Assembly: GCA_001602415.1 (NCBI GenBank)
Contig: CP012155.1
Span: 1-64,000, forward strand
Length of the DNA: 64,000 nt
Reading direction: 5' to 3'
DNA from: Bacteroidetes bacterium UKL13-3
GTDB taxonomy: Bacteria; Bacteroidota; Bacteroidia; UKL13-3
The notes under the pieces are model-generated. The model did no database searches, was not told where the DNA came from, and saw nothing but the letters and a program-made list of their open reading frames with translations. This document shows, one piece after another, positions 1-64,000 of the stretch (positions are counted from its first letter, which is position 1; every line of letters begins with the position of its first letter). Made by a program: the position numbers and the translations under genes.

Positions 1-17
1 ATAAATTCTAATCACTT

Positions 18-56
18 AAAAAGAGGCTGTTTCAATTGTTGAAACAGCCTCTTTTT
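18..56. terminator. Perfect bidirectional hairpin terminator
   Basis: An 18-bp perfect inverted repeat (arms 18-35 and 39-56) encloses a 3-nt TTG loop and has A/T-rich outer ends, the layout of a factor-independent terminator usable from both sides. The gene it serves lies at least partly outside the window on the left. Confidence 0.85.
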
Positions 57-386
57 GCTTCTCTAAACTCAACTTTTCTTTAACCGCAAAATATAAAACT
101 AAGAAGGTAAAGAGGATTTGCCTTCTGCTCTTTTATTTCATTATTGTCTATTTCTTGTTTCACTAAAATGGAAACAACGAAAGCGTATAAAGTTTATACT
201 GTTAAGTCTTATGACAGCTCCTGTTTGATCCTCGTGCAACCTTAATGTTCTTAGTGTTAAATTCCTTTTCTAAGCATATAATTAAGCCTACTTAATGGTA
301 TTGCCAACACCATCTGTTTACGCGGGCATTTCGCCATTAGTATTCGAAACATTGTACACCTGATTTCGATGATAAAATTTTTTTAT

Positions 387-440
387 CGGATTTGTCAAAA
401 GGGCTTTCGCTTTTGAATCGTCAAACTTCGATTTGGGACT
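387..440. repeat. Imperfect direct repeat, copy A
   Basis: This 54-nt segment aligns with 588-640 with one single-base gap and roughly ten mismatches; both begin CGGAT and share TCGTCAAACT. Origin unknown. Confidence 0.5.
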
Positions 441-587
441 GGAAATAGTAAATACGTATGTAAAAATGAAAATATAAGAGCCTTTGCTACCTTATTCTTA
501 AACCCACCCGCTCGCTAAACCTCAAAACTTAACATAGAATGCAGGAATTTAGATTCCCGTTTGTGACAATATTTCGTTAGTACCAAC

Positions 588-640
588 CGGATCTGTCGAA
601 ACTACTTTCTCTTTTAAATCGTCAAACTCCGATTAGGACT
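588..640. repeat. Imperfect direct repeat, copy B
   Basis: Partner of the 387-440 segment, about 200 nt downstream in the same orientation. Neither copy lies in an open frame. Confidence 0.5.
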
Positions 641-716
641 TCTCTTTGTTATTTCGTTTCTTTTAGGCTTGGTCATTGTAATGCACATGGGCAAAACGCG
701 TGCGTGAATAGGAAAA

Positions 717-1358
717 CTACTGATTCAAAAACGGATTAAACTTCCGCTCGTGCCCAATGGTAGTTGGATAACCATGACCTGAGTAAATGTGTGTATCATC
801 TGGCCAACTAAACAGTATTGTTTGAATGCTTTGAATAAGTGTTTCATAGTTTCCTCCGGGCAAATCCGTGCGGCCAATGCTTTCCATAAACAATACATCG
901 CCTGCAATGGCAAATTGATCTTCCAAGTTGTAAAAAGTTATGGACGCCTTTGAATGCCCTGGAGTAAAGGCAATGTTTAACGTACTGTTTCCGAACGTAA
1001 TCGTATCTTTTTCGGTTACAAAAACCTTGTTTTCAGGAATAACAAGAGGCGGAATACCAAAGATTGCCGTCCAACGCATGGTGTCGTTATAGGTAAACAA
1101 TTCGCCTTCGTGCAGGTACAATGGAATACCAAATTGTTCAACCACAAATGTATTTCCCAACACATGATCAATATGGCAGTGCGTATTCAACAATTTTACC
1201 GGCTTCAAATTGTTTGATGTAATAAAGGCCACCAACTCCTGCTGTTCCGATGGTTTAAAACATCCGGGGTCAATAATCACGCATTCTTTTGTTTCATCAA
1301 ATAATACGTAGGTGTTCTCTTGAAATTCGTTAAATGTAAATGATTGTACCGTTATCAT
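717..1358 (-). CDS. MBL-fold metallohydrolase (glyoxalase II-like)
   Basis: A 213-residue metallo-beta-lactamase-fold hydrolase. The metal-binding THCHIDH motif is at residues 59-65 (H60, H62, D64, H65), with further ligands H135 (TPGHS), D154 (AGDVLF) and H195 (SGHG); the set is complete. The family includes hydroxyacylglutathione hydrolases and other thioester hydrolases; at about 210 residues it lacks the C-terminal glyoxalase II extension, so the substrate is unknown. I start at the ATG giving MITVQSF because the upstream in-frame extension is cysteine-rich, unconserved in appearance and overlaps the divergent gene. A CATATTTG box ends 4 nt before this ATG. No signal peptide: cytoplasmic. 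Confidence 0.9.
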   Translation of the reverse strand: MITVQSFTFNEFQENTYVLFDETKECVIIDPGCFKPSEQQELVAFITSNNLKPVKLLNTHCHIDHVLGNTFVVEQFGIPLYLHEGELFTYNDTMRWTAIFGIPPLVIPENKVFVTEKDTITFGNSTLNIAFTPGHSKASITFYNLEDQFAIAGDVLFMESIGRTDLPGGNYETLIQSIQTILFSWPDDTHIYSGHGYPTTIGHERKFNPFLNQ

Positions 1359-1362
1359 TCCG

Positions 1363-1370
1363 CAAATATG
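1363..1370 (-). promoter_or_regulatory. Candidate -7 box, 4 nt before the MBL start
   Basis: Read on the minus strand this is CATATTTG, one base from the Bacteroidota -7 consensus TAnnTTTG. Only four bases separate it from the ATG, so transcription would begin at or beside the start codon. No -33 TTG at the usual spacing was found. Confidence 0.4.
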
Positions 1371-1445
1371 TTGTTTCTTTTGATACTCCCTGCAACATGC
1401 TGCAACCAAACAGCACAAAAATGTAACTTGTTTTATACGTTAAGA

Positions 1446-4400
1446 ATGCCCAAATTTGGTAGCATTTTGACCCAAACCAAAAACGTATTGCGCTACCGAT
1501 TGATATATCTTTTTTTGCTGGCATTCATCTTTGCTCCGGCTCTTATATTTGCTCAAGGTATGTATACCACCTTCGGCCAAAATAGGGTGCAATATGGAAA
1601 GTTTGAATGGTCGTATATCCGCTCCGAAAATTTTGATAGCTATTTTTATTCGGGAGGTCGCGAGTTAGCAGCCTTTGCAGCCAGGGTATCCGAAACCTAT
1701 TTAAACGATATTGAAACCAAAGTAGACCACAGATTAAGTGGCCGGGTTGAGGTTATTGTATACAATAACCTCTCCGATTTTAAACAAACAAATTTTAATG
1801 TATTGAGTGATCAGTCGCAAAATCCGGGTGGTTATTCGCAAGTAGTGAGCAACAAAGTATTTGTATATTTTAATGGCAATCATCAAGACTTAGAAAACCA
1901 ACTCAAATCAGGATTATCTTTGGTGCTTATTAACGAATTGTTGTTTGGGGGGTCGTTTCAAGATCGCATTCAAACTGCTGCCTTGTTAAACTTACCCGAT
2001 TGGTATTTATTTGGCCTTACGCAATACATTGGTCAATCGTGGAACGCTGAGAAAAACAACAAACTCAAGGATATTATCCTCAAGAAAAAAATTAAAAAAT
2101 TTAACCGTCTGATTCAAAACGATCCCGAGCTTGCCGGACAAGCATTTTGGTATTTTTTGGTTGAAAAATATGGTGATGAGGTAATTCCAAATATGCTTTA
2201 CGTTACTCGCCTGAGTAGGAATTATGAAAGTGCTTTAATTTATGTTACGGGCGATAATCTAAAGCAAACAAGCAAAGCGGTAATGAAGTATTTTCAGGAG
2301 CAATACAGCAAGGAAGATACCTTAAGAAATTTACCGGTAAATGAGTTCAACATCAAAAAACGATTAATGCCCTATGTTGAACCGCAAATGAAAGTGAGTT
2401 CGCGCGGGGATAAACTGGTATTTTCAACCAACAAATTCGGCAAGTACAAAATTTGGTTAATGGATACCAAAACCGGTAAACACACAAAAGTATTTAGGGG
2501 TGGCGTTAAATACCATGCTTTTGAGTTGGATCATTCCTTTCCAATGTTGGAGTGGCACCCGGGTGGCGAAAAGTTTGCCTTTATTTTTGAAAAGAAAGGC
2601 AAGTTGTTTCTAACCACTGTTGATTTAATTAACAAGAAAAAAGAAACCATACAGTTTTTTAAGTTCGATAAAATTAATTCGTTTACATGGAGCGAGAACC
2701 AGAAAAATATTGTGCTTTCGGCCACACGTAAAGGACAGTCGGATTTGTTTGTATACGACATGATTACTCGCAGGGAACGTCAGCTCACCAATGATGCACA
2801 TGATGATTTATATCCTCGTTTTGTGGATGGTTCTTCCAAAATAATTTTTAGCTCTAACCGAAACAGTGATAAACTCGGTGCACCCGTTTCTCCTCTATTA
2901 GCCGAAGATAATAACCTTGATGTTTACTTGTACGATTTTGAAAACAACAGTCCTAAACTCATCCGACTCACCAAAACTCCCAACATCAACGAAACAGAAC
3001 CTATTGAATACAACAATAATTATTTTGCCTACCTCACCGATTATAACGGCATTAAAAACCGATATGCTGTTCGCTATGACCAGGAATATGATTTTACTGA
3101 ACTCATTGTTCAATACAAAGATGAAGAGCGTACTACCGATACCTTGATTTTTGATGAACTGAAACCGCTAGGCAACAATTTTGAATATGAAGAAAAACAG
3201 ATAATACTAGATAGTACAGTTGCAAAAATTGATACCATACCTCATACCAAAACAATTGTATATACCTATCCCATTACAAATTACAAACGCAATATTGTTG
3301 CACATGATGTAAGCAAACAATCGTCAGTTTTATATGAAACCATTATGTTGGGTGGTAAATACTATATTAAGTATTCGCCTTTACTCAAAAACATTCCTGA
3401 AGAATCTGCTCGCATTGAAACATATCCAACCATGTATCGGCTTAAAAGTGGTTTTGCCAATAAACCATCTGCTACAGGCCCGATAACTTTTAGCGAGCGC
3501 AAACTTAAATCGATTAAAACTAATCCATCAGCCATAAACAAGCCAGCGCAGGCACCTACTTACGACTATTTCTTTGTAAACGAATTCACCCCAAAAACAC
3601 TTAAAAACGAAGATATAGTGGAGAGCCAACCAGCCACACGTTTACCATCGGCAAAAGGATTTAAGTTGGCTGCACCAAGCTTTTACAATATCACATTCTT
3701 CCCCGATTATGTGGTTACCCAGCTTGATAATTCCATTATCAATAGCTACTATCAACCCATTAGTGTAAGTAATCCATTTGCTCAACCCTTACAACCCATG
3801 TTTAAATTGGGAGCCATTGATTTGTTTGAGGATTATCGGTTGTCGGGAGGTTTTCGTTTCCCAATTGATATTAGTACTGTTGATTATTTTGCAAGCGTTG
3901 AAACGCTCAAAAAACGCATTGACCATAAACTTTCATTTTACCGACAAGTGCGTGCCGGAACAGTTGAAGGGCTGCCAAGTACCTTCACAGCGAAAAGCAC
4001 CTCACATGAATTAAGGTACAGCACGCGTTATCCTTTCTCGCCTATATTATGTGTTCGCAGTGAATTATTTGGGAGAGAAGATCGGTACATCCTGCAAGGA
4101 GTAAACCGAGCCTCATTAGAATTTCCAGATATTGTTCAAAGATGGGTTGGAGGGAAACTTGAATTGGTATTAGACAATGCCATGCCTAAAGGCTTAAATT
4201 TATACAACGGAACAAAGTTTAAGCTTTTTTACGAGCATTACAGAAGTGTTGATGAAAAAGACGTACAACTCAATACCGTAGGATTTGATCTTCGTCATTA
4301 TCAAAAAATTCATCGCCAGCTCATTTTTGCTACACGTATCACCTATAATACATCTTTTGGTCCGGCTAAGGTAAGATACCAATTGGGCGGAGTTGATAAT

Positions 4401-4874
4401 TGGATGTTTGCAGCAAGTGAAAACGGAGGCAACGCACCAAGTTCAGTAAATTACGGATTTCAAGCATTGGCAACAAACCTTCGCGGGTTTAATCAAAATA
4501 TTCGTTCGGGCAATTCGTTTGCCGTTATCAATAGTGAAATTCGGTTCCCTGTGTTCAGTTATTTGTTTAACCGCCCTATTCGCTCGGCATTTATATCCAA
4601 CTTTCAACTCGTTCCTTTCTTTGATATAGGAACCGCTTGGGTAGGCTCTGATCCCTATTCAGAAGAAAATACCTACAACCAAAAAATTGTTGAAATCAAA
4701 TACTTGAAAACTACAGTTATTAATGTGCGCGACCCAATTGTAGCTGGATATGGTGGTGGTTTGAGAACCAAATTGCTTGGGTATTTTATGCGATTTGACG
4801 TAGCGTGGGGTATACAAGATGCCGAAATAACTAAAAAGCCTGTTTATTATTTTTCGCTTAGCCTCGATTTTTAA
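1446..4874 (+). CDS. MA-peptidase-like / TolB-propeller / outer-membrane barrel protein
   Basis: A very large (1142 residues) exported protein. The start at 1446 gives an N-terminal basic stretch and hydrophobic segment (YLFLLAFIFAPALIFAQG) that reads as a signal peptide; the frame is open further upstream but that part overlaps the divergent gene. After the signal come a peptidase-MA-like region (about 30-300), a TolB-type six-bladed propeller of PD40 repeats (about 320-620; e.g. YPRFVDGSSKIIFSSNR), a low-complexity linker, and a C-terminal beta-barrel (about 790-1142) with glycine/aromatic alternation ending in the terminal phenylalanine (SLSLDF) typical of outer-membrane barrels. No HExxH zinc motif was seen in the MA region, so it may be non-catalytic. 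Probable outer-membrane protein with periplasmic domains; role unknown. Its end overlaps tdk by 17 bp. Confidence 0.75.
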   Translation: MPKFGSILTQTKNVLRYRLIYLFLLAFIFAPALIFAQGMYTTFGQNRVQYGKFEWSYIRSENFDSYFYSGGRELAAFAARVSETYLNDIETKVDHRLSGRVEVIVYNNLSDFKQTNFNVLSDQSQNPGGYSQVVSNKVFVYFNGNHQDLENQLKSGLSLVLINELLFGGSFQDRIQTAALLNLPDWYLFGLTQYIGQSWNAEKNNKLKDIILKKKIKKFNRLIQNDPELAGQAFWYFLVEKYGDEVIPNMLYVTRLSRNYESALIYVTGDNLKQTSKAVMKYFQEQYSKEDTLRNLPVNEFNIKKRLMPYVEPQMKVSSRGDKLVFSTNKFGKYKIWLMDTKTGKHTKVFRGGVKYHAFELDHSFPMLEWHPGGEKFAFIFEKKGKLFLTTVDLINKKKETIQFFKFDKINSFTWSENQKNIVLSATRKGQSDLFVYDMITRRERQLTNDAHDDLYPRFVDGSSKIIFSSNRNSDKLGAPVSPLLAEDNNLDVYLYDFENNSPKLIRLTKTPNINETEPIEYNNNYFAYLTDYNGIKNRYAVRYDQEYDFTELIVQYKDEERTTDTLIFDELKPLGNNFEYEEKQIILDSTVAKIDTIPHTKTIVYTYPITNYKRNIVAHDVSKQSSVLYETIMLGGKYYIKYSPLLKNIPEESARIETYPTMYRLKSGFANKPSATGPITFSERKLKSIKTNPSAINKPAQAPTYDYFFVNEFTPKTLKNEDIVESQPATRLPSAKGFKLAAPSFYNITFFPDYVVTQLDNSIINSYYQPISVSNPFAQPLQPMFKLGAIDLFEDYRLSGGFRFPIDISTVDYFASVETLKKRIDHKLSFYRQVRAGTVEGLPSTFTAKSTSHELRYSTRYPFSPILCVRSELFGREDRYILQGVNRASLEFPDIVQRWVGGKLELVLDNAMPKGLNLYNGTKFKLFYEHYRSVDEKDVQLNTVGFDLRHYQKIHRQLIFATRITYNTSFGPAKVRYQLGGVDNWMFAASENGGNAPSSVNYGFQALATNLRGFNQNIRSGNSFAVINSEIRFPVFSYLFNRPIRSAFISNFQLVPFFDIGTAWVGSDPYSEENTYNQKIVEIKYLKTTVINVRDPIVAGYGGGLRTKLLGYFMRFDVAWGIQDAEITKKPVYYFSLSLDF

Positions 4875-5451
4875 TTTCTTTCATTCCTTCGTTAAAACAA
4901 TGTCTGCAGCGAGCTTCGTAAGTATCTTGTTCGCCCAACATTACAAGCGAATCGTTGCTGCTTTTGCGAAAAGAATGTGAGGCCAAATCGCCACAAACCA
5001 TGCAAATTGCGTGAACCTTTGTAACATACTCTGCAATAGACATTAAGCGCGGCATCGGACCAAATGGCATTCCCAAATAATCCATATCCAATCCGGCAAC
5101 AATTACACGCTTACCTTGCTCGGCCAAAGTTTGGCATACGTATACAATCTCTTCATCAAAAAATTGTGCTTCATCAATACCTATAACATCGGCACCGTGT
5201 TGCATCAACAATATATTGAGCGATGATTGAACCGGAGTGGATGAAATAGAAGTTGAATTATGCGATACAATCTCCGTTTCATGATAGCGGGTATCAACTG
5301 CTGGCTTAAATATTTCGACCTGCTGCTGGGCAATTCGTGCGCGGTTTAATCTGCGAATAAGCTCTTCCGTTTTCCCGGAAAACATGGATCCGCAAACAAC
5401 TTCTATCCATCCTTTGCGTGCACCGGTATTGTATTTAGGCTCTAAAAACAT
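4858..5451 (-). CDS. tdk: Thymidine kinase
   Basis: Phosphorylates thymidine with ATP in pyrimidine salvage. The 197-residue length and all hallmarks of the type II (TK1-like) family are present: Walker A GSMFSGKT at 21-28, Walker B/catalytic DEAQFF at 93-98, the lasso region, and two zinc-binding cysteine pairs (C150/C153 and C182/C185). Cytoplasmic. The gene is convergent with the large barrel protein and its last codons overlap that gene's 3' end by 17 bp. No operon partner on the same strand. Confidence 0.97.
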   Translation of the reverse strand: MFLEPKYNTGARKGWIEVVCGSMFSGKTEELIRRLNRARIAQQQVEIFKPAVDTRYHETEIVSHNSTSISSTPVQSSLNILLMQHGADVIGIDEAQFFDEEIVYVCQTLAEQGKRVIVAGLDMDYLGMPFGPMPRLMSIAEYVTKVHAICMVCGDLASHSFRKSSNDSLVMLGEQDTYEARCRHCFNEGMKEIKNRG

Positions 5452-5527
5452 ACTATTCTTTCAATGTGGTAAAAATACAGTAGTTTTTCCCTTTTCTTTT
5501 ACAAATTTGTAGCATAATCCTTTCGCA

Positions 5528-6286
5528 ATGATATCAACCGAGTTAGCATCAGCCATTCAACAAACTTCCAAGGAATTGGATGCCTTAATTAACACCTCTT
5601 TGCAAAAAGAAACATCAGCCATTCACCTCGAAGTGATAAAGCAAAAATGTGTGACTTTGTTTGATTTGCTCTTGCAAATAAAAACCGAAACATCACCAGT
5701 TGAGGAAACAGAAATACAGCAAGCGCGAATAGTTCCGGTTATTGAACCACCTATTATTACGCCAACCTTATTCTCGGCACCAACGCTTTTGGTTAATGAC
5801 ATTCCGCCTATAACGGTTGAACCGCAAATCGTTGTTGAGCCTACTCAACAAGAAGGGCCAATTAAAGAGGTTAAAACCGAAACAGAACTTAAAAATGAAT
5901 GGATTGATGAAATCATCGAACAGAAACAAGAAGAGGAACAAACTACACCACCCATACCATTGCTTAAAGAAGTAATTAACGAATTATCGCTTCACGAAAA
6001 AATAGCAAGTGTACTGCCGCCCAAAGCAGATTTAGCCGAAAAATTATCTACCCAAATAAGCAGTTTAAAATCCGCCATTAACGTAAATTTAAAAATTGCC
6101 ATGGTAAATGAATTATTTAACGAAAGCTCCGTTGAATATGTAAAAGCAATTGATAAATTAAATACCTCCGAAAACATTCACGAAGCCATGCGTTACTTCT
6201 CGGAATTAAAACACACTTACACTTGGGATAGCGAAAACTCACTGGTGAAGGAGCTTGAGGTGCTCATTACCAAAAGATATTCATAA
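5528..6286 (+). CDS. Hypothetical protein with proline/glutamate-rich linker
   Basis: A 252-residue protein with no recognised family. A helical N-terminal segment (1-50) is followed by a Pro/Glu/Val/Thr-rich, probably disordered linker (about 55-140) and a predicted helical C-terminal domain (about 145-252, beginning PLLKEVINELSLHEKI). No signal peptide or membrane segment. The C-terminal domain's dense charged and hydrophobic periodicity suggests protein interaction. It stands alone between tdk (divergent) and ndk (convergent). Confidence 0.75.
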   Translation: MISTELASAIQQTSKELDALINTSLQKETSAIHLEVIKQKCVTLFDLLLQIKTETSPVEETEIQQARIVPVIEPPIITPTLFSAPTLLVNDIPPITVEPQIVVEPTQQEGPIKEVKTETELKNEWIDEIIEQKQEEEQTTPPIPLLKEVINELSLHEKIASVLPPKADLAEKLSTQISSLKSAINVNLKIAMVNELFNESSVEYVKAIDKLNTSENIHEAMRYFSELKHTYTWDSENSLVKELEVLITKRYS

Positions 6287-6349
6287 CGGTTGGTTCCTTT
6301 TCCTAAAACGGGCTTCAATTTACCATTCCAACCTGCTTCAAAACATAAA

Positions 6350-6378
6350 AAATCCCGCCCCTTTTGAAGGCAGGATTT
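6350..6378. terminator. Hairpin terminator between gene 5528-6286 and ndk
   Basis: Ten-base arms (6350-6359 and 6369-6378) with one mismatch around a 9-nt loop. On the minus strand the hairpin is followed by a T-rich run, so it mainly fits the end of ndk; it can also stop the plus-strand gene. Confidence 0.7.
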
Positions 6379-6400
6379 ATGAAATTAATATTTAACCCTA

Positions 6401-6820
6401 CTAAAATCTTTCGAAGCCATTGAAGAAAAATGCTGCCTCAATAGCTGCATTTTCATCGCTATCACTTCCGTGAACTGCATTTGCATCAATGGATTTGGCA
6501 TACAAATTACGGATGGTTCCAACTTCTGCTTTTGCAGGATCCGTTGCACCAATAACGTTGCGGTAATCAGCTACTGCATTTTCTTTTTCCAAAACTGCTG
6601 CTACAATTGGTCCTGATGTCATGAATGCAATTAAATCTTTGAAAAAAGGACGCTCGCGGTGAATTGCATAAAATTCTCCGGCTTTTTCTTCACTCAAACG
6701 AGTGTATTTCATTGCTACCAATTTGTATCCCTTTTGGATTACGTGGTCAATAATTTTTCCTGTGTGGCCCTTTGCTACTGCATCAGGCTTAATCATCGTA
6801 AATGTGATTTTTCCGCTCAT
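6401..6820 (-). CDS. ndk: Nucleoside-diphosphate kinase
   Basis: Transfers the gamma-phosphate of ATP to nucleoside diphosphates through a phosphohistidine, balancing NTP and dNTP pools. At 139 residues it is the normal bacterial length; the active-site signature NAVHGSDS carries the catalytic His117, and the nucleotide-binding Lys11 (MIKPDA) and the RPFF stretch are in place. Cytoplasmic. Monocistronic, divergent from purK, with a terminator just downstream. A TATTTTCG octamer sits about 33 nt upstream on its strand (6853-6860). Confidence 0.97.
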
Positions 6821-6957
6821 GTTTATGTTGTTATGTTCTACTTTTCGGGCTGCGAAAATACTGTTATTTGGTTGCTTTTAAAACAATTAAGTAAATTAAG
6901 CTTTTCTTAATTTATTGGTAAGTTACGGTAAGATGCCGATCCTCACAGAAATAGAAA

Positions 6958-6965
6958 TATATTTG
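6958..6965 (+). promoter_or_regulatory. TAnnTTTG -7 box directly before purK
   Basis: TATATTTG is an exact match to the Bacteroidota -7 consensus and ends four bases before the GTG start, so the mRNA would be leaderless or nearly so. No -33 TTG is present at the expected distance. Confidence 0.45.
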
Positions 6966-6969
6966 CCGT

Positions 6970-8133
6970 GTGAATCAAAATCCTTTACGCAAAAAAATAG
7001 GCATTATTGGCGGGGGTCAGCTAGGCCGCATGATGATTGAGGAAACGCTCCGGTATAACTTTACCATCAACACGTTGGATGCTGCCGGAAGTCCTTGTGA
7101 GGGTCTATCTGCAACTCATATTCGAGGCTCGTTAAAAGATGCTGCGGCTATTCGCGAATTAGCTAATATATCAGATGTGCTAACTTATGAAATTGAACAC
7201 ATTCATATTGATGTTTTGTTTGAGCTCGAAAAAGAAGGAGTGGAAATTATTCCATCTCCACGCATTTTGCATATCATTCAAGATAAAGGTTTACAAAAGC
7301 AGTTTTTTGAACAACATCAATTACCAACGGGTAAGTTTAAATTGGTTGAAACCGAATCGGATTGGCTAGAAGCAATGGAGGAATTGGGAGGAGCAAAACT
7401 TGTTGCCAAAACCCGGAAAGAAGGTTATGATGGTAAAGGTGTTTCCATATTTGATGTTTCGGAACTAAGCAACAATATTGGTAAACGGGCTTTTACTGAG
7501 ATTGCATTAATTGAGGAATTTATTCCCTGCCAAACCGAACTATCTGTAATGGTAGCGCGCGATAAAGTAGGAAACATCAAAACTTGGCCTGTAGTGGATA
7601 TGGAATTTGACCCTATTGCCAACCTTGTTACCTACCTAAATTGCCCCGCACAAATTAGTGATGATATTGCGCAACAAGCAAAAGATATTGCCCTCCGAAC
7701 CATCACTGCGCTCAATGGGATTGGTGTGTTTGCCGTTGAGTTATTATTGGGCATTGATGGAAAAATATATGTGAATGAAGTAGCACCTCGTCCGCACAAC
7801 TCTGGGCATCATACTATCGAAGCTTGTTACACATCACAGTTTGAGCAATTGGTGCGCATTTGCGCAGGATTACCTTTAGGAAGTACGCAACTAGTTCAAC
7901 CCGCTGTGATGATAAATTTGTTGGGTGGCAAAGATTTTAGCGGTTCTTACCGTTTACAAGGTTTGGAAGAAGCCTCGGCTATTGAAGGTGTATATGTTCA
8001 CCTATATGGTAAAACAGAAAGTAAACCGATGCGTAAAATGGGTCATGTAACCATTACCGCAAACACACTTGAAGAAGCCAAAAACAAAGCCAAAAGAGTA
8101 CACGAATTACTAATATTTGTAGCCGATAACTAA
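6970..8133 (+). CDS. purK: N5-carboxyaminoimidazole ribonucleotide synthase
   Basis: ATP-grasp enzyme that carboxylates AIR to N5-CAIR in purine synthesis. The N-terminal [12 protein letters not shown] (11-22), the central ATP-grasp fold and the metal/ATP signature [17 protein letters not shown] (about residue 265) are intact; 387 residues is normal. Translation starts at GTG (6970), the only plausible start in front of the first beta strand. Followed by purE after 11 bases, forming a two-gene operon for consecutive steps. Confidence 0.96.
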
Positions 8134-8144
8134 AACAACATACC

Positions 8145-8657
8145 ATGAGTAAACTAATTGGAATTATAATGGGTAGCGATTCTGACTTGGAAATTATGCA
8201 AGAAGCAGCCAAGGTTTTAGAAGAGTTTAAAGTGCCTTATGAAATAACAGTTGTATCGGCACACCGCACACCCGAGCGGATGTTTGAATATGCTAAAACT
8301 GCTCGCGAACGTGGCTTGAAAGTGATTATTGCCGGAGCAGGAGGAGCAGCCCATTTGCCGGGCATGGTGGCTTCCATTACTACACTTCCGGTTATTGGTG
8401 TTCCGGTAAAATTAAAAACATTGGAAGGAATGGACTCGTTGCTTTCAATAGTACAAATGCCAGGTGGTGTTCCTGTTGCTACAGTTGCTATCAATAATGC
8501 AAAAAACGCAGGCTTACTGGCAGTGCAAATTTTAGCTACAAATGATACACACCTTGCTCACGAAATGCAGAAGTATAAAGACAACATGAAAGCCGAAGTT
8601 GAGAAAAAAGCAGCCATTGTGGAACAAGGCAAAAAGTCTATCGGTTTTAGCAAATAA
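8145..8657 (+). CDS. purE: N5-carboxyaminoimidazole ribonucleotide mutase
   Basis: Converts N5-CAIR to CAIR, the step after PurK. Class I PurE signatures are present: GSDSDLEIM near the N-terminus, SAHRTPERM, and the glycine-rich [11 protein letters not shown] substrate loop. Length 170. Co-transcribed with purK. The charged C-terminal tail ([22 protein letters not shown]) is a little longer than in minimal PurE proteins but not unusual. Confidence 0.97.
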
Positions 8658-8830
8658 TCATTAAGCATTCAATAGCTAAAGATTTAATAATATACGGCAT
8701 AATTACGGTTAGTTCCCTTCGCAACTTGACAAATAATACCACTACTATTTCGGATCGTTTTAGAATTGTTATAAAATTTGTGGCATCTATGGCAAAATAG
8801 ATCCTAATAGACCTTTAAAATTGTATACCA

Positions 8831-9421
8831 GTGTCTGAATATTTTACCTTTTACAATATCATTGAGTTCCTAGGTGCCGTATTTAGCATTGTATACAGCT
8901 TATTGTTGATGCGCGAAAAATCCATTGGTTGGCTGTTTGGTATTGCTTCTTCCCTATTAGGAATTATTTTATTTATTGAAAGCAAGATATACGCTCAAGC
9001 CATCATTAGCGTGTATTACGCAGGTATTGGTATCTATGGATGGTTATATTGGAAAAAAGCAGAACAGCGCAACGAACATATTCATAAATGGAAACCACAA
9101 CAACACGTTTTGTATATCACAATATTTGTGGTGTTCTCCCTGCTATCATCTTATGCATTTGAGAACTATACTGATTCACAAAACCCTTATCTTGATTCAT
9201 TTGTAACGGTGTTTGGATTTTTAGCATCTATTAAGGAAGCCCGTAAAATCCTTACAAGTTGGATGTATTGGTTCATGATCAACTCATTTTCCGTAATGCT
9301 ATATTACAACCAACAGCTCTATTTTTATTCAGCCATTATGGTTCTATACGCACTTATTTGTATTCCCGGATACCTGAATTGGAAAAAGATTTACGAGCAA
9401 CACACAACTACTTCAATTTAA
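8831..9421 (+). CDS. pnuC: Nicotinamide riboside transporter PnuC
   Basis: A 196-residue integral membrane protein with about seven hydrophobic segments and the PnuC family pattern (N-terminal EFLGAVFSIVYSLLLMREKSIGW, internal GIYGWLYWKK, and the GFLASIKEARKILTSWMYW stretch). PnuC carriers take up nicotinamide riboside for NAD synthesis; a few relatives carry thiamine, and the sequence alone does not settle this. Start is GTG. No TPP- or NAD-riboswitch signature was seen in the 173-nt leader. The 3' end overlaps the convergent EEP gene by 14 bp. Confidence 0.88.
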   Translation: MSEYFTFYNIIEFLGAVFSIVYSLLLMREKSIGWLFGIASSLLGIILFIESKIYAQAIISVYYAGIGIYGWLYWKKAEQRNEHIHKWKPQQHVLYITIFVVFSLLSSYAFENYTDSQNPYLDSFVTVFGFLASIKEARKILTSWMYWFMINSFSVMLYYNQQLYFYSAIMVLYALICIPGYLNWKKIYEQHTTTSI

Positions 9422-10490
9422 TGGTACAACTCAATAGCTTGTGGTCGCTAAACTCAAAGACTTTAGCGTAGTAATTTGACGATTGAAAGGATGCATCATG
9501 CAACATGTAATCAATACGGAAAGACGGCATAGCACCTACATACGTTCTACTAAAACCTGATCCTGCCTCTACAAATGCATCTTTCATTTTACCTTTAACA
9601 GTACGAAAAGCATATGATGTTGGCGAGTCATTAAAATCACCCGTGAGGATTATTTTATGTGGAGAAGCTTCAATAAAATCACGCACTGCCTCTGCTTGTT
9701 TAGCACGTTTTACAAATGCACGTTTTAGTTTTTTGGTAATGGTTGTGTATTGCGATACAGCAGAATCGTTGGTAAGGCTGATGTTTTTAACGGCATCGTA
9801 TTGTGGTGGATCAAACTTGATAGACTGCAAATGTGTATTGATGATACGGACCGTATCGCCATGGGCTACAATATCGGCAAACAACGTAAAATTACTTGTT
9901 TCCTCTTGATGCTCTACCACGCCCGAATCAATTATGGGATATCTACTAAAAATAACCATTCCTTTTCCATTTAAAGTCCCCTCATTATCCAAACCAATAT
10001 TGTATGCATAAAAGCCTTTCATTCGTTTGAATAAACGCTTAAACATATTCTTTTCAATAGGTGTATGGTAATTTTGAAACTCCTGAAAACACAATACATC
10101 AGGATTTATTTTGTCTAGTATTTCAAAAAATCGATCGGGTTGTTCAATCTTTTTGCTTTCATAAGCTCCGAAATATTTTGAGTTAAAACTTACAATTGAA
10201 AGGCTATTTTCATTTTCGGATGTTGCTTTGGCTCCAAATTGCACGTAGGATGGAATAAAGTTATATCCTAACAAAATAATAATTAGTGAATACAAAAAGC
10301 GTAATTTAAAAACAGCAATCCAATACACCATCAACACACAATTGAGCAAAACCAAAACAGGATAAGCCAATCCTAAAAATGCAACAGGCCAATATAACTC
10401 GGGGCTCACAAACGGTGCTACGTAAGATAGCAATAACGCCAAAATAGCCAGTCCATTGAGCGCAAATACAATTCGGTTGATGATAAACAT
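9408..10490 (-). CDS. Membrane-anchored endonuclease/exonuclease/phosphatase-family protein
   Basis: 360 residues: three N-terminal membrane segments (about 8-80) then an EEP-fold catalytic domain facing outward. Catalytic residues visible are E137 (CFQEF), H220 (NTHLQS), D285 and N287 (TGDFND) and D349-H350 (FSDHK), so the site is complete. The family covers nucleases, phosphodiesterases and sphingomyelinases; substrate unknown. Its start overlaps the stop of the upstream rhomboid (TAATG arrangement), making it the third gene of a rhomboid-rhomboid-EEP operon. Confidence 0.88.
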   Translation of the reverse strand: MFIINRIVFALNGLAILALLLSYVAPFVSPELYWPVAFLGLAYPVLVLLNCVLMVYWIAVFKLRFLYSLIIILLGYNFIPSYVQFGAKATSENENSLSIVSFNSKYFGAYESKKIEQPDRFFEILDKINPDVLCFQEFQNYHTPIEKNMFKRLFKRMKGFYAYNIGLDNEGTLNGKGMVIFSRYPIIDSGVVEHQEETSNFTLFADIVAHGDTVRIINTHLQSIKFDPPQYDAVKNISLTNDSAVSQYTTITKKLKRAFVKRAKQAEAVRDFIEASPHKIILTGDFNDSPTSYAFRTVKGKMKDAFVEAGSGFSRTYVGAMPSFRIDYMLHDASFQSSNYYAKVFEFSDHKLLSCTIKLK

Positions 10491-11353
10491 TAGTCGTTAC
10501 TCGCTTTAAACAATTGTTCTTTTTCCTTTTTACTTAAACTGTCATACCCAGATTTCGAAATCTTATCTAAAATCAAATCAATTTCTTCCTGACTAGGTTT
10601 GTAAGGCGTTTCCGTTTTCATGTAGGTGGTACGGTAATATATTTTCACGTTCGATTTTTTTCCGAACATGTTTCTCAACCATTGTGGTAACAAATACTTT
10701 TCGTGATATAAATATTTGATATACAAATAACCAAAAAGTGCACCACCTAAATGAGCTATATGCCCACCGGGATTTTGTTGCGGAATGCTTACCACATCCA
10801 ACGCAACAGTAACCAAGGCAATATATTTTAACCTAACTGTTCCAAACAACAATAGCTGAATGGGATAATTGGGAAGCAGCGTTGCCGTTGCCACAACAAT
10901 AGACAATACACCTGCCGAAGCTCCTAATGCATACGCCCCCGATATGGCATTTTCAAAAACCGGAAATACGTTATAACAAATAAGAAAAAGGATTCCACCA
11001 ACAATTCCACCACCAAAATAAGATTCAAATACCTTTTGGTTTCCGATGTATTCATGCAATAAATTTCCCAACCAAAACAACCACAACATGTTAAACAAAA
11101 TGTGAAAAAAACCATCATGCAAAAACATGTAGGTAACAATACTCCATGGTTGCATCAGCAATTTCCCAAGCGCTGCAGGCAACATAAAATGCTGCAAAGC
11201 CGGATTCATGGTATCGCCAACTATACCGGCAAAAAACATAAACACATTTACGAGGGCTGTGAGTAAAAACACAGCCACATTCACAATGATGATTTTGCGA
11301 ACAGCATTGTTGTTTTTATTGAATGTGTACTTTAACTCTTCGAGCAATGTCAT
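10490..11353 (-). CDS. Rhomboid intramembrane serine protease (second of pair)
   Basis: A 287-residue rhomboid. The HxxxxHxxxN pattern (H79, H84, N88), the GASAG nucleophile motif (Ser146) and the dyad His201 (IAHLGG) are all present, so it should cleave membrane proteins within the bilayer. After the last membrane segment is a cytoplasmic tail (about 225-287) ending in a small helical motif (IDLILDKISKSGYDSLSKKEKEQL) often found on Bacteroidota rhomboids. One base separates it from the upstream rhomboid, and it overlaps the EEP gene downstream. Confidence 0.93.
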   Translation of the reverse strand: MTLLEELKYTFNKNNNAVRKIIIVNVAVFLLTALVNVFMFFAGIVGDTMNPALQHFMLPAALGKLLMQPWSIVTYMFLHDGFFHILFNMLWLFWLGNLLHEYIGNQKVFESYFGGGIVGGILFLICYNVFPVFENAISGAYALGASAGVLSIVVATATLLPNYPIQLLLFGTVRLKYIALVTVALDVVSIPQQNPGGHIAHLGGALFGYLYIKYLYHEKYLLPQWLRNMFGKKSNVKIYYRTTYMKTETPYKPSQEEIDLILDKISKSGYDSLSKKEKEQLFKASND

Positions 11354-11354
11354 G

Positions 11355-12182
11355 TTAGTAAAACGAATTTCTATTGGTTTTATTCCAAATTTTTATCAAG
11401 ATAAACCCAAACAACATGCCACCCAAATGCGCGAAGTGCGCCACATTGTCGGATGGATTATTAGCAAATCCCTGATACAATTCAATAGCTCCATAACCAA
11501 TAACGAAGTATTTTGCTTTAATGGGAACCGGTATAAACAACATCATCAATTCGGTGTTGGGAAACAACATTCCAAAAGCCAGTAACAAACCAAACACAGC
11601 ACCCGAAGCCCCTACAGTTGGCACATTTAGTTTGCGTTGTAGCAAAGCATCAGCAATCTCTAGTGAGCTTTGCGTATATTGTGGGTTTTGTGGTTGTGTT
11701 TGCCATTGATTGATAAAATCATTTACAATACTGCTTTTCGCAAGAGCAGCATCTTTATCCAACAATCTTACAAACGCATCAATATTTGGATCTAAAGCAT
11801 AATTAGCAATAGCACTCTTGAGCGAATAAATTTCGTATCCATTTACACCCAACAATAAAGCAGCAGCACCAAATGCTGTTACAAAATAATAGATGAAAAA
11901 GCGTTTGGGTCCCCAATAATTTTCGAGCACGTTTCCGAACATCCACAACGAAAACATATTGAAAAACAAATGCATTAAACTACCATGCATAAACACATGG
12001 GTAATGAGTTGGTAAGGTTTAAAGTGACTCGACTCAGGGAAATACAATCCCATGCTTTCGTTTAAGCTATAGTTAAATCGCGCCTCCACAACAATGTTTG
12101 CTAAAAAACAAAGCCCGTTAATAATGAGCAGATTTTTAACAACAACTGGAAGTATAGAAAAACCGGAACGAAATGAACTCAT
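11355..12182 (-). CDS. Rhomboid intramembrane serine protease with loop insertion (first of pair)
   Basis: 275 residues from the ATG giving MSSFRSGFS; an upstream in-frame ATG adds 14 hydrophobic residues and is less likely. H66, H71, N75, Ser193 (GASGAVFG) and His252 (AHLGG) form a complete rhomboid active site. Between the second and the serine-bearing segments lies a hydrophilic insertion of about 70 residues (115-188), absent from the neighbouring paralogue, which would project from the membrane and could shape substrate access. First gene of the operon. Confidence 0.92.
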   Translation of the reverse strand: MSSFRSGFSILPVVVKNLLIINGLCFLANIVVEARFNYSLNESMGLYFPESSHFKPYQLITHVFMHGSLMHLFFNMFSLWMFGNVLENYWGPKRFFIYYFVTAFGAAALLLGVNGYEIYSLKSAIANYALDPNIDAFVRLLDKDAALAKSSIVNDFINQWQTQPQNPQYTQSSLEIADALLQRKLNVPTVGASGAVFGLLLAFGMLFPNTELMMLFIPVPIKAKYFVIGYGAIELYQGFANNPSDNVAHFAHLGGMLFGFILIKIWNKTNRNSFY

Positions 12183-12210
12183 GCGTGAAATAATAAGGTT
12201 CAAAAATAAA

Positions 12211-12240
12211 AAAATAGCTGTCAATGCTGACAGCTATTTT
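12211..12240. terminator. Perfect 13-bp hairpin terminator
   Basis: Arms 12211-12223 and 12228-12240 are perfectly complementary with a 4-nt ATGC loop and A/T-rich outer ends. It lies between the sigma-factor gene and the rhomboid operon, both minus strand, and most likely ends the sigma transcript. A second weak hairpin (CCGCA/TGCGG) lies around 12260. Confidence 0.85.
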
Positions 12241-12290
12241 CAGTAATACTTATGAACAACCGCACTTACAGTAGTTGCGGGTGAACACTT

Positions 12291-13154
12291 TTAACCTAAA
12301 TATGCTTTTAAGATTTTACTTTTCGATGATTTACGTAATCTGCGAAGTGCTTTTTCTTTAATTTGACGAACACGTTCACGTGTTAATCCGATTTTTTCAC
12401 TGATATCTTCCAACGTATGTGCAGGACCACCATCCAATCCGTAATAAAACTTCAACACATCTTTTTCCTTTTCGGAAAGTGTTGAAATAACACGGTTAAT
12501 TTCTTTTTGAAGCGACTCGTTGATTAACTGAACATCAGGACGAGGCTCATCATTGCTATCCAAAATACCCAATAATGTATTGTCTTCACCATCGGTTAAC
12601 GGTGCATCAATAGATAAATGACGACCGGTAGAACGCATGGCATTCTCAACCTCCTGAATCGGAATTTCCATTTCGATGGCAATTTCTTCAACAGTTGGTT
12701 CACGCTCTAAACGTTGCTCCAACTTTGCAGCTGTACTACCAATACGACCAATAGATCCAACTTTATTTAGTGGCAAACGAACAATACGAGATTGATCGGC
12801 CAAAGCTTGGAGGATGGATTGACGAATCCACCATACTGCATATGAAATGAATTTGAAACCACGTGTTTCATCAAAACGTTTGGCGGCTTTAATCAAACCT
12901 AAGTTTCCTTCGTTAATTAAGTCTCCTAATGTTAATCCTTGATTTTGGTATTGTTTTGAAACGGAAACAACGAAACGTAAGTTTGCGTTTACCAGTCTTT
13001 CCAATGCTACTTGATCGCCTTCACGGATTCTACGTGCCAATTCAACCTCTTCCTGAGCGTCAATCATTGGAACTTTACTAATCTCGTTAAGGTATTTATC
13101 GAGTGATTTGCTTTCGCGGTTGGTAAACTGTTTGCTAATTTTGAGCTGCCTCAT
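12291..13154 (-). CDS. rpoD: Primary RNA polymerase sigma factor (sigma-70, RpoD type)
   Basis: 287 residues, the short form of the housekeeping sigma factor typical of Bacteroidota, which lacks region 1.1. Region 1.2 ([14 protein letters not shown]), 2.1-2.4 ([49 protein letters not shown]), region 3 and the 4.2 helix-turn-helix ([23 protein letters not shown]) are intact. It would direct recognition of the TAnnTTTG/-33 TTG promoters seen in this window. Monocistronic. Confidence 0.97.
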
Positions 13155-13408
13155 ATCTGTATATAACTCTCTTTCTGTTTAAAAGGATTGCAAATTTCGA
13201 GAAAAGATAACGTTTTTTAGCACAATGTCAACAACATACCTGCAAATATTTAAACACCAGACGGTTACAATAGGTGATTTTAATCAACCATACATAAACC
13301 AACTTTGGCGAGATGTTTGTTAACGAGGCTTTCAACGCTTTTACTTTCCCCTTTTTAACGATTAACCTTTCAGATCCTGTATCTTCAAAACCTTAAAATA
13401 ATCGTAAA

Positions 13409-13753
13409 ATGTCGAAATACCCTCCTTGCCCAAAATGTAAATCTGAATACACCTATGAATTGGGTGAAATGCTTGCCTGCCCAGAGTGCGGACATGAATG
13501 GAGCATTGCTGTTATTGATGAAATAATGGAAGAAACGGGTTTAGTGGTAAAAGATAGCAACGGAACACTATTACAAAATGGTGATTCGGTTACCATTATT
13601 AAAAACTTACCCGTGAAGGGCTCTCCAAAAGACATTAAAGTCGGTACCAAAGTGAAAAACATCAAGTTAGTAGATGGCAACCACAATATCGATTGCAAAA
13701 TTGAAGGCTTTGGTTCGATGGCACTGAAGTCGGAGTTTGTGAGAAAAGCGTAA
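13409..13753 (+). CDS. PhnA/YjdM family zinc-ribbon protein
   Basis: 114 residues with an N-terminal zinc ribbon (C7/C10 and C24/C27) and the PhnA C-terminal beta domain ([13 protein letters not shown]...[33 protein letters not shown]). Despite the historic name, this family has no proven phosphonate role here, and no phn genes adjoin it. Small soluble cytoplasmic protein, monocistronic, divergent from the sigma factor. Confidence 0.93.
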
Positions 13754-14035
13754 ACATCACGCAACGTGCGCAAACAAATAAAAGCCACAGATTACGCCAA
13801 TTTATTTTTGATTTGGGTAAACTGTAGTTAGTTCCTCATAAGCAGATTATAGTGAAAGTAGAGGTCCATTTCTTGGTTAAACTATATACATCAAATAAAG
13901 ATTGTTAGTTTATTGCTTTAAAATTTGTTTCTTCGTCAATTCCAAAACATTAAACCTCATTAAAAATGATAGTCAAATTACGAATGGCAATTCTGGCGTT
14001 ATTTCAACTTGCCAATTGATGTTCGGCAATGACCA

Positions 14036-16750
14036 CTAATTATCATATCCCAAATTTGGAGCCAGCCATTTTTCAACGTACTCCACCGAAACATTTTTTC
14101 GCTTAGCATATTCTTCTACCTGATCCTTTTGAATTTTACCTACTGCAAAATATTTACTTCCCGGATTGGCAAAATAAAAACCACTTACTGCAGCTGTTGG
14201 GTACATCGCAAAGTTTTCGGTTAGTGTTATACCTGTTGTTGTTTCTGCTTGAAGCAGGTCGAATAATTTACGTTTTTCGGTATGATCTGGGCAAGCAGGA
14301 TAACCTGGTGCTGGGCGAATACTATCGTATTTTTCTTTGATAATTTCTTCATCGGTGAGGTTTTCGTCTTTGGCAAATCCCCAGTATTCCTTGCGCACCA
14401 ACTCATGCATTTTTTCGGCAAATGCTTCAGCTAACCTATCGGCAATGGATTTAATCATGATACTGTTGTAATCATCATGGTCTTTTTCGTAAGCCTCAAT
14501 CAATGGTTCAATTCCAATGCCTGCAGTTACCGCAAACATTCCCATATAATCCTGTTTACCCGATTCCTTTTGTGCCACAAAATCAGCTAAACATAAATAA
14601 GGTTGATCGGCTGCTTTCTCATTTTGTTGCCTCAAAAAGTTAAAGGTCATTTCAGATTTGAGATTTTGGATTTGAGATTGCGAATTTTCCTCTTTTATAA
14701 CAACATCATCGCCCACCGCGTTTGCTTCATAAAAACCAATTACTCCTTTTGCTTTCAACAGTTTTTTGCTGATTACTTCATCCAACATGCGGTTGGCATC
14801 ATCAAACAACTTCTTAGCTTCAACACCAATAATTTTATCTTCAAAAATTGCAGGGTATTTCCCAACCAACTCCCATGTTAAGAAGAATGGAGTCCAATCA
14901 ATACGTTGGCGAAGGTCTTCTAAAGGAAAATCATCAAACACTTTTGTTCCTAGAAAGGTTGGCTTCACAATAGTATCAAACTCAACCTTAAATTTATGTT
15001 CGCGCGCTTTCTCTAACGATATGAAGTTTTTATCCTTTTTACGGTTTTTATAATCAATACGGAATTGTTCGTAGTCGGCTTTTATTTTGGCTTGAGTTAC
15101 CGGACGTTGATCGGGACTAATCAAACTTTGCGCAACAGGTACACTCTTACTTGCATCCAATACATGCACAACTGGACCGGAATATACAGGATCAATTTTT
15201 ACAGCCGTGTGCGCACGTGAAGTTGTGGCACCACCAATTAATAATGGGGTTTTCATTCCCAATCGTTCCATCTCTTTGGCCACATGCACCATCTCATCCA
15301 AACTTGGCGTAATGAGTCCGCTTAAACCAATTACATCTACTTTTTCGCGCAAAGCTACCTCCAGAATTTTTTCAGCAGGCACCATCACGCCAATATCAAT
15401 AATCTCAAAATTGTTACATGCCAAAACTACTCCCACAATATTTTTCCCAATATCGTGAACATCTCCTTTAACCGTAGCCATTAAAATACGACCTTGATTG
15501 GTGCTCATGTCACCATTTTTACGTTTTTCTTCTTCCATATACGGCATTAGGTAGGCAACAGCCTTTTTCATCACACGCGCACTTTTCACCACCTGCGGCA
15601 AAAACATTTTTCCTTGTCCGAACAAATCGCCCACCACACTCATTCCCGACATAAGCGGGCCTTCAATAACTTCAAGTGGCTTGTCAAATTTCTGACGCGA
15701 TTCTTCCGTATCTACATCAATATATTCAATTATTCCTTTTACCAATGCATGACTCAGTCGCTCTTCAACCGTTCCTTTTCGCCATTCTTCATCTATAATA
15801 TTTACTTTACCTTTTCCTTTTACACGCTCAGCCAATTCGAGTAAGCGTTCTGTTGCATCTTCTTTTCTATCCAATAACACATCTTCAACATGCTCCAGCA
15901 ATTCTTTATCAATTTGATCGTAAACCTCCAACTGGCTAGGATTTACAATACCCATATCCATTCCGTTTTTAATGGCATGATACAAAAACGCAGAGTGCAT
16001 GGCTTCGCGCACCTTATCATTACCACGGAACGAAAATGATACGTTAGAAACGCCACCACTAATTTTTGCTCCAGGCAAATTTTCTTTAATCCATTTGGTT
16101 GCTCTAAAAAAGTCGAGTGCATTTTTTCGATGCTCTTCCATTCCTGTTGCTACCGGAAATATATTCGGATCAAAAATGATATCACCTGCCGGGAAGTGAA
16201 CTTTTTCTGTTAGAATTCGGTAGGCTCTTTCGGCAATTTCTATTCTACGCTCATAGTTGTCGGCCTGTCCTACTTCATCAAACAACATCACAATTACAGC
16301 TGCTCCGTATCGTTTAATTGTTTTAGCTTGTTTGATAAATTCCTCTTCTCCACCTTTCATGGAAATGGAGTTTACAATGGGTTTACCTTGCACACACTTT
16401 AAACCCGCTTCGATGATTTCCCATTTCGATGAATCAATCATAATTGGAACTCTTGAAATATCGGGCTCGGAAGCAATAAGGTTTAAAAAACGAACCATTG
16501 ATTCAACTCCGTCAATCATCCCCTCATCCATATTGATATCAATGATTTGGGCGCCACCTTGCACTTGCTCGCGAGCAACATCTAACGCTTCTTCAAAATT
16601 CCCCTCTTTTATTAAACGTAAAAATTTTTTTGAACCAGTAACGTTTGTACGCTCACCTACATTGGTAAAATTGGCTCCTTCGTAAATTACTAAAGGTTCT
16701 AATCCTGAAAGTTTAAGTGTATAGTTTTTTGTATTATTCTCCGTAATCAT
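14036..16750 (-). CDS. metH: Cobalamin-dependent methionine synthase lacking the homocysteine domain
   Basis: 904 residues containing, in order, the pterin (methyltetrahydrofolate) domain (about 20-290), the cap and B12-binding domain with DVHDIGKN, whose His432 is the lower cobalt ligand, and the AdoMet reactivation domain (about 570-904, with [12 protein letters not shown]). The roughly 330-residue N-terminal zinc/homocysteine domain of full-length MetH is absent; in Bacteroidota it is usually a separate protein, commonly encoded next door, but no such gene is in this window. Residues 689-701 ([13 protein letters not shown]) come from a heptanucleotide repeat in a reactivation-domain loop. 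The leader carries interlocking inverted repeats ending at the start codon. Confidence 0.96.
14648..14686 (-). repeat. Heptanucleotide tandem repeat inside metH
   Basis: On the plus strand units TCAGATT, TGAGATT, TTGGATT, TGAGATT, GCGAATT follow each other at exact 7-nt period (14652-14686). Three units make seven codons, so the reading frame is kept. It encodes the loop [13 protein letters not shown]. Confidence 0.8.
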
Positions 16751-16815
16751 TGGTAATATCTATAAGGTGCAAATTAGCATCGGAATAAAGTATTTACCAA
16801 CTTATTATAGATATT
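16750..16815 (-). promoter_or_regulatory. metH leader with interlocking inverted repeats
   Basis: Two perfect inverted repeats interlock: AATATCTATAA (16755-16765) with its complement at 16805-16815, and TTGGTAA (16750-16756) with its complement at 16794-16800. In the mRNA the order is A, B, A', B', the topology of an H-type pseudoknot or of two alternative hairpins; the last arm includes the A of the metH AUG. No match to SAM-I, SAM-II or cobalamin riboswitch consensus was recognised. Confidence 0.5.
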
Positions 16816-16908
16816 TTGACATGCAGGTTAAACATGTGGCCTGATGATTACTTAAACTTTGATATTGTTGCTATTAAAACTGAATAACCTCTTATATCAA
16901 GTTACACA

Positions 16909-18986
<2,078 letters not shown>

Positions 18987-18997
18987 GGGTTCCAGAG

Positions 18998-20038
18998 TTA
19001 GGCATTACTTGGAAAAACCCAAGCCAGATGCGTATTATATTTTAGTAAGCCTTTAGAGACAATAAGTGGCGATGGTGTATTGTTGGTATATAAACTTCCG
19101 GTTCCGAGTCCTTGAGGTAGTTTTAGGTCGTAATTGGCGCACCATTGCGCAATCGCATTTAAGCCTATATTACTCTCCAAGGCCGATGTTGCCCACCATC
19201 CAATATTCTGTTTTTGTGCATGTTTAACCCAACAATCAGATACTGCCAATCCACCAATGAGTGTTGGTTTTATGATGATGTATTGCGGCCTAATGAATGT
19301 AAGTAGTTTTTCACCCTCTAAGGCAACATCCACACCAATCAATTCTTCATCAAGTGCAATGGGAATAGGCGTTTTTAAACAAAGCTCATGCATATAATAC
19401 GGCTGCTTGGCGCGAATGGGCTGCTCAATAGAGTGAATGTCAAACCGCGAAAGTTCCTTTAATTTCTGATCAGCTTCTTCGGTTGTAAAACCACCATTTG
19501 CATCCAGCCTTAATTCAACTTTAAAAGCCGAATAGCGTTTTCGGAAGCTTTCTAACATCCTACATTCTTCATCAAAATCAAGTGCACCCACTTTAAACTT
19601 AATACAATCAAAACCTTGTTCCACTTTTGTAAAGGCCTCTTCCAACATTTCTGTTTTTGTATTCATCCACACCAATCCGTTTATATGAATGGGATTACCA
19701 GCAATAAAAGAGTTATTGTAAACGGTAAAAGGATTATCGAACCCAAGAGATAAAAAGGCAACCTCAAAGGCAAACCGGAGTGATGGAAAATCTTTAAGTG
19801 GCAGGGCATCTATAGGCAAACCATCATTGATAAAGGCAATACATTCTTTCAGTTTTTGTTCAAAATCGGGTCGATCGTCTATGCTTAATCCCTTGAGAGG
19901 AGCCGCTTCACCATAACCCATTCTATTACCATTTTTAAGAACTATGTAATATGCAACATGATTTTGCATAACACCACGAGATGTTTGCGCTGGCTTTTTA
20001 AACACCAATTCGTATTGAAAATAGGATGCTGCAATCAT
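18998..20038 (-). CDS. menC: o-Succinylbenzoate synthase
   Basis: Enolase-superfamily enzyme that dehydrates SHCHC to o-succinylbenzoate in menaquinone synthesis. Visible catalytic residues: KFK (K147/K149), metal ligands D179 (LRLDANGG), E205 (SIEQP) and D230 (ALDEE), and K257 (IIKPTLIGG). Length 346. Its start overlaps the end of menA by 4 bp, so the two form an operon and the MenC role is favoured over the related dipeptide epimerases or N-acylamino acid racemases. Confidence 0.93.
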   Translation of the reverse strand: MIAASYFQYELVFKKPAQTSRGVMQNHVAYYIVLKNGNRMGYGEAAPLKGLSIDDRPDFEQKLKECIAFINDGLPIDALPLKDFPSLRFAFEVAFLSLGFDNPFTVYNNSFIAGNPIHINGLVWMNTKTEMLEEAFTKVEQGFDCIKFKVGALDFDEECRMLESFRKRYSAFKVELRLDANGGFTTEEADQKLKELSRFDIHSIEQPIRAKQPYYMHELCLKTPIPIALDEELIGVDVALEGEKLLTFIRPQYIIIKPTLIGGLAVSDCWVKHAQKQNIGWWATSALESNIGLNAIAQWCANYDLKLPQGLGTGSLYTNNTPSPLIVSKGLLKYNTHLAWVFPSNA

Positions 20039-21000
20039 GGCTTTGCAAAGGTGTTAATGAGTTCAGAAACCATAAGCAATCTGGAGCCAATGTGCGTTAA
20101 GATAAACACCAAAACAAATAGTAGTGTTCCTAAAGATAATTGTTTTAAAAACCCATTATAAACAGGTGAAGGGTCTGTTGTTAAAACCCCTTTCCAGGCT
20201 TTTACAATTAATACCATAGCAGGAAGCTGAAGCAAAAGTAACCAATGAGTATAACCAATGATCAAGTATGCCATGAATGAAAGCAAGGCCACTGAAATGA
20301 GAGCAGAATGGTAAACGCGCGCTTTGTGTAATCCGATTTTTACTGGAATGGTGAATTTTCCGGATGCTTGATCATTTTCGATGTCTCGAATATTATTAGT
20401 ATTTAATACCGCTGTACTCAACAAACCAACGCCAACGGTTGGCAAAAATATTTTCCAATCACTGCTCCAATTAAAGGCTAATCCATTACACAATAGAAAT
20501 GTTCCGATAACTGATACCGGACCAAAAAAAACAAAAACTGCAACATCACCTAATCCGCTGTATCCGTATGCTCGTTTTCCAACTGTATATTTAATAGCTG
20601 CAATAATAGCAATCACTCCTAACGCAAAAAAAACTAAGAATATGGCGTTTAATTGACCTTGTGTTGCATTATACAGCAAGCTTATTCCACTTGTGAGTGA
20701 GAGGATAACAAACAGAATGATGGCATTTTTCATTTGCAAAGTAGTGATGTTTCCACTTTGTAAGGCCCTCATGTTTCCTACGCGATTGTCATTATCAGTT
20801 CCTTTTATAAAATCGCCATAATCGTTTGCAAGGTTGGATAATATTTGCAAGCAAATAGCTGTACAAATGCAAAGTACAGCAACTGTTCCTGTTGCACTGT
20901 AGTGCAAATCGGAAAGTGCAATGCCCAGTAGAATTGCTGATGCTGCCAATGGCAATGTGCGCAGGCGCATGGCGCTAACCCAAGTTTTTAGTGTACTCAT
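20035..21000 (-). CDS. menA: 1,4-Dihydroxy-2-naphthoate polyprenyltransferase
   Basis: UbiA-family membrane prenyltransferase that attaches the isoprenoid tail in menaquinone synthesis. About eight or nine membrane segments; the first Asp-rich motif is NDYGDFIKGTDND (about 59-71) and the second is NNIRDIENDQASGK (about 205-218), which bind the Mg-diphosphate. 321 residues. Overlaps menC by 4 bp. Other men genes are not in the window. Implies menaquinone as respiratory quinone. Confidence 0.95.
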   Translation of the reverse strand: MSTLKTWVSAMRLRTLPLAASAILLGIALSDLHYSATGTVAVLCICTAICLQILSNLANDYGDFIKGTDNDNRVGNMRALQSGNITTLQMKNAIILFVILSLTSGISLLYNATQGQLNAIFLVFFALGVIAIIAAIKYTVGKRAYGYSGLGDVAVFVFFGPVSVIGTFLLCNGLAFNWSSDWKIFLPTVGVGLLSTAVLNTNNIRDIENDQASGKFTIPVKIGLHKARVYHSALISVALLSFMAYLIIGYTHWLLLLQLPAMVLIVKAWKGVLTTDPSPVYNGFLKQLSLGTLLFVLVFILTHIGSRLLMVSELINTFAKP

Positions 21001-21051
21001 ACATTCATATTAACAACAGAACTGCTTGAATGGATTGACTTTTGATTTCTT

Positions 21052-22362
21052 TTAATTCTTCAACCAGGCCTCGGGATCCAACTTTTTATCCATATTCCAT
21101 ATTTGGAACTGAACTTCCGTAACGCCTTCTTCATTTGTATCAACAACACCGATGTTTTGTTTGCTATCCACATGTTGACCTTCCTGAACAGAAACAGAAG
21201 CCAATCGGGCGTAAGCTGTAAAATATTTACCGTGGTTAATCAGCACTATTTTTCCCATTCCTGGTACATTAAACACCTTCGTTACTTTTCCTTTAAAAAC
21301 CGCACGAACACTTGCATTTGGCTGGGTACTAATGTCTACACCATTATTATTTACCTGAACACCTTTTAAGGTCGGGTGATTATGGGTTCCAAATGATTCG
21401 GCAATGTACCCACGTTCAACAGGCCAAGGTAAATTGTTTTTGTTTTGCTCAAAGTCGCTCGACATTTTAATAACTTCAGGCGTTAGAAAAAGGTCGCTGC
21501 TCTCCGATTTAGTTGGTTTTGCCGGTTCTGCTTTACTTGGAGTTGAGGTTTTGCCTGCCAAAGCAGCCGCTTTGGCCGCTTCTTCTCGTCTACGTGCTTC
21601 TTCTTTTCTGCGCGCTTCTTCAATTTCGCGTGCAATCATTTCTTCGATAGCGCGGTTCAATTTTTTGGCTGCCGCCTGACTTTCGGCTAATTGTTTGCGA
21701 ACATCCTTTTCTTGTTGCTGCAACGAAACCAACACACGACTTTCCTCTTGTTTATCCTGCTCTAGTTCTTTTTTCTCACTTTCCTTCATTCCAATCAACG
21801 CCATTTTTTCTTGCTTTTTAGCAAGCATTTGGTTGAGTGCTGATATGATTTCGGATTGTGTGCTTAGTATTAATGCCGCTTGCCGCTGACGGTAATCGCT
21901 GTATTGGTTGAGGTATTGAATGCGCTTAATGGCCTGGTTAAAACTTTGTGCCGAAAATACAAACATCATTTTATCATATACATTACGCGATTTATATGCA
22001 CTTAAAATGCTTTTGGCGTAATCCTGTTTGAGTTTTTCTAAATCGGCTTTCAGTTTTTCAAGCGAATCTCTCGATTCTTCAATTTGCTCACCCAACACCC
22101 GTATTTGATCCTGAACATTGTTAATAATGCGCTCGCGGGTTTTAATTTGACTGGAAATTGCCTTAAGCTGGGTAACTGTTGATGTTTGTTTTCTGCGGGT
22201 TTCCTCTAAAACTTTTTTGGCTTGTTTAATCTTTTCCAACAACTCCATTCGCTTGCTCTCAAGTTCTTTGCGTTGGGCAGATGGAGAGAGTTGCGCATAC
22301 GAAATATTGGCAAAGCAAACCATTGCCAATAATACTAGAATCCTACATGCGCACTGTTTCAT
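21052..22362 (-). CDS. EnvC-like coiled-coil protein with degenerate LytM (M23) domain
   Basis: Starting at the ATG giving MKQCACRILVLLAM gives a clear signal peptide ending SYAQ; the frame extends upstream but those residues overlap the DUF4292 gene. Residues about 25-260 are a long coiled coil, 260-310 an Ala/Lys-rich linker, and 315-436 a LytM/M23 fold. The zinc site is lost: the HxxxD motif reads NNGVDIS and the HxH motif reads QFQIW. That is the EnvC/NlpD situation, where the domain activates an amidase instead of cutting peptidoglycan. Last gene of the six-gene operon; overlaps DUF4292 by 20 bp. Periplasmic. Confidence 0.88.
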   Translation of the reverse strand: MKQCACRILVLLAMVCFANISYAQLSPSAQRKELESKRMELLEKIKQAKKVLEETRRKQTSTVTQLKAISSQIKTRERIINNVQDQIRVLGEQIEESRDSLEKLKADLEKLKQDYAKSILSAYKSRNVYDKMMFVFSAQSFNQAIKRIQYLNQYSDYRQRQAALILSTQSEIISALNQMLAKKQEKMALIGMKESEKKELEQDKQEESRVLVSLQQQEKDVRKQLAESQAAAKKLNRAIEEMIAREIEEARRKEEARRREEAAKAAALAGKTSTPSKAEPAKPTKSESSDLFLTPEVIKMSSDFEQNKNNLPWPVERGYIAESFGTHNHPTLKGVQVNNNGVDISTQPNASVRAVFKGKVTKVFNVPGMGKIVLINHGKYFTAYARLASVSVQEGQHVDSKQNIGVVDTNEEGVTEVQFQIWNMDKKLDPEAWLKN

Positions 22363-23137
22363 ATGATTTAGGGATGGTAAACGTAATATCCTTCTTTTTT
22401 TCGAACACAAAATTGGTTAGTTCGAAATGAGTTTCTATATTTTTTTCTGCCCTAATGTTGATAGAAAACTGGTTTGGAAAACGATTGCCGCCCTGAGTGT
22501 ACACATCTTCATATTCGACTTTCATCTCTTGATTTTTTCCAGGATCAAGTAATGAAGAGCGAGCTACTTTTAAACCCTGTGTGTACATGGTTTGTTGGTT
22601 ATGCGTAGGTGAAACCGATTGGCTCACGAGTATGTATGTGAGGGCACTGTCTACTTTGCTTTTTTCAGGATTGTTGGCAAACAGTGTATTGCCAATAAAT
22701 AAGTTTTGCAAGTTTGAAAGGCTCAAATCTGCATGGGTAAGATTTCGCACATAATCGTAACGGGCAATTATGCATTTGCGGTGAAGCATGTCCAATATCA
22801 CAATCGAATCCTGGGTGGCCAAAACGCGGGCTACGGTAATACCTAACAAAGCTGTTACATTCAGGTAAATGAATTTATCTTTTTCCATTACCACACTCAC
22901 GCCTAAGTCTTGCTTGGTATCTTTATCCCTATACAAAACTTTTCCGTTTGCAGAGTAGAACGAAAACGTGTTTTGTTGCTGTTCGATAGCTCTTATCAAC
23001 AATGCTTTGGTGTTTGGTTTAGCAACTTCTGCTTTTACCTTCTCTTCTGGCTTTATTCCCTTTTTTGTTTTACATGATGTGGCAACAAGTGTTAACCCAA
23101 TCATACAAAACAATATGAATTGAATACTATTCTTCAT
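22343..23137 (-). CDS. DUF4292 lipoprotein
   Basis: 264 residues with a lipoprotein signal: hydrophobic segment then VATSC, lipid anchor at Cys22. The rest is a beta-rich fold of the DUF4292 family, resembling LolA/LolB-type lipid-binding folds. Function is unproven; its place between a TPR protein and an EnvC-like protein suggests envelope biogenesis. Overlaps the upstream TPR gene by 11 bp and the downstream gene by 20 bp, so translation is probably coupled. Confidence 0.85.
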   Translation of the reverse strand: MKNSIQFILFCMIGLTLVATSCKTKKGIKPEEKVKAEVAKPNTKALLIRAIEQQQNTFSFYSANGKVLYRDKDTKQDLGVSVVMEKDKFIYLNVTALLGITVARVLATQDSIVILDMLHRKCIIARYDYVRNLTHADLSLSNLQNLFIGNTLFANNPEKSKVDSALTYILVSQSVSPTHNQQTMYTQGLKVARSSLLDPGKNQEMKVEYEDVYTQGGNRFPNQFSINIRAEKNIETHFELTNFVFEKKKDITFTIPKSYETVRM

Positions 23138-24839
23138 AAAGATTGACGTCTTTTATTTTTTTATCTAGTAACTTACTGTCACTACCAAGTTCTTTTGCTT
23201 TTTTCCAGTTTTTAAGTGCGCCTTCTTTATCGTTTAATTGAAATAACACATCACCCAAATGCTCACACACCTCTGCATTGTTGGGAGAATACAGCAATGA
23301 TTTTTCAATATATTGTTTGGCTTCCACGTATTTTTTTTGAGTGTACAAAATCCAGCCGTATGTGTCCATGTATGATGCGTTTTCGGCATCAAGTTCCATG
23401 CTGCGCTTCGACATTGTCGCTGCTTTTTCAAGTTTAACTTTTCTTAAACTTAAAAAGTATGCATAGTTATTCATTGCATAAGCGTTGAGTGAATCTTCTT
23501 TTAAAATAGCTTCATAAACAGAATCACTTGCGCTATAATTTTTTTGATAATGATAAGCATCGGCAAGGGTTGCGTTAAGTTGTTGCTCAATATCTTTTTG
23601 ATCAGGTGTTATGATGTCGAGTCCTTTCAATGTATTTTTAACAGCTTTATCATATTGTTTAAGTTGCATGCAAGCAATGGCAGCATAGGTGTAAAAGGCA
23701 GGCTCATTGGGAAAATATTCTATCGCTTCTTCACAATCGGTTAATAGCAACTCATTATTGTACAATTGCGAAGTACAATATACTAATTGTTGCCAGGCAA
23801 TATAGGTTGAGGGTTCTATAGCCAGAGCTTTGCGGTATTCCAAACGAGCCGAATCGTATTTATGCTGTTGTGCATACAAATCGCCCATTACCAAATATGG
23901 AGCAGCCTCCGTTCCGTGTGCTTCTATAAAAATAGCAGTAAGCTCAAAGGTCCGCGCTTGTTGGTCTGTAAACTCACGACCACCAATAAATGCGGAGAGA
24001 ACATTTATCTTCGATTTAGCATCAACATCCTTACTGGCCATTCCTGCTTTAAGCAAGCTGTACCATTTTTCGTTATCGCCTTTTGAATGGTAATAGTCTG
24101 AAAGCGAAAACAAGGCAAAACCATTATTAGGTTCTTTTTTGAGAATATCATTATAAATAATAACCGCTTTTTCTTGTTTACCATTAGCAGTGTACAAATC
24201 GGCTAACATACCCATGTATTTGGTTTCACCGGGAAATGCTTTAATTAACTTTTCAACCTCTTTAATTGCTTTACTGAGTTTGTTTTGAGCAAGGTAAATT
24301 TGTTCTTTTTGCTTCACCACATCCTCATTCATTCCTGCCTTTTTTTCAACTTCATTTAAAACCTTAATGGCTTTCGAGTAATCTTTTGCCATCACAAATA
24401 AATACGAGGATTGAAGCATGTTTTGAACTTCTTTTTTTGTTCTAGCAACATTTAGCATCAACTCGGCTGCTTCTTTATTTTTTTTACGGGCAATGTATAT
24501 GTCAACTAACAGTTCCTTGTACCAAATATTATCCTTTTCAAGCTTGGTTGCTTCTGCTACATAGCGTTCGGCATCCTCATACATTTTCTTCTGAAAATAC
24601 ACATCGCCTATGATAAAATTAACGGCAGCATTATCTGGTTGTAAGCCGTAACAGTAACGAAATTGTTTTAGTGCGTCATCGTAATTAAACAAGATTTTTT
24701 CCTTGTTGCCGTTTACAAATGCAAGGTCAAATTTCAGTTGGTCATTATCGCTTAGGGGTTTGCTCCCTTTTTGCGCAACACCTGCAAATGCTATTGCAAG
24801 CAAACAAAAGACTAGAAAATATTGGGTCGTTTTTATCAA
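23127..24839 (-). CDS. Exported TPR protein
   Basis: About 570 residues of tandem tetratricopeptide repeats (e.g. AAVNFIIGDVYFQKKMYEDAERYVAEA and NAYAMNNYAYFLSLRK) after a signal peptide (TQYFLVFCLLAIAFAGVAQ). I place the start at the TTG at 24839, just after the upstream nucleotidyltransferase stop; a TTG at 24875 is also in frame but would overlap that gene by 26 bp. Probable periplasmic or outer-membrane scaffold. Fourth gene of the envelope operon, overlapping DUF4292 downstream. Confidence 0.82.
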   Translation of the reverse strand: MIKTTQYFLVFCLLAIAFAGVAQKGSKPLSDNDQLKFDLAFVNGNKEKILFNYDDALKQFRYCYGLQPDNAAVNFIIGDVYFQKKMYEDAERYVAEATKLEKDNIWYKELLVDIYIARKKNKEAAELMLNVARTKKEVQNMLQSSYLFVMAKDYSKAIKVLNEVEKKAGMNEDVVKQKEQIYLAQNKLSKAIKEVEKLIKAFPGETKYMGMLADLYTANGKQEKAVIIYNDILKKEPNNGFALFSLSDYYHSKGDNEKWYSLLKAGMASKDVDAKSKINVLSAFIGGREFTDQQARTFELTAIFIEAHGTEAAPYLVMGDLYAQQHKYDSARLEYRKALAIEPSTYIAWQQLVYCTSQLYNNELLLTDCEEAIEYFPNEPAFYTYAAIACMQLKQYDKAVKNTLKGLDIITPDQKDIEQQLNATLADAYHYQKNYSASDSVYEAILKEDSLNAYAMNNYAYFLSLRKVKLEKAATMSKRSMELDAENASYMDTYGWILYTQKKYVEAKQYIEKSLLYSPNNAEVCEHLGDVLFQLNDKEGALKNWKKAKELGSDSKLLDKKIKDVNLYEE

Positions 24840-24849
24840 TGCTATGCTA

Positions 24850-25860
24850 CTAAAGTTGTGTGCTATAATCGCCAATACTCAAATCTTTGGCTTCACCATT
24901 ATACTCAACGTAATTTCCAATCATTGCATTGTCGATTACTGCATTTTTAATTTTGCTGTTTGTTTGAACAATGCAGTTGCTAACAACGGAATTTTCAATA
25001 ACAGTTCCTTCGCCAATACTTGCATAAGGACCAACAACAGCATGTTTAATCACCACATTTTTGCCAATAAAAGAAGGCTGTATAATCAATGCATTTTCTG
25101 TTTTCACGCTATCATCAACCATTTTCTCTCCTTCGGCATGCATGTGAAACAAAATGCGCGAATTGGTGAATACTGTAGAGTTTTTGTTTCCGCAATCTAA
25201 CCATTCTTGCACTTTTCCGGGTTCAAATTTCAACCCTTTTTTCTTCATGTTATCAAGTGCGTTGGTTAATTGATATTCGCCCTTTTCCATGATGTTGTTA
25301 TCCAACAAATATTGCAATTCGCTGCGCAAGTTTGCACCATCTTTAAAGTAGTAAATACCAATAATGGCCAAGTCGCTCACAAACTCTTGCGGTTTCTCCA
25401 CAAATTCGGTAATCACTCCTGTTGCGTCAAGCTTCACCACACCAAACTGTCGTGGATCTTCAATTTGTTGCACCCAAATAATTCCATCCTTACTTCTGTC
25501 GAGCTTGAAACCTGCTTTAAATAGAGTATCGGCAAACACAATTAAGACGTTGCCATCCAAAGCCTCTTTGGCGCACATAATTGCATGTGCTGTTCCGAGT
25601 GCTTCACTTTGGTAATGAATGGTTCCTTTTGCACCCAACTTACCAGCTACATCAATCAATTTTTGCTCAACTTCTTTTCCAAAACTTGGATGGATGATAT
25701 AGGCCACTTCTTCAATTCCTTCGCCACAAACGGCTTCAAGGTCTTCAATAATTTTTTGAACAATTGGTTTTCCGCCAACAGGAATTAATGGCTTAGGAAC
25801 AGTTAGTGTGTGTGGCCTCATGCGCTTACCCATCCCGGCCATTGGTACGATTATCTTCAT
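24850..25860 (-). CDS. Sugar-phosphate nucleotidyltransferase with left-handed beta-helix
   Basis: 336 residues. The N-terminal Rossmann domain has the GMGKRMRPHTLTVPKPL signature, a GTAHAIMCA segment and metal-binding FADTLF; the C-terminus (about 255-325) is a hexapeptide left-handed helix (IGKNVVIKHAVVGPYASIGEGTVIENSVV). This is the RmlA-long/GlmU-like class making NDP-sugars; dTDP- or UDP-glucose is likely but not provable here. Third gene of the operon after dut. Confidence 0.88.
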   Translation of the reverse strand: MKIIVPMAGMGKRMRPHTLTVPKPLIPVGGKPIVQKIIEDLEAVCGEGIEEVAYIIHPSFGKEVEQKLIDVAGKLGAKGTIHYQSEALGTAHAIMCAKEALDGNVLIVFADTLFKAGFKLDRSKDGIIWVQQIEDPRQFGVVKLDATGVITEFVEKPQEFVSDLAIIGIYYFKDGANLRSELQYLLDNNIMEKGEYQLTNALDNMKKKGLKFEPGKVQEWLDCGNKNSTVFTNSRILFHMHAEGEKMVDDSVKTENALIIQPSFIGKNVVIKHAVVGPYASIGEGTVIENSVVSNCIVQTNSKIKNAVIDNAMIGNYVEYNGEAKDLSIGDYSTQL

Positions 25861-25982
25861 CTTTTCTTTCTAGTTTTATTGTTTCTTGCGACTACGCAAA
25901 TTTTTATTCTTCGGTATACTACATTTGATTGTGTTGTGGAGGAGCATAACTATGCGTCCTTTAAAGGTAGTTTATGAATCAC

Positions 25983-26426
25983 CTATTTTCCTGTACTGCC
26001 ATATCCTCCTGCTCCGCGCACGGTATCACTCAATTCTTTTGTCTCTACCCAATTTACCTTTTCATGTTTGGCTACTATCATTTGTGCAATGCGCTCACCG
26101 TTTTGTATCACAAAATCCTCTTGCCCTAAATTAACTAGCAACACTTTTATTTCGCCACGGTAGTCTGCATCAATGGTTCCGGGTGAGTTTAGCACTGTTA
26201 TTCCATGTTTATATGCCAATCCGCTACGTGGTCTTATCTGCGCCTCAGTACCATTCTCTAATTCAATAAACAAACCTGTAGGAATGAGTTTTCGCTCCAT
26301 TGGTTTTAACACTACTTCCTCCTGCAATTTTGCCCGCAAATCCATTCCAGCCGAAAGGGGTGTTTCGTATGCCGGAAGAGCGTTATTGGAGGAATTAATT
26401 ATTTTTACATGCATCGTTTTTGGCAT
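25983..26426 (-). CDS. dut: Deoxyuridine 5'-triphosphate nucleotidohydrolase
   Basis: Hydrolyses dUTP to dUMP, keeping uracil out of DNA. All five dUTPase motifs occur in order: AGMDLRA, RPRSGLA, the [14 protein letters not shown] loop, RIAQMI and the C-terminal glycine-rich [10 protein letters not shown] arm. From the ATG giving MPKTMHVK the protein has 147 residues, the normal trimeric form; an upstream start would overlap the flippase gene. Five bases separate it from the flippase stop. Confidence 0.95.
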
Positions 26427-26430
26427 TGCC

Positions 26431-27909
26431 TTATCGTGGCGAAAATAATACTTTATTGTTTCTTTCAAACAACCACGCAAACACCATGAAAATCAGCAAA
26501 AATAAACCGTGTACGCTATTTTGGATAAGATTTGATGTAGGTAAAAACGGAATCAACCATCCATGCAGAAAATACAATACTAAAGCTACTGCAATAAAAA
26601 TTAACACTTTGCCTGTGTTGTAAGGAATAGGATAATATTTGGCCCCCATTACATAACAAATAATAGCCATACTTACATAACAAACTAACGTTGCCCATGC
26701 AGCACCGGTATAGCCATAAATAGGAATGAGAATAATATTGGCAACAATAGTAATACCGGCACCTATCAAGGAAATTATTGCTCCTTTATTGGTTTGGTCG
26801 CTCAGTTTATACCAAATAGATAGATTGTAGTAAATACCCAAAAACATATTGGCAATAAGCAGCACCGGAACAATATGCAATCCTTCGCGGAAATTGATGC
26901 CAATAAAATGCTGGAACACATCCATAAACAACATCACACCCAAAAATAAACACAAGCACACTAGCACAAAATAATCCATTACTTGGGCGTAAATGGTTCG
27001 TTTATCGCTTGTTTGGGCATGACTAAAAAAGAAAGGCTCAGCCGCATATCGAAAGGCTTGAATAAACAAACTCATTAAAATGGAGAGTTTGTAATTGGCT
27101 CCGTATATTCCATTCATCGATCTACCAACTTCTGCATCATCATAAAAATATGTAATCAATGTTCGATCCAATGTTTCGTTAATCATACCAGCAAAACCTA
27201 CAACCATCATCGGCAAAGCGTAAACCAGCATTTCTCGCCACAATGCTTTGTTGAATGAATATCCGCGCATTTGCATAAACTCTTTACTCAATAACGGAAT
27301 GGTGATAACACTGGAAACCAAATTGGAAATAAAAATGTACCCGATACCCACTTCGGCCTCGTAAAATGGCAAGGTTGTACCCCAGTTTTTTAGCGCATAC
27401 GGACAAAGTAAAAGGAAATACAAATTGAGCAGGATATTGGAAAAAATATTGATGTTTTTAACTACGGCAAATTTCACTGGTTTGTTTTGCTGGCGCAGAT
27501 AGGCGAAAGGCAGCGCGGCAACAGCATCCAACGCAATGATGAGCGTAAAGTATACAATGTATTCGGGATGTTGGGGTAATTTAATTAACGCTGCAATGGG
27601 AGATGAAAACATACACAACAGCAGTATAAAAGCAGAAGACGTTGCTAATAACGATTTCAATGCTGTTGAATATACCTCACCCGGTTGGTCATGTTTTTGA
27701 GAGAAACGGAAGAACGCTGTTTCCATTCCATAAGTGAGCATCACATTAAAAAACGACACATAAGCATACATTAATGTAACCACACCATACTCACCGGTGG
27801 TAAAAATAGAGGTATACAAGGGCACCAGCAGGTAGTTTACAAAACGACCTAATATCTGGCTCAGGCCATATACAGCCGTTTGCGAAGCAAGTTTTTTAAG
27901 TGTGCTCAA
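26431..27909 (-). CDS. Oligosaccharide flippase (Wzx/MVF-like)
   Basis: 492 residues with about 14 membrane segments and the polysaccharide_synt N-terminal pattern ([28 protein letters not shown]). Members flip lipid-linked sugars across the inner membrane. Starts at TTG. First gene of a minus-strand operon with dut, the nucleotidyltransferase, TPR, DUF4292 and EnvC-like genes. It lies 9 kb from the O-antigen locus and is more likely tied to the operon. Confidence 0.9.
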
Positions 27910-27994
27910 TGTGTTTTTAGTATCAACACTTCAAATAACAGAAAATTTTGTGAGGCAATTTTCGTTTATTACACACAAGCTTTCTGTAAATGTC

Positions 27995-28002
27995 TATTTT
28001 CG
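27995..28002 (+). promoter_or_regulatory. TATTTTCG box 5 nt before TPR gene
   Basis: TATTTTCG differs from the TAnnTTTG consensus by one base and ends 5 nt before the ATG at 28008. The same octamer recurs before the PspC gene at the same distance and upstream of ndk and wzm. Confidence 0.35.
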
Positions 28003-28007
28003 CAACT

Positions 28008-29816
28008 ATGCAGCGTTTTTATTTTCTCTTTCTTTTCGTTTTAATTGGGGCTTGTGATATATATGCTCAAACGGCAGATGAACAACTGGCTGCTCAATAT
28101 TTTAGTAATAACGAATTTGACAAAGCGGCTGATGCCTACGAAAAACTAATCGCCAAAATACCCGGCTCGGGTTACTATTACGATAATTTACTAACTTGTT
28201 ATTTTCGTCTGAATAAATTTGAAGATGCCGAAAAGCTCACCAAAAAACAACAACGCAGGTTTGATAACAACTACTATTTTAAGGTTGATCAAGGATATGT
28301 ACTCAAAAAAGCAAATACACCCGATAAGGCCAAAAAAGTGTGGGATGAGTTGTTGAACAAAGTAACCGGAGAAGAGCAACAAGCATCTGAATTAGCTTCG
28401 GCTTTCCAAAAACGTAGTGAAACAGATTATGCCATATTGGTTTTGGAAAAAGCTCGTAAGAAAAGTAACAGTCCGCTCTTGTTTTGTTTTGAACTGGCTA
28501 AGCTCTATGCCGATAAAAAGGAAACGCAAAAAATGGTGGATGAATACCTCAATGCCTTGCAGGGAAATCCCATGATACAAGAAGATATCCAAGGGTATTT
28601 ACAATTGTATTTAGAAGATGCCGCAGATGTAGAGATTGTAAAAAATGCGCTCCTCAAAAAGTACCGTGAAAATCAAAGTATTGATGCTTTTAGCGAAATG
28701 CTGGTATGGCTATATGTTCAGCGCAAAGAGTTCAACAATGCTTTTATGCAAGCACGCGCCATTGATAAACGGTACAAAGAAGAGGGCAGAAGAATTTTAG
28801 AACTAGCTAACCTTGCTTTGCAAAATGAGTTTTATGACGATGCAGCCAATATGTACAATTATATTATTTCTGCAGGTAAGGATAAGGTGAATTACATGAA
28901 TGCGCGCATAGGAAACCTGAGTGCACGCAACCGCAAAGTGATTAACACCACCCAATATACAATTGCCGATATGAAGTTATTGGAAACAGATTACACTGCT
29001 TTTTTAACCGAATTTGGGCGATACTATTTCACAGCAACCGTTATTCGCGACCTTGCCCGATTAGAAGCTTATTACATAAATGATTATGCTTCGGCTATCC
29101 AGCAGTTTATTGAGTTAATTGACATGCCTCGCTTGGATAATCAGTTTAAAGCACAATGTAAATTGGAGTTGGGCGATATTTATATTCTTAAAGGTGAAGT
29201 GTGGGATGCGATGTTGTTATACGGACAAGTTGATAAAGATTTTAAAGAAGATCCTTTGGGGCAAGAAGCCAAATTCAGAAATGCAAAACTCAGTTATTAT
29301 ATGGGCGAATTTGAGTGGGCGCGCGCGCAGTTGGATGTGCTTAAAACTGCTACCACGCAATTGATAGCCAATAACGCATTGGAACTTTCGTTGCTCATTC
29401 AAGATAACACATTGGATAGTATTGAAGAACCGTTGTTACTGTTTGCCAAAGCCGATTTGTATTATTATCAAAACAAAGTAGCTGAATCGTTGCAACTATT
29501 AGATAGCATTGAAAAAGCTTTTCCGCGTCATTCACTAACAGATGATATCTTGATGAAACGCGCAGAGCTCAGTTATAAAAACCGAGAATACAATAAAAGT
29601 ACCGGCTACCTCAACCAACTTATTAAAGAGCACGGCACAGATATTTTAGGCGATAATGCTTTGTTTATGCTAGCCGACATTACTGAGAAAAAACTAAACG
29701 ATAAAGCAACTGCACAAAAACTCTATGAGCAGTTTTTAGAACAATATCCGGGTAGTTTTTTCACTACGGAGGTACGAAAAAGATTCCGTGCACTCAGGGG
29801 CGATACCCTGAATTAA
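28008..29816 (+). CDS. Exported TPR protein
   Basis: 602 residues from the ATG giving MQRFYFLFLFVLIGA, a signal peptide ending IYAQ. The mature part is entirely tetratricopeptide-like helices (e.g. AAQYFSNNEFDKAADAYEKL at the N-terminus and KATAQKLYEQFLEQYPGSFF at the C-terminus). No catalytic domain. Divergent from the flippase operon. It is a distinct paralogue from the 23127-24839 protein. Periplasmic protein-interaction role inferred only. Confidence 0.85.
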   Translation: MQRFYFLFLFVLIGACDIYAQTADEQLAAQYFSNNEFDKAADAYEKLIAKIPGSGYYYDNLLTCYFRLNKFEDAEKLTKKQQRRFDNNYYFKVDQGYVLKKANTPDKAKKVWDELLNKVTGEEQQASELASAFQKRSETDYAILVLEKARKKSNSPLLFCFELAKLYADKKETQKMVDEYLNALQGNPMIQEDIQGYLQLYLEDAADVEIVKNALLKKYRENQSIDAFSEMLVWLYVQRKEFNNAFMQARAIDKRYKEEGRRILELANLALQNEFYDDAANMYNYIISAGKDKVNYMNARIGNLSARNRKVINTTQYTIADMKLLETDYTAFLTEFGRYYFTATVIRDLARLEAYYINDYASAIQQFIELIDMPRLDNQFKAQCKLELGDIYILKGEVWDAMLLYGQVDKDFKEDPLGQEAKFRNAKLSYYMGEFEWARAQLDVLKTATTQLIANNALELSLLIQDNTLDSIEEPLLLFAKADLYYYQNKVAESLQLLDSIEKAFPRHSLTDDILMKRAELSYKNREYNKSTGYLNQLIKEHGTDILGDNALFMLADITEKKLNDKATAQKLYEQFLEQYPGSFFTTEVRKRFRALRGDTLN

Positions 29817-29817
29817 C

Positions 29818-29836
29818 TTTTGGCCGTTAGCCAAAG
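29818..29836 (+). terminator. Weak hairpin after TPR gene
   Basis: TTTGGC and GCCAAA (29819-29824, 29830-29835) flank a 5-nt loop just after the stop codon. There is no strong T-run, so this is a possible terminator only. Confidence 0.3.
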
Positions 29837-29912
29837 ATTATAAATCTCAAAAAGGTAAGCACTTTTTAAAACCAACATTTATCTCGAATTTCTAACACTC
29901 AAATTCAACACA

Positions 29913-30224
29913 ATGATTATATACAACGTAACACTAAACATAGAAGATGATGCCCATGATGCCTGGTTAAAGTGGATGAAAGAGACGCATATTCCGATGG
30001 TAATGGAAACCGGAATGTTTTTGGACTTTACCTTTTCAAAATTGCTTTCACGACAAGAAGATGAAACGGGATCTACATACGTCATTCAGTATATGGCAAA
30101 TACCATGGACGATTACGAGAAGTATCAGGCTGAATTTGCTCCAGCCTTGCAAGCCGAAACCCGTAAATATTTTGATGGTAAATTTGTGGCGTTTAGAACA
30201 TTGATGGAGCGCGTAGAATTCTAA
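29913..30224 (+). CDS. DUF4286 family protein
   Basis: 103 residues, a compact alpha/beta fold matching the DUF4286 family (MIIYNVTLNIEDDAHDAWLKWMKETHIPMV). The ferredoxin-like dimeric barrel pattern resembles small monooxygenase or stress-barrel folds, but no cofactor motif is seen. Cytoplasmic; no operon partner. Function unknown. Confidence 0.85.
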   Translation: MIIYNVTLNIEDDAHDAWLKWMKETHIPMVMETGMFLDFTFSKLLSRQEDETGSTYVIQYMANTMDDYEKYQAEFAPALQAETRKYFDGKFVAFRTLMERVEF

Positions 30225-30380
30225 ACATTCGCAAACAACGTGTTAATACGTTCACCATTCGCTTGATCAACCCTCAAAACCAAAGAAATCGTACAAAAAG
30301 TATCTATGTAATGAAGTATCAAGAATCGCAGGCAAACATTTGTCTGGTTATCAATTGAATCTTGAAAACGTACTTATTTA

Positions 30381-31673
30381 CTAAAAGTTCACTTGTGCTT
30401 GAATACGAAGTAAGCTACCCCTTTGGCGATTGTTTTGCAAAGTATAATCTTCAAATCTTCTGTCTGAGGTTGTATACATTACCACAAGTTCAAACGTTTT
30501 ATACGGTTGCCATTCAATTCCTGTTTCAATTTCTTTTACGTTGTAACTTCGTGCATCTCTCTCATGCTTTTTTCCCCCTTCATATACCTGATAACGAACA
30601 AAGGGATAAAATAGCTGATTGTTAACCTTAATCATGTAATTAAACAATGCGTATCCACCGCTTAAATTTCGTGTTTCAATGGCTCCCGTATTTTTATTGA
30701 ATTGTGGTCCTTTTCCAATATTATACTCTGCAAAAATTCCAAATGGTTTTGGATACAAAACGAACGTTGCAGCTGCTCGCTGGTCTAAATATGTTAAGTT
30801 AGAAACGGCAGACACTCCCTTGGAGAGTTGATCAGCGCTTATGGTGTATTTTCCCGTATATGCCTGAACTCCTGCTTCTATTATCTGGTTTTTATACTCA
30901 AAAGGCATTGTTATTCGGGCTACATAATGAAGTTCATTGTTAGCTTCAGGTCTATTAGCTATTTGTCCGTTGTAAGCACCTATCGCAAAAATACCATAGT
31001 CGCCACTGCCTTTTAATCCATCACGAACCAATGATGAAAAAAGTTCACGTTTCTTTTTGGGTGCCCAATAAAAGAAAACACCAAGATCGCGCTCATTTGC
31101 TGCAGCACTGTTCAATGCATCATTTCTATCCAGGGCTAGTCGGTTTTGACTGGATTGCATATTTTCAAATCCATAAGGAATCTTGCTCTGACCTATACGG
31201 AAACGAAACTCGTTGTTATCATCTAATCCTAGATCAAAATAGGCATCACGCAACTGACCATAATTAAGCGCATTCGTTGAGGTTGAACTTGCAAAATCTG
31301 GTTGAACATACAAATAGACTCTTTTACTTAATTGTCCAAAAAGGATAATACGCATTCGTCTGATAAAAAATCCATTTCCATCGCCCCACGATCTGTCGCA
31401 TTGTTCACATTTTAGTTGACTATTGGTTTCCAACAAACGATTGTAACGAACTTGCATATATCCTCTAATAGCAACATTATCATACCAATTAGTTTTTTTA
31501 GGAGCTATCTCCATTGGTATTGCGTTTGGTTGAATAACTGTTTGTGATATTAGTGTAGGCTGTTGCGGCTTAACTAAGATTGTTTGATTGCTATCCGTTT
31601 GTCCGTTAACCGTTAAGCCAAATAAAATTGCGGAAAGAAAAAGTAACGCTTGTAAATGTTTTGCCATGAGCAT
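30381..31673 (-). CDS. Phosphate-selective porin (OprO/OprP family)
   Basis: 430 residues: signal peptide (LQALLFLSAILFGLTVNGQ), short Pro/Gln-rich spacer, then a beta-barrel of the porin O/P family (IRGYMQVRYNRLLE, RRMRIILFGQLSKRVYLYVQPDF, FRFRIGQSKIPYGFENMQSSQ, closing RIQAQVNF with the terminal phenylalanine). Such porins admit phosphate or polyphosphate. The phosphate role is supported by the direct-repeat array 33 bp upstream of the start. Two ATGs (31673, 31667) are possible starts. Outer membrane. Confidence 0.88.
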   Translation of the reverse strand: MLMAKHLQALLFLSAILFGLTVNGQTDSNQTILVKPQQPTLISQTVIQPNAIPMEIAPKKTNWYDNVAIRGYMQVRYNRLLETNSQLKCEQCDRSWGDGNGFFIRRMRIILFGQLSKRVYLYVQPDFASSTSTNALNYGQLRDAYFDLGLDDNNEFRFRIGQSKIPYGFENMQSSQNRLALDRNDALNSAAANERDLGVFFYWAPKKKRELFSSLVRDGLKGSGDYGIFAIGAYNGQIANRPEANNELHYVARITMPFEYKNQIIEAGVQAYTGKYTISADQLSKGVSAVSNLTYLDQRAAATFVLYPKPFGIFAEYNIGKGPQFNKNTGAIETRNLSGGYALFNYMIKVNNQLFYPFVRYQVYEGGKKHERDARSYNVKEIETGIEWQPYKTFELVVMYTTSDRRFEDYTLQNNRQRGSLLRIQAQVNF

Positions 31674-31699
31674 TCGTTCAATAGATTGATTTTGGTTGG

Positions 31700-31707
31700 C
31701 AAAAGTG
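31700..31707 (-). promoter_or_regulatory. Candidate -7 box of the porin gene
   Basis: Read on the minus strand CACTTTTG, one mismatch from TAnnTTTG, 27 nt upstream of the porin ATG and abutting the last TTAACA hexamer. Such a position would suit activation by a regulator bound to the array. Confidence 0.3.
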
Positions 31708-31755
31708 TTAAGTAAATATTAATGCAATGTTCTCCATATGTTAATATAATGTTAA
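31706..31755 (-). promoter_or_regulatory. Pho-box-like array of five hexamers at 11-bp spacing
   Basis: On the porin's strand the hexamers TTAACA, TTAACA, AGAACA, TTAATA and TTAACA begin exactly 11 bp apart (plus-strand positions 31750-31755, 31739-31744, 31728-31733, 31717-31722, 31706-31711). This is the arrangement bound in tandem by PhoB/PhoP-type regulators (TTAACA repeats in Bacillus; 11-bp repeats in E. coli). It sits directly upstream of a phosphate-selective porin. Confidence 0.65.
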
Positions 31756-31810
31756 GTGGTCGATAAATAGCGGTTTTATGTATCTTTAAAGTTAATCTAA
31801 TATTAATAGA

Positions 31811-31855
31811 GTAACCATTTACCGATGGAGTAATGAGCTTACAATAAATGGTTAC
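31811..31855. promoter_or_regulatory. Perfect 11-bp inverted repeat upstream of the porin
   Basis: GTAACCATTTA (31811-31821) and its exact complement (31845-31855) are separated by 23 nt. No T-run follows, so it is not a clear terminator; it could be an operator or RNA hairpin. The rest of 31856-32161 shows nothing recognisable. Confidence 0.35.
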
Positions 31856-32161
31856 CTAATTTTCGATACACTCATGTTGTGTCACGTTTCACTTTGCTGA
31901 TTTTACACTTCACATTCAACTTTTTAATAAATAATTGGTTCAGGCTAACTCCGTATTATGTTGAATTCCGGGCGGTAAGCGCTAAATGAATTGGAATGTT
32001 GATGCGGAATACTCAAGAAATCACAAAAAGACATTTAATCATCTCAGATATTAAGGAAAGGATTAATAGTAGGAATTCCATGTTCGCTATTGGAGCGCAC
32101 CGAAGAATTATTGTGAATGTACTTTTAGTACTGGTTTTGTGTGAAACAGAATCACCTTTGT

Positions 32162-34321
32162 TTACAAGCGAACCCAAATTAATCCCGCCTTCCAAAGCGA
32201 ATAAAACACTAATGCAATAAGCAGTATAACAGCTAACGCAAAAGGCCAAAATGGGCGCTTTTTCTTGGTGAAAGGATCGTTTAAATTTATTTTGGCACCG
32301 TGAGGTAATGTTGCAATATGTGTTAGCAAGTTTCCAAATTGAATATTCACAATCACATTTGCATTAATAGCCCAACCGTTAGCATCTAAAATTGGAGCAA
32401 GATTACGCTTACGCAATTTGAGGTATGCCATAATCATTGCCGGTCCGCTAATGAGCAAAATTATACCCGAAAGTGCAAGTGGCATTTTCCACCACGTAAG
32501 TCCCATAAATCCTGCAATAACGGATGCAATGGCTGTTCCAATAGCACCCAATGCCAAACTAATAGCCGCAAAAATTCCCACAAACTTTCCAATATCAAAG
32601 GGAGGTGCAGGGGCTTTAGGAGCATCTAAGGGGGCATTTATCATTTTCCCTTGTGCATCTTCAATTCCTTTGGTGGTGTTGGCGGTTACTTTATCATCCT
32701 GTGAAGCAGCGAACTTGTTCACCTGTGTTTCGATGAAGCGCGATACTTTGCGGTAAGGCGACCAAAAAGCTTGGCGAATACTAATAGGGTTATCAATTAT
32801 TTTAATGATGGTGGCATCCCAATCTTGCCCTTTTCTATCATAAAATATCGCGTTGCGCCCAACCACCAAATTGTCGATATCACCATTGGTTAAAGCTGCC
32901 AAAACAATCATTTTTTCATTACTTGCTTTTGAGATGCACTCGCAATACATCAAAAACATTCCGCTTAATGTTGCCATGGTTCCATGTTTGTCCATGTCAG
33001 TTACTTTGATACATAGGTCGCAACTGCGTTGATCGATGTACAATGTTCCTGCTTGGAAAATAGCCTTGTATCCAGGAGAATAAAAGTCGAAAAACGTAAC
33101 AAAGTTTTTAAGCAATGTATACAAATCACGATGGTAACGAACCAGTTGGTCTACTTTCATTATGCTATTGGTTTCGTGCTCCAAGGCTTGGTCTTGTTGA
33201 ATAAGAATGTTTAATTCATCAATACACTGTCCCTCAAGAATATTTTTGACACGATCTATTCCCAATGGTTCAACCAAATTATCCTCTTTTTCAGTTTGCC
33301 ATTTCGCAAAATCAGCAAACGCTGTTTCCAACGATTGCCATTCAGTTTCGGTTAATGTTGTTTTCCCAGGAAATTGTTGATGAGCAATAAGTGTATTAAA
33401 TGAATCGATAGCTTTTTCCCAGGCAGGATTGACTCCGTTGATTAGTGGTAAGGGTTTTCCAGCATCAATTTTAGCCAACGGGTAAGTTGCTATTTCATCT
33501 AACGAAACGGATAAATCTTTTTCACTAATAGCCTCTACTCTGGCAACTGAAAGGTTTAACGCAGAAGTTGATTGTGGATCGAAAGCGGCCAAACGACAAC
33601 GGATAAAATAGTCGTCAACTTTAGCTTTTATAGCGGTGTAACGAGCGTATGCCTCAGCACTGTGGTTGCCAAAAGGAAGAAGAGTTTTACTGTTTTGGGC
33701 TTTAGCAAACCAAGCAACATATTTTTTGCAAGCCTCAACAAACTGTTGCAACAACTCTGCAGATATTCCGTGCTTCCCGCCTAAATCCAATACATCACCA
33801 ACACAAGCCATAATTTCTGTGAGCAATTGTTTTTGTTCATCGTTGGCAACAGTATCTTCTGTTATAACACCATCACCATTAAAACGAGCAACGGCAAATA
33901 TTCTTTCGGTGTTTGATGTTTCTTCTACTGTTAAAGCATTTACATCTTCCTTTCCTAAATTGCGTAGTATGATCTTAGCAGATGATAGTAATGTTCTGCC
34001 TTCCTCCGTGCTGCTATTAATCGCGGAAAGGGGAAATACGTGTTCTTGTTTTAATAAATCATCCGGATTTTTGAGAACAGCGGTTATCCATTTCGCGGCT
34101 GCCAGCATTTCGGGAACACGTATGTGTCCATCACCATCAGTATCAATAAGCGCAAGGGTTTTAGGATCAATCTCCAACCCATTAACTGGGCAACTAAGGG
34201 CTGTCCAGAGTTTTTGATCAAGCTGGTCGAGGTGAATTAAGTCGGCACCCGAATCGAGGTTTACACGCTTAACCCCTCCTACTGTAGAGAAATTCCAAAT
34301 ATGTTGGTGAACATGGCTCAT
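32162..34321 (-). CDS. EF-hand membrane protein of unknown function
   Basis: 719 residues from the ATG giving MSHVHQHIWNF. An EF-hand calcium loop DTDGDGHIRVPE lies at about residues 58-69, and a second, degenerate loop ARFNGDGVITED at about 145. A long soluble helical domain (to about 590) precedes two adjacent membrane helices (IFAAISLALGAIGTAIASV and LALSGIILLISGPAMIMAYL) and a third at the C-terminus. No catalytic motif recognised. Ten bases or so separate it from the lycopene-cyclase gene upstream of it on the same strand, so it may be co-transcribed with the carotenoid genes. Confidence 0.75.
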   Translation of the reverse strand: MSHVHQHIWNFSTVGGVKRVNLDSGADLIHLDQLDQKLWTALSCPVNGLEIDPKTLALIDTDGDGHIRVPEMLAAAKWITAVLKNPDDLLKQEHVFPLSAINSSTEEGRTLLSSAKIILRNLGKEDVNALTVEETSNTERIFAVARFNGDGVITEDTVANDEQKQLLTEIMACVGDVLDLGGKHGISAELLQQFVEACKKYVAWFAKAQNSKTLLPFGNHSAEAYARYTAIKAKVDDYFIRCRLAAFDPQSTSALNLSVARVEAISEKDLSVSLDEIATYPLAKIDAGKPLPLINGVNPAWEKAIDSFNTLIAHQQFPGKTTLTETEWQSLETAFADFAKWQTEKEDNLVEPLGIDRVKNILEGQCIDELNILIQQDQALEHETNSIMKVDQLVRYHRDLYTLLKNFVTFFDFYSPGYKAIFQAGTLYIDQRSCDLCIKVTDMDKHGTMATLSGMFLMYCECISKASNEKMIVLAALTNGDIDNLVVGRNAIFYDRKGQDWDATIIKIIDNPISIRQAFWSPYRKVSRFIETQVNKFAASQDDKVTANTTKGIEDAQGKMINAPLDAPKAPAPPFDIGKFVGIFAAISLALGAIGTAIASVIAGFMGLTWWKMPLALSGIILLISGPAMIMAYLKLRKRNLAPILDANGWAINANVIVNIQFGNLLTHIATLPHGAKINLNDPFTKKKRPFWPFALAVILLIALVFYSLWKAGLIWVRL

Positions 34322-34378
34322 AGTGTTTGGTATTGTATAGTTGCCGTAAAAGCGAGCAACAACTTGCAACTAAAATAC

Positions 34379-35095
34379 TCATTTGTGTTTAACAGCCAAG
34401 GTACCTTTACGCTTTATTTTTTTAACCACCAACATTTCCATAACGGTAATTGGGAGCAGTAAGCAAGTAAGTGCATATATGGTATCTTCTACTGGAATGG
34501 TAAAAATGCGGACTCCAATGTTTTCATTATCGTTATACCAAACTACAGGCTTATCTGTAGCGATTCCAGTTAATACCCCGTTAATAATTAAAAATGGAAT
34601 AAGGTGCACAAAATAAGCTAACCAAAAATATCCCATCCAATCCTTGCGCAGAAATAAATAATGAATACTGAGCAGTATAGCCGCTATTAAACAATTGTAA
34701 AACGTATAAGCTTGCGTTGAATTGAACAGGGCTAGAAAGAAAGTTGCTATTAAAAAGAAAAGGGTGATGTGGTGTTTGTTTTTGGCAAAAGGTTCTGTTT
34801 GAATGTATACTTTTAGGCAAGCATAAATAAATACACTACAGTAAGGAATAACAATAAAAAAAAGCCACTCTTCTATGGGTAAATCATTCCATCTAATATT
34901 CCAAACATAGTTGGGATTAAAGCCCCAAACTTTTGTTCGGGCAAACCAACCATCCCACAAAATAAAAATAATAGCATTTAGTGCGATGCCGGTAAAAAGA
35001 CGCCCCCAACTTTTATAGTAAGCAACTTTACGATCAAAGCTAAGTGCAAATGGACCGATGAACGAAAGAAATAGAAGCCACGCGTATAGAGACAT
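34379..35095 (-). CDS. Lycopene cyclase (heterodimeric-type domains fused)
   Basis: 238 residues, about seven membrane segments, with the two repeated lycopene-cyclase-domain signatures: LPIEEWLFF (about 72) and IPVEDTIYAL (about 203), which carry the acidic catalytic residues. This is the CrtYcd fusion form of Bacteroidota. It cyclises one or both ends of lycopene to beta-rings. Lies downstream of crtZ and the cruF-like gene on the same strand. Confidence 0.88.
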   Translation of the reverse strand: MSLYAWLLFLSFIGPFALSFDRKVAYYKSWGRLFTGIALNAIIFILWDGWFARTKVWGFNPNYVWNIRWNDLPIEEWLFFIVIPYCSVFIYACLKVYIQTEPFAKNKHHITLFFLIATFFLALFNSTQAYTFYNCLIAAILLSIHYLFLRKDWMGYFWLAYFVHLIPFLIINGVLTGIATDKPVVWYNDNENIGVRIFTIPVEDTIYALTCLLLPITVMEMLVVKKIKRKGTLAVKHK

Positions 35096-35183
35096 ATTGG
35101 GTTATTAATTTGAGCCGCTAGTTAACAAATTATAGTGGCATGAAAAATTATCTGGCAACATAATCAACCAATTGCTGCACAAT

Positions 35184-35639
35184 CTATTTACTGGTGTTGG
35201 GATCTTTCCAGTATTTTAGGGGCACTACCAACATTCCAAAATTTTCACCCTGCTCTTTGCCCAGATGTTTATGGTGCATTTTATGTGCTCTACGGATGGC
35301 TCTTACATAGCGGTTATTCCAGTGTGTCCAAATTTTAAACCGTTGATGAATAACAATATCATGAACCAAGAAATAACACAATCCGTATAACGAGATCCCA
35401 ATTCCAATATACAAACGAAAATCGCCACCGGCAATCAATCCGCTCATATAACAATAGGCGCTAGGAACTGCAAAAATCAAGAAGAATGAATCATTTTTTT
35501 CAAAAAATCCGGGTTCAACTTGGTGATGGTCTTTATGCAAACACCAGAGTAATCCATGCATTATAAACTTATGCGCAAACCAAGCCATAAACTCCATAAA
35601 AGCGAAAGTAGCAATAACAATAAGTACGTTGATAATCAT
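35184..35639 (-). CDS. crtZ: Beta-carotene hydroxylase
   Basis: 151 residues from the ATG giving MIINVLIVIATF; an in-frame upstream extension overlaps the neighbouring gene and reads as non-protein sequence. The di-iron histidine motifs of the fatty-acid hydroxylase superfamily are complete: HKFIMHG, HKDHH, HDIVIHQRF and HKMHHKH. Adds hydroxyl groups at C3 of beta-rings. Integral membrane. Confidence 0.92.
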   Translation of the reverse strand: MIINVLIVIATFAFMEFMAWFAHKFIMHGLLWCLHKDHHQVEPGFFEKNDSFFLIFAVPSAYCYMSGLIAGGDFRLYIGIGISLYGLCYFLVHDIVIHQRFKIWTHWNNRYVRAIRRAHKMHHKHLGKEQGENFGMLVVPLKYWKDPNTSK

Positions 35640-35661
35640 GGTTAGCGTATAAATGTTGATA

Positions 35662-35669
35662 CAAAAGTA
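35662..35669 (-). promoter_or_regulatory. TAnnTTTG -7 box upstream of crtZ
   Basis: Minus strand TACTTTTG, an exact consensus match, 22 nt before the crtZ ATG. No -33 TTG at the standard 19-20-nt spacing. Confidence 0.35.
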
Positions 35670-35719
35670 AACGGAATCAACCGCAATTTTGTTTTCGAGA
35701 GTTAAAGTTGTTTTAAACC

Positions 35720-36385
35720 TTAATTCATACCGGAGAATAGTATTGGTAAAACATTTAGTCCAACAAAAAAGGTAAGCATTAATCCGTAGAGCCATGTTGC
35801 CAATTTATTTTCGGAATGAATGTTCAATTTTTGGAACAAGTAACTGAAGGCAAAGGCAAAGGCAAACCATGCGGTGTAATTTTGCATCGGAACAGTTTGA
35901 TTTTTCCAGTACCAAAAATCGCAGGTTGGTGCTACTTGTTCGATAAAAATGTCAACCAAAACCATCAATAATGCAGCTAAAGTAGCTTTAGGAAGCCATG
36001 AATTAAGCTTGGCTGATTTTGCAAACAAACGCGTAGCAATAACCGATGAGCAATAGTTAAGCAACAACCAATTTATGCCAATAATAATGGGTACATCAAG
36101 CAATTTGTAGCCTAAATTATTCCCATAAAAATATTGTCCGAATATTTTACCTGTTTCTACTCCTGCCCATTCTAAGAGCCATCCGCACACAAAAACTATT
36201 ATGGCGTACAATACAAACCTCAGGTCAATATTTACATGATTGAGAAAGAGTAAGAATGCACTTATGATAAGGTTTACAGCCGTAAGATGCATCAAATCCA
36301 ATCCCAAAAAAACGGTTCCAAACAATCCAACTGCATACAAAATACACAAGATAAAAATCGAAATACGTGTTTTTGTTAATTTCAT
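35720..36385 (-). CDS. CruF-like carotenoid biosynthesis membrane protein
   Basis: 221 residues, seven or eight membrane segments, in the DUF422/CruF family; the conserved LLEWAGVETGKIFGQYFYG segment (about 69-87) and DIFIEQVAP (about 145) are visible. CruF is a carotenoid 1',2'-hydratase acting on the acyclic end of gamma-carotene-type pigments. With crtZ and the cyclase it predicts a monocyclic product such as a saproxanthin- or myxol-like carotenoid. Confidence 0.82.
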   Translation of the reverse strand: MKLTKTRISIFILCILYAVGLFGTVFLGLDLMHLTAVNLIISAFLLFLNHVNIDLRFVLYAIIVFVCGWLLEWAGVETGKIFGQYFYGNNLGYKLLDVPIIIGINWLLLNYCSSVIATRLFAKSAKLNSWLPKATLAALLMVLVDIFIEQVAPTCDFWYWKNQTVPMQNYTAWFAFAFAFSYLFQKLNIHSENKLATWLYGLMLTFFVGLNVLPILFSGMN

Positions 36386-36404
36386 TTATTGGTTAACACA
36401 TTAA

Positions 36405-36965
36405 TTAGATATTTGCTTTAAATAGTTTAACAGCAATAGCTAACAGCACAATGCCGAAGAATTTACGCAACAGTGTTAACCCAGCCTTTCCAAGAATTTT
36501 TTCAATATAATCAGTTGATTTTAAGGCAATAAAAACCACAATGAGGTTGATTACAATTCCGGCTAATATATTTTGGTAGGAGTATATGGCTTTTAAAGAA
36601 ATGAGCGTTGTTAAGGTTCCCGAACCGGCAATAATAGGAAAGGCTATGGGAACAATACTCCCAGCTTTATCATTCGGGTCGGCCCTAAAAATGGGAATAC
36701 CCAAAATCATTTCGAGTGCAATAATAAAAATAACAATGGAACCAGCCATTGCAAAAGAGGCTACATCTAACCCGAACAGTGCTAGGAGTTTCTCACCCAA
36801 AAATAAAAAGATGATCATTAATGCCCCAGCGGCCAGAGTTGCCCAACCTGCATCCAATCGTGAAGATTGTTGCTTGATATTGATAATAATGGGAAGGGCC
36901 CCTAAAATATCAATAATGGCAAACAGGGTAAGTGCAATGGTGATAATTTCTTGAAGTGAAAACAT
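36405..36965 (-). CDS. MarC-family membrane protein
   Basis: 186 residues with six membrane segments of the MarC family (LFAIIDILGALPIIINI, IPIAFPIIAGSGTLTTLI). Proposed transporters, substrate unproven; the name comes from the E. coli mar locus but no antibiotic role is established. Ten bases downstream of the O-antigen ligase gene. Confidence 0.9.
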   Translation of the reverse strand: MFSLQEIITIALTLFAIIDILGALPIIINIKQQSSRLDAGWATLAAGALMIIFLFLGEKLLALFGLDVASFAMAGSIVIFIIALEMILGIPIFRADPNDKAGSIVPIAFPIIAGSGTLTTLISLKAIYSYQNILAGIVINLIVVFIALKSTDYIEKILGKAGLTLLRKFFGIVLLAIAVKLFKANI

Positions 36966-36969
36966 GCCA

Positions 36970-36977
36970 CAAAGCTA
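36970..36977 (-). promoter_or_regulatory. TAnnTTTG box 4 nt before marC-like gene
   Basis: Minus strand TAGCTTTG, an exact consensus match, ends 4 nt before the ATG and overlaps the stop codon of the upstream ligase gene. Suggests a leaderless start independent of the polysaccharide genes. Confidence 0.4.
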
Positions 36978-38198
36978 ATTCATTTCTGCATTCTTATCAT
37001 GTTTGGTTGCTAAAAAAAGCATTTGCATTAAGGCAAATAGGGTTACACCGGCTTGTCGCTCAAGGTAGTTTTCTGTTAAAAAGCAAATACACATAAAGGC
37101 CAAAAAATATATATGTAGGCGATTTTCGTTCTTAAATGCCACCCAAAAACTATACAGTAATGTTCCCACAAAAGTTAACAAACCTAACAATCCGGCAGTA
37201 AGCCAACTGTTTAGGTATTCATTATGGGTGTTGTAGTTATGCGTTTCGTAAACGGATGTATCAAACTTTCCCAAACAATCATTTAATGCTTGTTGCACAT
37301 TTCCAGTTCCTACACCCCATAACCAGTATTGTTTAAGCAGTTCAGCATTACAAGTAAAAATGCCCGACCGAACATTGGTGCCATTATCATTATTGCGGGT
37401 TGGTGCTTGCATATTGGATGCGTTCATTTCGAGTAAACGTGATTTGATACTTGGAACCATTGTTAGGGATATAACAATAACAACAAACCCTCCTACAAAC
37501 CACCAACGGTAAGCATGTGTGCGCGCAATGTTGATGATAAATATACCCGAGATAACAGCAAATGCAATCATAGTAGCCCTTGAGGCGGCTAATAATCCTG
37601 CAGCAACACATAGTACAACAAGCAATACCCAGAACCAGTGTTTTGATGAAAACCGAAAAGTACCGGTGAGCAATTGGTGTAATTTGATAAAAGCTGCCAT
37701 ATACAGAATAGCGCAATAATAGGTTGGATGTAACCAGGTATATTGCTCCAACGATGTACGGTACGCAAATGCAAAGTCGCTGCTATCAACGGTATATCCA
37801 CCAATGGCAATGCATACGTTTCCAATAATGGCGATAAGGGCAGCGGCCCAGCAAAAAATATTGAGAGCTTGTTGATATTGTATGATGTTTGGCCTTAATG
37901 CAACAAAGCCAAAATGTACCCCCAAAATGAGTAGCATCATTTTTACCTGAACAATAGATATGCCTTGGGTAATATTGTGTGATTGAGATAATCCTATGGT
38001 GTATGGAACAATGATAGCAGCCATAATGAGAAAAAAGCGAACATCAAACTTCCACTCACGTGAGGCAACCAAATATATACAACCTGAGCATAACATGGCT
38101 ATCGAAACCAACGAAATAATATGTGGCGGTAGCAAAGGAAATGCACACAGAATAAAGAAAATGCTAAGATTGACTTGCTTGGCCCACTTGGCTACCAT
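36975..38198 (-). CDS. O-antigen ligase family protein (WaaL-like)
   Basis: 407 residues, about 11-12 membrane segments, with the large periplasmic loop of the O-antigen ligase/polymerase superfamily (RSGIFTCNAELLKQYWLWGVGTG and the catalytic-region THNEYLNSW near residue 315). Joins surface polysaccharide to lipid A core, or polymerises it. Its start overlaps the end of the upstream glycosyltransferase by 35 bp, indicating coupled translation. Confidence 0.88.
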   Translation of the reverse strand: MVAKWAKQVNLSIFFILCAFPLLPPHIISLVSIAMLCSGCIYLVASREWKFDVRFFLIMAAIIVPYTIGLSQSHNITQGISIVQVKMMLLILGVHFGFVALRPNIIQYQQALNIFCWAAALIAIIGNVCIAIGGYTVDSSDFAFAYRTSLEQYTWLHPTYYCAILYMAAFIKLHQLLTGTFRFSSKHWFWVLLVVLCVAAGLLAASRATMIAFAVISGIFIINIARTHAYRWWFVGGFVVIVISLTMVPSIKSRLLEMNASNMQAPTRNNDNGTNVRSGIFTCNAELLKQYWLWGVGTGNVQQALNDCLGKFDTSVYETHNYNTHNEYLNSWLTAGLLGLLTFVGTLLYSFWVAFKNENRLHIYFLAFMCICFLTENYLERQAGVTLFALMQMLFLATKHDKNAEMN

Positions 38199-39360
38199 AC
38201 ACTACTTTTTTTACTTGTGCGACAAAGTTTTTGTTGAAAATTTTCTCGGAAAATCGCAATGCGTTTTCGCGTATGGATTCAGGAGTGAAGTTTTCTGGCG
38301 TTTTTTCGAAACGCTGCACAGCATCTATGATGTCTTGTACCGATTGGGTTTTGAAAAACAACCCCGTTTTGCCATCTACAACTGTTTCGAGGTAACCACC
38401 TTTTTCATAAGCAATAATGGGCGTTCCACATGATTGGGCTTCAACAGTAGTGATACCAAAATCTTCTTCTGCTGCCAAAATAAACGCCTTTGCTTCCTGT
38501 ATGTACTTCACCATTCTATCCTTGGGTTGATAGCCAAGCAATACCACGTTATCACCTGTAAATTTTTGTACCGATGGACGTTCGGGGCCATCACCAATGA
38601 TATACAATTTTTTATCTGGCATTTTTTTAAAGGCTTCGGCAATTGTATCAACATTTTTATAGGGAACTATTCTGCCTGCGGTTACATAAAAATTTTTGCG
38701 TTGGTGATTAGCCAATGCAAACGAATCGGTATCAACGGGTGGATACACAACAGTGGCTTCTCTGCCATAAATCCGTTTAATGCGCTCGGCCACAAACTGT
38801 GAGTTGGCTAGAAAATAATCAACGTTTGGTGTGTTTTCCAAGTCCCATTTGCGCAATGATGCTAGCACCGATTGAATCACAAATTTAAACGGCCTCATCA
38901 TAGGGCTCAGGTGTTTTAGGTACTCATCTTCCATATCCCAAGCATAACGAATAGGCGTATGGCAATAGCTGATATGAATTTGACCAGGCTTTTTACGCAC
39001 ATTTTTGGAAACAGCTGCAGATGAACTTACAATTAAATCAAAACCCGATAAGTCGATGGATTGAACCGCACGTTTAAAAAAAGGTAAATAACTGCGATAG
39101 TGTTTTTGTGCAAACGGAAAATGCTGAATAAACGTGGTATGTACGTTTCGTCCATTAAGCAAATATTGTCTATCTGTATCCGATAAAAAATCAATCAAAC
39201 TAAAAATCTCAATGCTATCAACCTCAATTTTTTCCCAATCAGAAGTAAACGGACTTTCGTGGGTTCTGTTTTTCTCTCTAAAACTGTTTAAAATGGCGCG
39301 CATCACCTTTTCGCCTCCGGCACTTACACTATACCAATCATGTACAAGGGCTACCTTCAT
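38164..39360 (-). CDS. Glycosyltransferase family 4
   Basis: 398 residues from MKVALVHDWY, resembling the WbaZ-like mannosyltransferases. The GT-B fold shows the N-terminal AGGEKVMRA loop, ISYCHTPIRYAWDM, and the C-terminal donor-binding EX7E motif EEDFGITTVE (about 308-317). The last 35 bp overlap the O-antigen ligase. Cytoplasmic or membrane-peripheral. Confidence 0.9.
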   Translation of the reverse strand: MKVALVHDWYSVSAGGEKVMRAILNSFREKNRTHESPFTSDWEKIEVDSIEIFSLIDFLSDTDRQYLLNGRNVHTTFIQHFPFAQKHYRSYLPFFKRAVQSIDLSGFDLIVSSSAAVSKNVRKKPGQIHISYCHTPIRYAWDMEDEYLKHLSPMMRPFKFVIQSVLASLRKWDLENTPNVDYFLANSQFVAERIKRIYGREATVVYPPVDTDSFALANHQRKNFYVTAGRIVPYKNVDTIAEAFKKMPDKKLYIIGDGPERPSVQKFTGDNVVLLGYQPKDRMVKYIQEAKAFILAAEEDFGITTVEAQSCGTPIIAYEKGGYLETVVDGKTGLFFKTQSVQDIIDAVQRFEKTPENFTPESIRENALRFSEKIFNKNFVAQVKKVVYGSQVGQASQS

Positions 39361-39426
39361 TTGTGAGAATTGTTTCTTTGGGTTTTGTTTTGCAAACACA
39401 TGATGCGCATGTGAATGACTCCAAAC

Positions 39427-40470
39427 CTACATTTTTTCGGGAGTTTCTCTAAGCAATTTTATCAATTTTTTTGCCGAATCGGCATAGTTATAGGTTTTTA
39501 TAAGCTGTTCAATTACTACAGCAACTGGTGGTTGTTCAATTACTTTGCGCATATCTGATGCAGCTTGTTGCACATTAAAGGGTGATGTGAAAGAAGCTAC
39601 TTCTGCAAAACACTCGCGATACACTGGAATATCAGATAGCAAAACCGGACATCCACAATACAATGCTTCGAGAGCTGGAATTCCAAACCCTTCATCGTAT
39701 GATAATGATACAAAAAGAGAAGATTCTTGGTAAAGCTTTATCAATTCAGCATTGGATAGGTAACCAGTAAATACAACATTCTTAGGAACTTCTAAACGCG
39801 TATTTCCAAATACCGCATTTTTGGCTCCAACCACCATTAACTCGTAATCATTTAAGTCTGCTTGAGAGAATGCCAATATAAGTGTTTGCAGGTTTTTACG
39901 TGGATTGATAGACGAAACAGTTAAGATGTATTTTTTGCGTGCAGCGTTTACGTTATTTGCTGCTTGAAGAAGCTCATGGTGGATTCCATTGTGTAGGATT
40001 TCGATTTTTTGAATGGGAATATTTAACAGTTGGTGCAATTGCTTTTTGATGGTTTCACTCACGGTAAAAACCTTCTTGCTCCGCTTGGCAATTCTCGGAA
40101 TAAGGAATCGGTATACGCGAGCAAAACTTTTAGCAAACCACTCGGGATGATGCATGAAAGCTAAGTCGTGAATAGTAATCCATTGGTTGGAATACAATAA
40201 TGGGGCCGTATTGCAAAAGTTGATTAGCAGCGGAGAACCCTTTTTTTTGAGAAACGAAGGCAGTTCAACTTGCTCCCAAATATATCCACCATTTTTACCA
40301 ACGACTTTATGGGGGAGGTGTGATAAGGCTTGAGGAACGACACAACCCCCTGGAACAAGCAACACAAAATCAATATCGCTGCATTGCAGGTATCGGCAAA
40401 TTTCAAAGGCAAACTGCTGTACCCCTGTAATTTGTTGCGTTAAAAAGCGGGCGTTGATGTAAACCTTCAT
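39427..40470 (-). CDS. Glycosyltransferase family 4
   Basis: 347 residues, GT-B fold, with IHDLAFMHHPEWF, the nucleotide-sugar region TVSSINPRKNL and the EX7E motif DEGFGIPALE (about 266-275). Probable mannosyl- or rhamnosyltransferase for the surface polysaccharide; donor not determinable. First gene of the three-gene minus-strand run that ends with the O-antigen ligase. Divergent from the GtrII-like gene. Confidence 0.9.
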   Translation of the reverse strand: MKVYINARFLTQQITGVQQFAFEICRYLQCSDIDFVLLVPGGCVVPQALSHLPHKVVGKNGGYIWEQVELPSFLKKKGSPLLINFCNTAPLLYSNQWITIHDLAFMHHPEWFAKSFARVYRFLIPRIAKRSKKVFTVSETIKKQLHQLLNIPIQKIEILHNGIHHELLQAANNVNAARKKYILTVSSINPRKNLQTLILAFSQADLNDYELMVVGAKNAVFGNTRLEVPKNVVFTGYLSNAELIKLYQESSLFVSLSYDEGFGIPALEALYCGCPVLLSDIPVYRECFAEVASFTSPFNVQQAASDMRKVIEQPPVAVVIEQLIKTYNYADSAKKLIKLLRETPEKM

Positions 40471-40518
40471 TTAGCAATTCAATAGTAGTACGCAATATTA
40501 ACCAATTGGAATAATCTA

Positions 40519-40534
40519 TTACATTTGAATGTAA
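40519..40534. promoter_or_regulatory. Dyad overlapping a -7 box in a divergent promoter region
   Basis: TTACATT and AATGTAA surround a 2-nt centre (40519-40534); TACATTTG at 40520-40527 is an exact -7 match for the GtrII-like gene starting at 40548. A repressor bound to the dyad would cover the promoter. Confidence 0.4.
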
Positions 40535-40547
40535 AATAAGATATTCG

Positions 40548-42059
40548 ATGATTAACTCACAACGGTTACAGGATTTATATGCTGTATACAAACGTCCACT
40601 TTGGTACTCCTTTTTCATCTCTACGCTATTGAGTGCAGCCTGTTTCAATAACAGCTATTTTTCTACCGAGGACTTTACGTTTGCCAATGAAATGTATGAT
40701 GGAACGGAAAACGCCACATTTATCGGAACATGCATATATGATGGTAAATACACTCTCTATGCGTTGTTTTACCTATTAAAATCGTTGAAGATGCACGATA
40801 CTTTAGCGCTGGCGGTTCCTTATTTATTGCTGTTTAAATTGCAACTTATCGTTGGCGGAATTCTTTTAATAGAACATCTTAAAATCAACATTTCGCTTCT
40901 TAAAACAATCATAGCTCTTAGCGCTCTTTCTTTATATCCTTACCTTGCCGAATCCGTTATTTACAAACACTACTTCGGGTTTCAAAGCGCATCTTTCTGT
41001 TATTTACTCATTGTGCTTTCTGTTTTGTTACTCAGAATAGCAACCCCTCGTTACATGCTTTCCATTGTATTCATGTTACTCTGTTTTGGCATGTATCAAA
41101 CAATGGTAAATATTGCTTTGTGTATTGTGTGCACACTAACATTTATCGATTTGATGAAGCCCGACAGGAATGTGAAAGCAGTCCTGACAGCTTTTGCCAA
41201 GCAGCTTTCTGCGATAGCGCTCGCAGGAGTATTGTATGTAGTACTTAGCAAGTTATTTACGGGCTATGCATCTGTGGAAACATCCGGCAGGATTTCTTTT
41301 ATCCAAAATCCGCAGCAGGTTTTATCAGTATTTCAATCCGTAGGCCTGGGGTTGGCCAGGGCATTTACCCAGGGTGTTTCCGTTTTTAACCTGGTTGATA
41401 GGATAGCATTCCTGATTGTTTTGGTTACCGCACTGGTGTATGCTGTAAAGCAATCGGCTCTTTCTGCAGGGTTTTTAATCCTTTCCCTGTTATCCAATTT
41501 TGCTGTGTTTTTTGTTATCAACCCGGATGTTGGCGCCATTCTTCCCCGCACACTCACATCTCTTTCCTTCTTTACCTTTTTAATTCTTATTTGGGTATTT
41601 CACCGTACCCGCGGATACACGTATGAAAAAGCGTACACCTATACGGCCGTAATAATGTTGCTGAGTTACGGCAGCGTATGGCAAAATATTATCGAAAGAA
41701 ACGTGCTGAACAAGAAGCGCGATTTTGCTCTCGCCAATGCTATTTTAAGTGATGTATACCAAAAGGATGGGTTTCGGGGCAAAGAGTTCTTTTATGTGAT
41801 AGGTACCGATCGAATATATGATTTGGAGGATAAGAGAAGTACTCTTTTAGCGGCTCATACTAATTTCAGCGTGTTCAATAACGATCAGAACTTTCCTCAT
41901 CAACTGTTAAGGTATGTCTCGGGGATCCCCCTAAAGTTAATTACGGACAAAGCCACGCTGGATAATATGCGATCGCAGTATCCGTATGAGAGTTATAAGC
42001 AAAAGGCCAAGCGTTTCAATATCGTTGAAACAGAAAGATATATTATTGGTTTCCTTTAG
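40548..42059 (+). CDS. GtrII-like membrane glucosyltransferase
   Basis: 503 residues with about 10-11 membrane segments and a long C-terminal loop region, matching the glucosyl-transferase GtrII-like family that modifies O-antigen on the periplasmic side. The acidic pair after the first membrane segment (STEDFTFANEM) fits the catalytic GT-C site. The middle of the gene (about 41,160-41,400) has clearly higher GC than neighbouring genes (several 60-nt lines near 45-53%), suggesting recent acquisition. Confidence 0.75.
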   Translation: MINSQRLQDLYAVYKRPLWYSFFISTLLSAACFNNSYFSTEDFTFANEMYDGTENATFIGTCIYDGKYTLYALFYLLKSLKMHDTLALAVPYLLLFKLQLIVGGILLIEHLKINISLLKTIIALSALSLYPYLAESVIYKHYFGFQSASFCYLLIVLSVLLLRIATPRYMLSIVFMLLCFGMYQTMVNIALCIVCTLTFIDLMKPDRNVKAVLTAFAKQLSAIALAGVLYVVLSKLFTGYASVETSGRISFIQNPQQVLSVFQSVGLGLARAFTQGVSVFNLVDRIAFLIVLVTALVYAVKQSALSAGFLILSLLSNFAVFFVINPDVGAILPRTLTSLSFFTFLILIWVFHRTRGYTYEKAYTYTAVIMLLSYGSVWQNIIERNVLNKKRDFALANAILSDVYQKDGFRGKEFFYVIGTDRIYDLEDKRSTLLAAHTNFSVFNNDQNFPHQLLRYVSGIPLKLITDKATLDNMRSQYPYESYKQKAKRFNIVETERYIIGFL

Positions 42060-42140
42060 GATATTTAAAGGGAAAATAACGCTGAAAGCAAATTATTACG
42101 TTAAATAACTTACGTTGATGTATACTATCAAAGTATCTGT

Positions 42141-42187
42141 TATTTTCGTGCTAAAATAGAGATAATGTTTAAAGAACGATAATCGTT
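42141..42187 (+). promoter_or_regulatory. TATTTTCG box and AACGAT-A-ATCGTT dyad upstream of wzm
   Basis: A TATTTTCG octamer (42141-42148) is followed by a perfect 6-bp dyad with a 1-nt centre (42175-42187) ending 16 nt before the ATG. A possible promoter plus operator; low certainty. Confidence 0.3.
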
Positions 42188-42203
42188 TGTAAACACACCA
42201 TTC

Positions 42204-42974
42204 ATGATTTCAATAAACAAGTTTAAAAATTTTCCCAACCTTGTTTTAACCATTGCGGTTAAAAACATTAAAATGAAATATAAAAACTCGGCACTGGGTT
42301 TTGTTTGGAGCTTGCTGCATCCGTTGGCATATTTGCTTATTTTTATTTTGGTGTTTAGTAATGCGTTTGCAGGTGTTGAACGCTACTCACTATTTGCGTT
42401 GATTGGTCTGGTGTTTTGGACTTTCTTCAATAGCAGTATCAATCAAATGTTGCAGGCTATTATCGCAAATGCAAGTGTGTTGAAAACCATAGCAATCCCA
42501 AAATTACTTTTCCCATTTAGCGCATTAATCGCTGAGTTAATAACATTTTTATTATCCTTAATTCCATTTTTTGGATTGATGTTCTTTTTTGGTTTACAAC
42601 TTTCAGTTGAACTTCTTTGGTTAGTTCCTGCTGTTATCATCTTTGCTTTTTTTACATTTGGTGTTGGTTTGTTGCTGTGCACCCTTAATGTTTTTTTTAG
42701 AGATATTGGTTTGCTCTGGAATACACTCTCTCCGGCAATTTTTTATTTTACTCCCATAGCCTATTCTTCTAGTCTTATTCCAGAAAAATATTTAACAATT
42801 TTACAGTTTAATCCTCTATTGCATTACATCAACCTAATGAGGGAAATCTTATATAATAACGCAACACCAAGTCTTCATTTATGGGCTGTTACAACCGGTA
42901 TAGCAGTTAGTTGTACTGTAATTGGATTGCTTGTTTATAATAGGCTTAAAAATAATTTTGTTTCTTTTTATTAA
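42204..42974 (+). CDS. wzm: O-antigen ABC transporter permease
   Basis: 256 residues, six membrane segments of the ABC-2 polysaccharide exporter type ([43 protein letters not shown]). Forms the channel that exports completed polysaccharide across the inner membrane with the ATPase encoded 8 bases downstream. Confidence 0.94.
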
Positions 42975-42982
42975 CTGCAACC

Positions 42983-43729
42983 ATGGCTGAAATAGTAATT
43001 GAAGTTAAGAATTTGTATGTCGACTTTTTTGTCCAAAATCAAGCGGTTAATTCGTTCAAGGATTTAGTAATGTCGCTAGGGTTAAAAAGCCCTTTTCAAC
43101 GCAAGTCGATATTAAAAGGCGTTGATCTTGAAATCAAAAAAGGAGAATGTTTTGCTTTGATGGGAAAGAACGGTTCGGGGAAAAGCACTTTACTACGCAC
43201 ACTTGCAGGAATTATCACTCCAACCTCTGGAGAAATGATTGTGAATGGCCGCATTGCTCCTATGCTTTCTATTGGTGCAGGGCTTGAGTTAGAGCTTTCG
43301 GGTTATGATAATATTAAAATAATTGCCACATTGATGGGCATGAATAATTCTGAAATCAAAACAGCTACCGCTTTTGTTGAAACCTTTTCAGAACTGAGTA
43401 AAGAGGATTTGAAAATGCAGGTAAAGCGCTACTCAGCCGGGATGATTGCACGGCTAGGATTTTCTATCTCTGTAGCACAAACTCCCGATATTTTAATTGT
43501 TGATGAGGCTTTGTCTGTTGGCGACATTGGATTTCAGGAAAAATGTGCCCAACGAATTAATGAAATAAAAAAATCGGGATGCTCCATTATTTATGTTTCT
43601 CACAGCCTTACCGAGTTAAAGCGCATTTGTACGCATGGGGCTTGTTTGGTTGATGGTAAAATAGCTATGGTAGCCGAAATTGATAAGGTAGCCGCCTACT
43701 ACGAAAGTTTGTTCCACCAACATGCATAA
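42983..43729 (+). CDS. wzt: O-antigen ABC transporter ATPase
   Basis: 248 residues. Walker [10 protein letters not shown] at 61-69, ABC signature YSAGM, Walker B ILIVDEAL and the switch histidine VSHS are intact. The C-terminal carbohydrate-binding domain found in some Wzt proteins is absent, so export probably does not depend on recognition of a terminal residue by the transporter itself. Overlaps the next gene by one base. Confidence 0.95.
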
Positions 43730-45237
43730 TGGGGTTGTTTAAAAATAGGATACGCAGCATTGTTGGTGAAAGCTCCGGTTTTTTGGAATCGGCAGGAAAC
43801 TTAATCTATTACTTTGCTAACCCTGAATTTTACCGCAAGCTTTTGGGTAAAATATGGAGACAATTAACTACAAAAGTACCCAAATACACTGCCTGGGTCC
43901 AAATGCAGGATTCTGATATTTTAATAAACACATCTAATATACATTTTACGATTATTTGTGCTACTTCCAAAAAGGTCTCGCAAACGTATTCAAATATTAC
44001 TTTTTTAAATCGTAGTGAGTCCTTAAATATAGATACTACTAGTTACATTATATGGTTAGATGAGGATGACACATTAGATCCAAATGCCTGTGCAGCGCTG
44101 GCGCAAGTAATACACCAAACAGGCGCATCTATCATAACATTCGATTATGATTTCCTCCAAAACGATATTCGGTACGCACCACAGTTTTTGCCTTCTTGGA
44201 GTCCTGCTGCATTGGCTTACAGCAATTATATTCAAAATGCTGTTTGTGTAAAATGTGATTTGTTGTGTGATTATCAGCAAGGATTTTCAAGCCCAATAGC
44301 GTTTTACAATAAACTTAAGCAGGTTGATGTTGATATTCGAAAAACAAAACGACTTCGAAAGGTATTGTTATCAAAAAAGAAGGAAGAGGTTATTATAGAA
44401 AAGCCAACGAGTATCATGCAGCAGCCGCTGGTAAGTATTATTATTCCTACCTTCAATAAGACCCATTTAGTTAAACAATGTATTGATTCAATTATCAATC
44501 ATTCAACGTATACGAACTATGAAATTGTGTTGGTTGATAACAGAAGCACAGAATCTGAGTTAACAGATCTTATTCATCAATACCAATCATTACTTAAACA
44601 AAATTTCATACACGTAAGAGCGGATTATGTGTTCAATTTTTCGCAGTTAATGAACGATGGCGTAAATAAAAGTAAAGGTGAGTATATTGTATTGCTTAAT
44701 AACGATACAGAAATCATTACTCCTGAGTGGATCGAACAATTTCTTTCAATTGCAGTGCGATCGAATGTTGGGGCCGTAGGGGCAAAACTATTATATCCGG
44801 ACAACAGCATTCAACATGCAGGAATTGTTTTAAACAATGAAGTCGTGAGTAAGCATATTTACGTAGGTAAAAAACAATATGCAGAGGTCTATCAAAATGC
44901 ACTCAACAGCATTAAACAATACAGTGCTATAACTGCAGCATGTTTAATGATTAATCGCAAAAAGTATCTTGAGGTAAATGGGTTTGATGTGAGATACAAG
45001 GTTGAGTTTAATGACATTGATTTTTGTTTGCGATTGCTGGAACGAGGTTACTACAATGTTTATACCCCTTATGTGCAGGTATATCATTATGAATCGGCCT
45101 CACGCCAACATCCTATGTCAACTAAAAAATCAAAAGATACATACAGCCAAGAGCGAGCTCAATTGAGCAAACAATGGGAATTCTATATTGAAGATGACCC
45201 GTATTGGCACCCTAATATAAATACGTTTAGATTGTAG
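43729..45237 (+). CDS. Glycosyltransferase family 2 protein
   Basis: 502 residues. A poorly conserved N-terminal half has a partial GT-A look (YVIWLDEDDTLDPNACAAL). The C-terminal half (about 225-490) is a full GT2 domain: VSIIIPTFNKTHLVKQ, the DXD-like LLNNDTEI, VGAVGAKLLYPDNSIQHAGI and the ED-type base region FNDIDFCLRLLERGY. Typical of rhamnan-type polymerising transferases encoded beside Wzm/Wzt. Starts within the wzt stop codon. Confidence 0.88.
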   Translation: MGLFKNRIRSIVGESSGFLESAGNLIYYFANPEFYRKLLGKIWRQLTTKVPKYTAWVQMQDSDILINTSNIHFTIICATSKKVSQTYSNITFLNRSESLNIDTTSYIIWLDEDDTLDPNACAALAQVIHQTGASIITFDYDFLQNDIRYAPQFLPSWSPAALAYSNYIQNAVCVKCDLLCDYQQGFSSPIAFYNKLKQVDVDIRKTKRLRKVLLSKKKEEVIIEKPTSIMQQPLVSIIIPTFNKTHLVKQCIDSIINHSTYTNYEIVLVDNRSTESELTDLIHQYQSLLKQNFIHVRADYVFNFSQLMNDGVNKSKGEYIVLLNNDTEIITPEWIEQFLSIAVRSNVGAVGAKLLYPDNSIQHAGIVLNNEVVSKHIYVGKKQYAEVYQNALNSIKQYSAITAACLMINRKKYLEVNGFDVRYKVEFNDIDFCLRLLERGYYNVYTPYVQVYHYESASRQHPMSTKKSKDTYSQERAQLSKQWEFYIEDDPYWHPNINTFRL

Positions 45238-45284
45238 GCAATTGCCCGCATATTTTTTTAATTTGTACCCCAATAGCCACAACA

Positions 45285-47549
45285 TTGAAAACAAAATACT
45301 CACTTTCTTCGGAACAACAATTGGATGCCTTTAGGGACAGGGTAAAATACTATTTTAACCTAAGGCAACAACTGGCTGCGAGCAATAGAAATGACGAAGA
45401 TGAAATCATTAGATCTACCCCTGTTTTAGGTGCTTCCAGAAAGTTTGCGAAATTTACATTTAAAGGAGCGAATCAATTGCTTCCCCATAAGCTTTTGGCA
45501 AATCCAATCACTTCCTTGTTTTATAAAATTGGCTCTAAGTTACTTGACAAAAGAATTGAACAACTAAAAGGGGAAATTAAGTCGCCTTGGCTGCTCATCG
45601 ATCCTACATTAACGCCCGATTCATTTGAACTTCCTGTTTTTGAATCGGTGACTGTTAGTATAATTATTCCGGTGCACAACAAGTTTGATTATACCAAACG
45701 CTGTATTTACAGTATTTTAAAACATAGCGGAACGGTAACTTATGAAGTTATTGTTGCAGATGATGCTTCATCTGATGAAACCCTGCATATCCAAGAGCTA
45801 ATTAAAAATACACTTATAAATAGGAATGTTCCGGGTTTGGGTTTCTTGAAAAATTGCAATGCTGCAGCCAAACTTGCTAAAGGTGAGTTTGTGTTATTGC
45901 TCAACAATGATACAGTTGTGCAGCCCGGATGGTTGCAACCTTTGGTTGATTTGATGAACAAGGATGCGAGCATTGGAATGGTAGGTTCTAAATTGGTTTA
46001 TCCTGAAGGATTTTTGCAAGAAGCAGGAGGAATTGTTTGGAGTGATGCTTCCGGTTGGAACTACGGACGAATGGGATTTCCCGATGCACCAGAATATAAT
46101 TATGTAAAAGAGGTTGATTACATTTCGGGGGCATCTATCATGCTTCGAACTGTTTTGTGGAACAAACTAGGAGGGTTTGATGAGCGTTATACACCTGCTT
46201 ATTACGAAGACTCGGACTTGGCGTTCCAAATTAGAGAACAAGGATTAAAGGTGGTTTACCAACCACTTTCAGTTGTGGTACATTTTGAAGGCATTTCGCA
46301 CGGAACAGATATAACTACTGGCATCAAGGAGTATCAGGTAAAAAATAAAGATACGTTTTACCAGAAATGGAAAGACGTTCTGGCAAACAATCATTCTCCC
46401 AATGAACAACACCTATTTTCAGCACGTGATCGGTCGCAGTTCAAAAAAACAATATTGGTTATCGATCATTATGTACCCGAGTACGATCAGGATGCTGGCA
46501 GTAAATCAACGTTTCAATACCTAAAGTTATTTGTAGAAATGGGGTTGAACGTGAAATTTATTGGAGATAATTTCATGAGAAAAGAGCCATATACCCAAAC
46601 ATTACAACAAATGGGTATAGAAGTATTGTATGGATTTGAATATGCGAGTAATTGGCAACAGTGGGTTTGCAATAATGCTGCACGTATCGATTATTGTTTA
46701 ATCAACCGCCCACATATTGCCGAAAAATATATTGACTTTATTAAGACAAACACTCGTGCGCGGGTTATTTTCTATGGACATGATTTGCATTTTTTACGTG
46801 AAGAGCGTCAGTATGCTGTTGCCCCGCAAAAGGGTTTATTAAAATCAGCAGCCGACTGGAAAAAAAGAGAGTTGACATTATTCCACAAATCAGATGTGGT
46901 AGTTTACCCATCGCCAATGGAGGTTAAGTTGATTAAAGAAATAGATGACACAATAAATGTTCACCGAATTCAAATGAATATTTATGAAAAAAACAGTTCA
47001 GGCAAACGCACGACATACAATGATGATTCTAGGGATTTATTGTTTGTTGGAGGGTTTAATCATCCCCCTAATGCAGATGCTGTTTTATGGTTTGCAAATG
47101 AGATTTTACCAACTGTTCTAAAAAGTATACCTGATTGTAAGTTTATTGTTGTTGGTTCTAAAGTACCTAAAGAAATCGCTTCGTTGGCAAGTGAGCATAT
47201 TATAATAAAAGGTTTTGTAAGCGATGAGGAGTTGGAACAACTATACGATGCGTGCCGCATTGTAGTAGCTCCTCTGCGTTATGGTGCCGGAATTAAAGGA
47301 AAAATTATTGAAGCCATTTATCATCGAAAAGCAGTTGTTACCACCAATGTGGGTGCTGAAGGATTGGATATATCAGGCGGACAAATTGTGGTTGCTGATG
47401 AGGCATCGGTATTTGCGAACACTTTAATCTCGTTGTATAACAACAAACAACAATTAACAAACATGTTTAACGAAGCTCCCGTTTTCATACAAAAATATTT
47501 TTCTCCTCAACAAGCCATTCGGTTTATTGAATCAATTTTAACAGTATAA
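45285..47549 (+). CDS. Fused GT2-GT4 glycosyltransferase
   Basis: 754 residues from a TTG start. A GT2 domain (about 125-350: VSIIIPVHNKFDYTKRC, LLNNDTVVQPGW, YYEDSDLAFQIREQG) is fused to a GT4-like domain (about 395-750: ETIL-type linker, DLLFVGGFNHPPNADAV, CRIVVAPLRYGAGIKGKIIEA). Two transferases in one chain suggest a disaccharide repeat made processively. The final 165 codons have a decayed duplicate immediately downstream. Confidence 0.9.
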   Translation: MKTKYSLSSEQQLDAFRDRVKYYFNLRQQLAASNRNDEDEIIRSTPVLGASRKFAKFTFKGANQLLPHKLLANPITSLFYKIGSKLLDKRIEQLKGEIKSPWLLIDPTLTPDSFELPVFESVTVSIIIPVHNKFDYTKRCIYSILKHSGTVTYEVIVADDASSDETLHIQELIKNTLINRNVPGLGFLKNCNAAAKLAKGEFVLLLNNDTVVQPGWLQPLVDLMNKDASIGMVGSKLVYPEGFLQEAGGIVWSDASGWNYGRMGFPDAPEYNYVKEVDYISGASIMLRTVLWNKLGGFDERYTPAYYEDSDLAFQIREQGLKVVYQPLSVVVHFEGISHGTDITTGIKEYQVKNKDTFYQKWKDVLANNHSPNEQHLFSARDRSQFKKTILVIDHYVPEYDQDAGSKSTFQYLKLFVEMGLNVKFIGDNFMRKEPYTQTLQQMGIEVLYGFEYASNWQQWVCNNAARIDYCLINRPHIAEKYIDFIKTNTRARVIFYGHDLHFLREERQYAVAPQKGLLKSAADWKKRELTLFHKSDVVVYPSPMEVKLIKEIDDTINVHRIQMNIYEKNSSGKRTTYNDDSRDLLFVGGFNHPPNADAVLWFANEILPTVLKSIPDCKFIVVGSKVPKEIASLASEHIIIKGFVSDEELEQLYDACRIVVAPLRYGAGIKGKIIEAIYHRKAVVTTNVGAEGLDISGGQIVVADEASVFANTLISLYNNKQQLTNMFNEAPVFIQKYFSPQQAIRFIESILTV

Positions 47550-47550
47550 T

Positions 47551-48214
47551 ATGACAAATAAGAAAGTTGATATACACCTAATTGGTTTAGAGGAGACAGG
47601 CCTTAACGCGATGATTGATTTTGCGAAGATGATTGGAGTTGGCTTAGAGAAAAAGCAATAGGTATTCCTTTAGGTGCAAAAATGAAGGAGCATAATGTTT
47701 TTTGAAACAAATTTCAACCACATTATCCGCCTAATGCAGGTGCTGTTTATAGTTTGCAAATGAGATTTTTCCAACTGTTTTAAAAAGCATACCTGATTGT
47801 AGGTTTATTGTTGTTGGCTCTAAAGTAGCTAAAGAAATTGCTTCGTTGGCAAGTTAGAACATTATAATAAAAGGTTTTGTAAGCGATGAAGAGTTAAAAC
47901 AACTATACGATGCTTGCCGCATTGTAATAGCTCCTCTGCGTTATGGTGCAGGAATGAAAGGAAAAGTTGTTGAAGCCATTTACCATCGAAAAGCAGTTAT
48001 AACAACAACAAATGGAGCAGAAGGATAAATATTGATGGAAGTGAGATAATTGTGGTAGATAATAGTCAAGCATTTTCGCAGGCAATTATTTCTATTTACA
48101 ATTCACTAGAACAACAGCAAGAAATTTTTAACAGCTGCCCATCATTCTTCGTAGATTATTTTTCAAGAGAAAGCGCCCTCCGGTTTGTGCAATCAAAGCT
48201 GCTTCGCAATTGAT
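47551..48214 (+). pseudogene. Decayed duplicate of the GT4 domain
   Basis: From about 47715 the DNA closely follows the end of the upstream fusion gene (47060-47545), e.g. the codons for KRFVSDEELKQLYDACRIVIAPLRYGAG-type sequence, with an estimated 85-90% identity by eye over the best stretch. It carries an in-frame TAG (GCAAGTTAG where the intact copy has GCAAGTGAG), and frameshifts near 47660 and 48025. A 36-codon open frame from ATG at 47551 (MTNKKVDIHLIG) ends in TAG and has no recognised family. Confidence 0.85.
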
Positions 48215-48230
48215 TATAAGGCATCATCAA

Positions 48231-49100
48231 TTAGCTGCGAAATTTTTTATATAGCCTATAAAAAGATTTTGCGATAATGTTTGATTTCAGTTTTTTAATG
48301 AGGGATAATTGACCTTCAAAAAATTCTACCATTAATTTTACTTCCTCTTCCCTACGTTGAATATGCCCCTGATACTCTTTGTGAAGTTCGGCAATTAAAT
48401 CAGTATCTTGATTTAGATATACCGAGAGGTCGGGATTGTTTTCCAACGAATCATCACTTCCTACGGCAATAAGATATTTTGGTTTCAGGGTCAAACTTTT
48501 CGACACAAAATGACTCTTTCCTAAAGGTGTTTCAGTATTCACAATGAATGAGGTAGAGGAGACCTGTTGATTGTAGAACAAGGTGTTTTGAAAGTACTTT
48601 TGAATAAGGGATTTAAATTCAGCCTCGTTTAACTCTAACAAGTGAAACTCATTTTTATAGTCGCCTTTGTTGTATTCTTCCGTATTAGGAGTAGATATGA
48701 GCATAATACCTCCCGGTTTAAGCACTCGCTTAATTTCCGAAAGATAAGTGTCATGTTCCTCAATATGTTCCAATGTTTCGAACGAAACCAGAACATCTAT
48801 CGAATGGTCAGGAAGTTTAATATCCAAGCAAGAACCTTGAAAAAACTCCAGATTGGGCTGTATATATTTGCCCTTGGCATGTTTAACGGTTGCTTCATCT
48901 ATATCTACCCCGTATACTTTTGCAGCACTCTTAGCAAAGAGAGCCGATCCGTAACCTTCACCACAAGCAATGTCGAGAACAACTTTATTTTTTACAAAGG
49001 TATTAGCGAAATGATACCGATTCATATGCTCCAATTCTATCTCTCCACCCAAACTTGGTACATATCGTTCTCCTGTAAATTCTAACTCTTTAATTGTCAT
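48231..49100 (-). CDS. SAM-dependent methyltransferase with coiled-coil tail
   Basis: 289 residues. Class I methyltransferase: motif I VLDIACGEGYGSALFA (about 41-56), acidic GVDID, motif post-I and VLVSFETLEHIEEHDTYLSEIKRVLKPGGIMLISTPN. The C-terminal 60 residues form a charged coiled coil (LIAELHKEYQGHIQRREEEVKLMVEFFEGQL) resembling chain-terminating methyltransferases of the WbdD type, which cap O-antigens exported by Wzm/Wzt. That role is an inference from context. Confidence 0.87.
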   Translation of the reverse strand: MTIKELEFTGERYVPSLGGEIELEHMNRYHFANTFVKNKVVLDIACGEGYGSALFAKSAAKVYGVDIDEATVKHAKGKYIQPNLEFFQGSCLDIKLPDHSIDVLVSFETLEHIEEHDTYLSEIKRVLKPGGIMLISTPNTEEYNKGDYKNEFHLLELNEAEFKSLIQKYFQNTLFYNQQVSSTSFIVNTETPLGKSHFVSKSLTLKPKYLIAVGSDDSLENNPDLSVYLNQDTDLIAELHKEYQGHIQRREEEVKLMVEFFEGQLSLIKKLKSNIIAKSFYRLYKKFRS

Positions 49101-49116
49101 TTTGTATAGATTTTAA

Positions 49117-49134
49117 AAGTAGCATATGCTACTT
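49117..49134. promoter_or_regulatory. Perfect 18-bp palindrome between two methyltransferase genes
   Basis: AAGTAGCAT followed by its complement ATGCTACTT (49117-49134), overlapping the stop codon of the upstream methyltransferase. Could act as a transcription-terminating hairpin or protein site; no T-run follows. Confidence 0.4.
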
Positions 49135-50100
49135 AATGGCTTCAAATATAATCATGTGTCGTCCTAAAATAAGGTATTTAGCCGACCAAATAAAATGGAC
49201 CCTAACAGCAGAAAATCCGGCATTGGTTAAATCGGTAACAATATCCCAACCAAAATGCTGAAAGCAAAGTATACCCCCGTTTGCATTTACCAGGTCGCCA
49301 TGATATTCGGGCTTTAGGTGGTGAATCAGTTCTCCGTTTGCACCAATTGATGCACGAATAAGTGTTTTTTCTGCGTTCTCTAAGAAGGGCACAGAAATAA
49401 ACATACTTCCTCCTTTGCGTGTAACCCTTGCTAGTTCATTAAAACCTTTCTTATAATCAGGCACGTGTTCCAATACTTCCAAACAAACACCTATATCAAA
49501 CGTATTATCTGCAAAACTCAAATCCGTTATATCTTGGTGCATAATACCATTTTGAAATGCTCCACTTTTCAGATTTTGTCCTAAGTATTCACTCCCAGTA
49601 AGTGTATTGGTTTTCCCTTCAAACCATCCGTATAAATCGGTAACAGCTTCTGTAAGATATACATCGCTTTGGTGAAGTTTAGTTGTATCGTATGAGTGTT
49701 GAGTAGCCAATAAAGTTGCTCGAATCCTCGAATTGAGCTTGGAGGATAGTCCAACACAGCTTTCGCGCAGATTACACTCCAAACCGAGTTTGTCGATTTT
49801 GTATAATTCAGTTGGTTTGCCCGATACAGAATCTTTACCCTTAATCAAAAATGATGACGGATGTTTGGATAGTATTGCGTTTTCAATACTGTGGCGGGCA
49901 TCAATTCTATTTTCGTATTCTTTGAGATAACGCTGTTATCCAGCAAAATCATGCACAACTGTATGATCACATTCGGGGTCGTTTTTGTGGATATAGTTAC
50001 TAATTGAGTCGGCCGAAAGAGCACCCATTTGCAGCATTTTGGCAAAACGTAATAAACCAGTCTTGCTTAAAATCTTTTTGAGTAGTTGTTTCTGTTTCAT
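49129..50100 (-). pseudogene. SAM-dependent methyltransferase interrupted by an in-frame stop
   Basis: The frame starts at ATG 50100 (MKQKQLLKKILSKTGLLRF), meets TAA at 49936-49938 after 54 codons (HDFAG then stop), and continues in the same frame with QRYLKEYENRIDARHSIENA to the end. The catalytic domain (CLEVLEHVPDYKKGFNELARVTRKGG) is downstream of the stop and intact; a TTG at 49848 could restart translation of 239 residues. Either a nonsense mutation in a surface-locus gene or a truncated but active protein. Confidence 0.75.
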
Positions 50101-50255
50101 GTGTTGTGTTTCGGAAGGCAAGTAAATTATTAAAGCACAAAAACACAATAGGATTTAAAATAAGGCTAATCGTCTTGATGTGATAACAATTTCCACCTGC
50201 AATCATCCGGTATAACAGTTGGAATCAGCAGCAATTTATTTGGTCTGTTTTTAAT

Positions 50256-50336
50256 CTATTTTTCAAATATTTCAGAGTGTGCCATGTCTTCGGTACCAAA
50301 GGCACGAACAAAATATTGGCAATCTAACCCATCCAA
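50256..50336 (-). pseudogene. Possible C-terminal remnant
   Basis: A short open stretch ending at TAG (50256-50258) reads CQYFVRAFGTEDMAHSEIFEK on the minus strand, protein-like but without a start; a stop precedes it at 50337-50339. It may be the tail of a lost gene. Family not recognised. The remaining 50101-50323 holds nothing else. Confidence 0.25.
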
Positions 50337-51604
50337 TTACCTTCGAAATATTTGGACAATAGAAGTAGTTGAATAATAATTCCCATAATAATTCCAATGT
50401 AAACAAGGATTTTAAACACTTTATGAGTGGGTGTTTTATATTGGAAAAATAATGACACAGGAATAAAAACAACAGACGCAGTGATTAGTAAATAATGCTC
50501 AAGATAAGATTGGCGTGGCATTAAGATTCCTAGTATACAGGCTACCAGTATATACTGCACCCAGGTAAATGATACTTGAATTTTCTGTGTTATAAAAGCA
50601 TTAACAAAAAGCAAAAAGAATGGGGTTGAAAAAACGTAGCGGTTTAAACTGTGAATGTTACCTCCTTGAAATAACAGAATAGTAGAAGTTGTTCCTGCCA
50701 GATATAAAAAGGAGAATAAGTAGGCAAGATCCATTGGTTCTTGTTTAAACAAGATACTAAGTGTTTTCGGATAAGGTAGTTTAAGCATAAGTTTAATGCA
50801 AAATCCTAAACTAATGATAATGGCAACTAACCCAAACAATAGACCTACTGAGTCGCTCAGGTGGGTTGGCCAGTGCCAAGAGGTTAGTGGAAACGCAGGA
50901 ATACCTAAATGGTGATCCCAAAATTGCTGCGCGTAGAAGAAAGCAAAAAAATTCCTTGTTTGGTAATATTGAATTGTCATCACTCCCAGCGTACACAATA
51001 CGGTTGAAGAGAGAGCCAGTATCATTAATTCAATTTTTTGCTTTTCTTTTTGAACCAAAGCGATAGCTAACAAAACAACAGAAGCGGCTATAAAAATTAT
51101 TGACGCTGAGCGAGCCCCAACTGCAATTGCAAATCCTAAAATAGTTATCGTTTTTTCATTCTTATGGAAGCCAATTAAGAAAAGCGAAGACCCGATAAAA
51201 AATAAACTTTCGGAATAAGGAACAACAAAGAATGTTTGCAACCCAATGCACAGAAAAAAAATGAGGCTGCGAGTAGCCATTTTAAACTGAGTAGCCATTA
51301 TTCCAACTGACACAATAAAGAGCAAAGCATTCATTATGCTCATTTGGATAAATGAAAAACCGGTCCACCTCCAAATGTATGAGAACAAAGGAAAAAAGGC
51401 CGGATTACTCTCGTCATCAAGCTTTAAAACATAACCACTATCGCGTAGCTGAACATACCAACCACAATCCCACGAGCACAAGGCTGTACTTGGATTGGGA
51501 AATGCTCCGTTTTTTAGATAAAAGAGTAATATTGCAATTGAAACCAATCCAATCAGAAATACCAATGAAAGCAGTATTGGTTTGTAATAATTTTGAAATA
51601 GCAT
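50324..51604 (-). CDS. PIG-V-like integral membrane glycosyltransferase
   Basis: 426 residues from the ATG giving MLFQNYYKPILL; about 11-12 membrane segments. The PIG-V/mannosyltransferase-like markers are the aspartate after the first segment (LCSWDCGWYVQLRDSGY) and FFPLFSYIW. Would use a lipid-linked sugar on the outer face. Its ATG overlaps that of the divergent GT2 gene (CATG at 51602-51605). The next gene on its strand lies beyond 50,100. Confidence 0.8.
   Translation of the reverse strand: MLFQNYYKPILLSLVFLIGLVSIAILLFYLKNGAFPNPSTALCSWDCGWYVQLRDSGYVLKLDDESNPAFFPLFSYIWRWTGFSFIQMSIMNALLFIVSVGIMATQFKMATRSLIFFLCIGLQTFFVVPYSESLFFIGSSLFLIGFHKNEKTITILGFAIAVGARSASIIFIAASVVLLAIALVQKEKQKIELMILALSSTVLCTLGVMTIQYYQTRNFFAFFYAQQFWDHHLGIPAFPLTSWHWPTHLSDSVGLLFGLVAIIISLGFCIKLMLKLPYPKTLSILFKQEPMDLAYLFSFLYLAGTTSTILLFQGGNIHSLNRYVFSTPFFLLFVNAFITQKIQVSFTWVQYILVACILGILMPRQSYLEHYLLITASVVFIPVSLFFQYKTPTHKVFKILVYIGIIMGIIIQLLLLSKYFEGNWMG
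51588..51595 (+). promoter_or_regulatory. TAnnTTTG box before the DPM1-like gene
   Basis: TAATTTTG, an exact -7 match, ends 7 nt before the ATG at 51603 and lies inside the divergent membrane transferase's coding region. Confidence 0.4.
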
Positions 51605-52532
51605 GAGTAAATATGAATTAACAATAGTGGCTCCCGTATTCAACGAAGAAGCGAATATAAAATTTTTATATGATAGACTAACCGAAACATTAAAGGGAGT
51701 TTCACACGAGATTATTTTCATAAATGATGGCAGTTCAGATCAGTCAATAGTTCAAGTTAAGCAATTGGCAAAAGTCAGCTCGCACATTAAGTACATCTCA
51801 TTCTCAAGAAATTTTGGACATCAAATTGCCGTTTTTGCCGGACTTCAAAAATCACAAGGTGAATATGTTGTAATCATTGATGCCGATTTGCAAGACCCCC
51901 CAGAATTAATACATGAAATGCTGGTAAAAGTAAAACAGGGCTTTGAGGTTGTTTATGCAAAAAGATTAAATCGAAAAGGAGAATCATTCTTTAAAAAAAT
52001 AACGGCTAATATTTTCTATCGCATGATGCGCGCAATGACCTCTATAAACATTCCGTTAGATACAGGTGATTTTAGAATTATGACTCAACGTGTGTGTAAA
52101 ATAGTTTCGAGTATGCCCGAAAAAAACAAATTTTTACGAGGGCAAATATCATGGATAGGTTTTAAACAAACGTTTGTTGAGTATGAAAGAGATCCAAGGT
52201 TGTATGGTGAAACAGGATATACATTTAAAAAGATGTTAAATTTTGCAATTGATGGCATCACTGCATTTTCACAATTTCCAATTAGGCTGGTAACATATAT
52301 AGGATTAAGTATGGGAGCATTTTCATTGGTTGGGTTATTCTATGCTCTATATTCCAAATTTATTATTGGTGAAACCGTGAAAGGATGGACATCAATATTT
52401 ATACTCTTTACCCTGATTGGAGGAACGCAATTGTTTTGCCTTGGAATTATTGGTGAGTATATCAGTAGAATTATGAACAATGTTTTACATCGACCTGATT
52501 ATTTGGTTGATGAAACAAATATTGAGGATTAA
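51603..52532 (+). CDS. DPM1/GtrB-like polyprenyl-phosphate glycosyltransferase
   Basis: 309 residues: GT2 domain with VAPVFNEEANI, DADLQDPPE (metal-binding DXD) and DFRIMTQRV, the RDPRLYGETGYTFKKML segment, then two membrane helices (about 232-256 and 267-290). Such enzymes make polyprenyl-phosphate-glucose or similar, the donor for GT-C/GtrII-type transferases, so it could supply the GtrII-like protein (40548-42059) or its divergent PIG-V-like neighbour. Overlaps the convergent WYL gene by 4 bp. Confidence 0.92.
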   Translation: MSKYELTIVAPVFNEEANIKFLYDRLTETLKGVSHEIIFINDGSSDQSIVQVKQLAKVSSHIKYISFSRNFGHQIAVFAGLQKSQGEYVVIIDADLQDPPELIHEMLVKVKQGFEVVYAKRLNRKGESFFKKITANIFYRMMRAMTSINIPLDTGDFRIMTQRVCKIVSSMPEKNKFLRGQISWIGFKQTFVEYERDPRLYGETGYTFKKMLNFAIDGITAFSQFPIRLVTYIGLSMGAFSLVGLFYALYSKFIIGETVKGWTSIFILFTLIGGTQLFCLGIIGEYISRIMNNVLHRPDYLVDETNIED

Positions 52533-53530
52533 TACTGAGCCAAAGCCTTTTCGAGTTCAATCTTTAACTCCTTCTTCATCCACTCAGGTGAAATGATAAT
52601 GAGTGAACTTCCATAACTTAATAGTTGTGCTTTCAATTCAAACGATGGAATAACAACAATACTTACCTTACAACTCTTCGTGTCCTCGAGAATAACCTTT
52701 TGCGTATGATGCAATGGCTGTGATTTAATATACTCTGCTTGTTGAGCAGAAAATTCCAATACAATTTCTTCGGGTTTTAAATTATTGCTCACAGATATTC
52801 CAAATGAATACTTAAAATAGTCGTTTGCGTTAAAATTTTCTGAGACACTAAAACTAAAGTTTGTGGTATTTAATGTTAGGATGCGATCAAGTCCGAATGT
52901 AACAATTAACCCACTGTTTGTGGCACGTCCAGTAACATACCAGCGGTTACGGTATTCTTTCAACACATAAGGTTCAAGGATATGTTCTTTTTCTGTAGAT
53001 GAATCAAATTTTTTATATACAAAATGAATAGCTTTTTGTGCTTTAATGGCGCCTAAAATTGGGTTTAAAAACTCTTGTCCTTTACTGCTCGTACTCTGTT
53101 CCAGCTGAATTACTTGTGCAATATCATTATCTGTCATTAAGGTCCGAACATTCACATAATCCTCAATTTTAGTTACAGCCTCACTAAACTGTGCAACGGT
53201 ATCAATACCATCAAACTGTTTAAGTAAAGCAACGGCAAACTCCAAGGCATACAAATCGTTTTCCTTGAGTGGGATGTTACTAATGGAATAGTTGGGATCC
53301 TCGTAACAATATCCTTTTCTTAACCTATCGTATCTGATGGGAGCAAAATACCCAAGCTCCTCATCGTGTTGCATATCGTACAAATCCTGCTCGATGGTGC
53401 GCGGTGATACTGATGTAATTACTTCGCAGGCTTTTATCAACTCTTCTTTGGTTGGAAAAGGCTTCTGTTTGTTGCGAATATTTGCATCAATAATGCGGTA
53501 ACGTATATATGCTTGCTTGTTTTTAGGCAC
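52529..53530 (-). CDS. WYL-domain transcriptional regulator
   Basis: 333 residues, GTG start. A winged helix-turn-helix (about 1-80: TKEELIKACEVITSVSPRTIEQDLYDM), a WYL domain (about 160-235: ILEPYVLKEYRNRWYVTGRATN) and a WCX C-terminal extension. WYL proteins sense nucleotides or nucleic acids and often regulate phage-defence or DNA-damage genes, but no defence genes adjoin it. Convergent overlap with the GT2 gene. Confidence 0.92.
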   Translation of the reverse strand: MPKNKQAYIRYRIIDANIRNKQKPFPTKEELIKACEVITSVSPRTIEQDLYDMQHDEELGYFAPIRYDRLRKGYCYEDPNYSISNIPLKENDLYALEFAVALLKQFDGIDTVAQFSEAVTKIEDYVNVRTLMTDNDIAQVIQLEQSTSSKGQEFLNPILGAIKAQKAIHFVYKKFDSSTEKEHILEPYVLKEYRNRWYVTGRATNSGLIVTFGLDRILTLNTTNFSFSVSENFNANDYFKYSFGISVSNNLKPEEIVLEFSAQQAEYIKSQPLHHTQKVILEDTKSCKVSIVVIPSFELKAQLLSYGSSLIIISPEWMKKELKIELEKALAQY

Positions 53531-53627
53531 GATGCAAGATAGTTTTTGTGGTTACCTTACCCAATATTCACTCATTAGCAAAAAATAAAAGCCTATAAAC
53601 CAATTGCTTAAAAACAAATTTTCACCT

Positions 53628-53642
53628 CGCAGATACACTGCG
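53628..53642 (+). other. Small hairpin upstream of TPR gene
   Basis: CGCAG-ATACA-CTGCG, a perfect 5-bp stem in the 41-54 nt before the ATG at 53683. Possibly part of the leader; weak evidence. Confidence 0.25.
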
Positions 53643-53682
53643 GACTGCCAGCGAAATTTTGAATCATTAAATCTGAAAACAC

Positions 53683-54339
53683 ATGAAAACGTTAGCAAAC
53701 CAACACAAACCAACAGCCCGCACCGAAAACGAAATGTTTACCAAAGGCATGCAGTTAATGAATCGCAAGAAATATGCTGCCGCTCAAAAAAACTTTGATA
53801 TTTTACTTTTACTCAACCCCTCAAATATTGACGCTATGTTGCAACGTGGCATCTGCAAAATGCATGTTGGGTTAGTCAACCTCGCACTGGATGATTTCAG
53901 TGAGATTTTGATGATGGCCAATGGCAAACCCGAGGCCTATGCTGCCATGTCGGAAGCATATTGGATGCTGGGTGATTATAATATGGCCAAACATTTTATT
54001 GACGAAACATTAAAAGGAACATACTCACTTAAAGCCGAATGGTATGAGCTAGCGTGTAATATTTACAGTAAACTGGGCGATATCAATACCGCCTATGCCT
54101 GCATCAACCGAGCAATTGTGTGCAATCCATTTAGTGCATTGCTGTATTACAAAAGAGCTCGTTTGTTGTTCCGCATGCAAAAAATTCAAGTTGCTATCAA
54201 CGATTTAAACAAGGCCATTTCGTTTGAGCCCAAATTCGTTAACGCCTTAAAGTTAAGAGCCGAGAGCAAAAAAATATTGGGCGATACAGAAGGTGCCCGT
54301 AAAGATTTAATAGCTGCCGGATTATACCACAAAGCTTAA
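53683..54339 (+). CDS. TPR protein
   Basis: 218 residues of six tandem tetratricopeptide repeats (e.g. RKKYAAAQKNFDILLLLNPSN, GDYNMAKHFIDETLKGTYS, MQKIQVAINDLNKAISFEP). No signal peptide, so cytoplasmic, unlike the two exported TPR proteins of the window. Starts at ATG 53683 (MKTLANQHKP). Partner unknown. A stem-loop follows the stop. Confidence 0.85.
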   Translation: MKTLANQHKPTARTENEMFTKGMQLMNRKKYAAAQKNFDILLLLNPSNIDAMLQRGICKMHVGLVNLALDDFSEILMMANGKPEAYAAMSEAYWMLGDYNMAKHFIDETLKGTYSLKAEWYELACNIYSKLGDINTAYACINRAIVCNPFSALLYYKRARLLFRMQKIQVAINDLNKAISFEPKFVNALKLRAESKKILGDTEGARKDLIAAGLYHKA

Positions 54340-54368
54340 CTCGCTTTTTTTGATTGACTACACACTGT

Positions 54369-54388
54369 AAGCTGCCAAATGGCGGCTT
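54369..54388. terminator. Hairpin after TPR gene
   Basis: Eight-base stem AAGCTGCC/GGCGGCTT (one wobble pair) around AAAT. Lacks a T-run; candidate terminator. Confidence 0.5.
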
Positions 54389-54432
54389 TCGGTGTATCAA
54401 CTGGTTGATAATTTTAAGAATACTTTAACATC

Positions 54433-54461
54433 TTGCTGTTCGTTAAAAAACAATAGTTTTG
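54433..54461 (+). promoter_or_regulatory. -33/-7 promoter with the box 5 nt before the start
   Basis: TTG at 54433-54435 and TAGTTTTG at 54454-54461 are separated by 18 bp, close to the Bacteroidota -33/-7 spacing. Five bases separate the box from the ATG at 54467, so the predicted transcript is leaderless. Confidence 0.55.
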
Positions 54462-54466
54462 TGAAT

Positions 54467-55138
54467 ATGAAAAATCCCCACTTCTTATGTTTCCTCATAT
54501 TGTTTAGCATAGCGATCTATTCGAATGCCCAAACGGATAGTACCCAAACCGAGGAGGACAATAGTGAACCAACCTTGGTTATTCCTCCTATTAATGAAGA
54601 TGTTAAAGTGGGCATAAAGTTCGGATCGGGAGTAAGTACACTATTGGGTAAAGAATTAGCCAATCCTGTTCCTTCATACATGTTAACGGGAGGAGCCTAT
54701 TTTAGGTATAAATTGAAGCCCCATTGGTTTATTCAGCCTGAGGCTAACATTACCTTTAAAGGTAGCAATTTTGATAATGGAACGCTTCAATACCAGCGCA
54801 TGAGGATGTATTATATAGATGTTCCGCTGTTGCTAATGAGGGGCTTAAATATACAAAACACAACCAATGTTTTTGTGGGGTTACAGTATTCAAGACTTTT
54901 AAATGTTTCGTTGTACCTTAAAGATGAACCTGTTCCGGAGAACACAGCCCCATCAATAAAAAAAGATGATTTGGCAGCAATTATTGGCACTCAATTTTAT
55001 ACACCTTTTATCGGCTTTCAAATTGCAGCTAAATATGGTTTAATTGATATAAATAACGGATTATTGCCAAACTTAAATCCTCCCAATACTGGGAAGAACA
55101 TTCATCATTTTGTTGTAGAAATTAACCTGTTGTTTTAA
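54467..55138 (+). CDS. Outer-membrane beta-barrel protein
   Basis: 223 residues from ATG 54467 with a signal peptide ([22 protein letters not shown]), a short acidic spacer ([13 protein letters not shown]), then an eight-strand barrel of the PorT-like/outer-membrane-barrel family ([43 protein letters not shown]), ending in the phenylalanine of VVEINLLF. Role unknown. pyrF starts 2 bases after its stop. Confidence 0.85.
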
Positions 55139-55140
55139 CC

Positions 55141-55959
55141 GTGAATAGAGCCGAACTCATTAATCAAATTAAGCAAAAAGCAAGTTTTCTGTGTGTTGGA
55201 TTGGATACTGACATTAACAAAATTCCTGCTGTTTTATTATCCGAACCAGATCCGGTTTTTGCGTTTAACAAAGCCATCATAGATGCCACGCAAGAGTATT
55301 GCGTTTCGTACAAAATAAATACTGCATTTTATGAATCAATGGGAAACAAAGGTTGGGAAACAATGGAAAAAACATTGGCATATTTACCCCAAAACCAGTT
55401 CTCAATTGCCGATGCAAAACGAGGTGATATTGGCAATACAAGTGATATGTACGCTCGTGCTTTTTTCGAAACCTTGAGCTTTGATTCGGTTACACTAGCA
55501 CCATACATGGGACAAGATTCGATTGAACCTTTCTTCAAATATGAGAACAAGTGGGGTATTGTTTTGGCTCTTACGTCCAATCCCGGTAGTGCCGATTATG
55601 AGCAACAAACAATAGGAACCGAAAAACTGTATGAACGTGTGATTAAGCATACAACAACATTTACTACCGAAAGTAATTTGATGTTTGTAGTGGGCGCTAC
55701 AAAAGCCGAGGAATTAGGCAATATTCGTAAGCATATTCCCAATCACTTTTTGTTGGTGCCAGGTGTTGGTGCTCAAGGTGGAAGTTTAAGCGAAGTTGCT
55801 CAATACGGCATGAATACCGATTGCGGATTATTGGTCAATGCTTCTCGCAGCATTATTTACGCAAGTAATGGTGCTGATTTTGCAGACAAGGCAGCAGCTG
55901 AAGCCAAACAGATGGCATCAGAAATGAAGTTGCTGTTAGCTCAATACAATGTGATTTAG
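55141..55959 (+). CDS. pyrF: Orotidine 5'-phosphate decarboxylase
   Basis: 272 residues, GTG start, type-2 (longer) OMP decarboxylase that forms UMP. The catalytic [15 protein letters not shown] stretch (Asp/Lys/Asp) at about residue 91, CVGLDTD near the N-terminus and VPGVGAQGG phosphate loop are present. Directly follows the barrel gene and is followed by a very strong terminator. Confidence 0.96.
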
Positions 55960-55971
55960 CCCAATTATGTC

Positions 55972-56009
55972 AAAACATAGGATAGGGTTTAAACCCTATC
56001 CTATGTTTT
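55972..56009. terminator. 38-nt perfect palindromic terminator
   Basis: Arms 55972-55990 and 55991-56009 are exact complements, 19 bp each, with no spare loop bases, ending in TTTT. It ends the barrel-pyrF unit and works from both sides. Confidence 0.85.
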
Positions 56010-56096
56010 AGATGAAATGTTTTACAATTACATAAATTTTTTATTTGCTCTTTTGTTTATGTAACTTGCTATTATAACCATAGTCCTATTTACTTT

Positions 56097-57344
56097 ATGA
56101 TACACCCCATTAAGGAAGAACTCCTTCATTTTATTTGGCAAAGTAAATTGCTTTTGCACAAATCTCTCCAAACCACAGCAGGCGAACCAATCTCTATTGT
56201 TCAATTAGGGCAATACAATCGCAATGCTGGTCCCGATTTTTTCAATGCAAAATTACAAATTGGCGATACACTCTGGGCAGGAAATGTTGAAATGCATTTA
56301 AGTTCATCGGAATGGGATAAACATAAACATCAGTACGATGCAGCTTATAACAACGTGATTTTACATGTAGTGTATGTTGATGACAAAAAAGTACTGAACA
56401 GCAATAATGAATCTATTCCAACATTAGAGTTACGCAGCATTATCCCTACTACTTTGTTGCAACGGTATCAAAGTTTACAGCAACAACGCAGCAATCAGTT
56501 GCCTTGTGAAAAAATCATTACCATTCCATCCGATGCCATCATTAGCAGTTGGCTACAGCGTTTATTAATCGAAAGAATTGAACATAAAACCGATTACATA
56601 AAGGAGCTATTGGTTAAAACAAACCATCATTACGAGCAAAGTTTTTACATATTAACTGCCCGATACTTTGGAATGAAAACCAACGCACAACCATTTGAGC
56701 AGTTAGCCTATATGCTTCCACTTTCTATTCTTGCCAAGCATAAAAACAGTTTAGATGATATAATGGCTTTAGTGTTTGGCGTAGCTGGTTTGTTTGATAA
56801 AGCTGTTGAACCAATAAGTAGGCTAAAATCAATATTTGAGCACCTGCAACGAAAGTATAAATTGCAACACCTTGACGAAAGTGTGTGGAAATTTGCCCGC
56901 ACCAGGCCTGCTAATTTTCCCACTGTTAGGCTACAACAATTTGCTTTATTCATTTACCAATCATCTCATTTATTAAGTAAGGTATTAGAGTGCAATACCA
57001 CTGCTGATTTGAGTAAGTTATACTATGTAGAAGGTGAGCACCTCAACCAAAAGATTTTACTCGGAAATGAAGCTGTAAATTTGTTACTCATCAACAGTGT
57101 GCTGCCTTTTGTATTTGTGTACGGAAAAATTCAACACCAAGAGGAGTTGTGTGAAAAGGTTTTGAATTGGTACGAAAGCCTTCCGGCCGAAAACAATACA
57201 ATTATTCGGCAATACACATCATTGGGTTTACCTCTTAAAAACGCAGCCGATAGTCAAGCATATATTCAGTTAAAAAACGAATATTGCAACACACTTCAAT
57301 GTTTGCAATGCAGCATTGGTTATCAATCTTTAATACATGCGTAA
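56097..57344 (+). CDS. DUF2851 family protein
   Basis: 415 residues matching the Bacteroidota family DUF2851 (N-terminal KEELLHFIWQSKLLLHKSLQT, GPDFFNAKLQIGDTLWAGNVEMHLSSSEW, central PFEQLAYMLPLSILAKHKNSL). The HxHQ and NAGPDFF regions resemble a nuclease-like fold but I see no confirmed catalytic set. Cytoplasmic. Overlaps the next gene by 8 bp, suggesting an operon. Function unknown. Confidence 0.88.
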   Translation: MIHPIKEELLHFIWQSKLLLHKSLQTTAGEPISIVQLGQYNRNAGPDFFNAKLQIGDTLWAGNVEMHLSSSEWDKHKHQYDAAYNNVILHVVYVDDKKVLNSNNESIPTLELRSIIPTTLLQRYQSLQQQRSNQLPCEKIITIPSDAIISSWLQRLLIERIEHKTDYIKELLVKTNHHYEQSFYILTARYFGMKTNAQPFEQLAYMLPLSILAKHKNSLDDIMALVFGVAGLFDKAVEPISRLKSIFEHLQRKYKLQHLDESVWKFARTRPANFPTVRLQQFALFIYQSSHLLSKVLECNTTADLSKLYYVEGEHLNQKILLGNEAVNLLLINSVLPFVFVYGKIQHQEELCEKVLNWYESLPAENNTIIRQYTSLGLPLKNAADSQAYIQLKNEYCNTLQCLQCSIGYQSLIHA

Positions 57345-57879
57345 ATTTAGTTTCTATATCCTGTTAATGTTTGTCTCTCTTTCGTGTTTTGCACAAAAAC
57401 GATTGGTGTTTACCAATGTGCAAAAACAAAAAGTGGTTGAACTTAGGGTTGGCAACCGTGCAACATTTTACTACAAAGGCTACATGGATCAACCCGAATG
57501 TGTGAAAGAAACCATAAGTGATATTACGGATAGCACCGTTGTGCTCGGATTAAGTTATGACGGGCTGCTGCCTAAATCGATTACCAAACCCGGAAAATAC
57601 CCGAAATTGATGCACAAAATTATCCGCATTGAAGATATAACAGGCTTTCGAAAAATGGGAACAGGAAGAATGTTAGCCAAGAGCGCTGTAAGCATTGGTG
57701 GTATATTTGCTTCCTATTATTTATTAAAGAATATATACTCTAGCAATATGAGCTCGGGTACATCTATTCTTTTATCAATGGGCGTTGGATTTGGTTTACT
57801 TGGCGTAACTGAGTTGCTTTTTCCAGAAAATATTAAACATTATACAGAAGATGGCTGGCAAGCAAAAGTGGTTGATTAA
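57337..57879 (+). CDS. Exported hypothetical protein
   Basis: 180 residues: signal peptide (FYILLMFVSLSCFAQ), a beta-rich domain (about 20-100: RLVFTNVQKQKVVELRVGNRATFYYKGY) and a C-terminal pair of hydrophobic helices (SAVSIGGIFASYYLL, ILLSMGVGFGLLGVTELL). The Cys in SLSCFAQ could be a lipid anchor but the context is not a strict lipobox. No family recognised. Shares an 8-bp overlap with DUF2851. Confidence 0.75.
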   Translation: MRKFSFYILLMFVSLSCFAQKRLVFTNVQKQKVVELRVGNRATFYYKGYMDQPECVKETISDITDSTVVLGLSYDGLLPKSITKPGKYPKLMHKIIRIEDITGFRKMGTGRMLAKSAVSIGGIFASYYLLKNIYSSNMSSGTSILLSMGVGFGLLGVTELLFPENIKHYTEDGWQAKVVD

Positions 57880-57921
57880 CATTAATGTAAAATTGACTTG
57901 CATCCTTGCCAATTAATAGTG

Positions 57922-57929
57922 TATTTTCG
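57922..57929 (+). promoter_or_regulatory. TATTTTCG box 5 nt before pspC-like gene
   Basis: Ends 5 nt before the ATG at 57935. A TTG lies 21 nt further upstream, near -33 spacing. Same octamer and distance as at the TPR gene 28008. Confidence 0.4.
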
Positions 57930-57934
57930 TTTTC

Positions 57935-58150
57935 ATGGAATCGATCAAATATTTTGTTGAAAAACGCGTGTACGGTGTATGCAGCTATTTGGGCGAAAAA
58001 TTTGGCATTTCATCATCCCGTATTCGCCTGTATTTTATTTACACCTCATTTATAACCATGGGCTCACCCATTATTATCTATTTAATAATGGCTTTTTGGC
58101 TTAATGTTAAAAAATACATTCGCAACCGTAAAACCGTTTGGGACCTATAA
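57935..58150 (+). CDS. PspC-domain small membrane protein
   Basis: 71 residues of the PspC family: FVEKRVYGVCSYLGEKFGISSSRIRLYFIYTSF, then one membrane helix (MGSPIIIYLIMAFWLNV) and a basic tail. PspC proteins sense or respond to membrane stress; no pspA or other psp gene is nearby. A 7-bp inverted repeat with a 5-nt loop (58150-58168) follows before the kinase gene. Confidence 0.88.
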   Translation: MESIKYFVEKRVYGVCSYLGEKFGISSSRIRLYFIYTSFITMGSPIIIYLIMAFWLNVKKYIRNRKTVWDL

Positions 58151-58170
58151 TACTTATACATTAAGTATAC

Positions 58171-59304
58171 TTGCCTAAAATTATTTATATTTTGAAACTG
58201 AATAAAACCCGTGTTGTATTTGGTATTGTTACCGTTTACATTGTTGCCGCTTTTGGTTGGTGGACCTTTGCCCATATTCGTTCGAGCAGGATATTATATG
58301 CTTCCGAACATAATCATTTAGAATTGCTTTGCTACAAAGCAACGCTCGACATGAATGGAATGATATCGGAGGAAATTGTTGACGACACTTTGAAAGGCAA
58401 AGAGTTTTTACAAGCCAATTATCCTCAACTAGAAGTAGTGTTTGACGAGACATTACCACCACTCGAAAACTTCCTCATTCGCCCCAAAGAACAATCTTAC
58501 CTTGATTTAGAAGCTCGTCACCAACGCACCATTAGAATGTATACTTTGGAAGGATTGGTAATGATGGGCTTTTTATTTTGGGGTATCATTTGGATATACA
58601 GAAACCTCAACAATCGCCTTAAATTAAGACGACAACAGAGTAACTTTTTACTATCCATTACACATGAGCTAAAAACACCATTAGCCTCCATAAAACTGTA
58701 TCTTGAAACACTGCAAAAGCGCACTTTAAGTAAAGAGCAAGCAGCAACCATTGTGGCAAATTCGTTGGAAGATGTTTCCCGTTTGCGAGATTTGGTTGAC
58801 AATGTATTGATAGCCGCACAGCTGGACAACAGCAAATATGAGTTACACAAGTTTGAGATCAACCTCACCGATACCATCGAAAAAGCTGTAAATCGTTTTG
58901 TAACGCCCCGCAATATTCAATCGCGCGTAAATATGCATCTCGAAAAGGAGGTTTTTTATACTACGGATGCCACTGCGGTTGAAATGGTTGTAAACAATTT
59001 GTTGAGTAACGCTGTTAAGTATTCTCCTGAAGTTGGAAAAGTAGATATTGTGCTTCGTACAACACCGTCAAACATTATACTGGCCGTGAGTGACGAGGGG
59101 CAAGGAATAACAGATGAAGACAAGAGTAGCATTTTTACTCAGTTTTACCGATCGGGTGATGAACAAACCCGAAAAAGCAAGGGAACTGGACTAGGCTTAT
59201 ACATTGTCAAGAATCTGTTAAACCTTATGGAAGGGGAGATTAAAGTAAAAGACAACCAAACTAAAGGAACTACATTCGAACTAATCTTTAAAAAGGATGC
59301 ATAG
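58171..59304 (+). CDS. Sensor histidine kinase
   Basis: 377 residues from TTG (a second TTG at 58195 is possible). A membrane helix (VVFGIVTVYIVAAFGWWTF), a periplasmic domain of about 95 residues, a second helix (GLVMMGFLFWGIIWIY), HisKA with FLLSITHELKTPLASIKLYLE and HATPase with NNLLSNAVKYS, DEGQGI and GTGLGLYIV. Intact, unlike the hybrid kinase at 16909-18986. Overlaps the response regulator by 8 bp. No PAS or HAMP recognised; the signal is unknown. Confidence 0.93.
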   Translation: MPKIIYILKLNKTRVVFGIVTVYIVAAFGWWTFAHIRSSRILYASEHNHLELLCYKATLDMNGMISEEIVDDTLKGKEFLQANYPQLEVVFDETLPPLENFLIRPKEQSYLDLEARHQRTIRMYTLEGLVMMGFLFWGIIWIYRNLNNRLKLRRQQSNFLLSITHELKTPLASIKLYLETLQKRTLSKEQAATIVANSLEDVSRLRDLVDNVLIAAQLDNSKYELHKFEINLTDTIEKAVNRFVTPRNIQSRVNMHLEKEVFYTTDATAVEMVVNNLLSNAVKYSPEVGKVDIVLRTTPSNIILAVSDEGQGITDEDKSSIFTQFYRSGDEQTRKSKGTGLGLYIVKNLLNLMEGEIKVKDNQTKGTTFELIFKKDA

Positions 59305-59992
59305 AATACTATTAGTTGAAGACGAAGAACATTTGCAACACGCACTTAAGTTAAATCTTGAGATGGAAAACTACACTGTTTTTGCAGTGGGCGATGGTAA
59401 CAGTGCAGTTAAAGCATTTAGAGAACAAAAGTTCGATTTGGTTGTGCTGGATATTATGCTTCCCGAAATGGATGGTTTAATGGTATGCGAGCACATCCGC
59501 CTGCATGATTCAGATGTACCGGTATTGTTTTTGTCGGCCAAAAACACTCCAGCCGATCGAATCAATGGGTTGCGCAAAGGTGCAGATGATTACCTTACCA
59601 AACCATTCGACTTGGAAGAACTTATTTTGCGTGTAGGTAAACTGATTGAGAAAAAAGAAAAACTGATCAAATCTGAATCAGGAAAGTTGCCAACGGAATA
59701 TGCGTTTGGTGACAATACGATAAACTTTGAAAGCTACGAAGCTCAAGGCATCAATGGTAAAATAGAACTCACCAAAAAAGAGATTTTGCTCATGAAATTA
59801 CTCATTGAAAATACCAATCAAGTTGTGAGCCGTGAACATATTTTAAAAGTTGTTTGGGATTATACCGTAATACCTAATACACGTACTATCGACAATTTTA
59901 TACTATCGCTCCGAAAACATTTTGAAAGAGATCCGAAAAATCCGGAGTTCATTCAGAGTGTTCGAGGTGTAGGGTACAAATTTGTGGCGTAA
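59297..59992 (+). CDS. OmpR-family response regulator
   Basis: 231 residues: receiver (about 1-118: LVEDEEHL, phospho-acceptor Asp in VVLDIMLPEMDG, KPFD) and a winged-helix DNA-binding domain (about 135-231: LTKKEILLMKLLIENTNQVVSREHILKVVWDYT, RTIDNFILSLRKHFE). Partner of the kinase encoded just upstream. Members of this family bind direct repeats at about 11-bp spacing, like the array before the porin; a link is only a suggestion. Confidence 0.95.
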   Translation: MHRILLVEDEEHLQHALKLNLEMENYTVFAVGDGNSAVKAFREQKFDLVVLDIMLPEMDGLMVCEHIRLHDSDVPVLFLSAKNTPADRINGLRKGADDYLTKPFDLEELILRVGKLIEKKEKLIKSESGKLPTEYAFGDNTINFESYEAQGINGKIELTKKEILLMKLLIENTNQVVSREHILKVVWDYTVIPNTRTIDNFILSLRKHFERDPKNPEFIQSVRGVGYKFVA

Positions 59993-60041
59993 AATCCTTC
60001 TTTATACTTCGCTCAATTTGGTGTAATTTGCACAACTGTTT

Positions 60042-62120
60042 ATGAGCGAACCCAAACGATACTTAGTAACGGCAGCTTTGCCTTATGCCAATGGCCCAGT
60101 GCACATCGGCCACCTTGCAGGATGTTATTTGCCTGCAGATATTTATGTGCGGTATTTAAAAGCGCGTGGTAAAGATGTTGTATTCATTTGCGGAAGCGAT
60201 GAACACGGTGTTCCTATTACCATTAAAGCAAAAAAAGAAGGCATCACACCTCAGCAAGTGGTTGATAAATACAATGCCATGATGCGCGATTCGTTTAAGG
60301 AATTTGGCATTGATTTTAGTTACTACGGACGTACATCCTCGCCAACTCATCACAATACGGCTCAAGAATTTTTTAGAACGCTTTACGACAAAGGTGTTTT
60401 TAAAGAAGAGGTTACCAAACAATATTATGATGAAGAAGCCAAACAGTTTTTGGCCGACCGCTACATCACTGGAACTTGCCCGCGTTGTGGTAATCCTAGT
60501 GCTTATGGCGATCAGTGCGAAAAGTGCGGAACATCACTCAGTCCTACAGATTTAATCAATCCGAAATCAGCTTTGAGTGGCGCTATCCCAGTGTTAAAAG
60601 AAACCAAAAATTGGTTTTTACCCATGGGAGAACTTCAACAAACAGAGGCTTTTCAAGAGTACATCAAACGTTTTGATAGTTGGAAATCCAATATTAAAGG
60701 TCAATGCAACAGCTGGTTAACAGAAGGGTTGCAATCGCGAGCCATGACACGTGATTTGGATTGGGGTGTTCCCGTTCCAATTGAAGGTGCAGATGGAAAA
60801 GTATTATATGTATGGTTTGATGCGCCTATTGGTTACATTTCAGCTACAAAGGAATACTTCGAAACAAATCCGAAATTCGAAATTCGAAATTCGAAATGGG
60901 AAGACTACTGGCAAGATGAGGATTCAGCATTGCTTCATTTTATCGGAAAAGATAATATTGTTTTTCATGCCATTATTTTTCCGATGATGTTAATGACACA
61001 TGGAAAATACATTTTGCCAACGAATGTTCCGGCTAATGAATTTTTGAATTTGGAAGGTGATAAAATTTCAACTTCCCGCAATTGGGCTGTTTGGTTACAC
61101 GAGTATTTACAAGAGTTTTCGGGTAAGCAAGATGTATTGCGATATGCATTGTGCGCAGCAGCTCCCGAAACAAAAGACAATGATTTTACGTGGAAAGATT
61201 TTCAGAGCAGAAATAACAGTGAGTTGGTGGCTATTCTCGGAAATTTTGTGAACCGAACAGTGGTACTAACACATAAATTTTACGAGGGAAAAGTGCCTGC
61301 TTTTGATTACAAAGAAGAAGGATTTGATGAGGCAATGGTAGCGATGCATATTTTTCAATCGAAAGAGAAAATAGAGAAAAGCATGGAGCAGTTCCGCTTC
61401 CGTGAAGCATTGTTTGAAGTGATGGAAGTGGCACGTTTGGGAAATAAATTTTTGGCGGATAACGAACCGTGGAAGTTGATTAAAACCAACGAAAAGAAAA
61501 CGGCAGCCATCATGAACTTGGCACTGCAAATATGTGCCAACTTAAGTGTGTTGATGAAGCCTTTCTTGCCTCATTCGTCTCAGAACTTAGAAAAGATGAT
61601 GGGTAAAGAGTTTGGTTGGAATGATATAGGAAGTATGTTGTTAATGCAGGAAAGCGATACCATTGGCGAGGCAGTATTGATGTATGAGAAGATAGAAGAT
61701 GAAACAATAGATGCACAATTGGCTAAACTAGCTGCAAGTAAAGTTGCCAACAGCCAGCAGCCATTAGCCAACAACCCCTTAACTGAAGTAAAACCGGATA
61801 TCACTTATGATGATTTCGACAAACTAGATTTGCGAGTAGGTAAAGTATTGGAAGCAGAGAAAGTTCCCAAAGCCGATAAGCTGCTTAAATTAATAGTGGA
61901 TTTAGGTTTTGAAAAACGTACCATTCTAAGTGGTATTGCCGAGTACTATCAACCAGAGGAATTGGTTGGCAAATTGGTTACGGTTGTGGCTAATTTAGCA
62001 CCCCGTAAAATTCGCGGTATTGAAAGCCAGGGAATGTTGCTTATGGCCGGAAATGATTTTGGTAAACTCTACAGTGTTGGTCCCGATAAAGATATTGAGC
62101 CGGGAAGTGTGGTGAAATAA
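60042..62120 (+). CDS. metG: Methionyl-tRNA synthetase
   Basis: 692 residues. Class I signature HIGH at 21-24, zinc-binding CPRC...CEKC (about 147-165), and KISTS (about 342-346) in place of KMSKS, a variant common in this phylum. A C-terminal tRNA-binding OB-fold (about 585-692: [27 protein letters not shown]) is present. Residues about 277-289 ([13 protein letters not shown]) are encoded by a heptanucleotide repeat. Cytoplasmic. Confidence 0.97.
60871..60897 (+). repeat. Heptanucleotide tandem repeat inside metG
   Basis: CGAAATT is repeated three times exactly plus CGAAAT (60871-60897), giving [10 protein letters not shown] in frame. Same period as the metH repeat. Confidence 0.85.
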
Positions 62121-62207
62121 TGTGTAGATGAGAGGATGTGAAAATGTGCAGATAATATAGCATCTTCGTGACTCTTCAAACTTAAGTCGTAATTCTCAAT
62201 TACACTT

Positions 62208-62248
62208 GGTCTCATAGTTCAACGGATAGAATAGATGTTTCCTAAACT
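62208..62248 (+). repeat. Displaced 5' half of tRNA-Arg
   Basis: 41 nt nearly identical to the first 41 nt of tRNA-Arg at 62261 (three or so substitutions), running from the acceptor strand through the anticodon loop CCT and stopping there. Not a functional tRNA: the 3' half is missing. Confidence 0.85.
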
Positions 62249-62260
62249 ATCCGCAAAATG

Positions 62261-62335
62261 GTCTCGTAGTTCAATGGACAGAATAGATGTTTCCTAAACA
62301 TTTGATAGCAGTTCGATTCTGCTCGAGACTACCAC
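62261..62335 (+). tRNA. tRNA-Arg (anticodon CCT)
   Basis: 75 nt including encoded CCA. Acceptor GGTCTCG/CGAGACT (first pair G-T), D-stem GTTC/GAAT, anticodon stem GATGT/ACATT with loop TTCCTAA (anticodon CCT, reading AGG), T-stem AGCAG/CTGCT with loop TTCGATT. Cloverleaf complete. Confidence 0.92.
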
Positions 62336-62354
62336 AAAACCAACGAGTTAGGAT

Positions 62355-62388
62355 AAAAAAAGTGAAGTCTAAAATCTTCACTTTTTTT
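62355..62388 (+). terminator. Terminator after tRNA-Arg
   Basis: 13-bp perfect stem (62355-62367 and 62376-62388) with an 8-nt loop and seven-T end, 20 bases after the tRNA. Confidence 0.9.
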
Positions 62389-62497
62389 GTTCTATCTGGT
62401 CCCCAAAAACAGTTCAACTTCTTTGAACAGGACAAAAACAGGACAAAATTTAAACAATTGTATTTCAGCATGTTAAATATAAAAAATGGTATAGGAT

Positions 62498-62517
62498 AGA
62501 ATAGATGTTTCCTAAAC
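62498..62517 (+). repeat. Third copy of the tRNA-Arg anticodon-arm core
   Basis: AGAATAGATGTTTCCTAAAC, identical to tRNA positions 62281-62300 and to 62229-62248. Lies 83 nt before the IS1595-type left end. A possible attachment-site remnant. Confidence 0.8.
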
Positions 62518-62599
62518 CCCGCCCAAGTTAACATTACCCATTTCTCCCATGTTTTCAGCAGCTGCAGTTAGTATATCTCTTTGGGCTTTTAGTCAAAAC

Positions 62600-63580
62600 G
62601 TATATCCGCAAATATACCACTCCGCAGATAGGATGCGAACAAAGGGCAGAACTTTGCAACATGAAATTAATAAACTTTATCAAACAATTTCCTGATGAGC
62701 AAAGTTGCAAGGAACATTTTAGGCTTAAACGCGAGCAAGAAGGTATCAGTTGTAAAGAGTGTGGATGTACAAAACATTATTGGCTAAAAGCTAAGTATCA
62801 ATGGCAGTGCAGCCGCTGAGATTTTAGAACTATACTGCGTAGCGGAACAATTATGGAGCATGCCAAATTACCTTTTCAAAAATGGTACATGGCGATGGCT
62901 TTTATGAGTTTAACTAAAAAAGGAATATCTGCAACGGAACTCCAAAAGCAAATGGATCACTCACGTTATGCAAGCATATGGAACTTGATGCATAAAATAA
63001 GAGAATCAATGGGTAAACGAGATTCTTTATATACACTTACAGGAATGATAGAAATGGACGAGGGCTATTTTGAAAAAGCCACTCCTGAAGGAACAAAGTT
63101 AAAGCGAGGAAAAGGAAGCCAAAAGCAACAAAACGTAGCGGTTTTAGCAGAATCAACACCACTTGAAAATTTGGATACAGGTATTACATCGAAACATTGC
63201 AGGTACTTTAAGATGCAGGTTTTAAATAATCATAAGTCTGATGCAATCAATAGCTTGTTCATTAACAACATTGAAGATAGCAGTATTGTATTTACCGATA
63301 AAAGCACGAGTTACGTAGATATTGCTGATTATGTTGAGGTTCATGTAAGTGAAGTATCAACTGAGATTACAACCAACACTACACTTAAATGGGTGCATAT
63401 TGCAATTGCAAACGCCAAAAGAATGCTACTCGGAATTTATCACAAAATTAAAGGTCTATACCTGCAAAATTATCTCAACGAGTTTTGCTATAAACTCAAT
63501 AGAAGATACTTTGGAGATAAACTCTTTGATAGACTAACTCTTGCCGTTGCTAAAACTTACTGGTAATATAGCGGATATAC
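62600..63580 (+). mobile_element. IS1595-family element remnant
   Basis: About 980 bp bounded by imperfect 20-bp terminal inverted repeats: GTATATCCGC plus AAATATACCA-type at 62600-62619, and its complement at 63561-63580 (16 of 20 positions match; the outer 10 are perfect). Contains one transposase reading frame broken by TGA. Flanking target duplications could not be fixed by eye. Confidence 0.75.
62661..63566 (+). pseudogene. IS1595-family transposase with in-frame TGA
   Basis: Frame from ATG 62661 (MKLINFIKQFPDEQSCKEHF) encodes an N-terminal zinc ribbon (CKEC...QCSR) and reads into TGA at 62818-62820, then continues as DFRTILRSGTIMEHAKLPFQKWYMAM to 63566. The TGA is exactly where the fourth zinc cysteine (CxxC) is expected. 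Catalytic DDE/N residues survive downstream: MDEGYF, FTDKSTSY, and IANAKRMLLGIYHKI. ATG 62853 leaves an open frame of 237 residues without the zinc ribbon. Probably inactive. Confidence 0.85.
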
Positions 63581-63736
63581 ATTAAAAATAATAATTACTA
63601 ACTGAATTTTGAAATAATTCTTTTAACGTTGGTAAATGTGTGCGATAATCCCACCAAGATGGATTCTATCTGTAATCGAAAAAACGGTGTTGTATACGAG
63701 AACTGATTTTTCATATTTGCCCGATACCAGGCATAA

Positions 63737-63764
63737 AAAAACCCGTTCACATGAACGGGTTTTT
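63737..63764. terminator. Terminator of hutU
   Basis: 13-bp perfect arms (63737-63749, 63752-63764) with a 2-nt CA centre, immediately after the hutU stop on the minus strand and usable by rightward transcripts too. Confidence 0.9.
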
Positions 63765-63766
63765 GC

Positions 63767-64000
63767 TTAGTATCCTGCTTTGGCTGGTTTATCTTTTAAT
63801 CTTTCCTTGATATCGAGTCGATGTTTTCGCGCATTATCAATGGCAATATCGTATCCTGCATCGGCATGGCGAATTACTCCCATTGCTGGGTCGTTGTGTA
63901 ATACACGTTTTAATCTGCGTGCGGCATCTTCAGTTCCATCAGCAAGAATTACCATTCCTGCATGAATCGAATACCCCATACCTACTCCACCACCATGGTG
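63767..64000 (-). CDS. hutU: Urocanate hydratase, C-terminal part
   Basis: Partial: the last 77 or so codons of the gene; the rest lies beyond the window's right edge. The in-frame sequence before the apparent internal ATG ([15 protein letters not shown]) is the conserved urocanase C-terminal motif, and [30 protein letters not shown] continues it. Urocanase converts urocanate to imidazolone propionate in histidine degradation using tightly bound NAD. Other hut genes probably follow outside. Confidence 0.95.

Follow-up and report, generated by a model that had tools for sequence, protein, structure and literature searches.

The locus raises the question of whether a row of near-identical hexamers in front of a porin gene is a Pho box, through which a PhoB-type regulator would switch the gene. 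We examined a stretch of 64,000 nucleotides (the window) together with the rest of the genome and its relatives. A preliminary description had reported five TTAACA-type hexamers at exact 11-bp spacing before a phosphate-selective porin, and a check of the letters bore this out. On the porin's strand (minus, 31755-31706) the array reads, 5′ to 3′, TTAACA-ttata-TTAACA-tatgg-AGAACA-ttgca-TTAATA-tttac-TTAACA, each step being exactly 11 bp; it consists, as a Pho box does, of direct repeats on one strand with an 11-bp period. Its end (31706) is separated by 32 bases from the first ATG of the porin at 31673. The five-hexamer pattern, with three mismatches allowed in total, matched once in the window against 0.00 expected from 100 dinucleotide shuffles. 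A single 11-bp hexamer pair with up to two mismatches occurred at chance level (25 seen, 23.5 expected); since such pairs are commonplace in the window, the evidence lies in the length of the array and in its conservation. Coordinates are collected in Table 1.

Table 1. Coordinates of the array, the porin gene and other genes discussed (window positions unless preceded by C1)
Feature	Position	Strand	Remark
Porin gene, Porin_O_P (PF07396), 430 aa	30381..31673	-	profile match and fold
Probable Bacteroidota -7 element CACTTTTG (consensus TAnnTTTG)	31700..31707	-	kept at one 11-bp phase to the array among relatives; published consensus
Hexamer 5, TTAACA	31706..31711	-	over the -7 element, 2-base overlap; role uncertain
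Hexamer 4, TTAATA	31717..31722	-	in the promoter spacer; weaker position in relatives
Half-site 3, AGAACA (2 mismatches)	31728..31733	-	start 26 bp 5′ of the -7 element, at the place of a would-be -33 element
Half-site 2, TTAACA	31739..31744	-	start 37 bp 5′ of the -7 element
Half-site 1, TTAACA	31750..31755	-	start 48 bp 5′ of the -7 element
Perfect 11-nt inverted repeat, GTAACCATTTA / TAAATGGTTAC	31811..31821 and 31845..31855		23-nt loop
735-aa protein	32162..34369	-	5′ of the porin, same strand
Likely carotenoid cluster	34379..35095, 35184..35795, 35720..36385	-	includes a lycopene cyclase domain protein
Histidine kinase	58171..59304	+	paired with the 59297 regulator; part of the rival reading
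OmpR-family response regulator, RpaB/YycF/MtrA-like	59297..59992	+	rival reader; not the PhoB orthologue
TonB receptor	C1:286602		
PiT	C1:1321544-1322947		
PhoB-like regulator	C1:1871158-1871856		probable reader of the array
PhoB-like regulator with PnpS/PhoR-like kinase (pair)	C1:1870109-1871856		outside the window

The porin matched PF07396 with an E-value of 3.8e-27 (95.9 bits, cut-off 20.9) and so belongs to this family. In VIA-align, its AlphaFold model (mean pLDDT 82.6, built from 32 aligned sequences) was best matched by OprO (4rjw) and OprP (2o4v) with a Z of 25.0, the next other porin reaching 22.8, and on this ranking the predicted fold was taken to be OprP/OprO-like; Foldseek ranked OmpF-type porins on top. 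No sequence-level match for the porin profile was found among solved (PDB) structures. Family and modelled fold together suggest that the porin is selective for phosphate. Orthologues more than 50% identical occur in 19 of the 64 genomes of the family, own genome counted. In the intergenic region of the porin, 5′ of the array, we also observed a perfect inverted repeat. The 735-aa protein encoded further 5′ had no Pfam or NCBIfam match, and the genes beyond it are likely a carotenoid cluster, a carotenoid hydroxylase-like protein and a second carotenoid-type membrane protein (both judged by eye) being encoded beside the lycopene cyclase.

The Pho-box reading of the preliminary description was made to depend on conservation of the spacing before orthologous porins and on enrichment before other phosphate genes. 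TTAACA pairs, counted with at most one mismatch and with dinucleotide shuffles as control, numbered 99 at 11 bp, 58 at 22 bp and 38 at 33 bp in the regions 5′ of 97 distinct porin loci, and spacing before orthologous porins peaked at these three distances only. The 99 pairs at 11 bp compare with a shuffle mean of 5.9 (maximum 14) and with about 9 at other spacings. Counted by orthologue, a forward 11-bp pair was present within 250 bp in 55 of 96 and a pair in either orientation in 63, against 4 to 9 forward matches at control spacings of 8-16 bp; no recognisable array was found in the remaining 33, both orientations having been checked. In some orthologues (L095, L097, L102, L106, L135, L150, L164, L166) the array was solely reversed, and might act on the porin or on a divergent gene. 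In consensus the repeats read approximately [CG]TTAACATT, with three bases of no fixed identity after it.

Genes adjoining the porins were then considered. We collected 80 named porin loci from Pedobacter, Hymenobacter, Sediminibacterium, Chitinophagaceae and many Bacteroidota MAGs, and found PiT as a neighbour in 32, DUF47 in 26 and Pst genes in 5. Promoters of DUF47 genes carried 29 11-bp pairs against 1.7 in shuffles, and those of TonB receptors 12 against 0.24. The excess was only mild in 599 other neighbouring promoters (29 pairs at 11 bp, mean 17 for spacings of 12-21 bp), and part of it may come from shared intergenic regions.

The position of the repeats relative to the promoter was examined with the published Bacteroides -7 consensus, TAnnTTTG (PMC4747536). 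Thirteen of 28 porin promoters shared one of the 11 possible phases between hexamer start and -7 start, compared with a mean of 0.5 and a maximum of 4 in shuffles, the second hexamer of a pair starting 26, 37 or 48 bp before the -7 element. When 13 promoters, own porin and own PiT included, were aligned, a TTAACA-like hexamer was present at -48 in 10, at -37 in all 13 and, with up to two mismatches, at -26 in 10, fractions that are inflated because the rows were picked for their fit at these positions; the unbiased evidence for the phase is the count on 28 promoters and the genome scans described below. Position -15, that of hexamer 4, was within one mismatch in 4 of the 13 and within two in 8, and position -4, that of hexamer 5, within one mismatch in 4. 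Since -48, -37 and -26 are conserved among the aligned promoters, hexamers 1-3 of the own porin occupy conserved upstream positions, whereas hexamers 4 and 5 do not and fall in the core promoter, one in the spacer and one over the -7 element. The array thus lies by a promoter at fixed helical phase.

We then scanned 395 genomes of the class for TTAACA-n5-TTAACA-n32-AnnTTTG. This gave 30 sites, among them the own porin promoter, against 1 for the reversed-pattern control, and about two thirds of them precede phosphate-linked genes. The downstream genes comprised five Porin_O_P, three pstS (one a short fragment), one pstC, four Na/Pi cotransporters, three OMPs whose family stands before pstS in another genome, one SixA with a polyphosphate kinase gene, identified by eye, behind it (ppk operon), two PhoB-like regulators (one with a receiver domain only) and two TonB receptors, the others being unrelated or unknown. 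An exact triple-TTAACA scan with variable gaps across the class was dominated by simple repeats and taught us little; anchoring two hexamers to the -7 element gave much cleaner results.

Freeing the gap (20-50) gave offset peaks at 25-27, 37-38 and 48-49, against a background near 1.4 sites per offset, in a histogram of the first 150 sites listed; 60 of these loci were retrieved for gene content. Offset 26 was occupied by two porins, PhoB (71% identical), three PiT, a weak PHO4-like protein, DUF47 and four TonB receptors, and offset 48 by two pstC, one beta-helix gene, one DUF47, one PiT and three porins, otherwise mostly by DUF1573. At offset 27 stood DUF1573, MoxR and others, together with two genes homologous to the weak PHO4-like protein; no clear phosphate gene was found there among the retrieved loci. 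In total, 35 of 69 sites at offsets 26/37/48 were phosphate-linked compared with 2 of 20 at offset 27 (Fisher p 0.0015), a contrast that is no more than suggestive because the sites are phylogenetically non-independent and the classes were drawn post hoc.

A second Bacteroidia gene set (DUF1573, MoxR AAA ATPase, other lipoproteins and secreted proteins) was thus noticed, with TTAACA-n5-TTAACA before TAnnTTTG, often TTAACAAGTCATTAACA, at loci L264-L283 (offset 27) and L291, L293, L295-L298 and L303 (offset 48).

In the own genome, a box-plus-promoter scan with three mismatches returned 27 sites against 19 in the control. Because these totals barely exceed the control, we put weight on PiT and on independently expected genes. 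PiT was the sole site with one mismatch (TTAATA-n5-TTAACA, +26 TACATTTG), and the sites also included the porin and the TonB receptor, where six in-step hexamers were seen by eye (TTAACC +26 TACTTTTG). This receptor and the beta-helix protein that follows it are homologous to a pair that adjoins the porin at five to six loci elsewhere; they also resemble Fjoh_0545/0546 of Flavobacterium johnsoniae, a pair induced by low phosphate (PMC8115612). Searches of this genome, which is 99.96% complete, yielded no PstC, PhoU or Na/Pi cotransporter; the one PiT, with a Pho box in front, was the sole phosphate transporter recovered. The own phoA promoter lacks an array. Hexamers TTAACA, TTAAAC and TTAATA follow at 11-bp steps in the own phoB promoter, where a -7 element is not clearly recognisable at the distance required. 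The box therefore precedes several phosphate-acquisition genes in the own genome and in relatives, and both dependencies of the preliminary reading came out in its favour: spacing is conserved, and enrichment extends to the own PiT and TonB receptor and, class-wide, to pst, NptA, PiT/DUF47, phoB and porins.

Which regulator might read the array was approached by comparing the five OmpR-family regulators encoded in the genome. The best NCBIfam match of one of them is PhoB (TIGR02154/NF053854), under the equivalog cut-off, and it is followed by a PnpS/PhoR-like kinase whose match is likewise under the cut-off; we counted the two as a PhoB/PhoR pair encoded in the genome. In three other genomes the porin has a regulator beside it that shares 54-61% identity with this own PhoB. 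Its orthologues adjoin porin or pst in relatives, and at one locus (L246) the box directly precedes the PhoB gene. Judged from these comparisons, the PhoB orthologue is the likely reader of the array. The regulator at 59297, within the window, was initially read as PhoB because loose clustering had grouped it with the porin-adjacent regulators. Direct comparison showed the latter to be orthologous to the C1 regulator, and this assignment was rejected.

We thus favour, with a probability of roughly 85%, the reading of the array as a Pho box in a PhoB-switched porin promoter, the same switch acting also at PiT and at the TonB-receptor/beta-helix pair. In the model that we propose, the PhoR kinase would phosphorylate PhoB when phosphate is scarce, and PhoB dimers would bind head-to-tail on TTAACA half-sites one helical turn (11 bp) apart, upstream of a Bacteroidota-type -7 promoter element. 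The promoter-proximal half-site would stand in for the -33 element, so that bound PhoB could recruit RNA polymerase and turn on the porin, which would admit phosphate to the periplasm. PiT and the TonB-receptor/beta-helix pair of this genome would be governed in the same way. Binding by PhoB, its activating effect and low phosphate as the signal are predictions from the site and its neighbourhood.

The hexamers themselves could serve a different reader. They belong to a motif class common to other OmpR-family regulators, and because the second gene set (DUF1573, MoxR and others) has similar repeats, the motif alone cannot name PhoB. WalR/YycF boxes are also made of 11-bp-spaced hexamers, some being TTAACA-n5-TTTACA (PMC5405149), and YycF is the second-best NCBIfam match of the 59297 regulator, which reaches 186.9 bits against the NF040534 cut-off of 340 and hence is no WalR/YycF equivalog. 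That this YycF/WalR-like regulator, or another of its family, reads the array under a signal other than phosphate nevertheless appears unlikely: phosphate functions dominate among genes behind the exact geometry, other genomes place the porin beside PiT, DUF47, Pst or PhoB orthologues, and the 59297 regulator shares only about 33% identity with the porin-adjacent regulators, compared with the 54-61% of the own PhoB.

A true Pho box might also repress the porin or just fine-tune it, as hexamers 4 and 5 of the own porin lie on the core promoter and 4 of 13 relatives have a TTAACA-like hexamer at -4. In F. johnsoniae, low phosphate did not induce the OprP-family gene of the phoBR operon (PMC8115612), and for this reason the response of the porin may differ between species. 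In most phosphate promoters, however, strong hexamers are confined to the upstream region (-26 to -48), which fits activation, and we regard repression or fine-tuning as very unlikely. The chance rate of two-mismatch pairs in the window could suggest an accidental array in an AT-rich promoter, devoid of regulatory meaning; against the zero expectation for five hexamers, the spacing conserved in orthologues and the constant phase relative to the -7 element, the probability of this is close to negligible.

Beyond this locus, the scans place what is very probably the same PhoB-type switch, at the same promoter-relative position, before phosphate genes spread over a large Bacteroidota class. We raise as a tentative possibility, more doubtful than not, that Bacteroidia have two regulons with near-identical TTAACA-n5-TTAACA operators, which differ at one or two bases and whose distances to the -7 element are shifted by a single base (26/37/48 for phosphate; 27 and part of 48/49 for DUF1573/MoxR), and that PhoR, in a genome with its own PhoBR and a PiT under Pho control but without PstSCAB/PhoU, must sense phosphate otherwise. 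How PhoR would do so without PstSCAB and PhoU becomes a testable question. Direct-repeat Pho boxes of 11 nt are classical (PMC4415409) and the Bacteroidota half-site is already partly known. In the open-access literature we found no definition of a Bacteroidota Pho box made of 11-bp repeats, which subscription papers may contain, nor arrays phased to TAnnTTTG, their class-wide spread or the offset-27 set. The earlier statement that such sites are poorly described in the phylum needs qualifying for the half-site, given Riemerella anatipestifer PhoP. Many Bacteroidetes are without Pst (PMC8115612), and phosphate acquisition by this phylum is ecologically important. The definition reached here (11-bp TTAACA half-sites, second hexamer 26, 37 or 48 bp before TAnnTTTG) makes PhoB promoters searchable in a major phylum, and Pho regulons predictable in Bacteroidota genomes and metagenome bins.

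The PhoP box of Bacillus subtilis has a TTAACA-like core, 5-bp spacers and several repeats in a row; the present array resembles it in core, spacers and repetition and differs in phylum and promoter type. Within the phylum, the PhoP of R. anatipestifer (PhoPR) shares the half-site core: in the parts of the report available to us, DAP-seq gave TTTAACA with EMSA support and autoregulation, the motif was called ArcA-like, the 583-peak regulon was discussed with stress on virulence and the Bat operon, binding to the moxR promoter was reported, and neither an 11-bp array nor a promoter phase was described (PMC9603813). Bacteroides fragilis PhoB binds the pstC promoter and is required for its low-phosphate induction, no binding sequence being defined in the accessible part of that work (PMC3547664). 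The PHO regulon of F. johnsoniae has a comparable PhoBR neighbourhood, with OprP-family porin, TonB receptor and beta-helix lipoprotein; it differs in that no Pho box is mentioned and OprP is uninduced in that strain (PMC8115612). In the Escherichia coli Pho box, head-to-tail 11-nt direct repeats before phosphate genes are likewise read by an OmpR-family regulator, PhoB (PMC4415409). There the half-site is CTGTCAT and the promoter has a sigma-70 -10 hexamer, whereas here the half-site is TTAACA(TT), at least three half-sites are common, and the promoter is of the -7 TAnnTTTG type.
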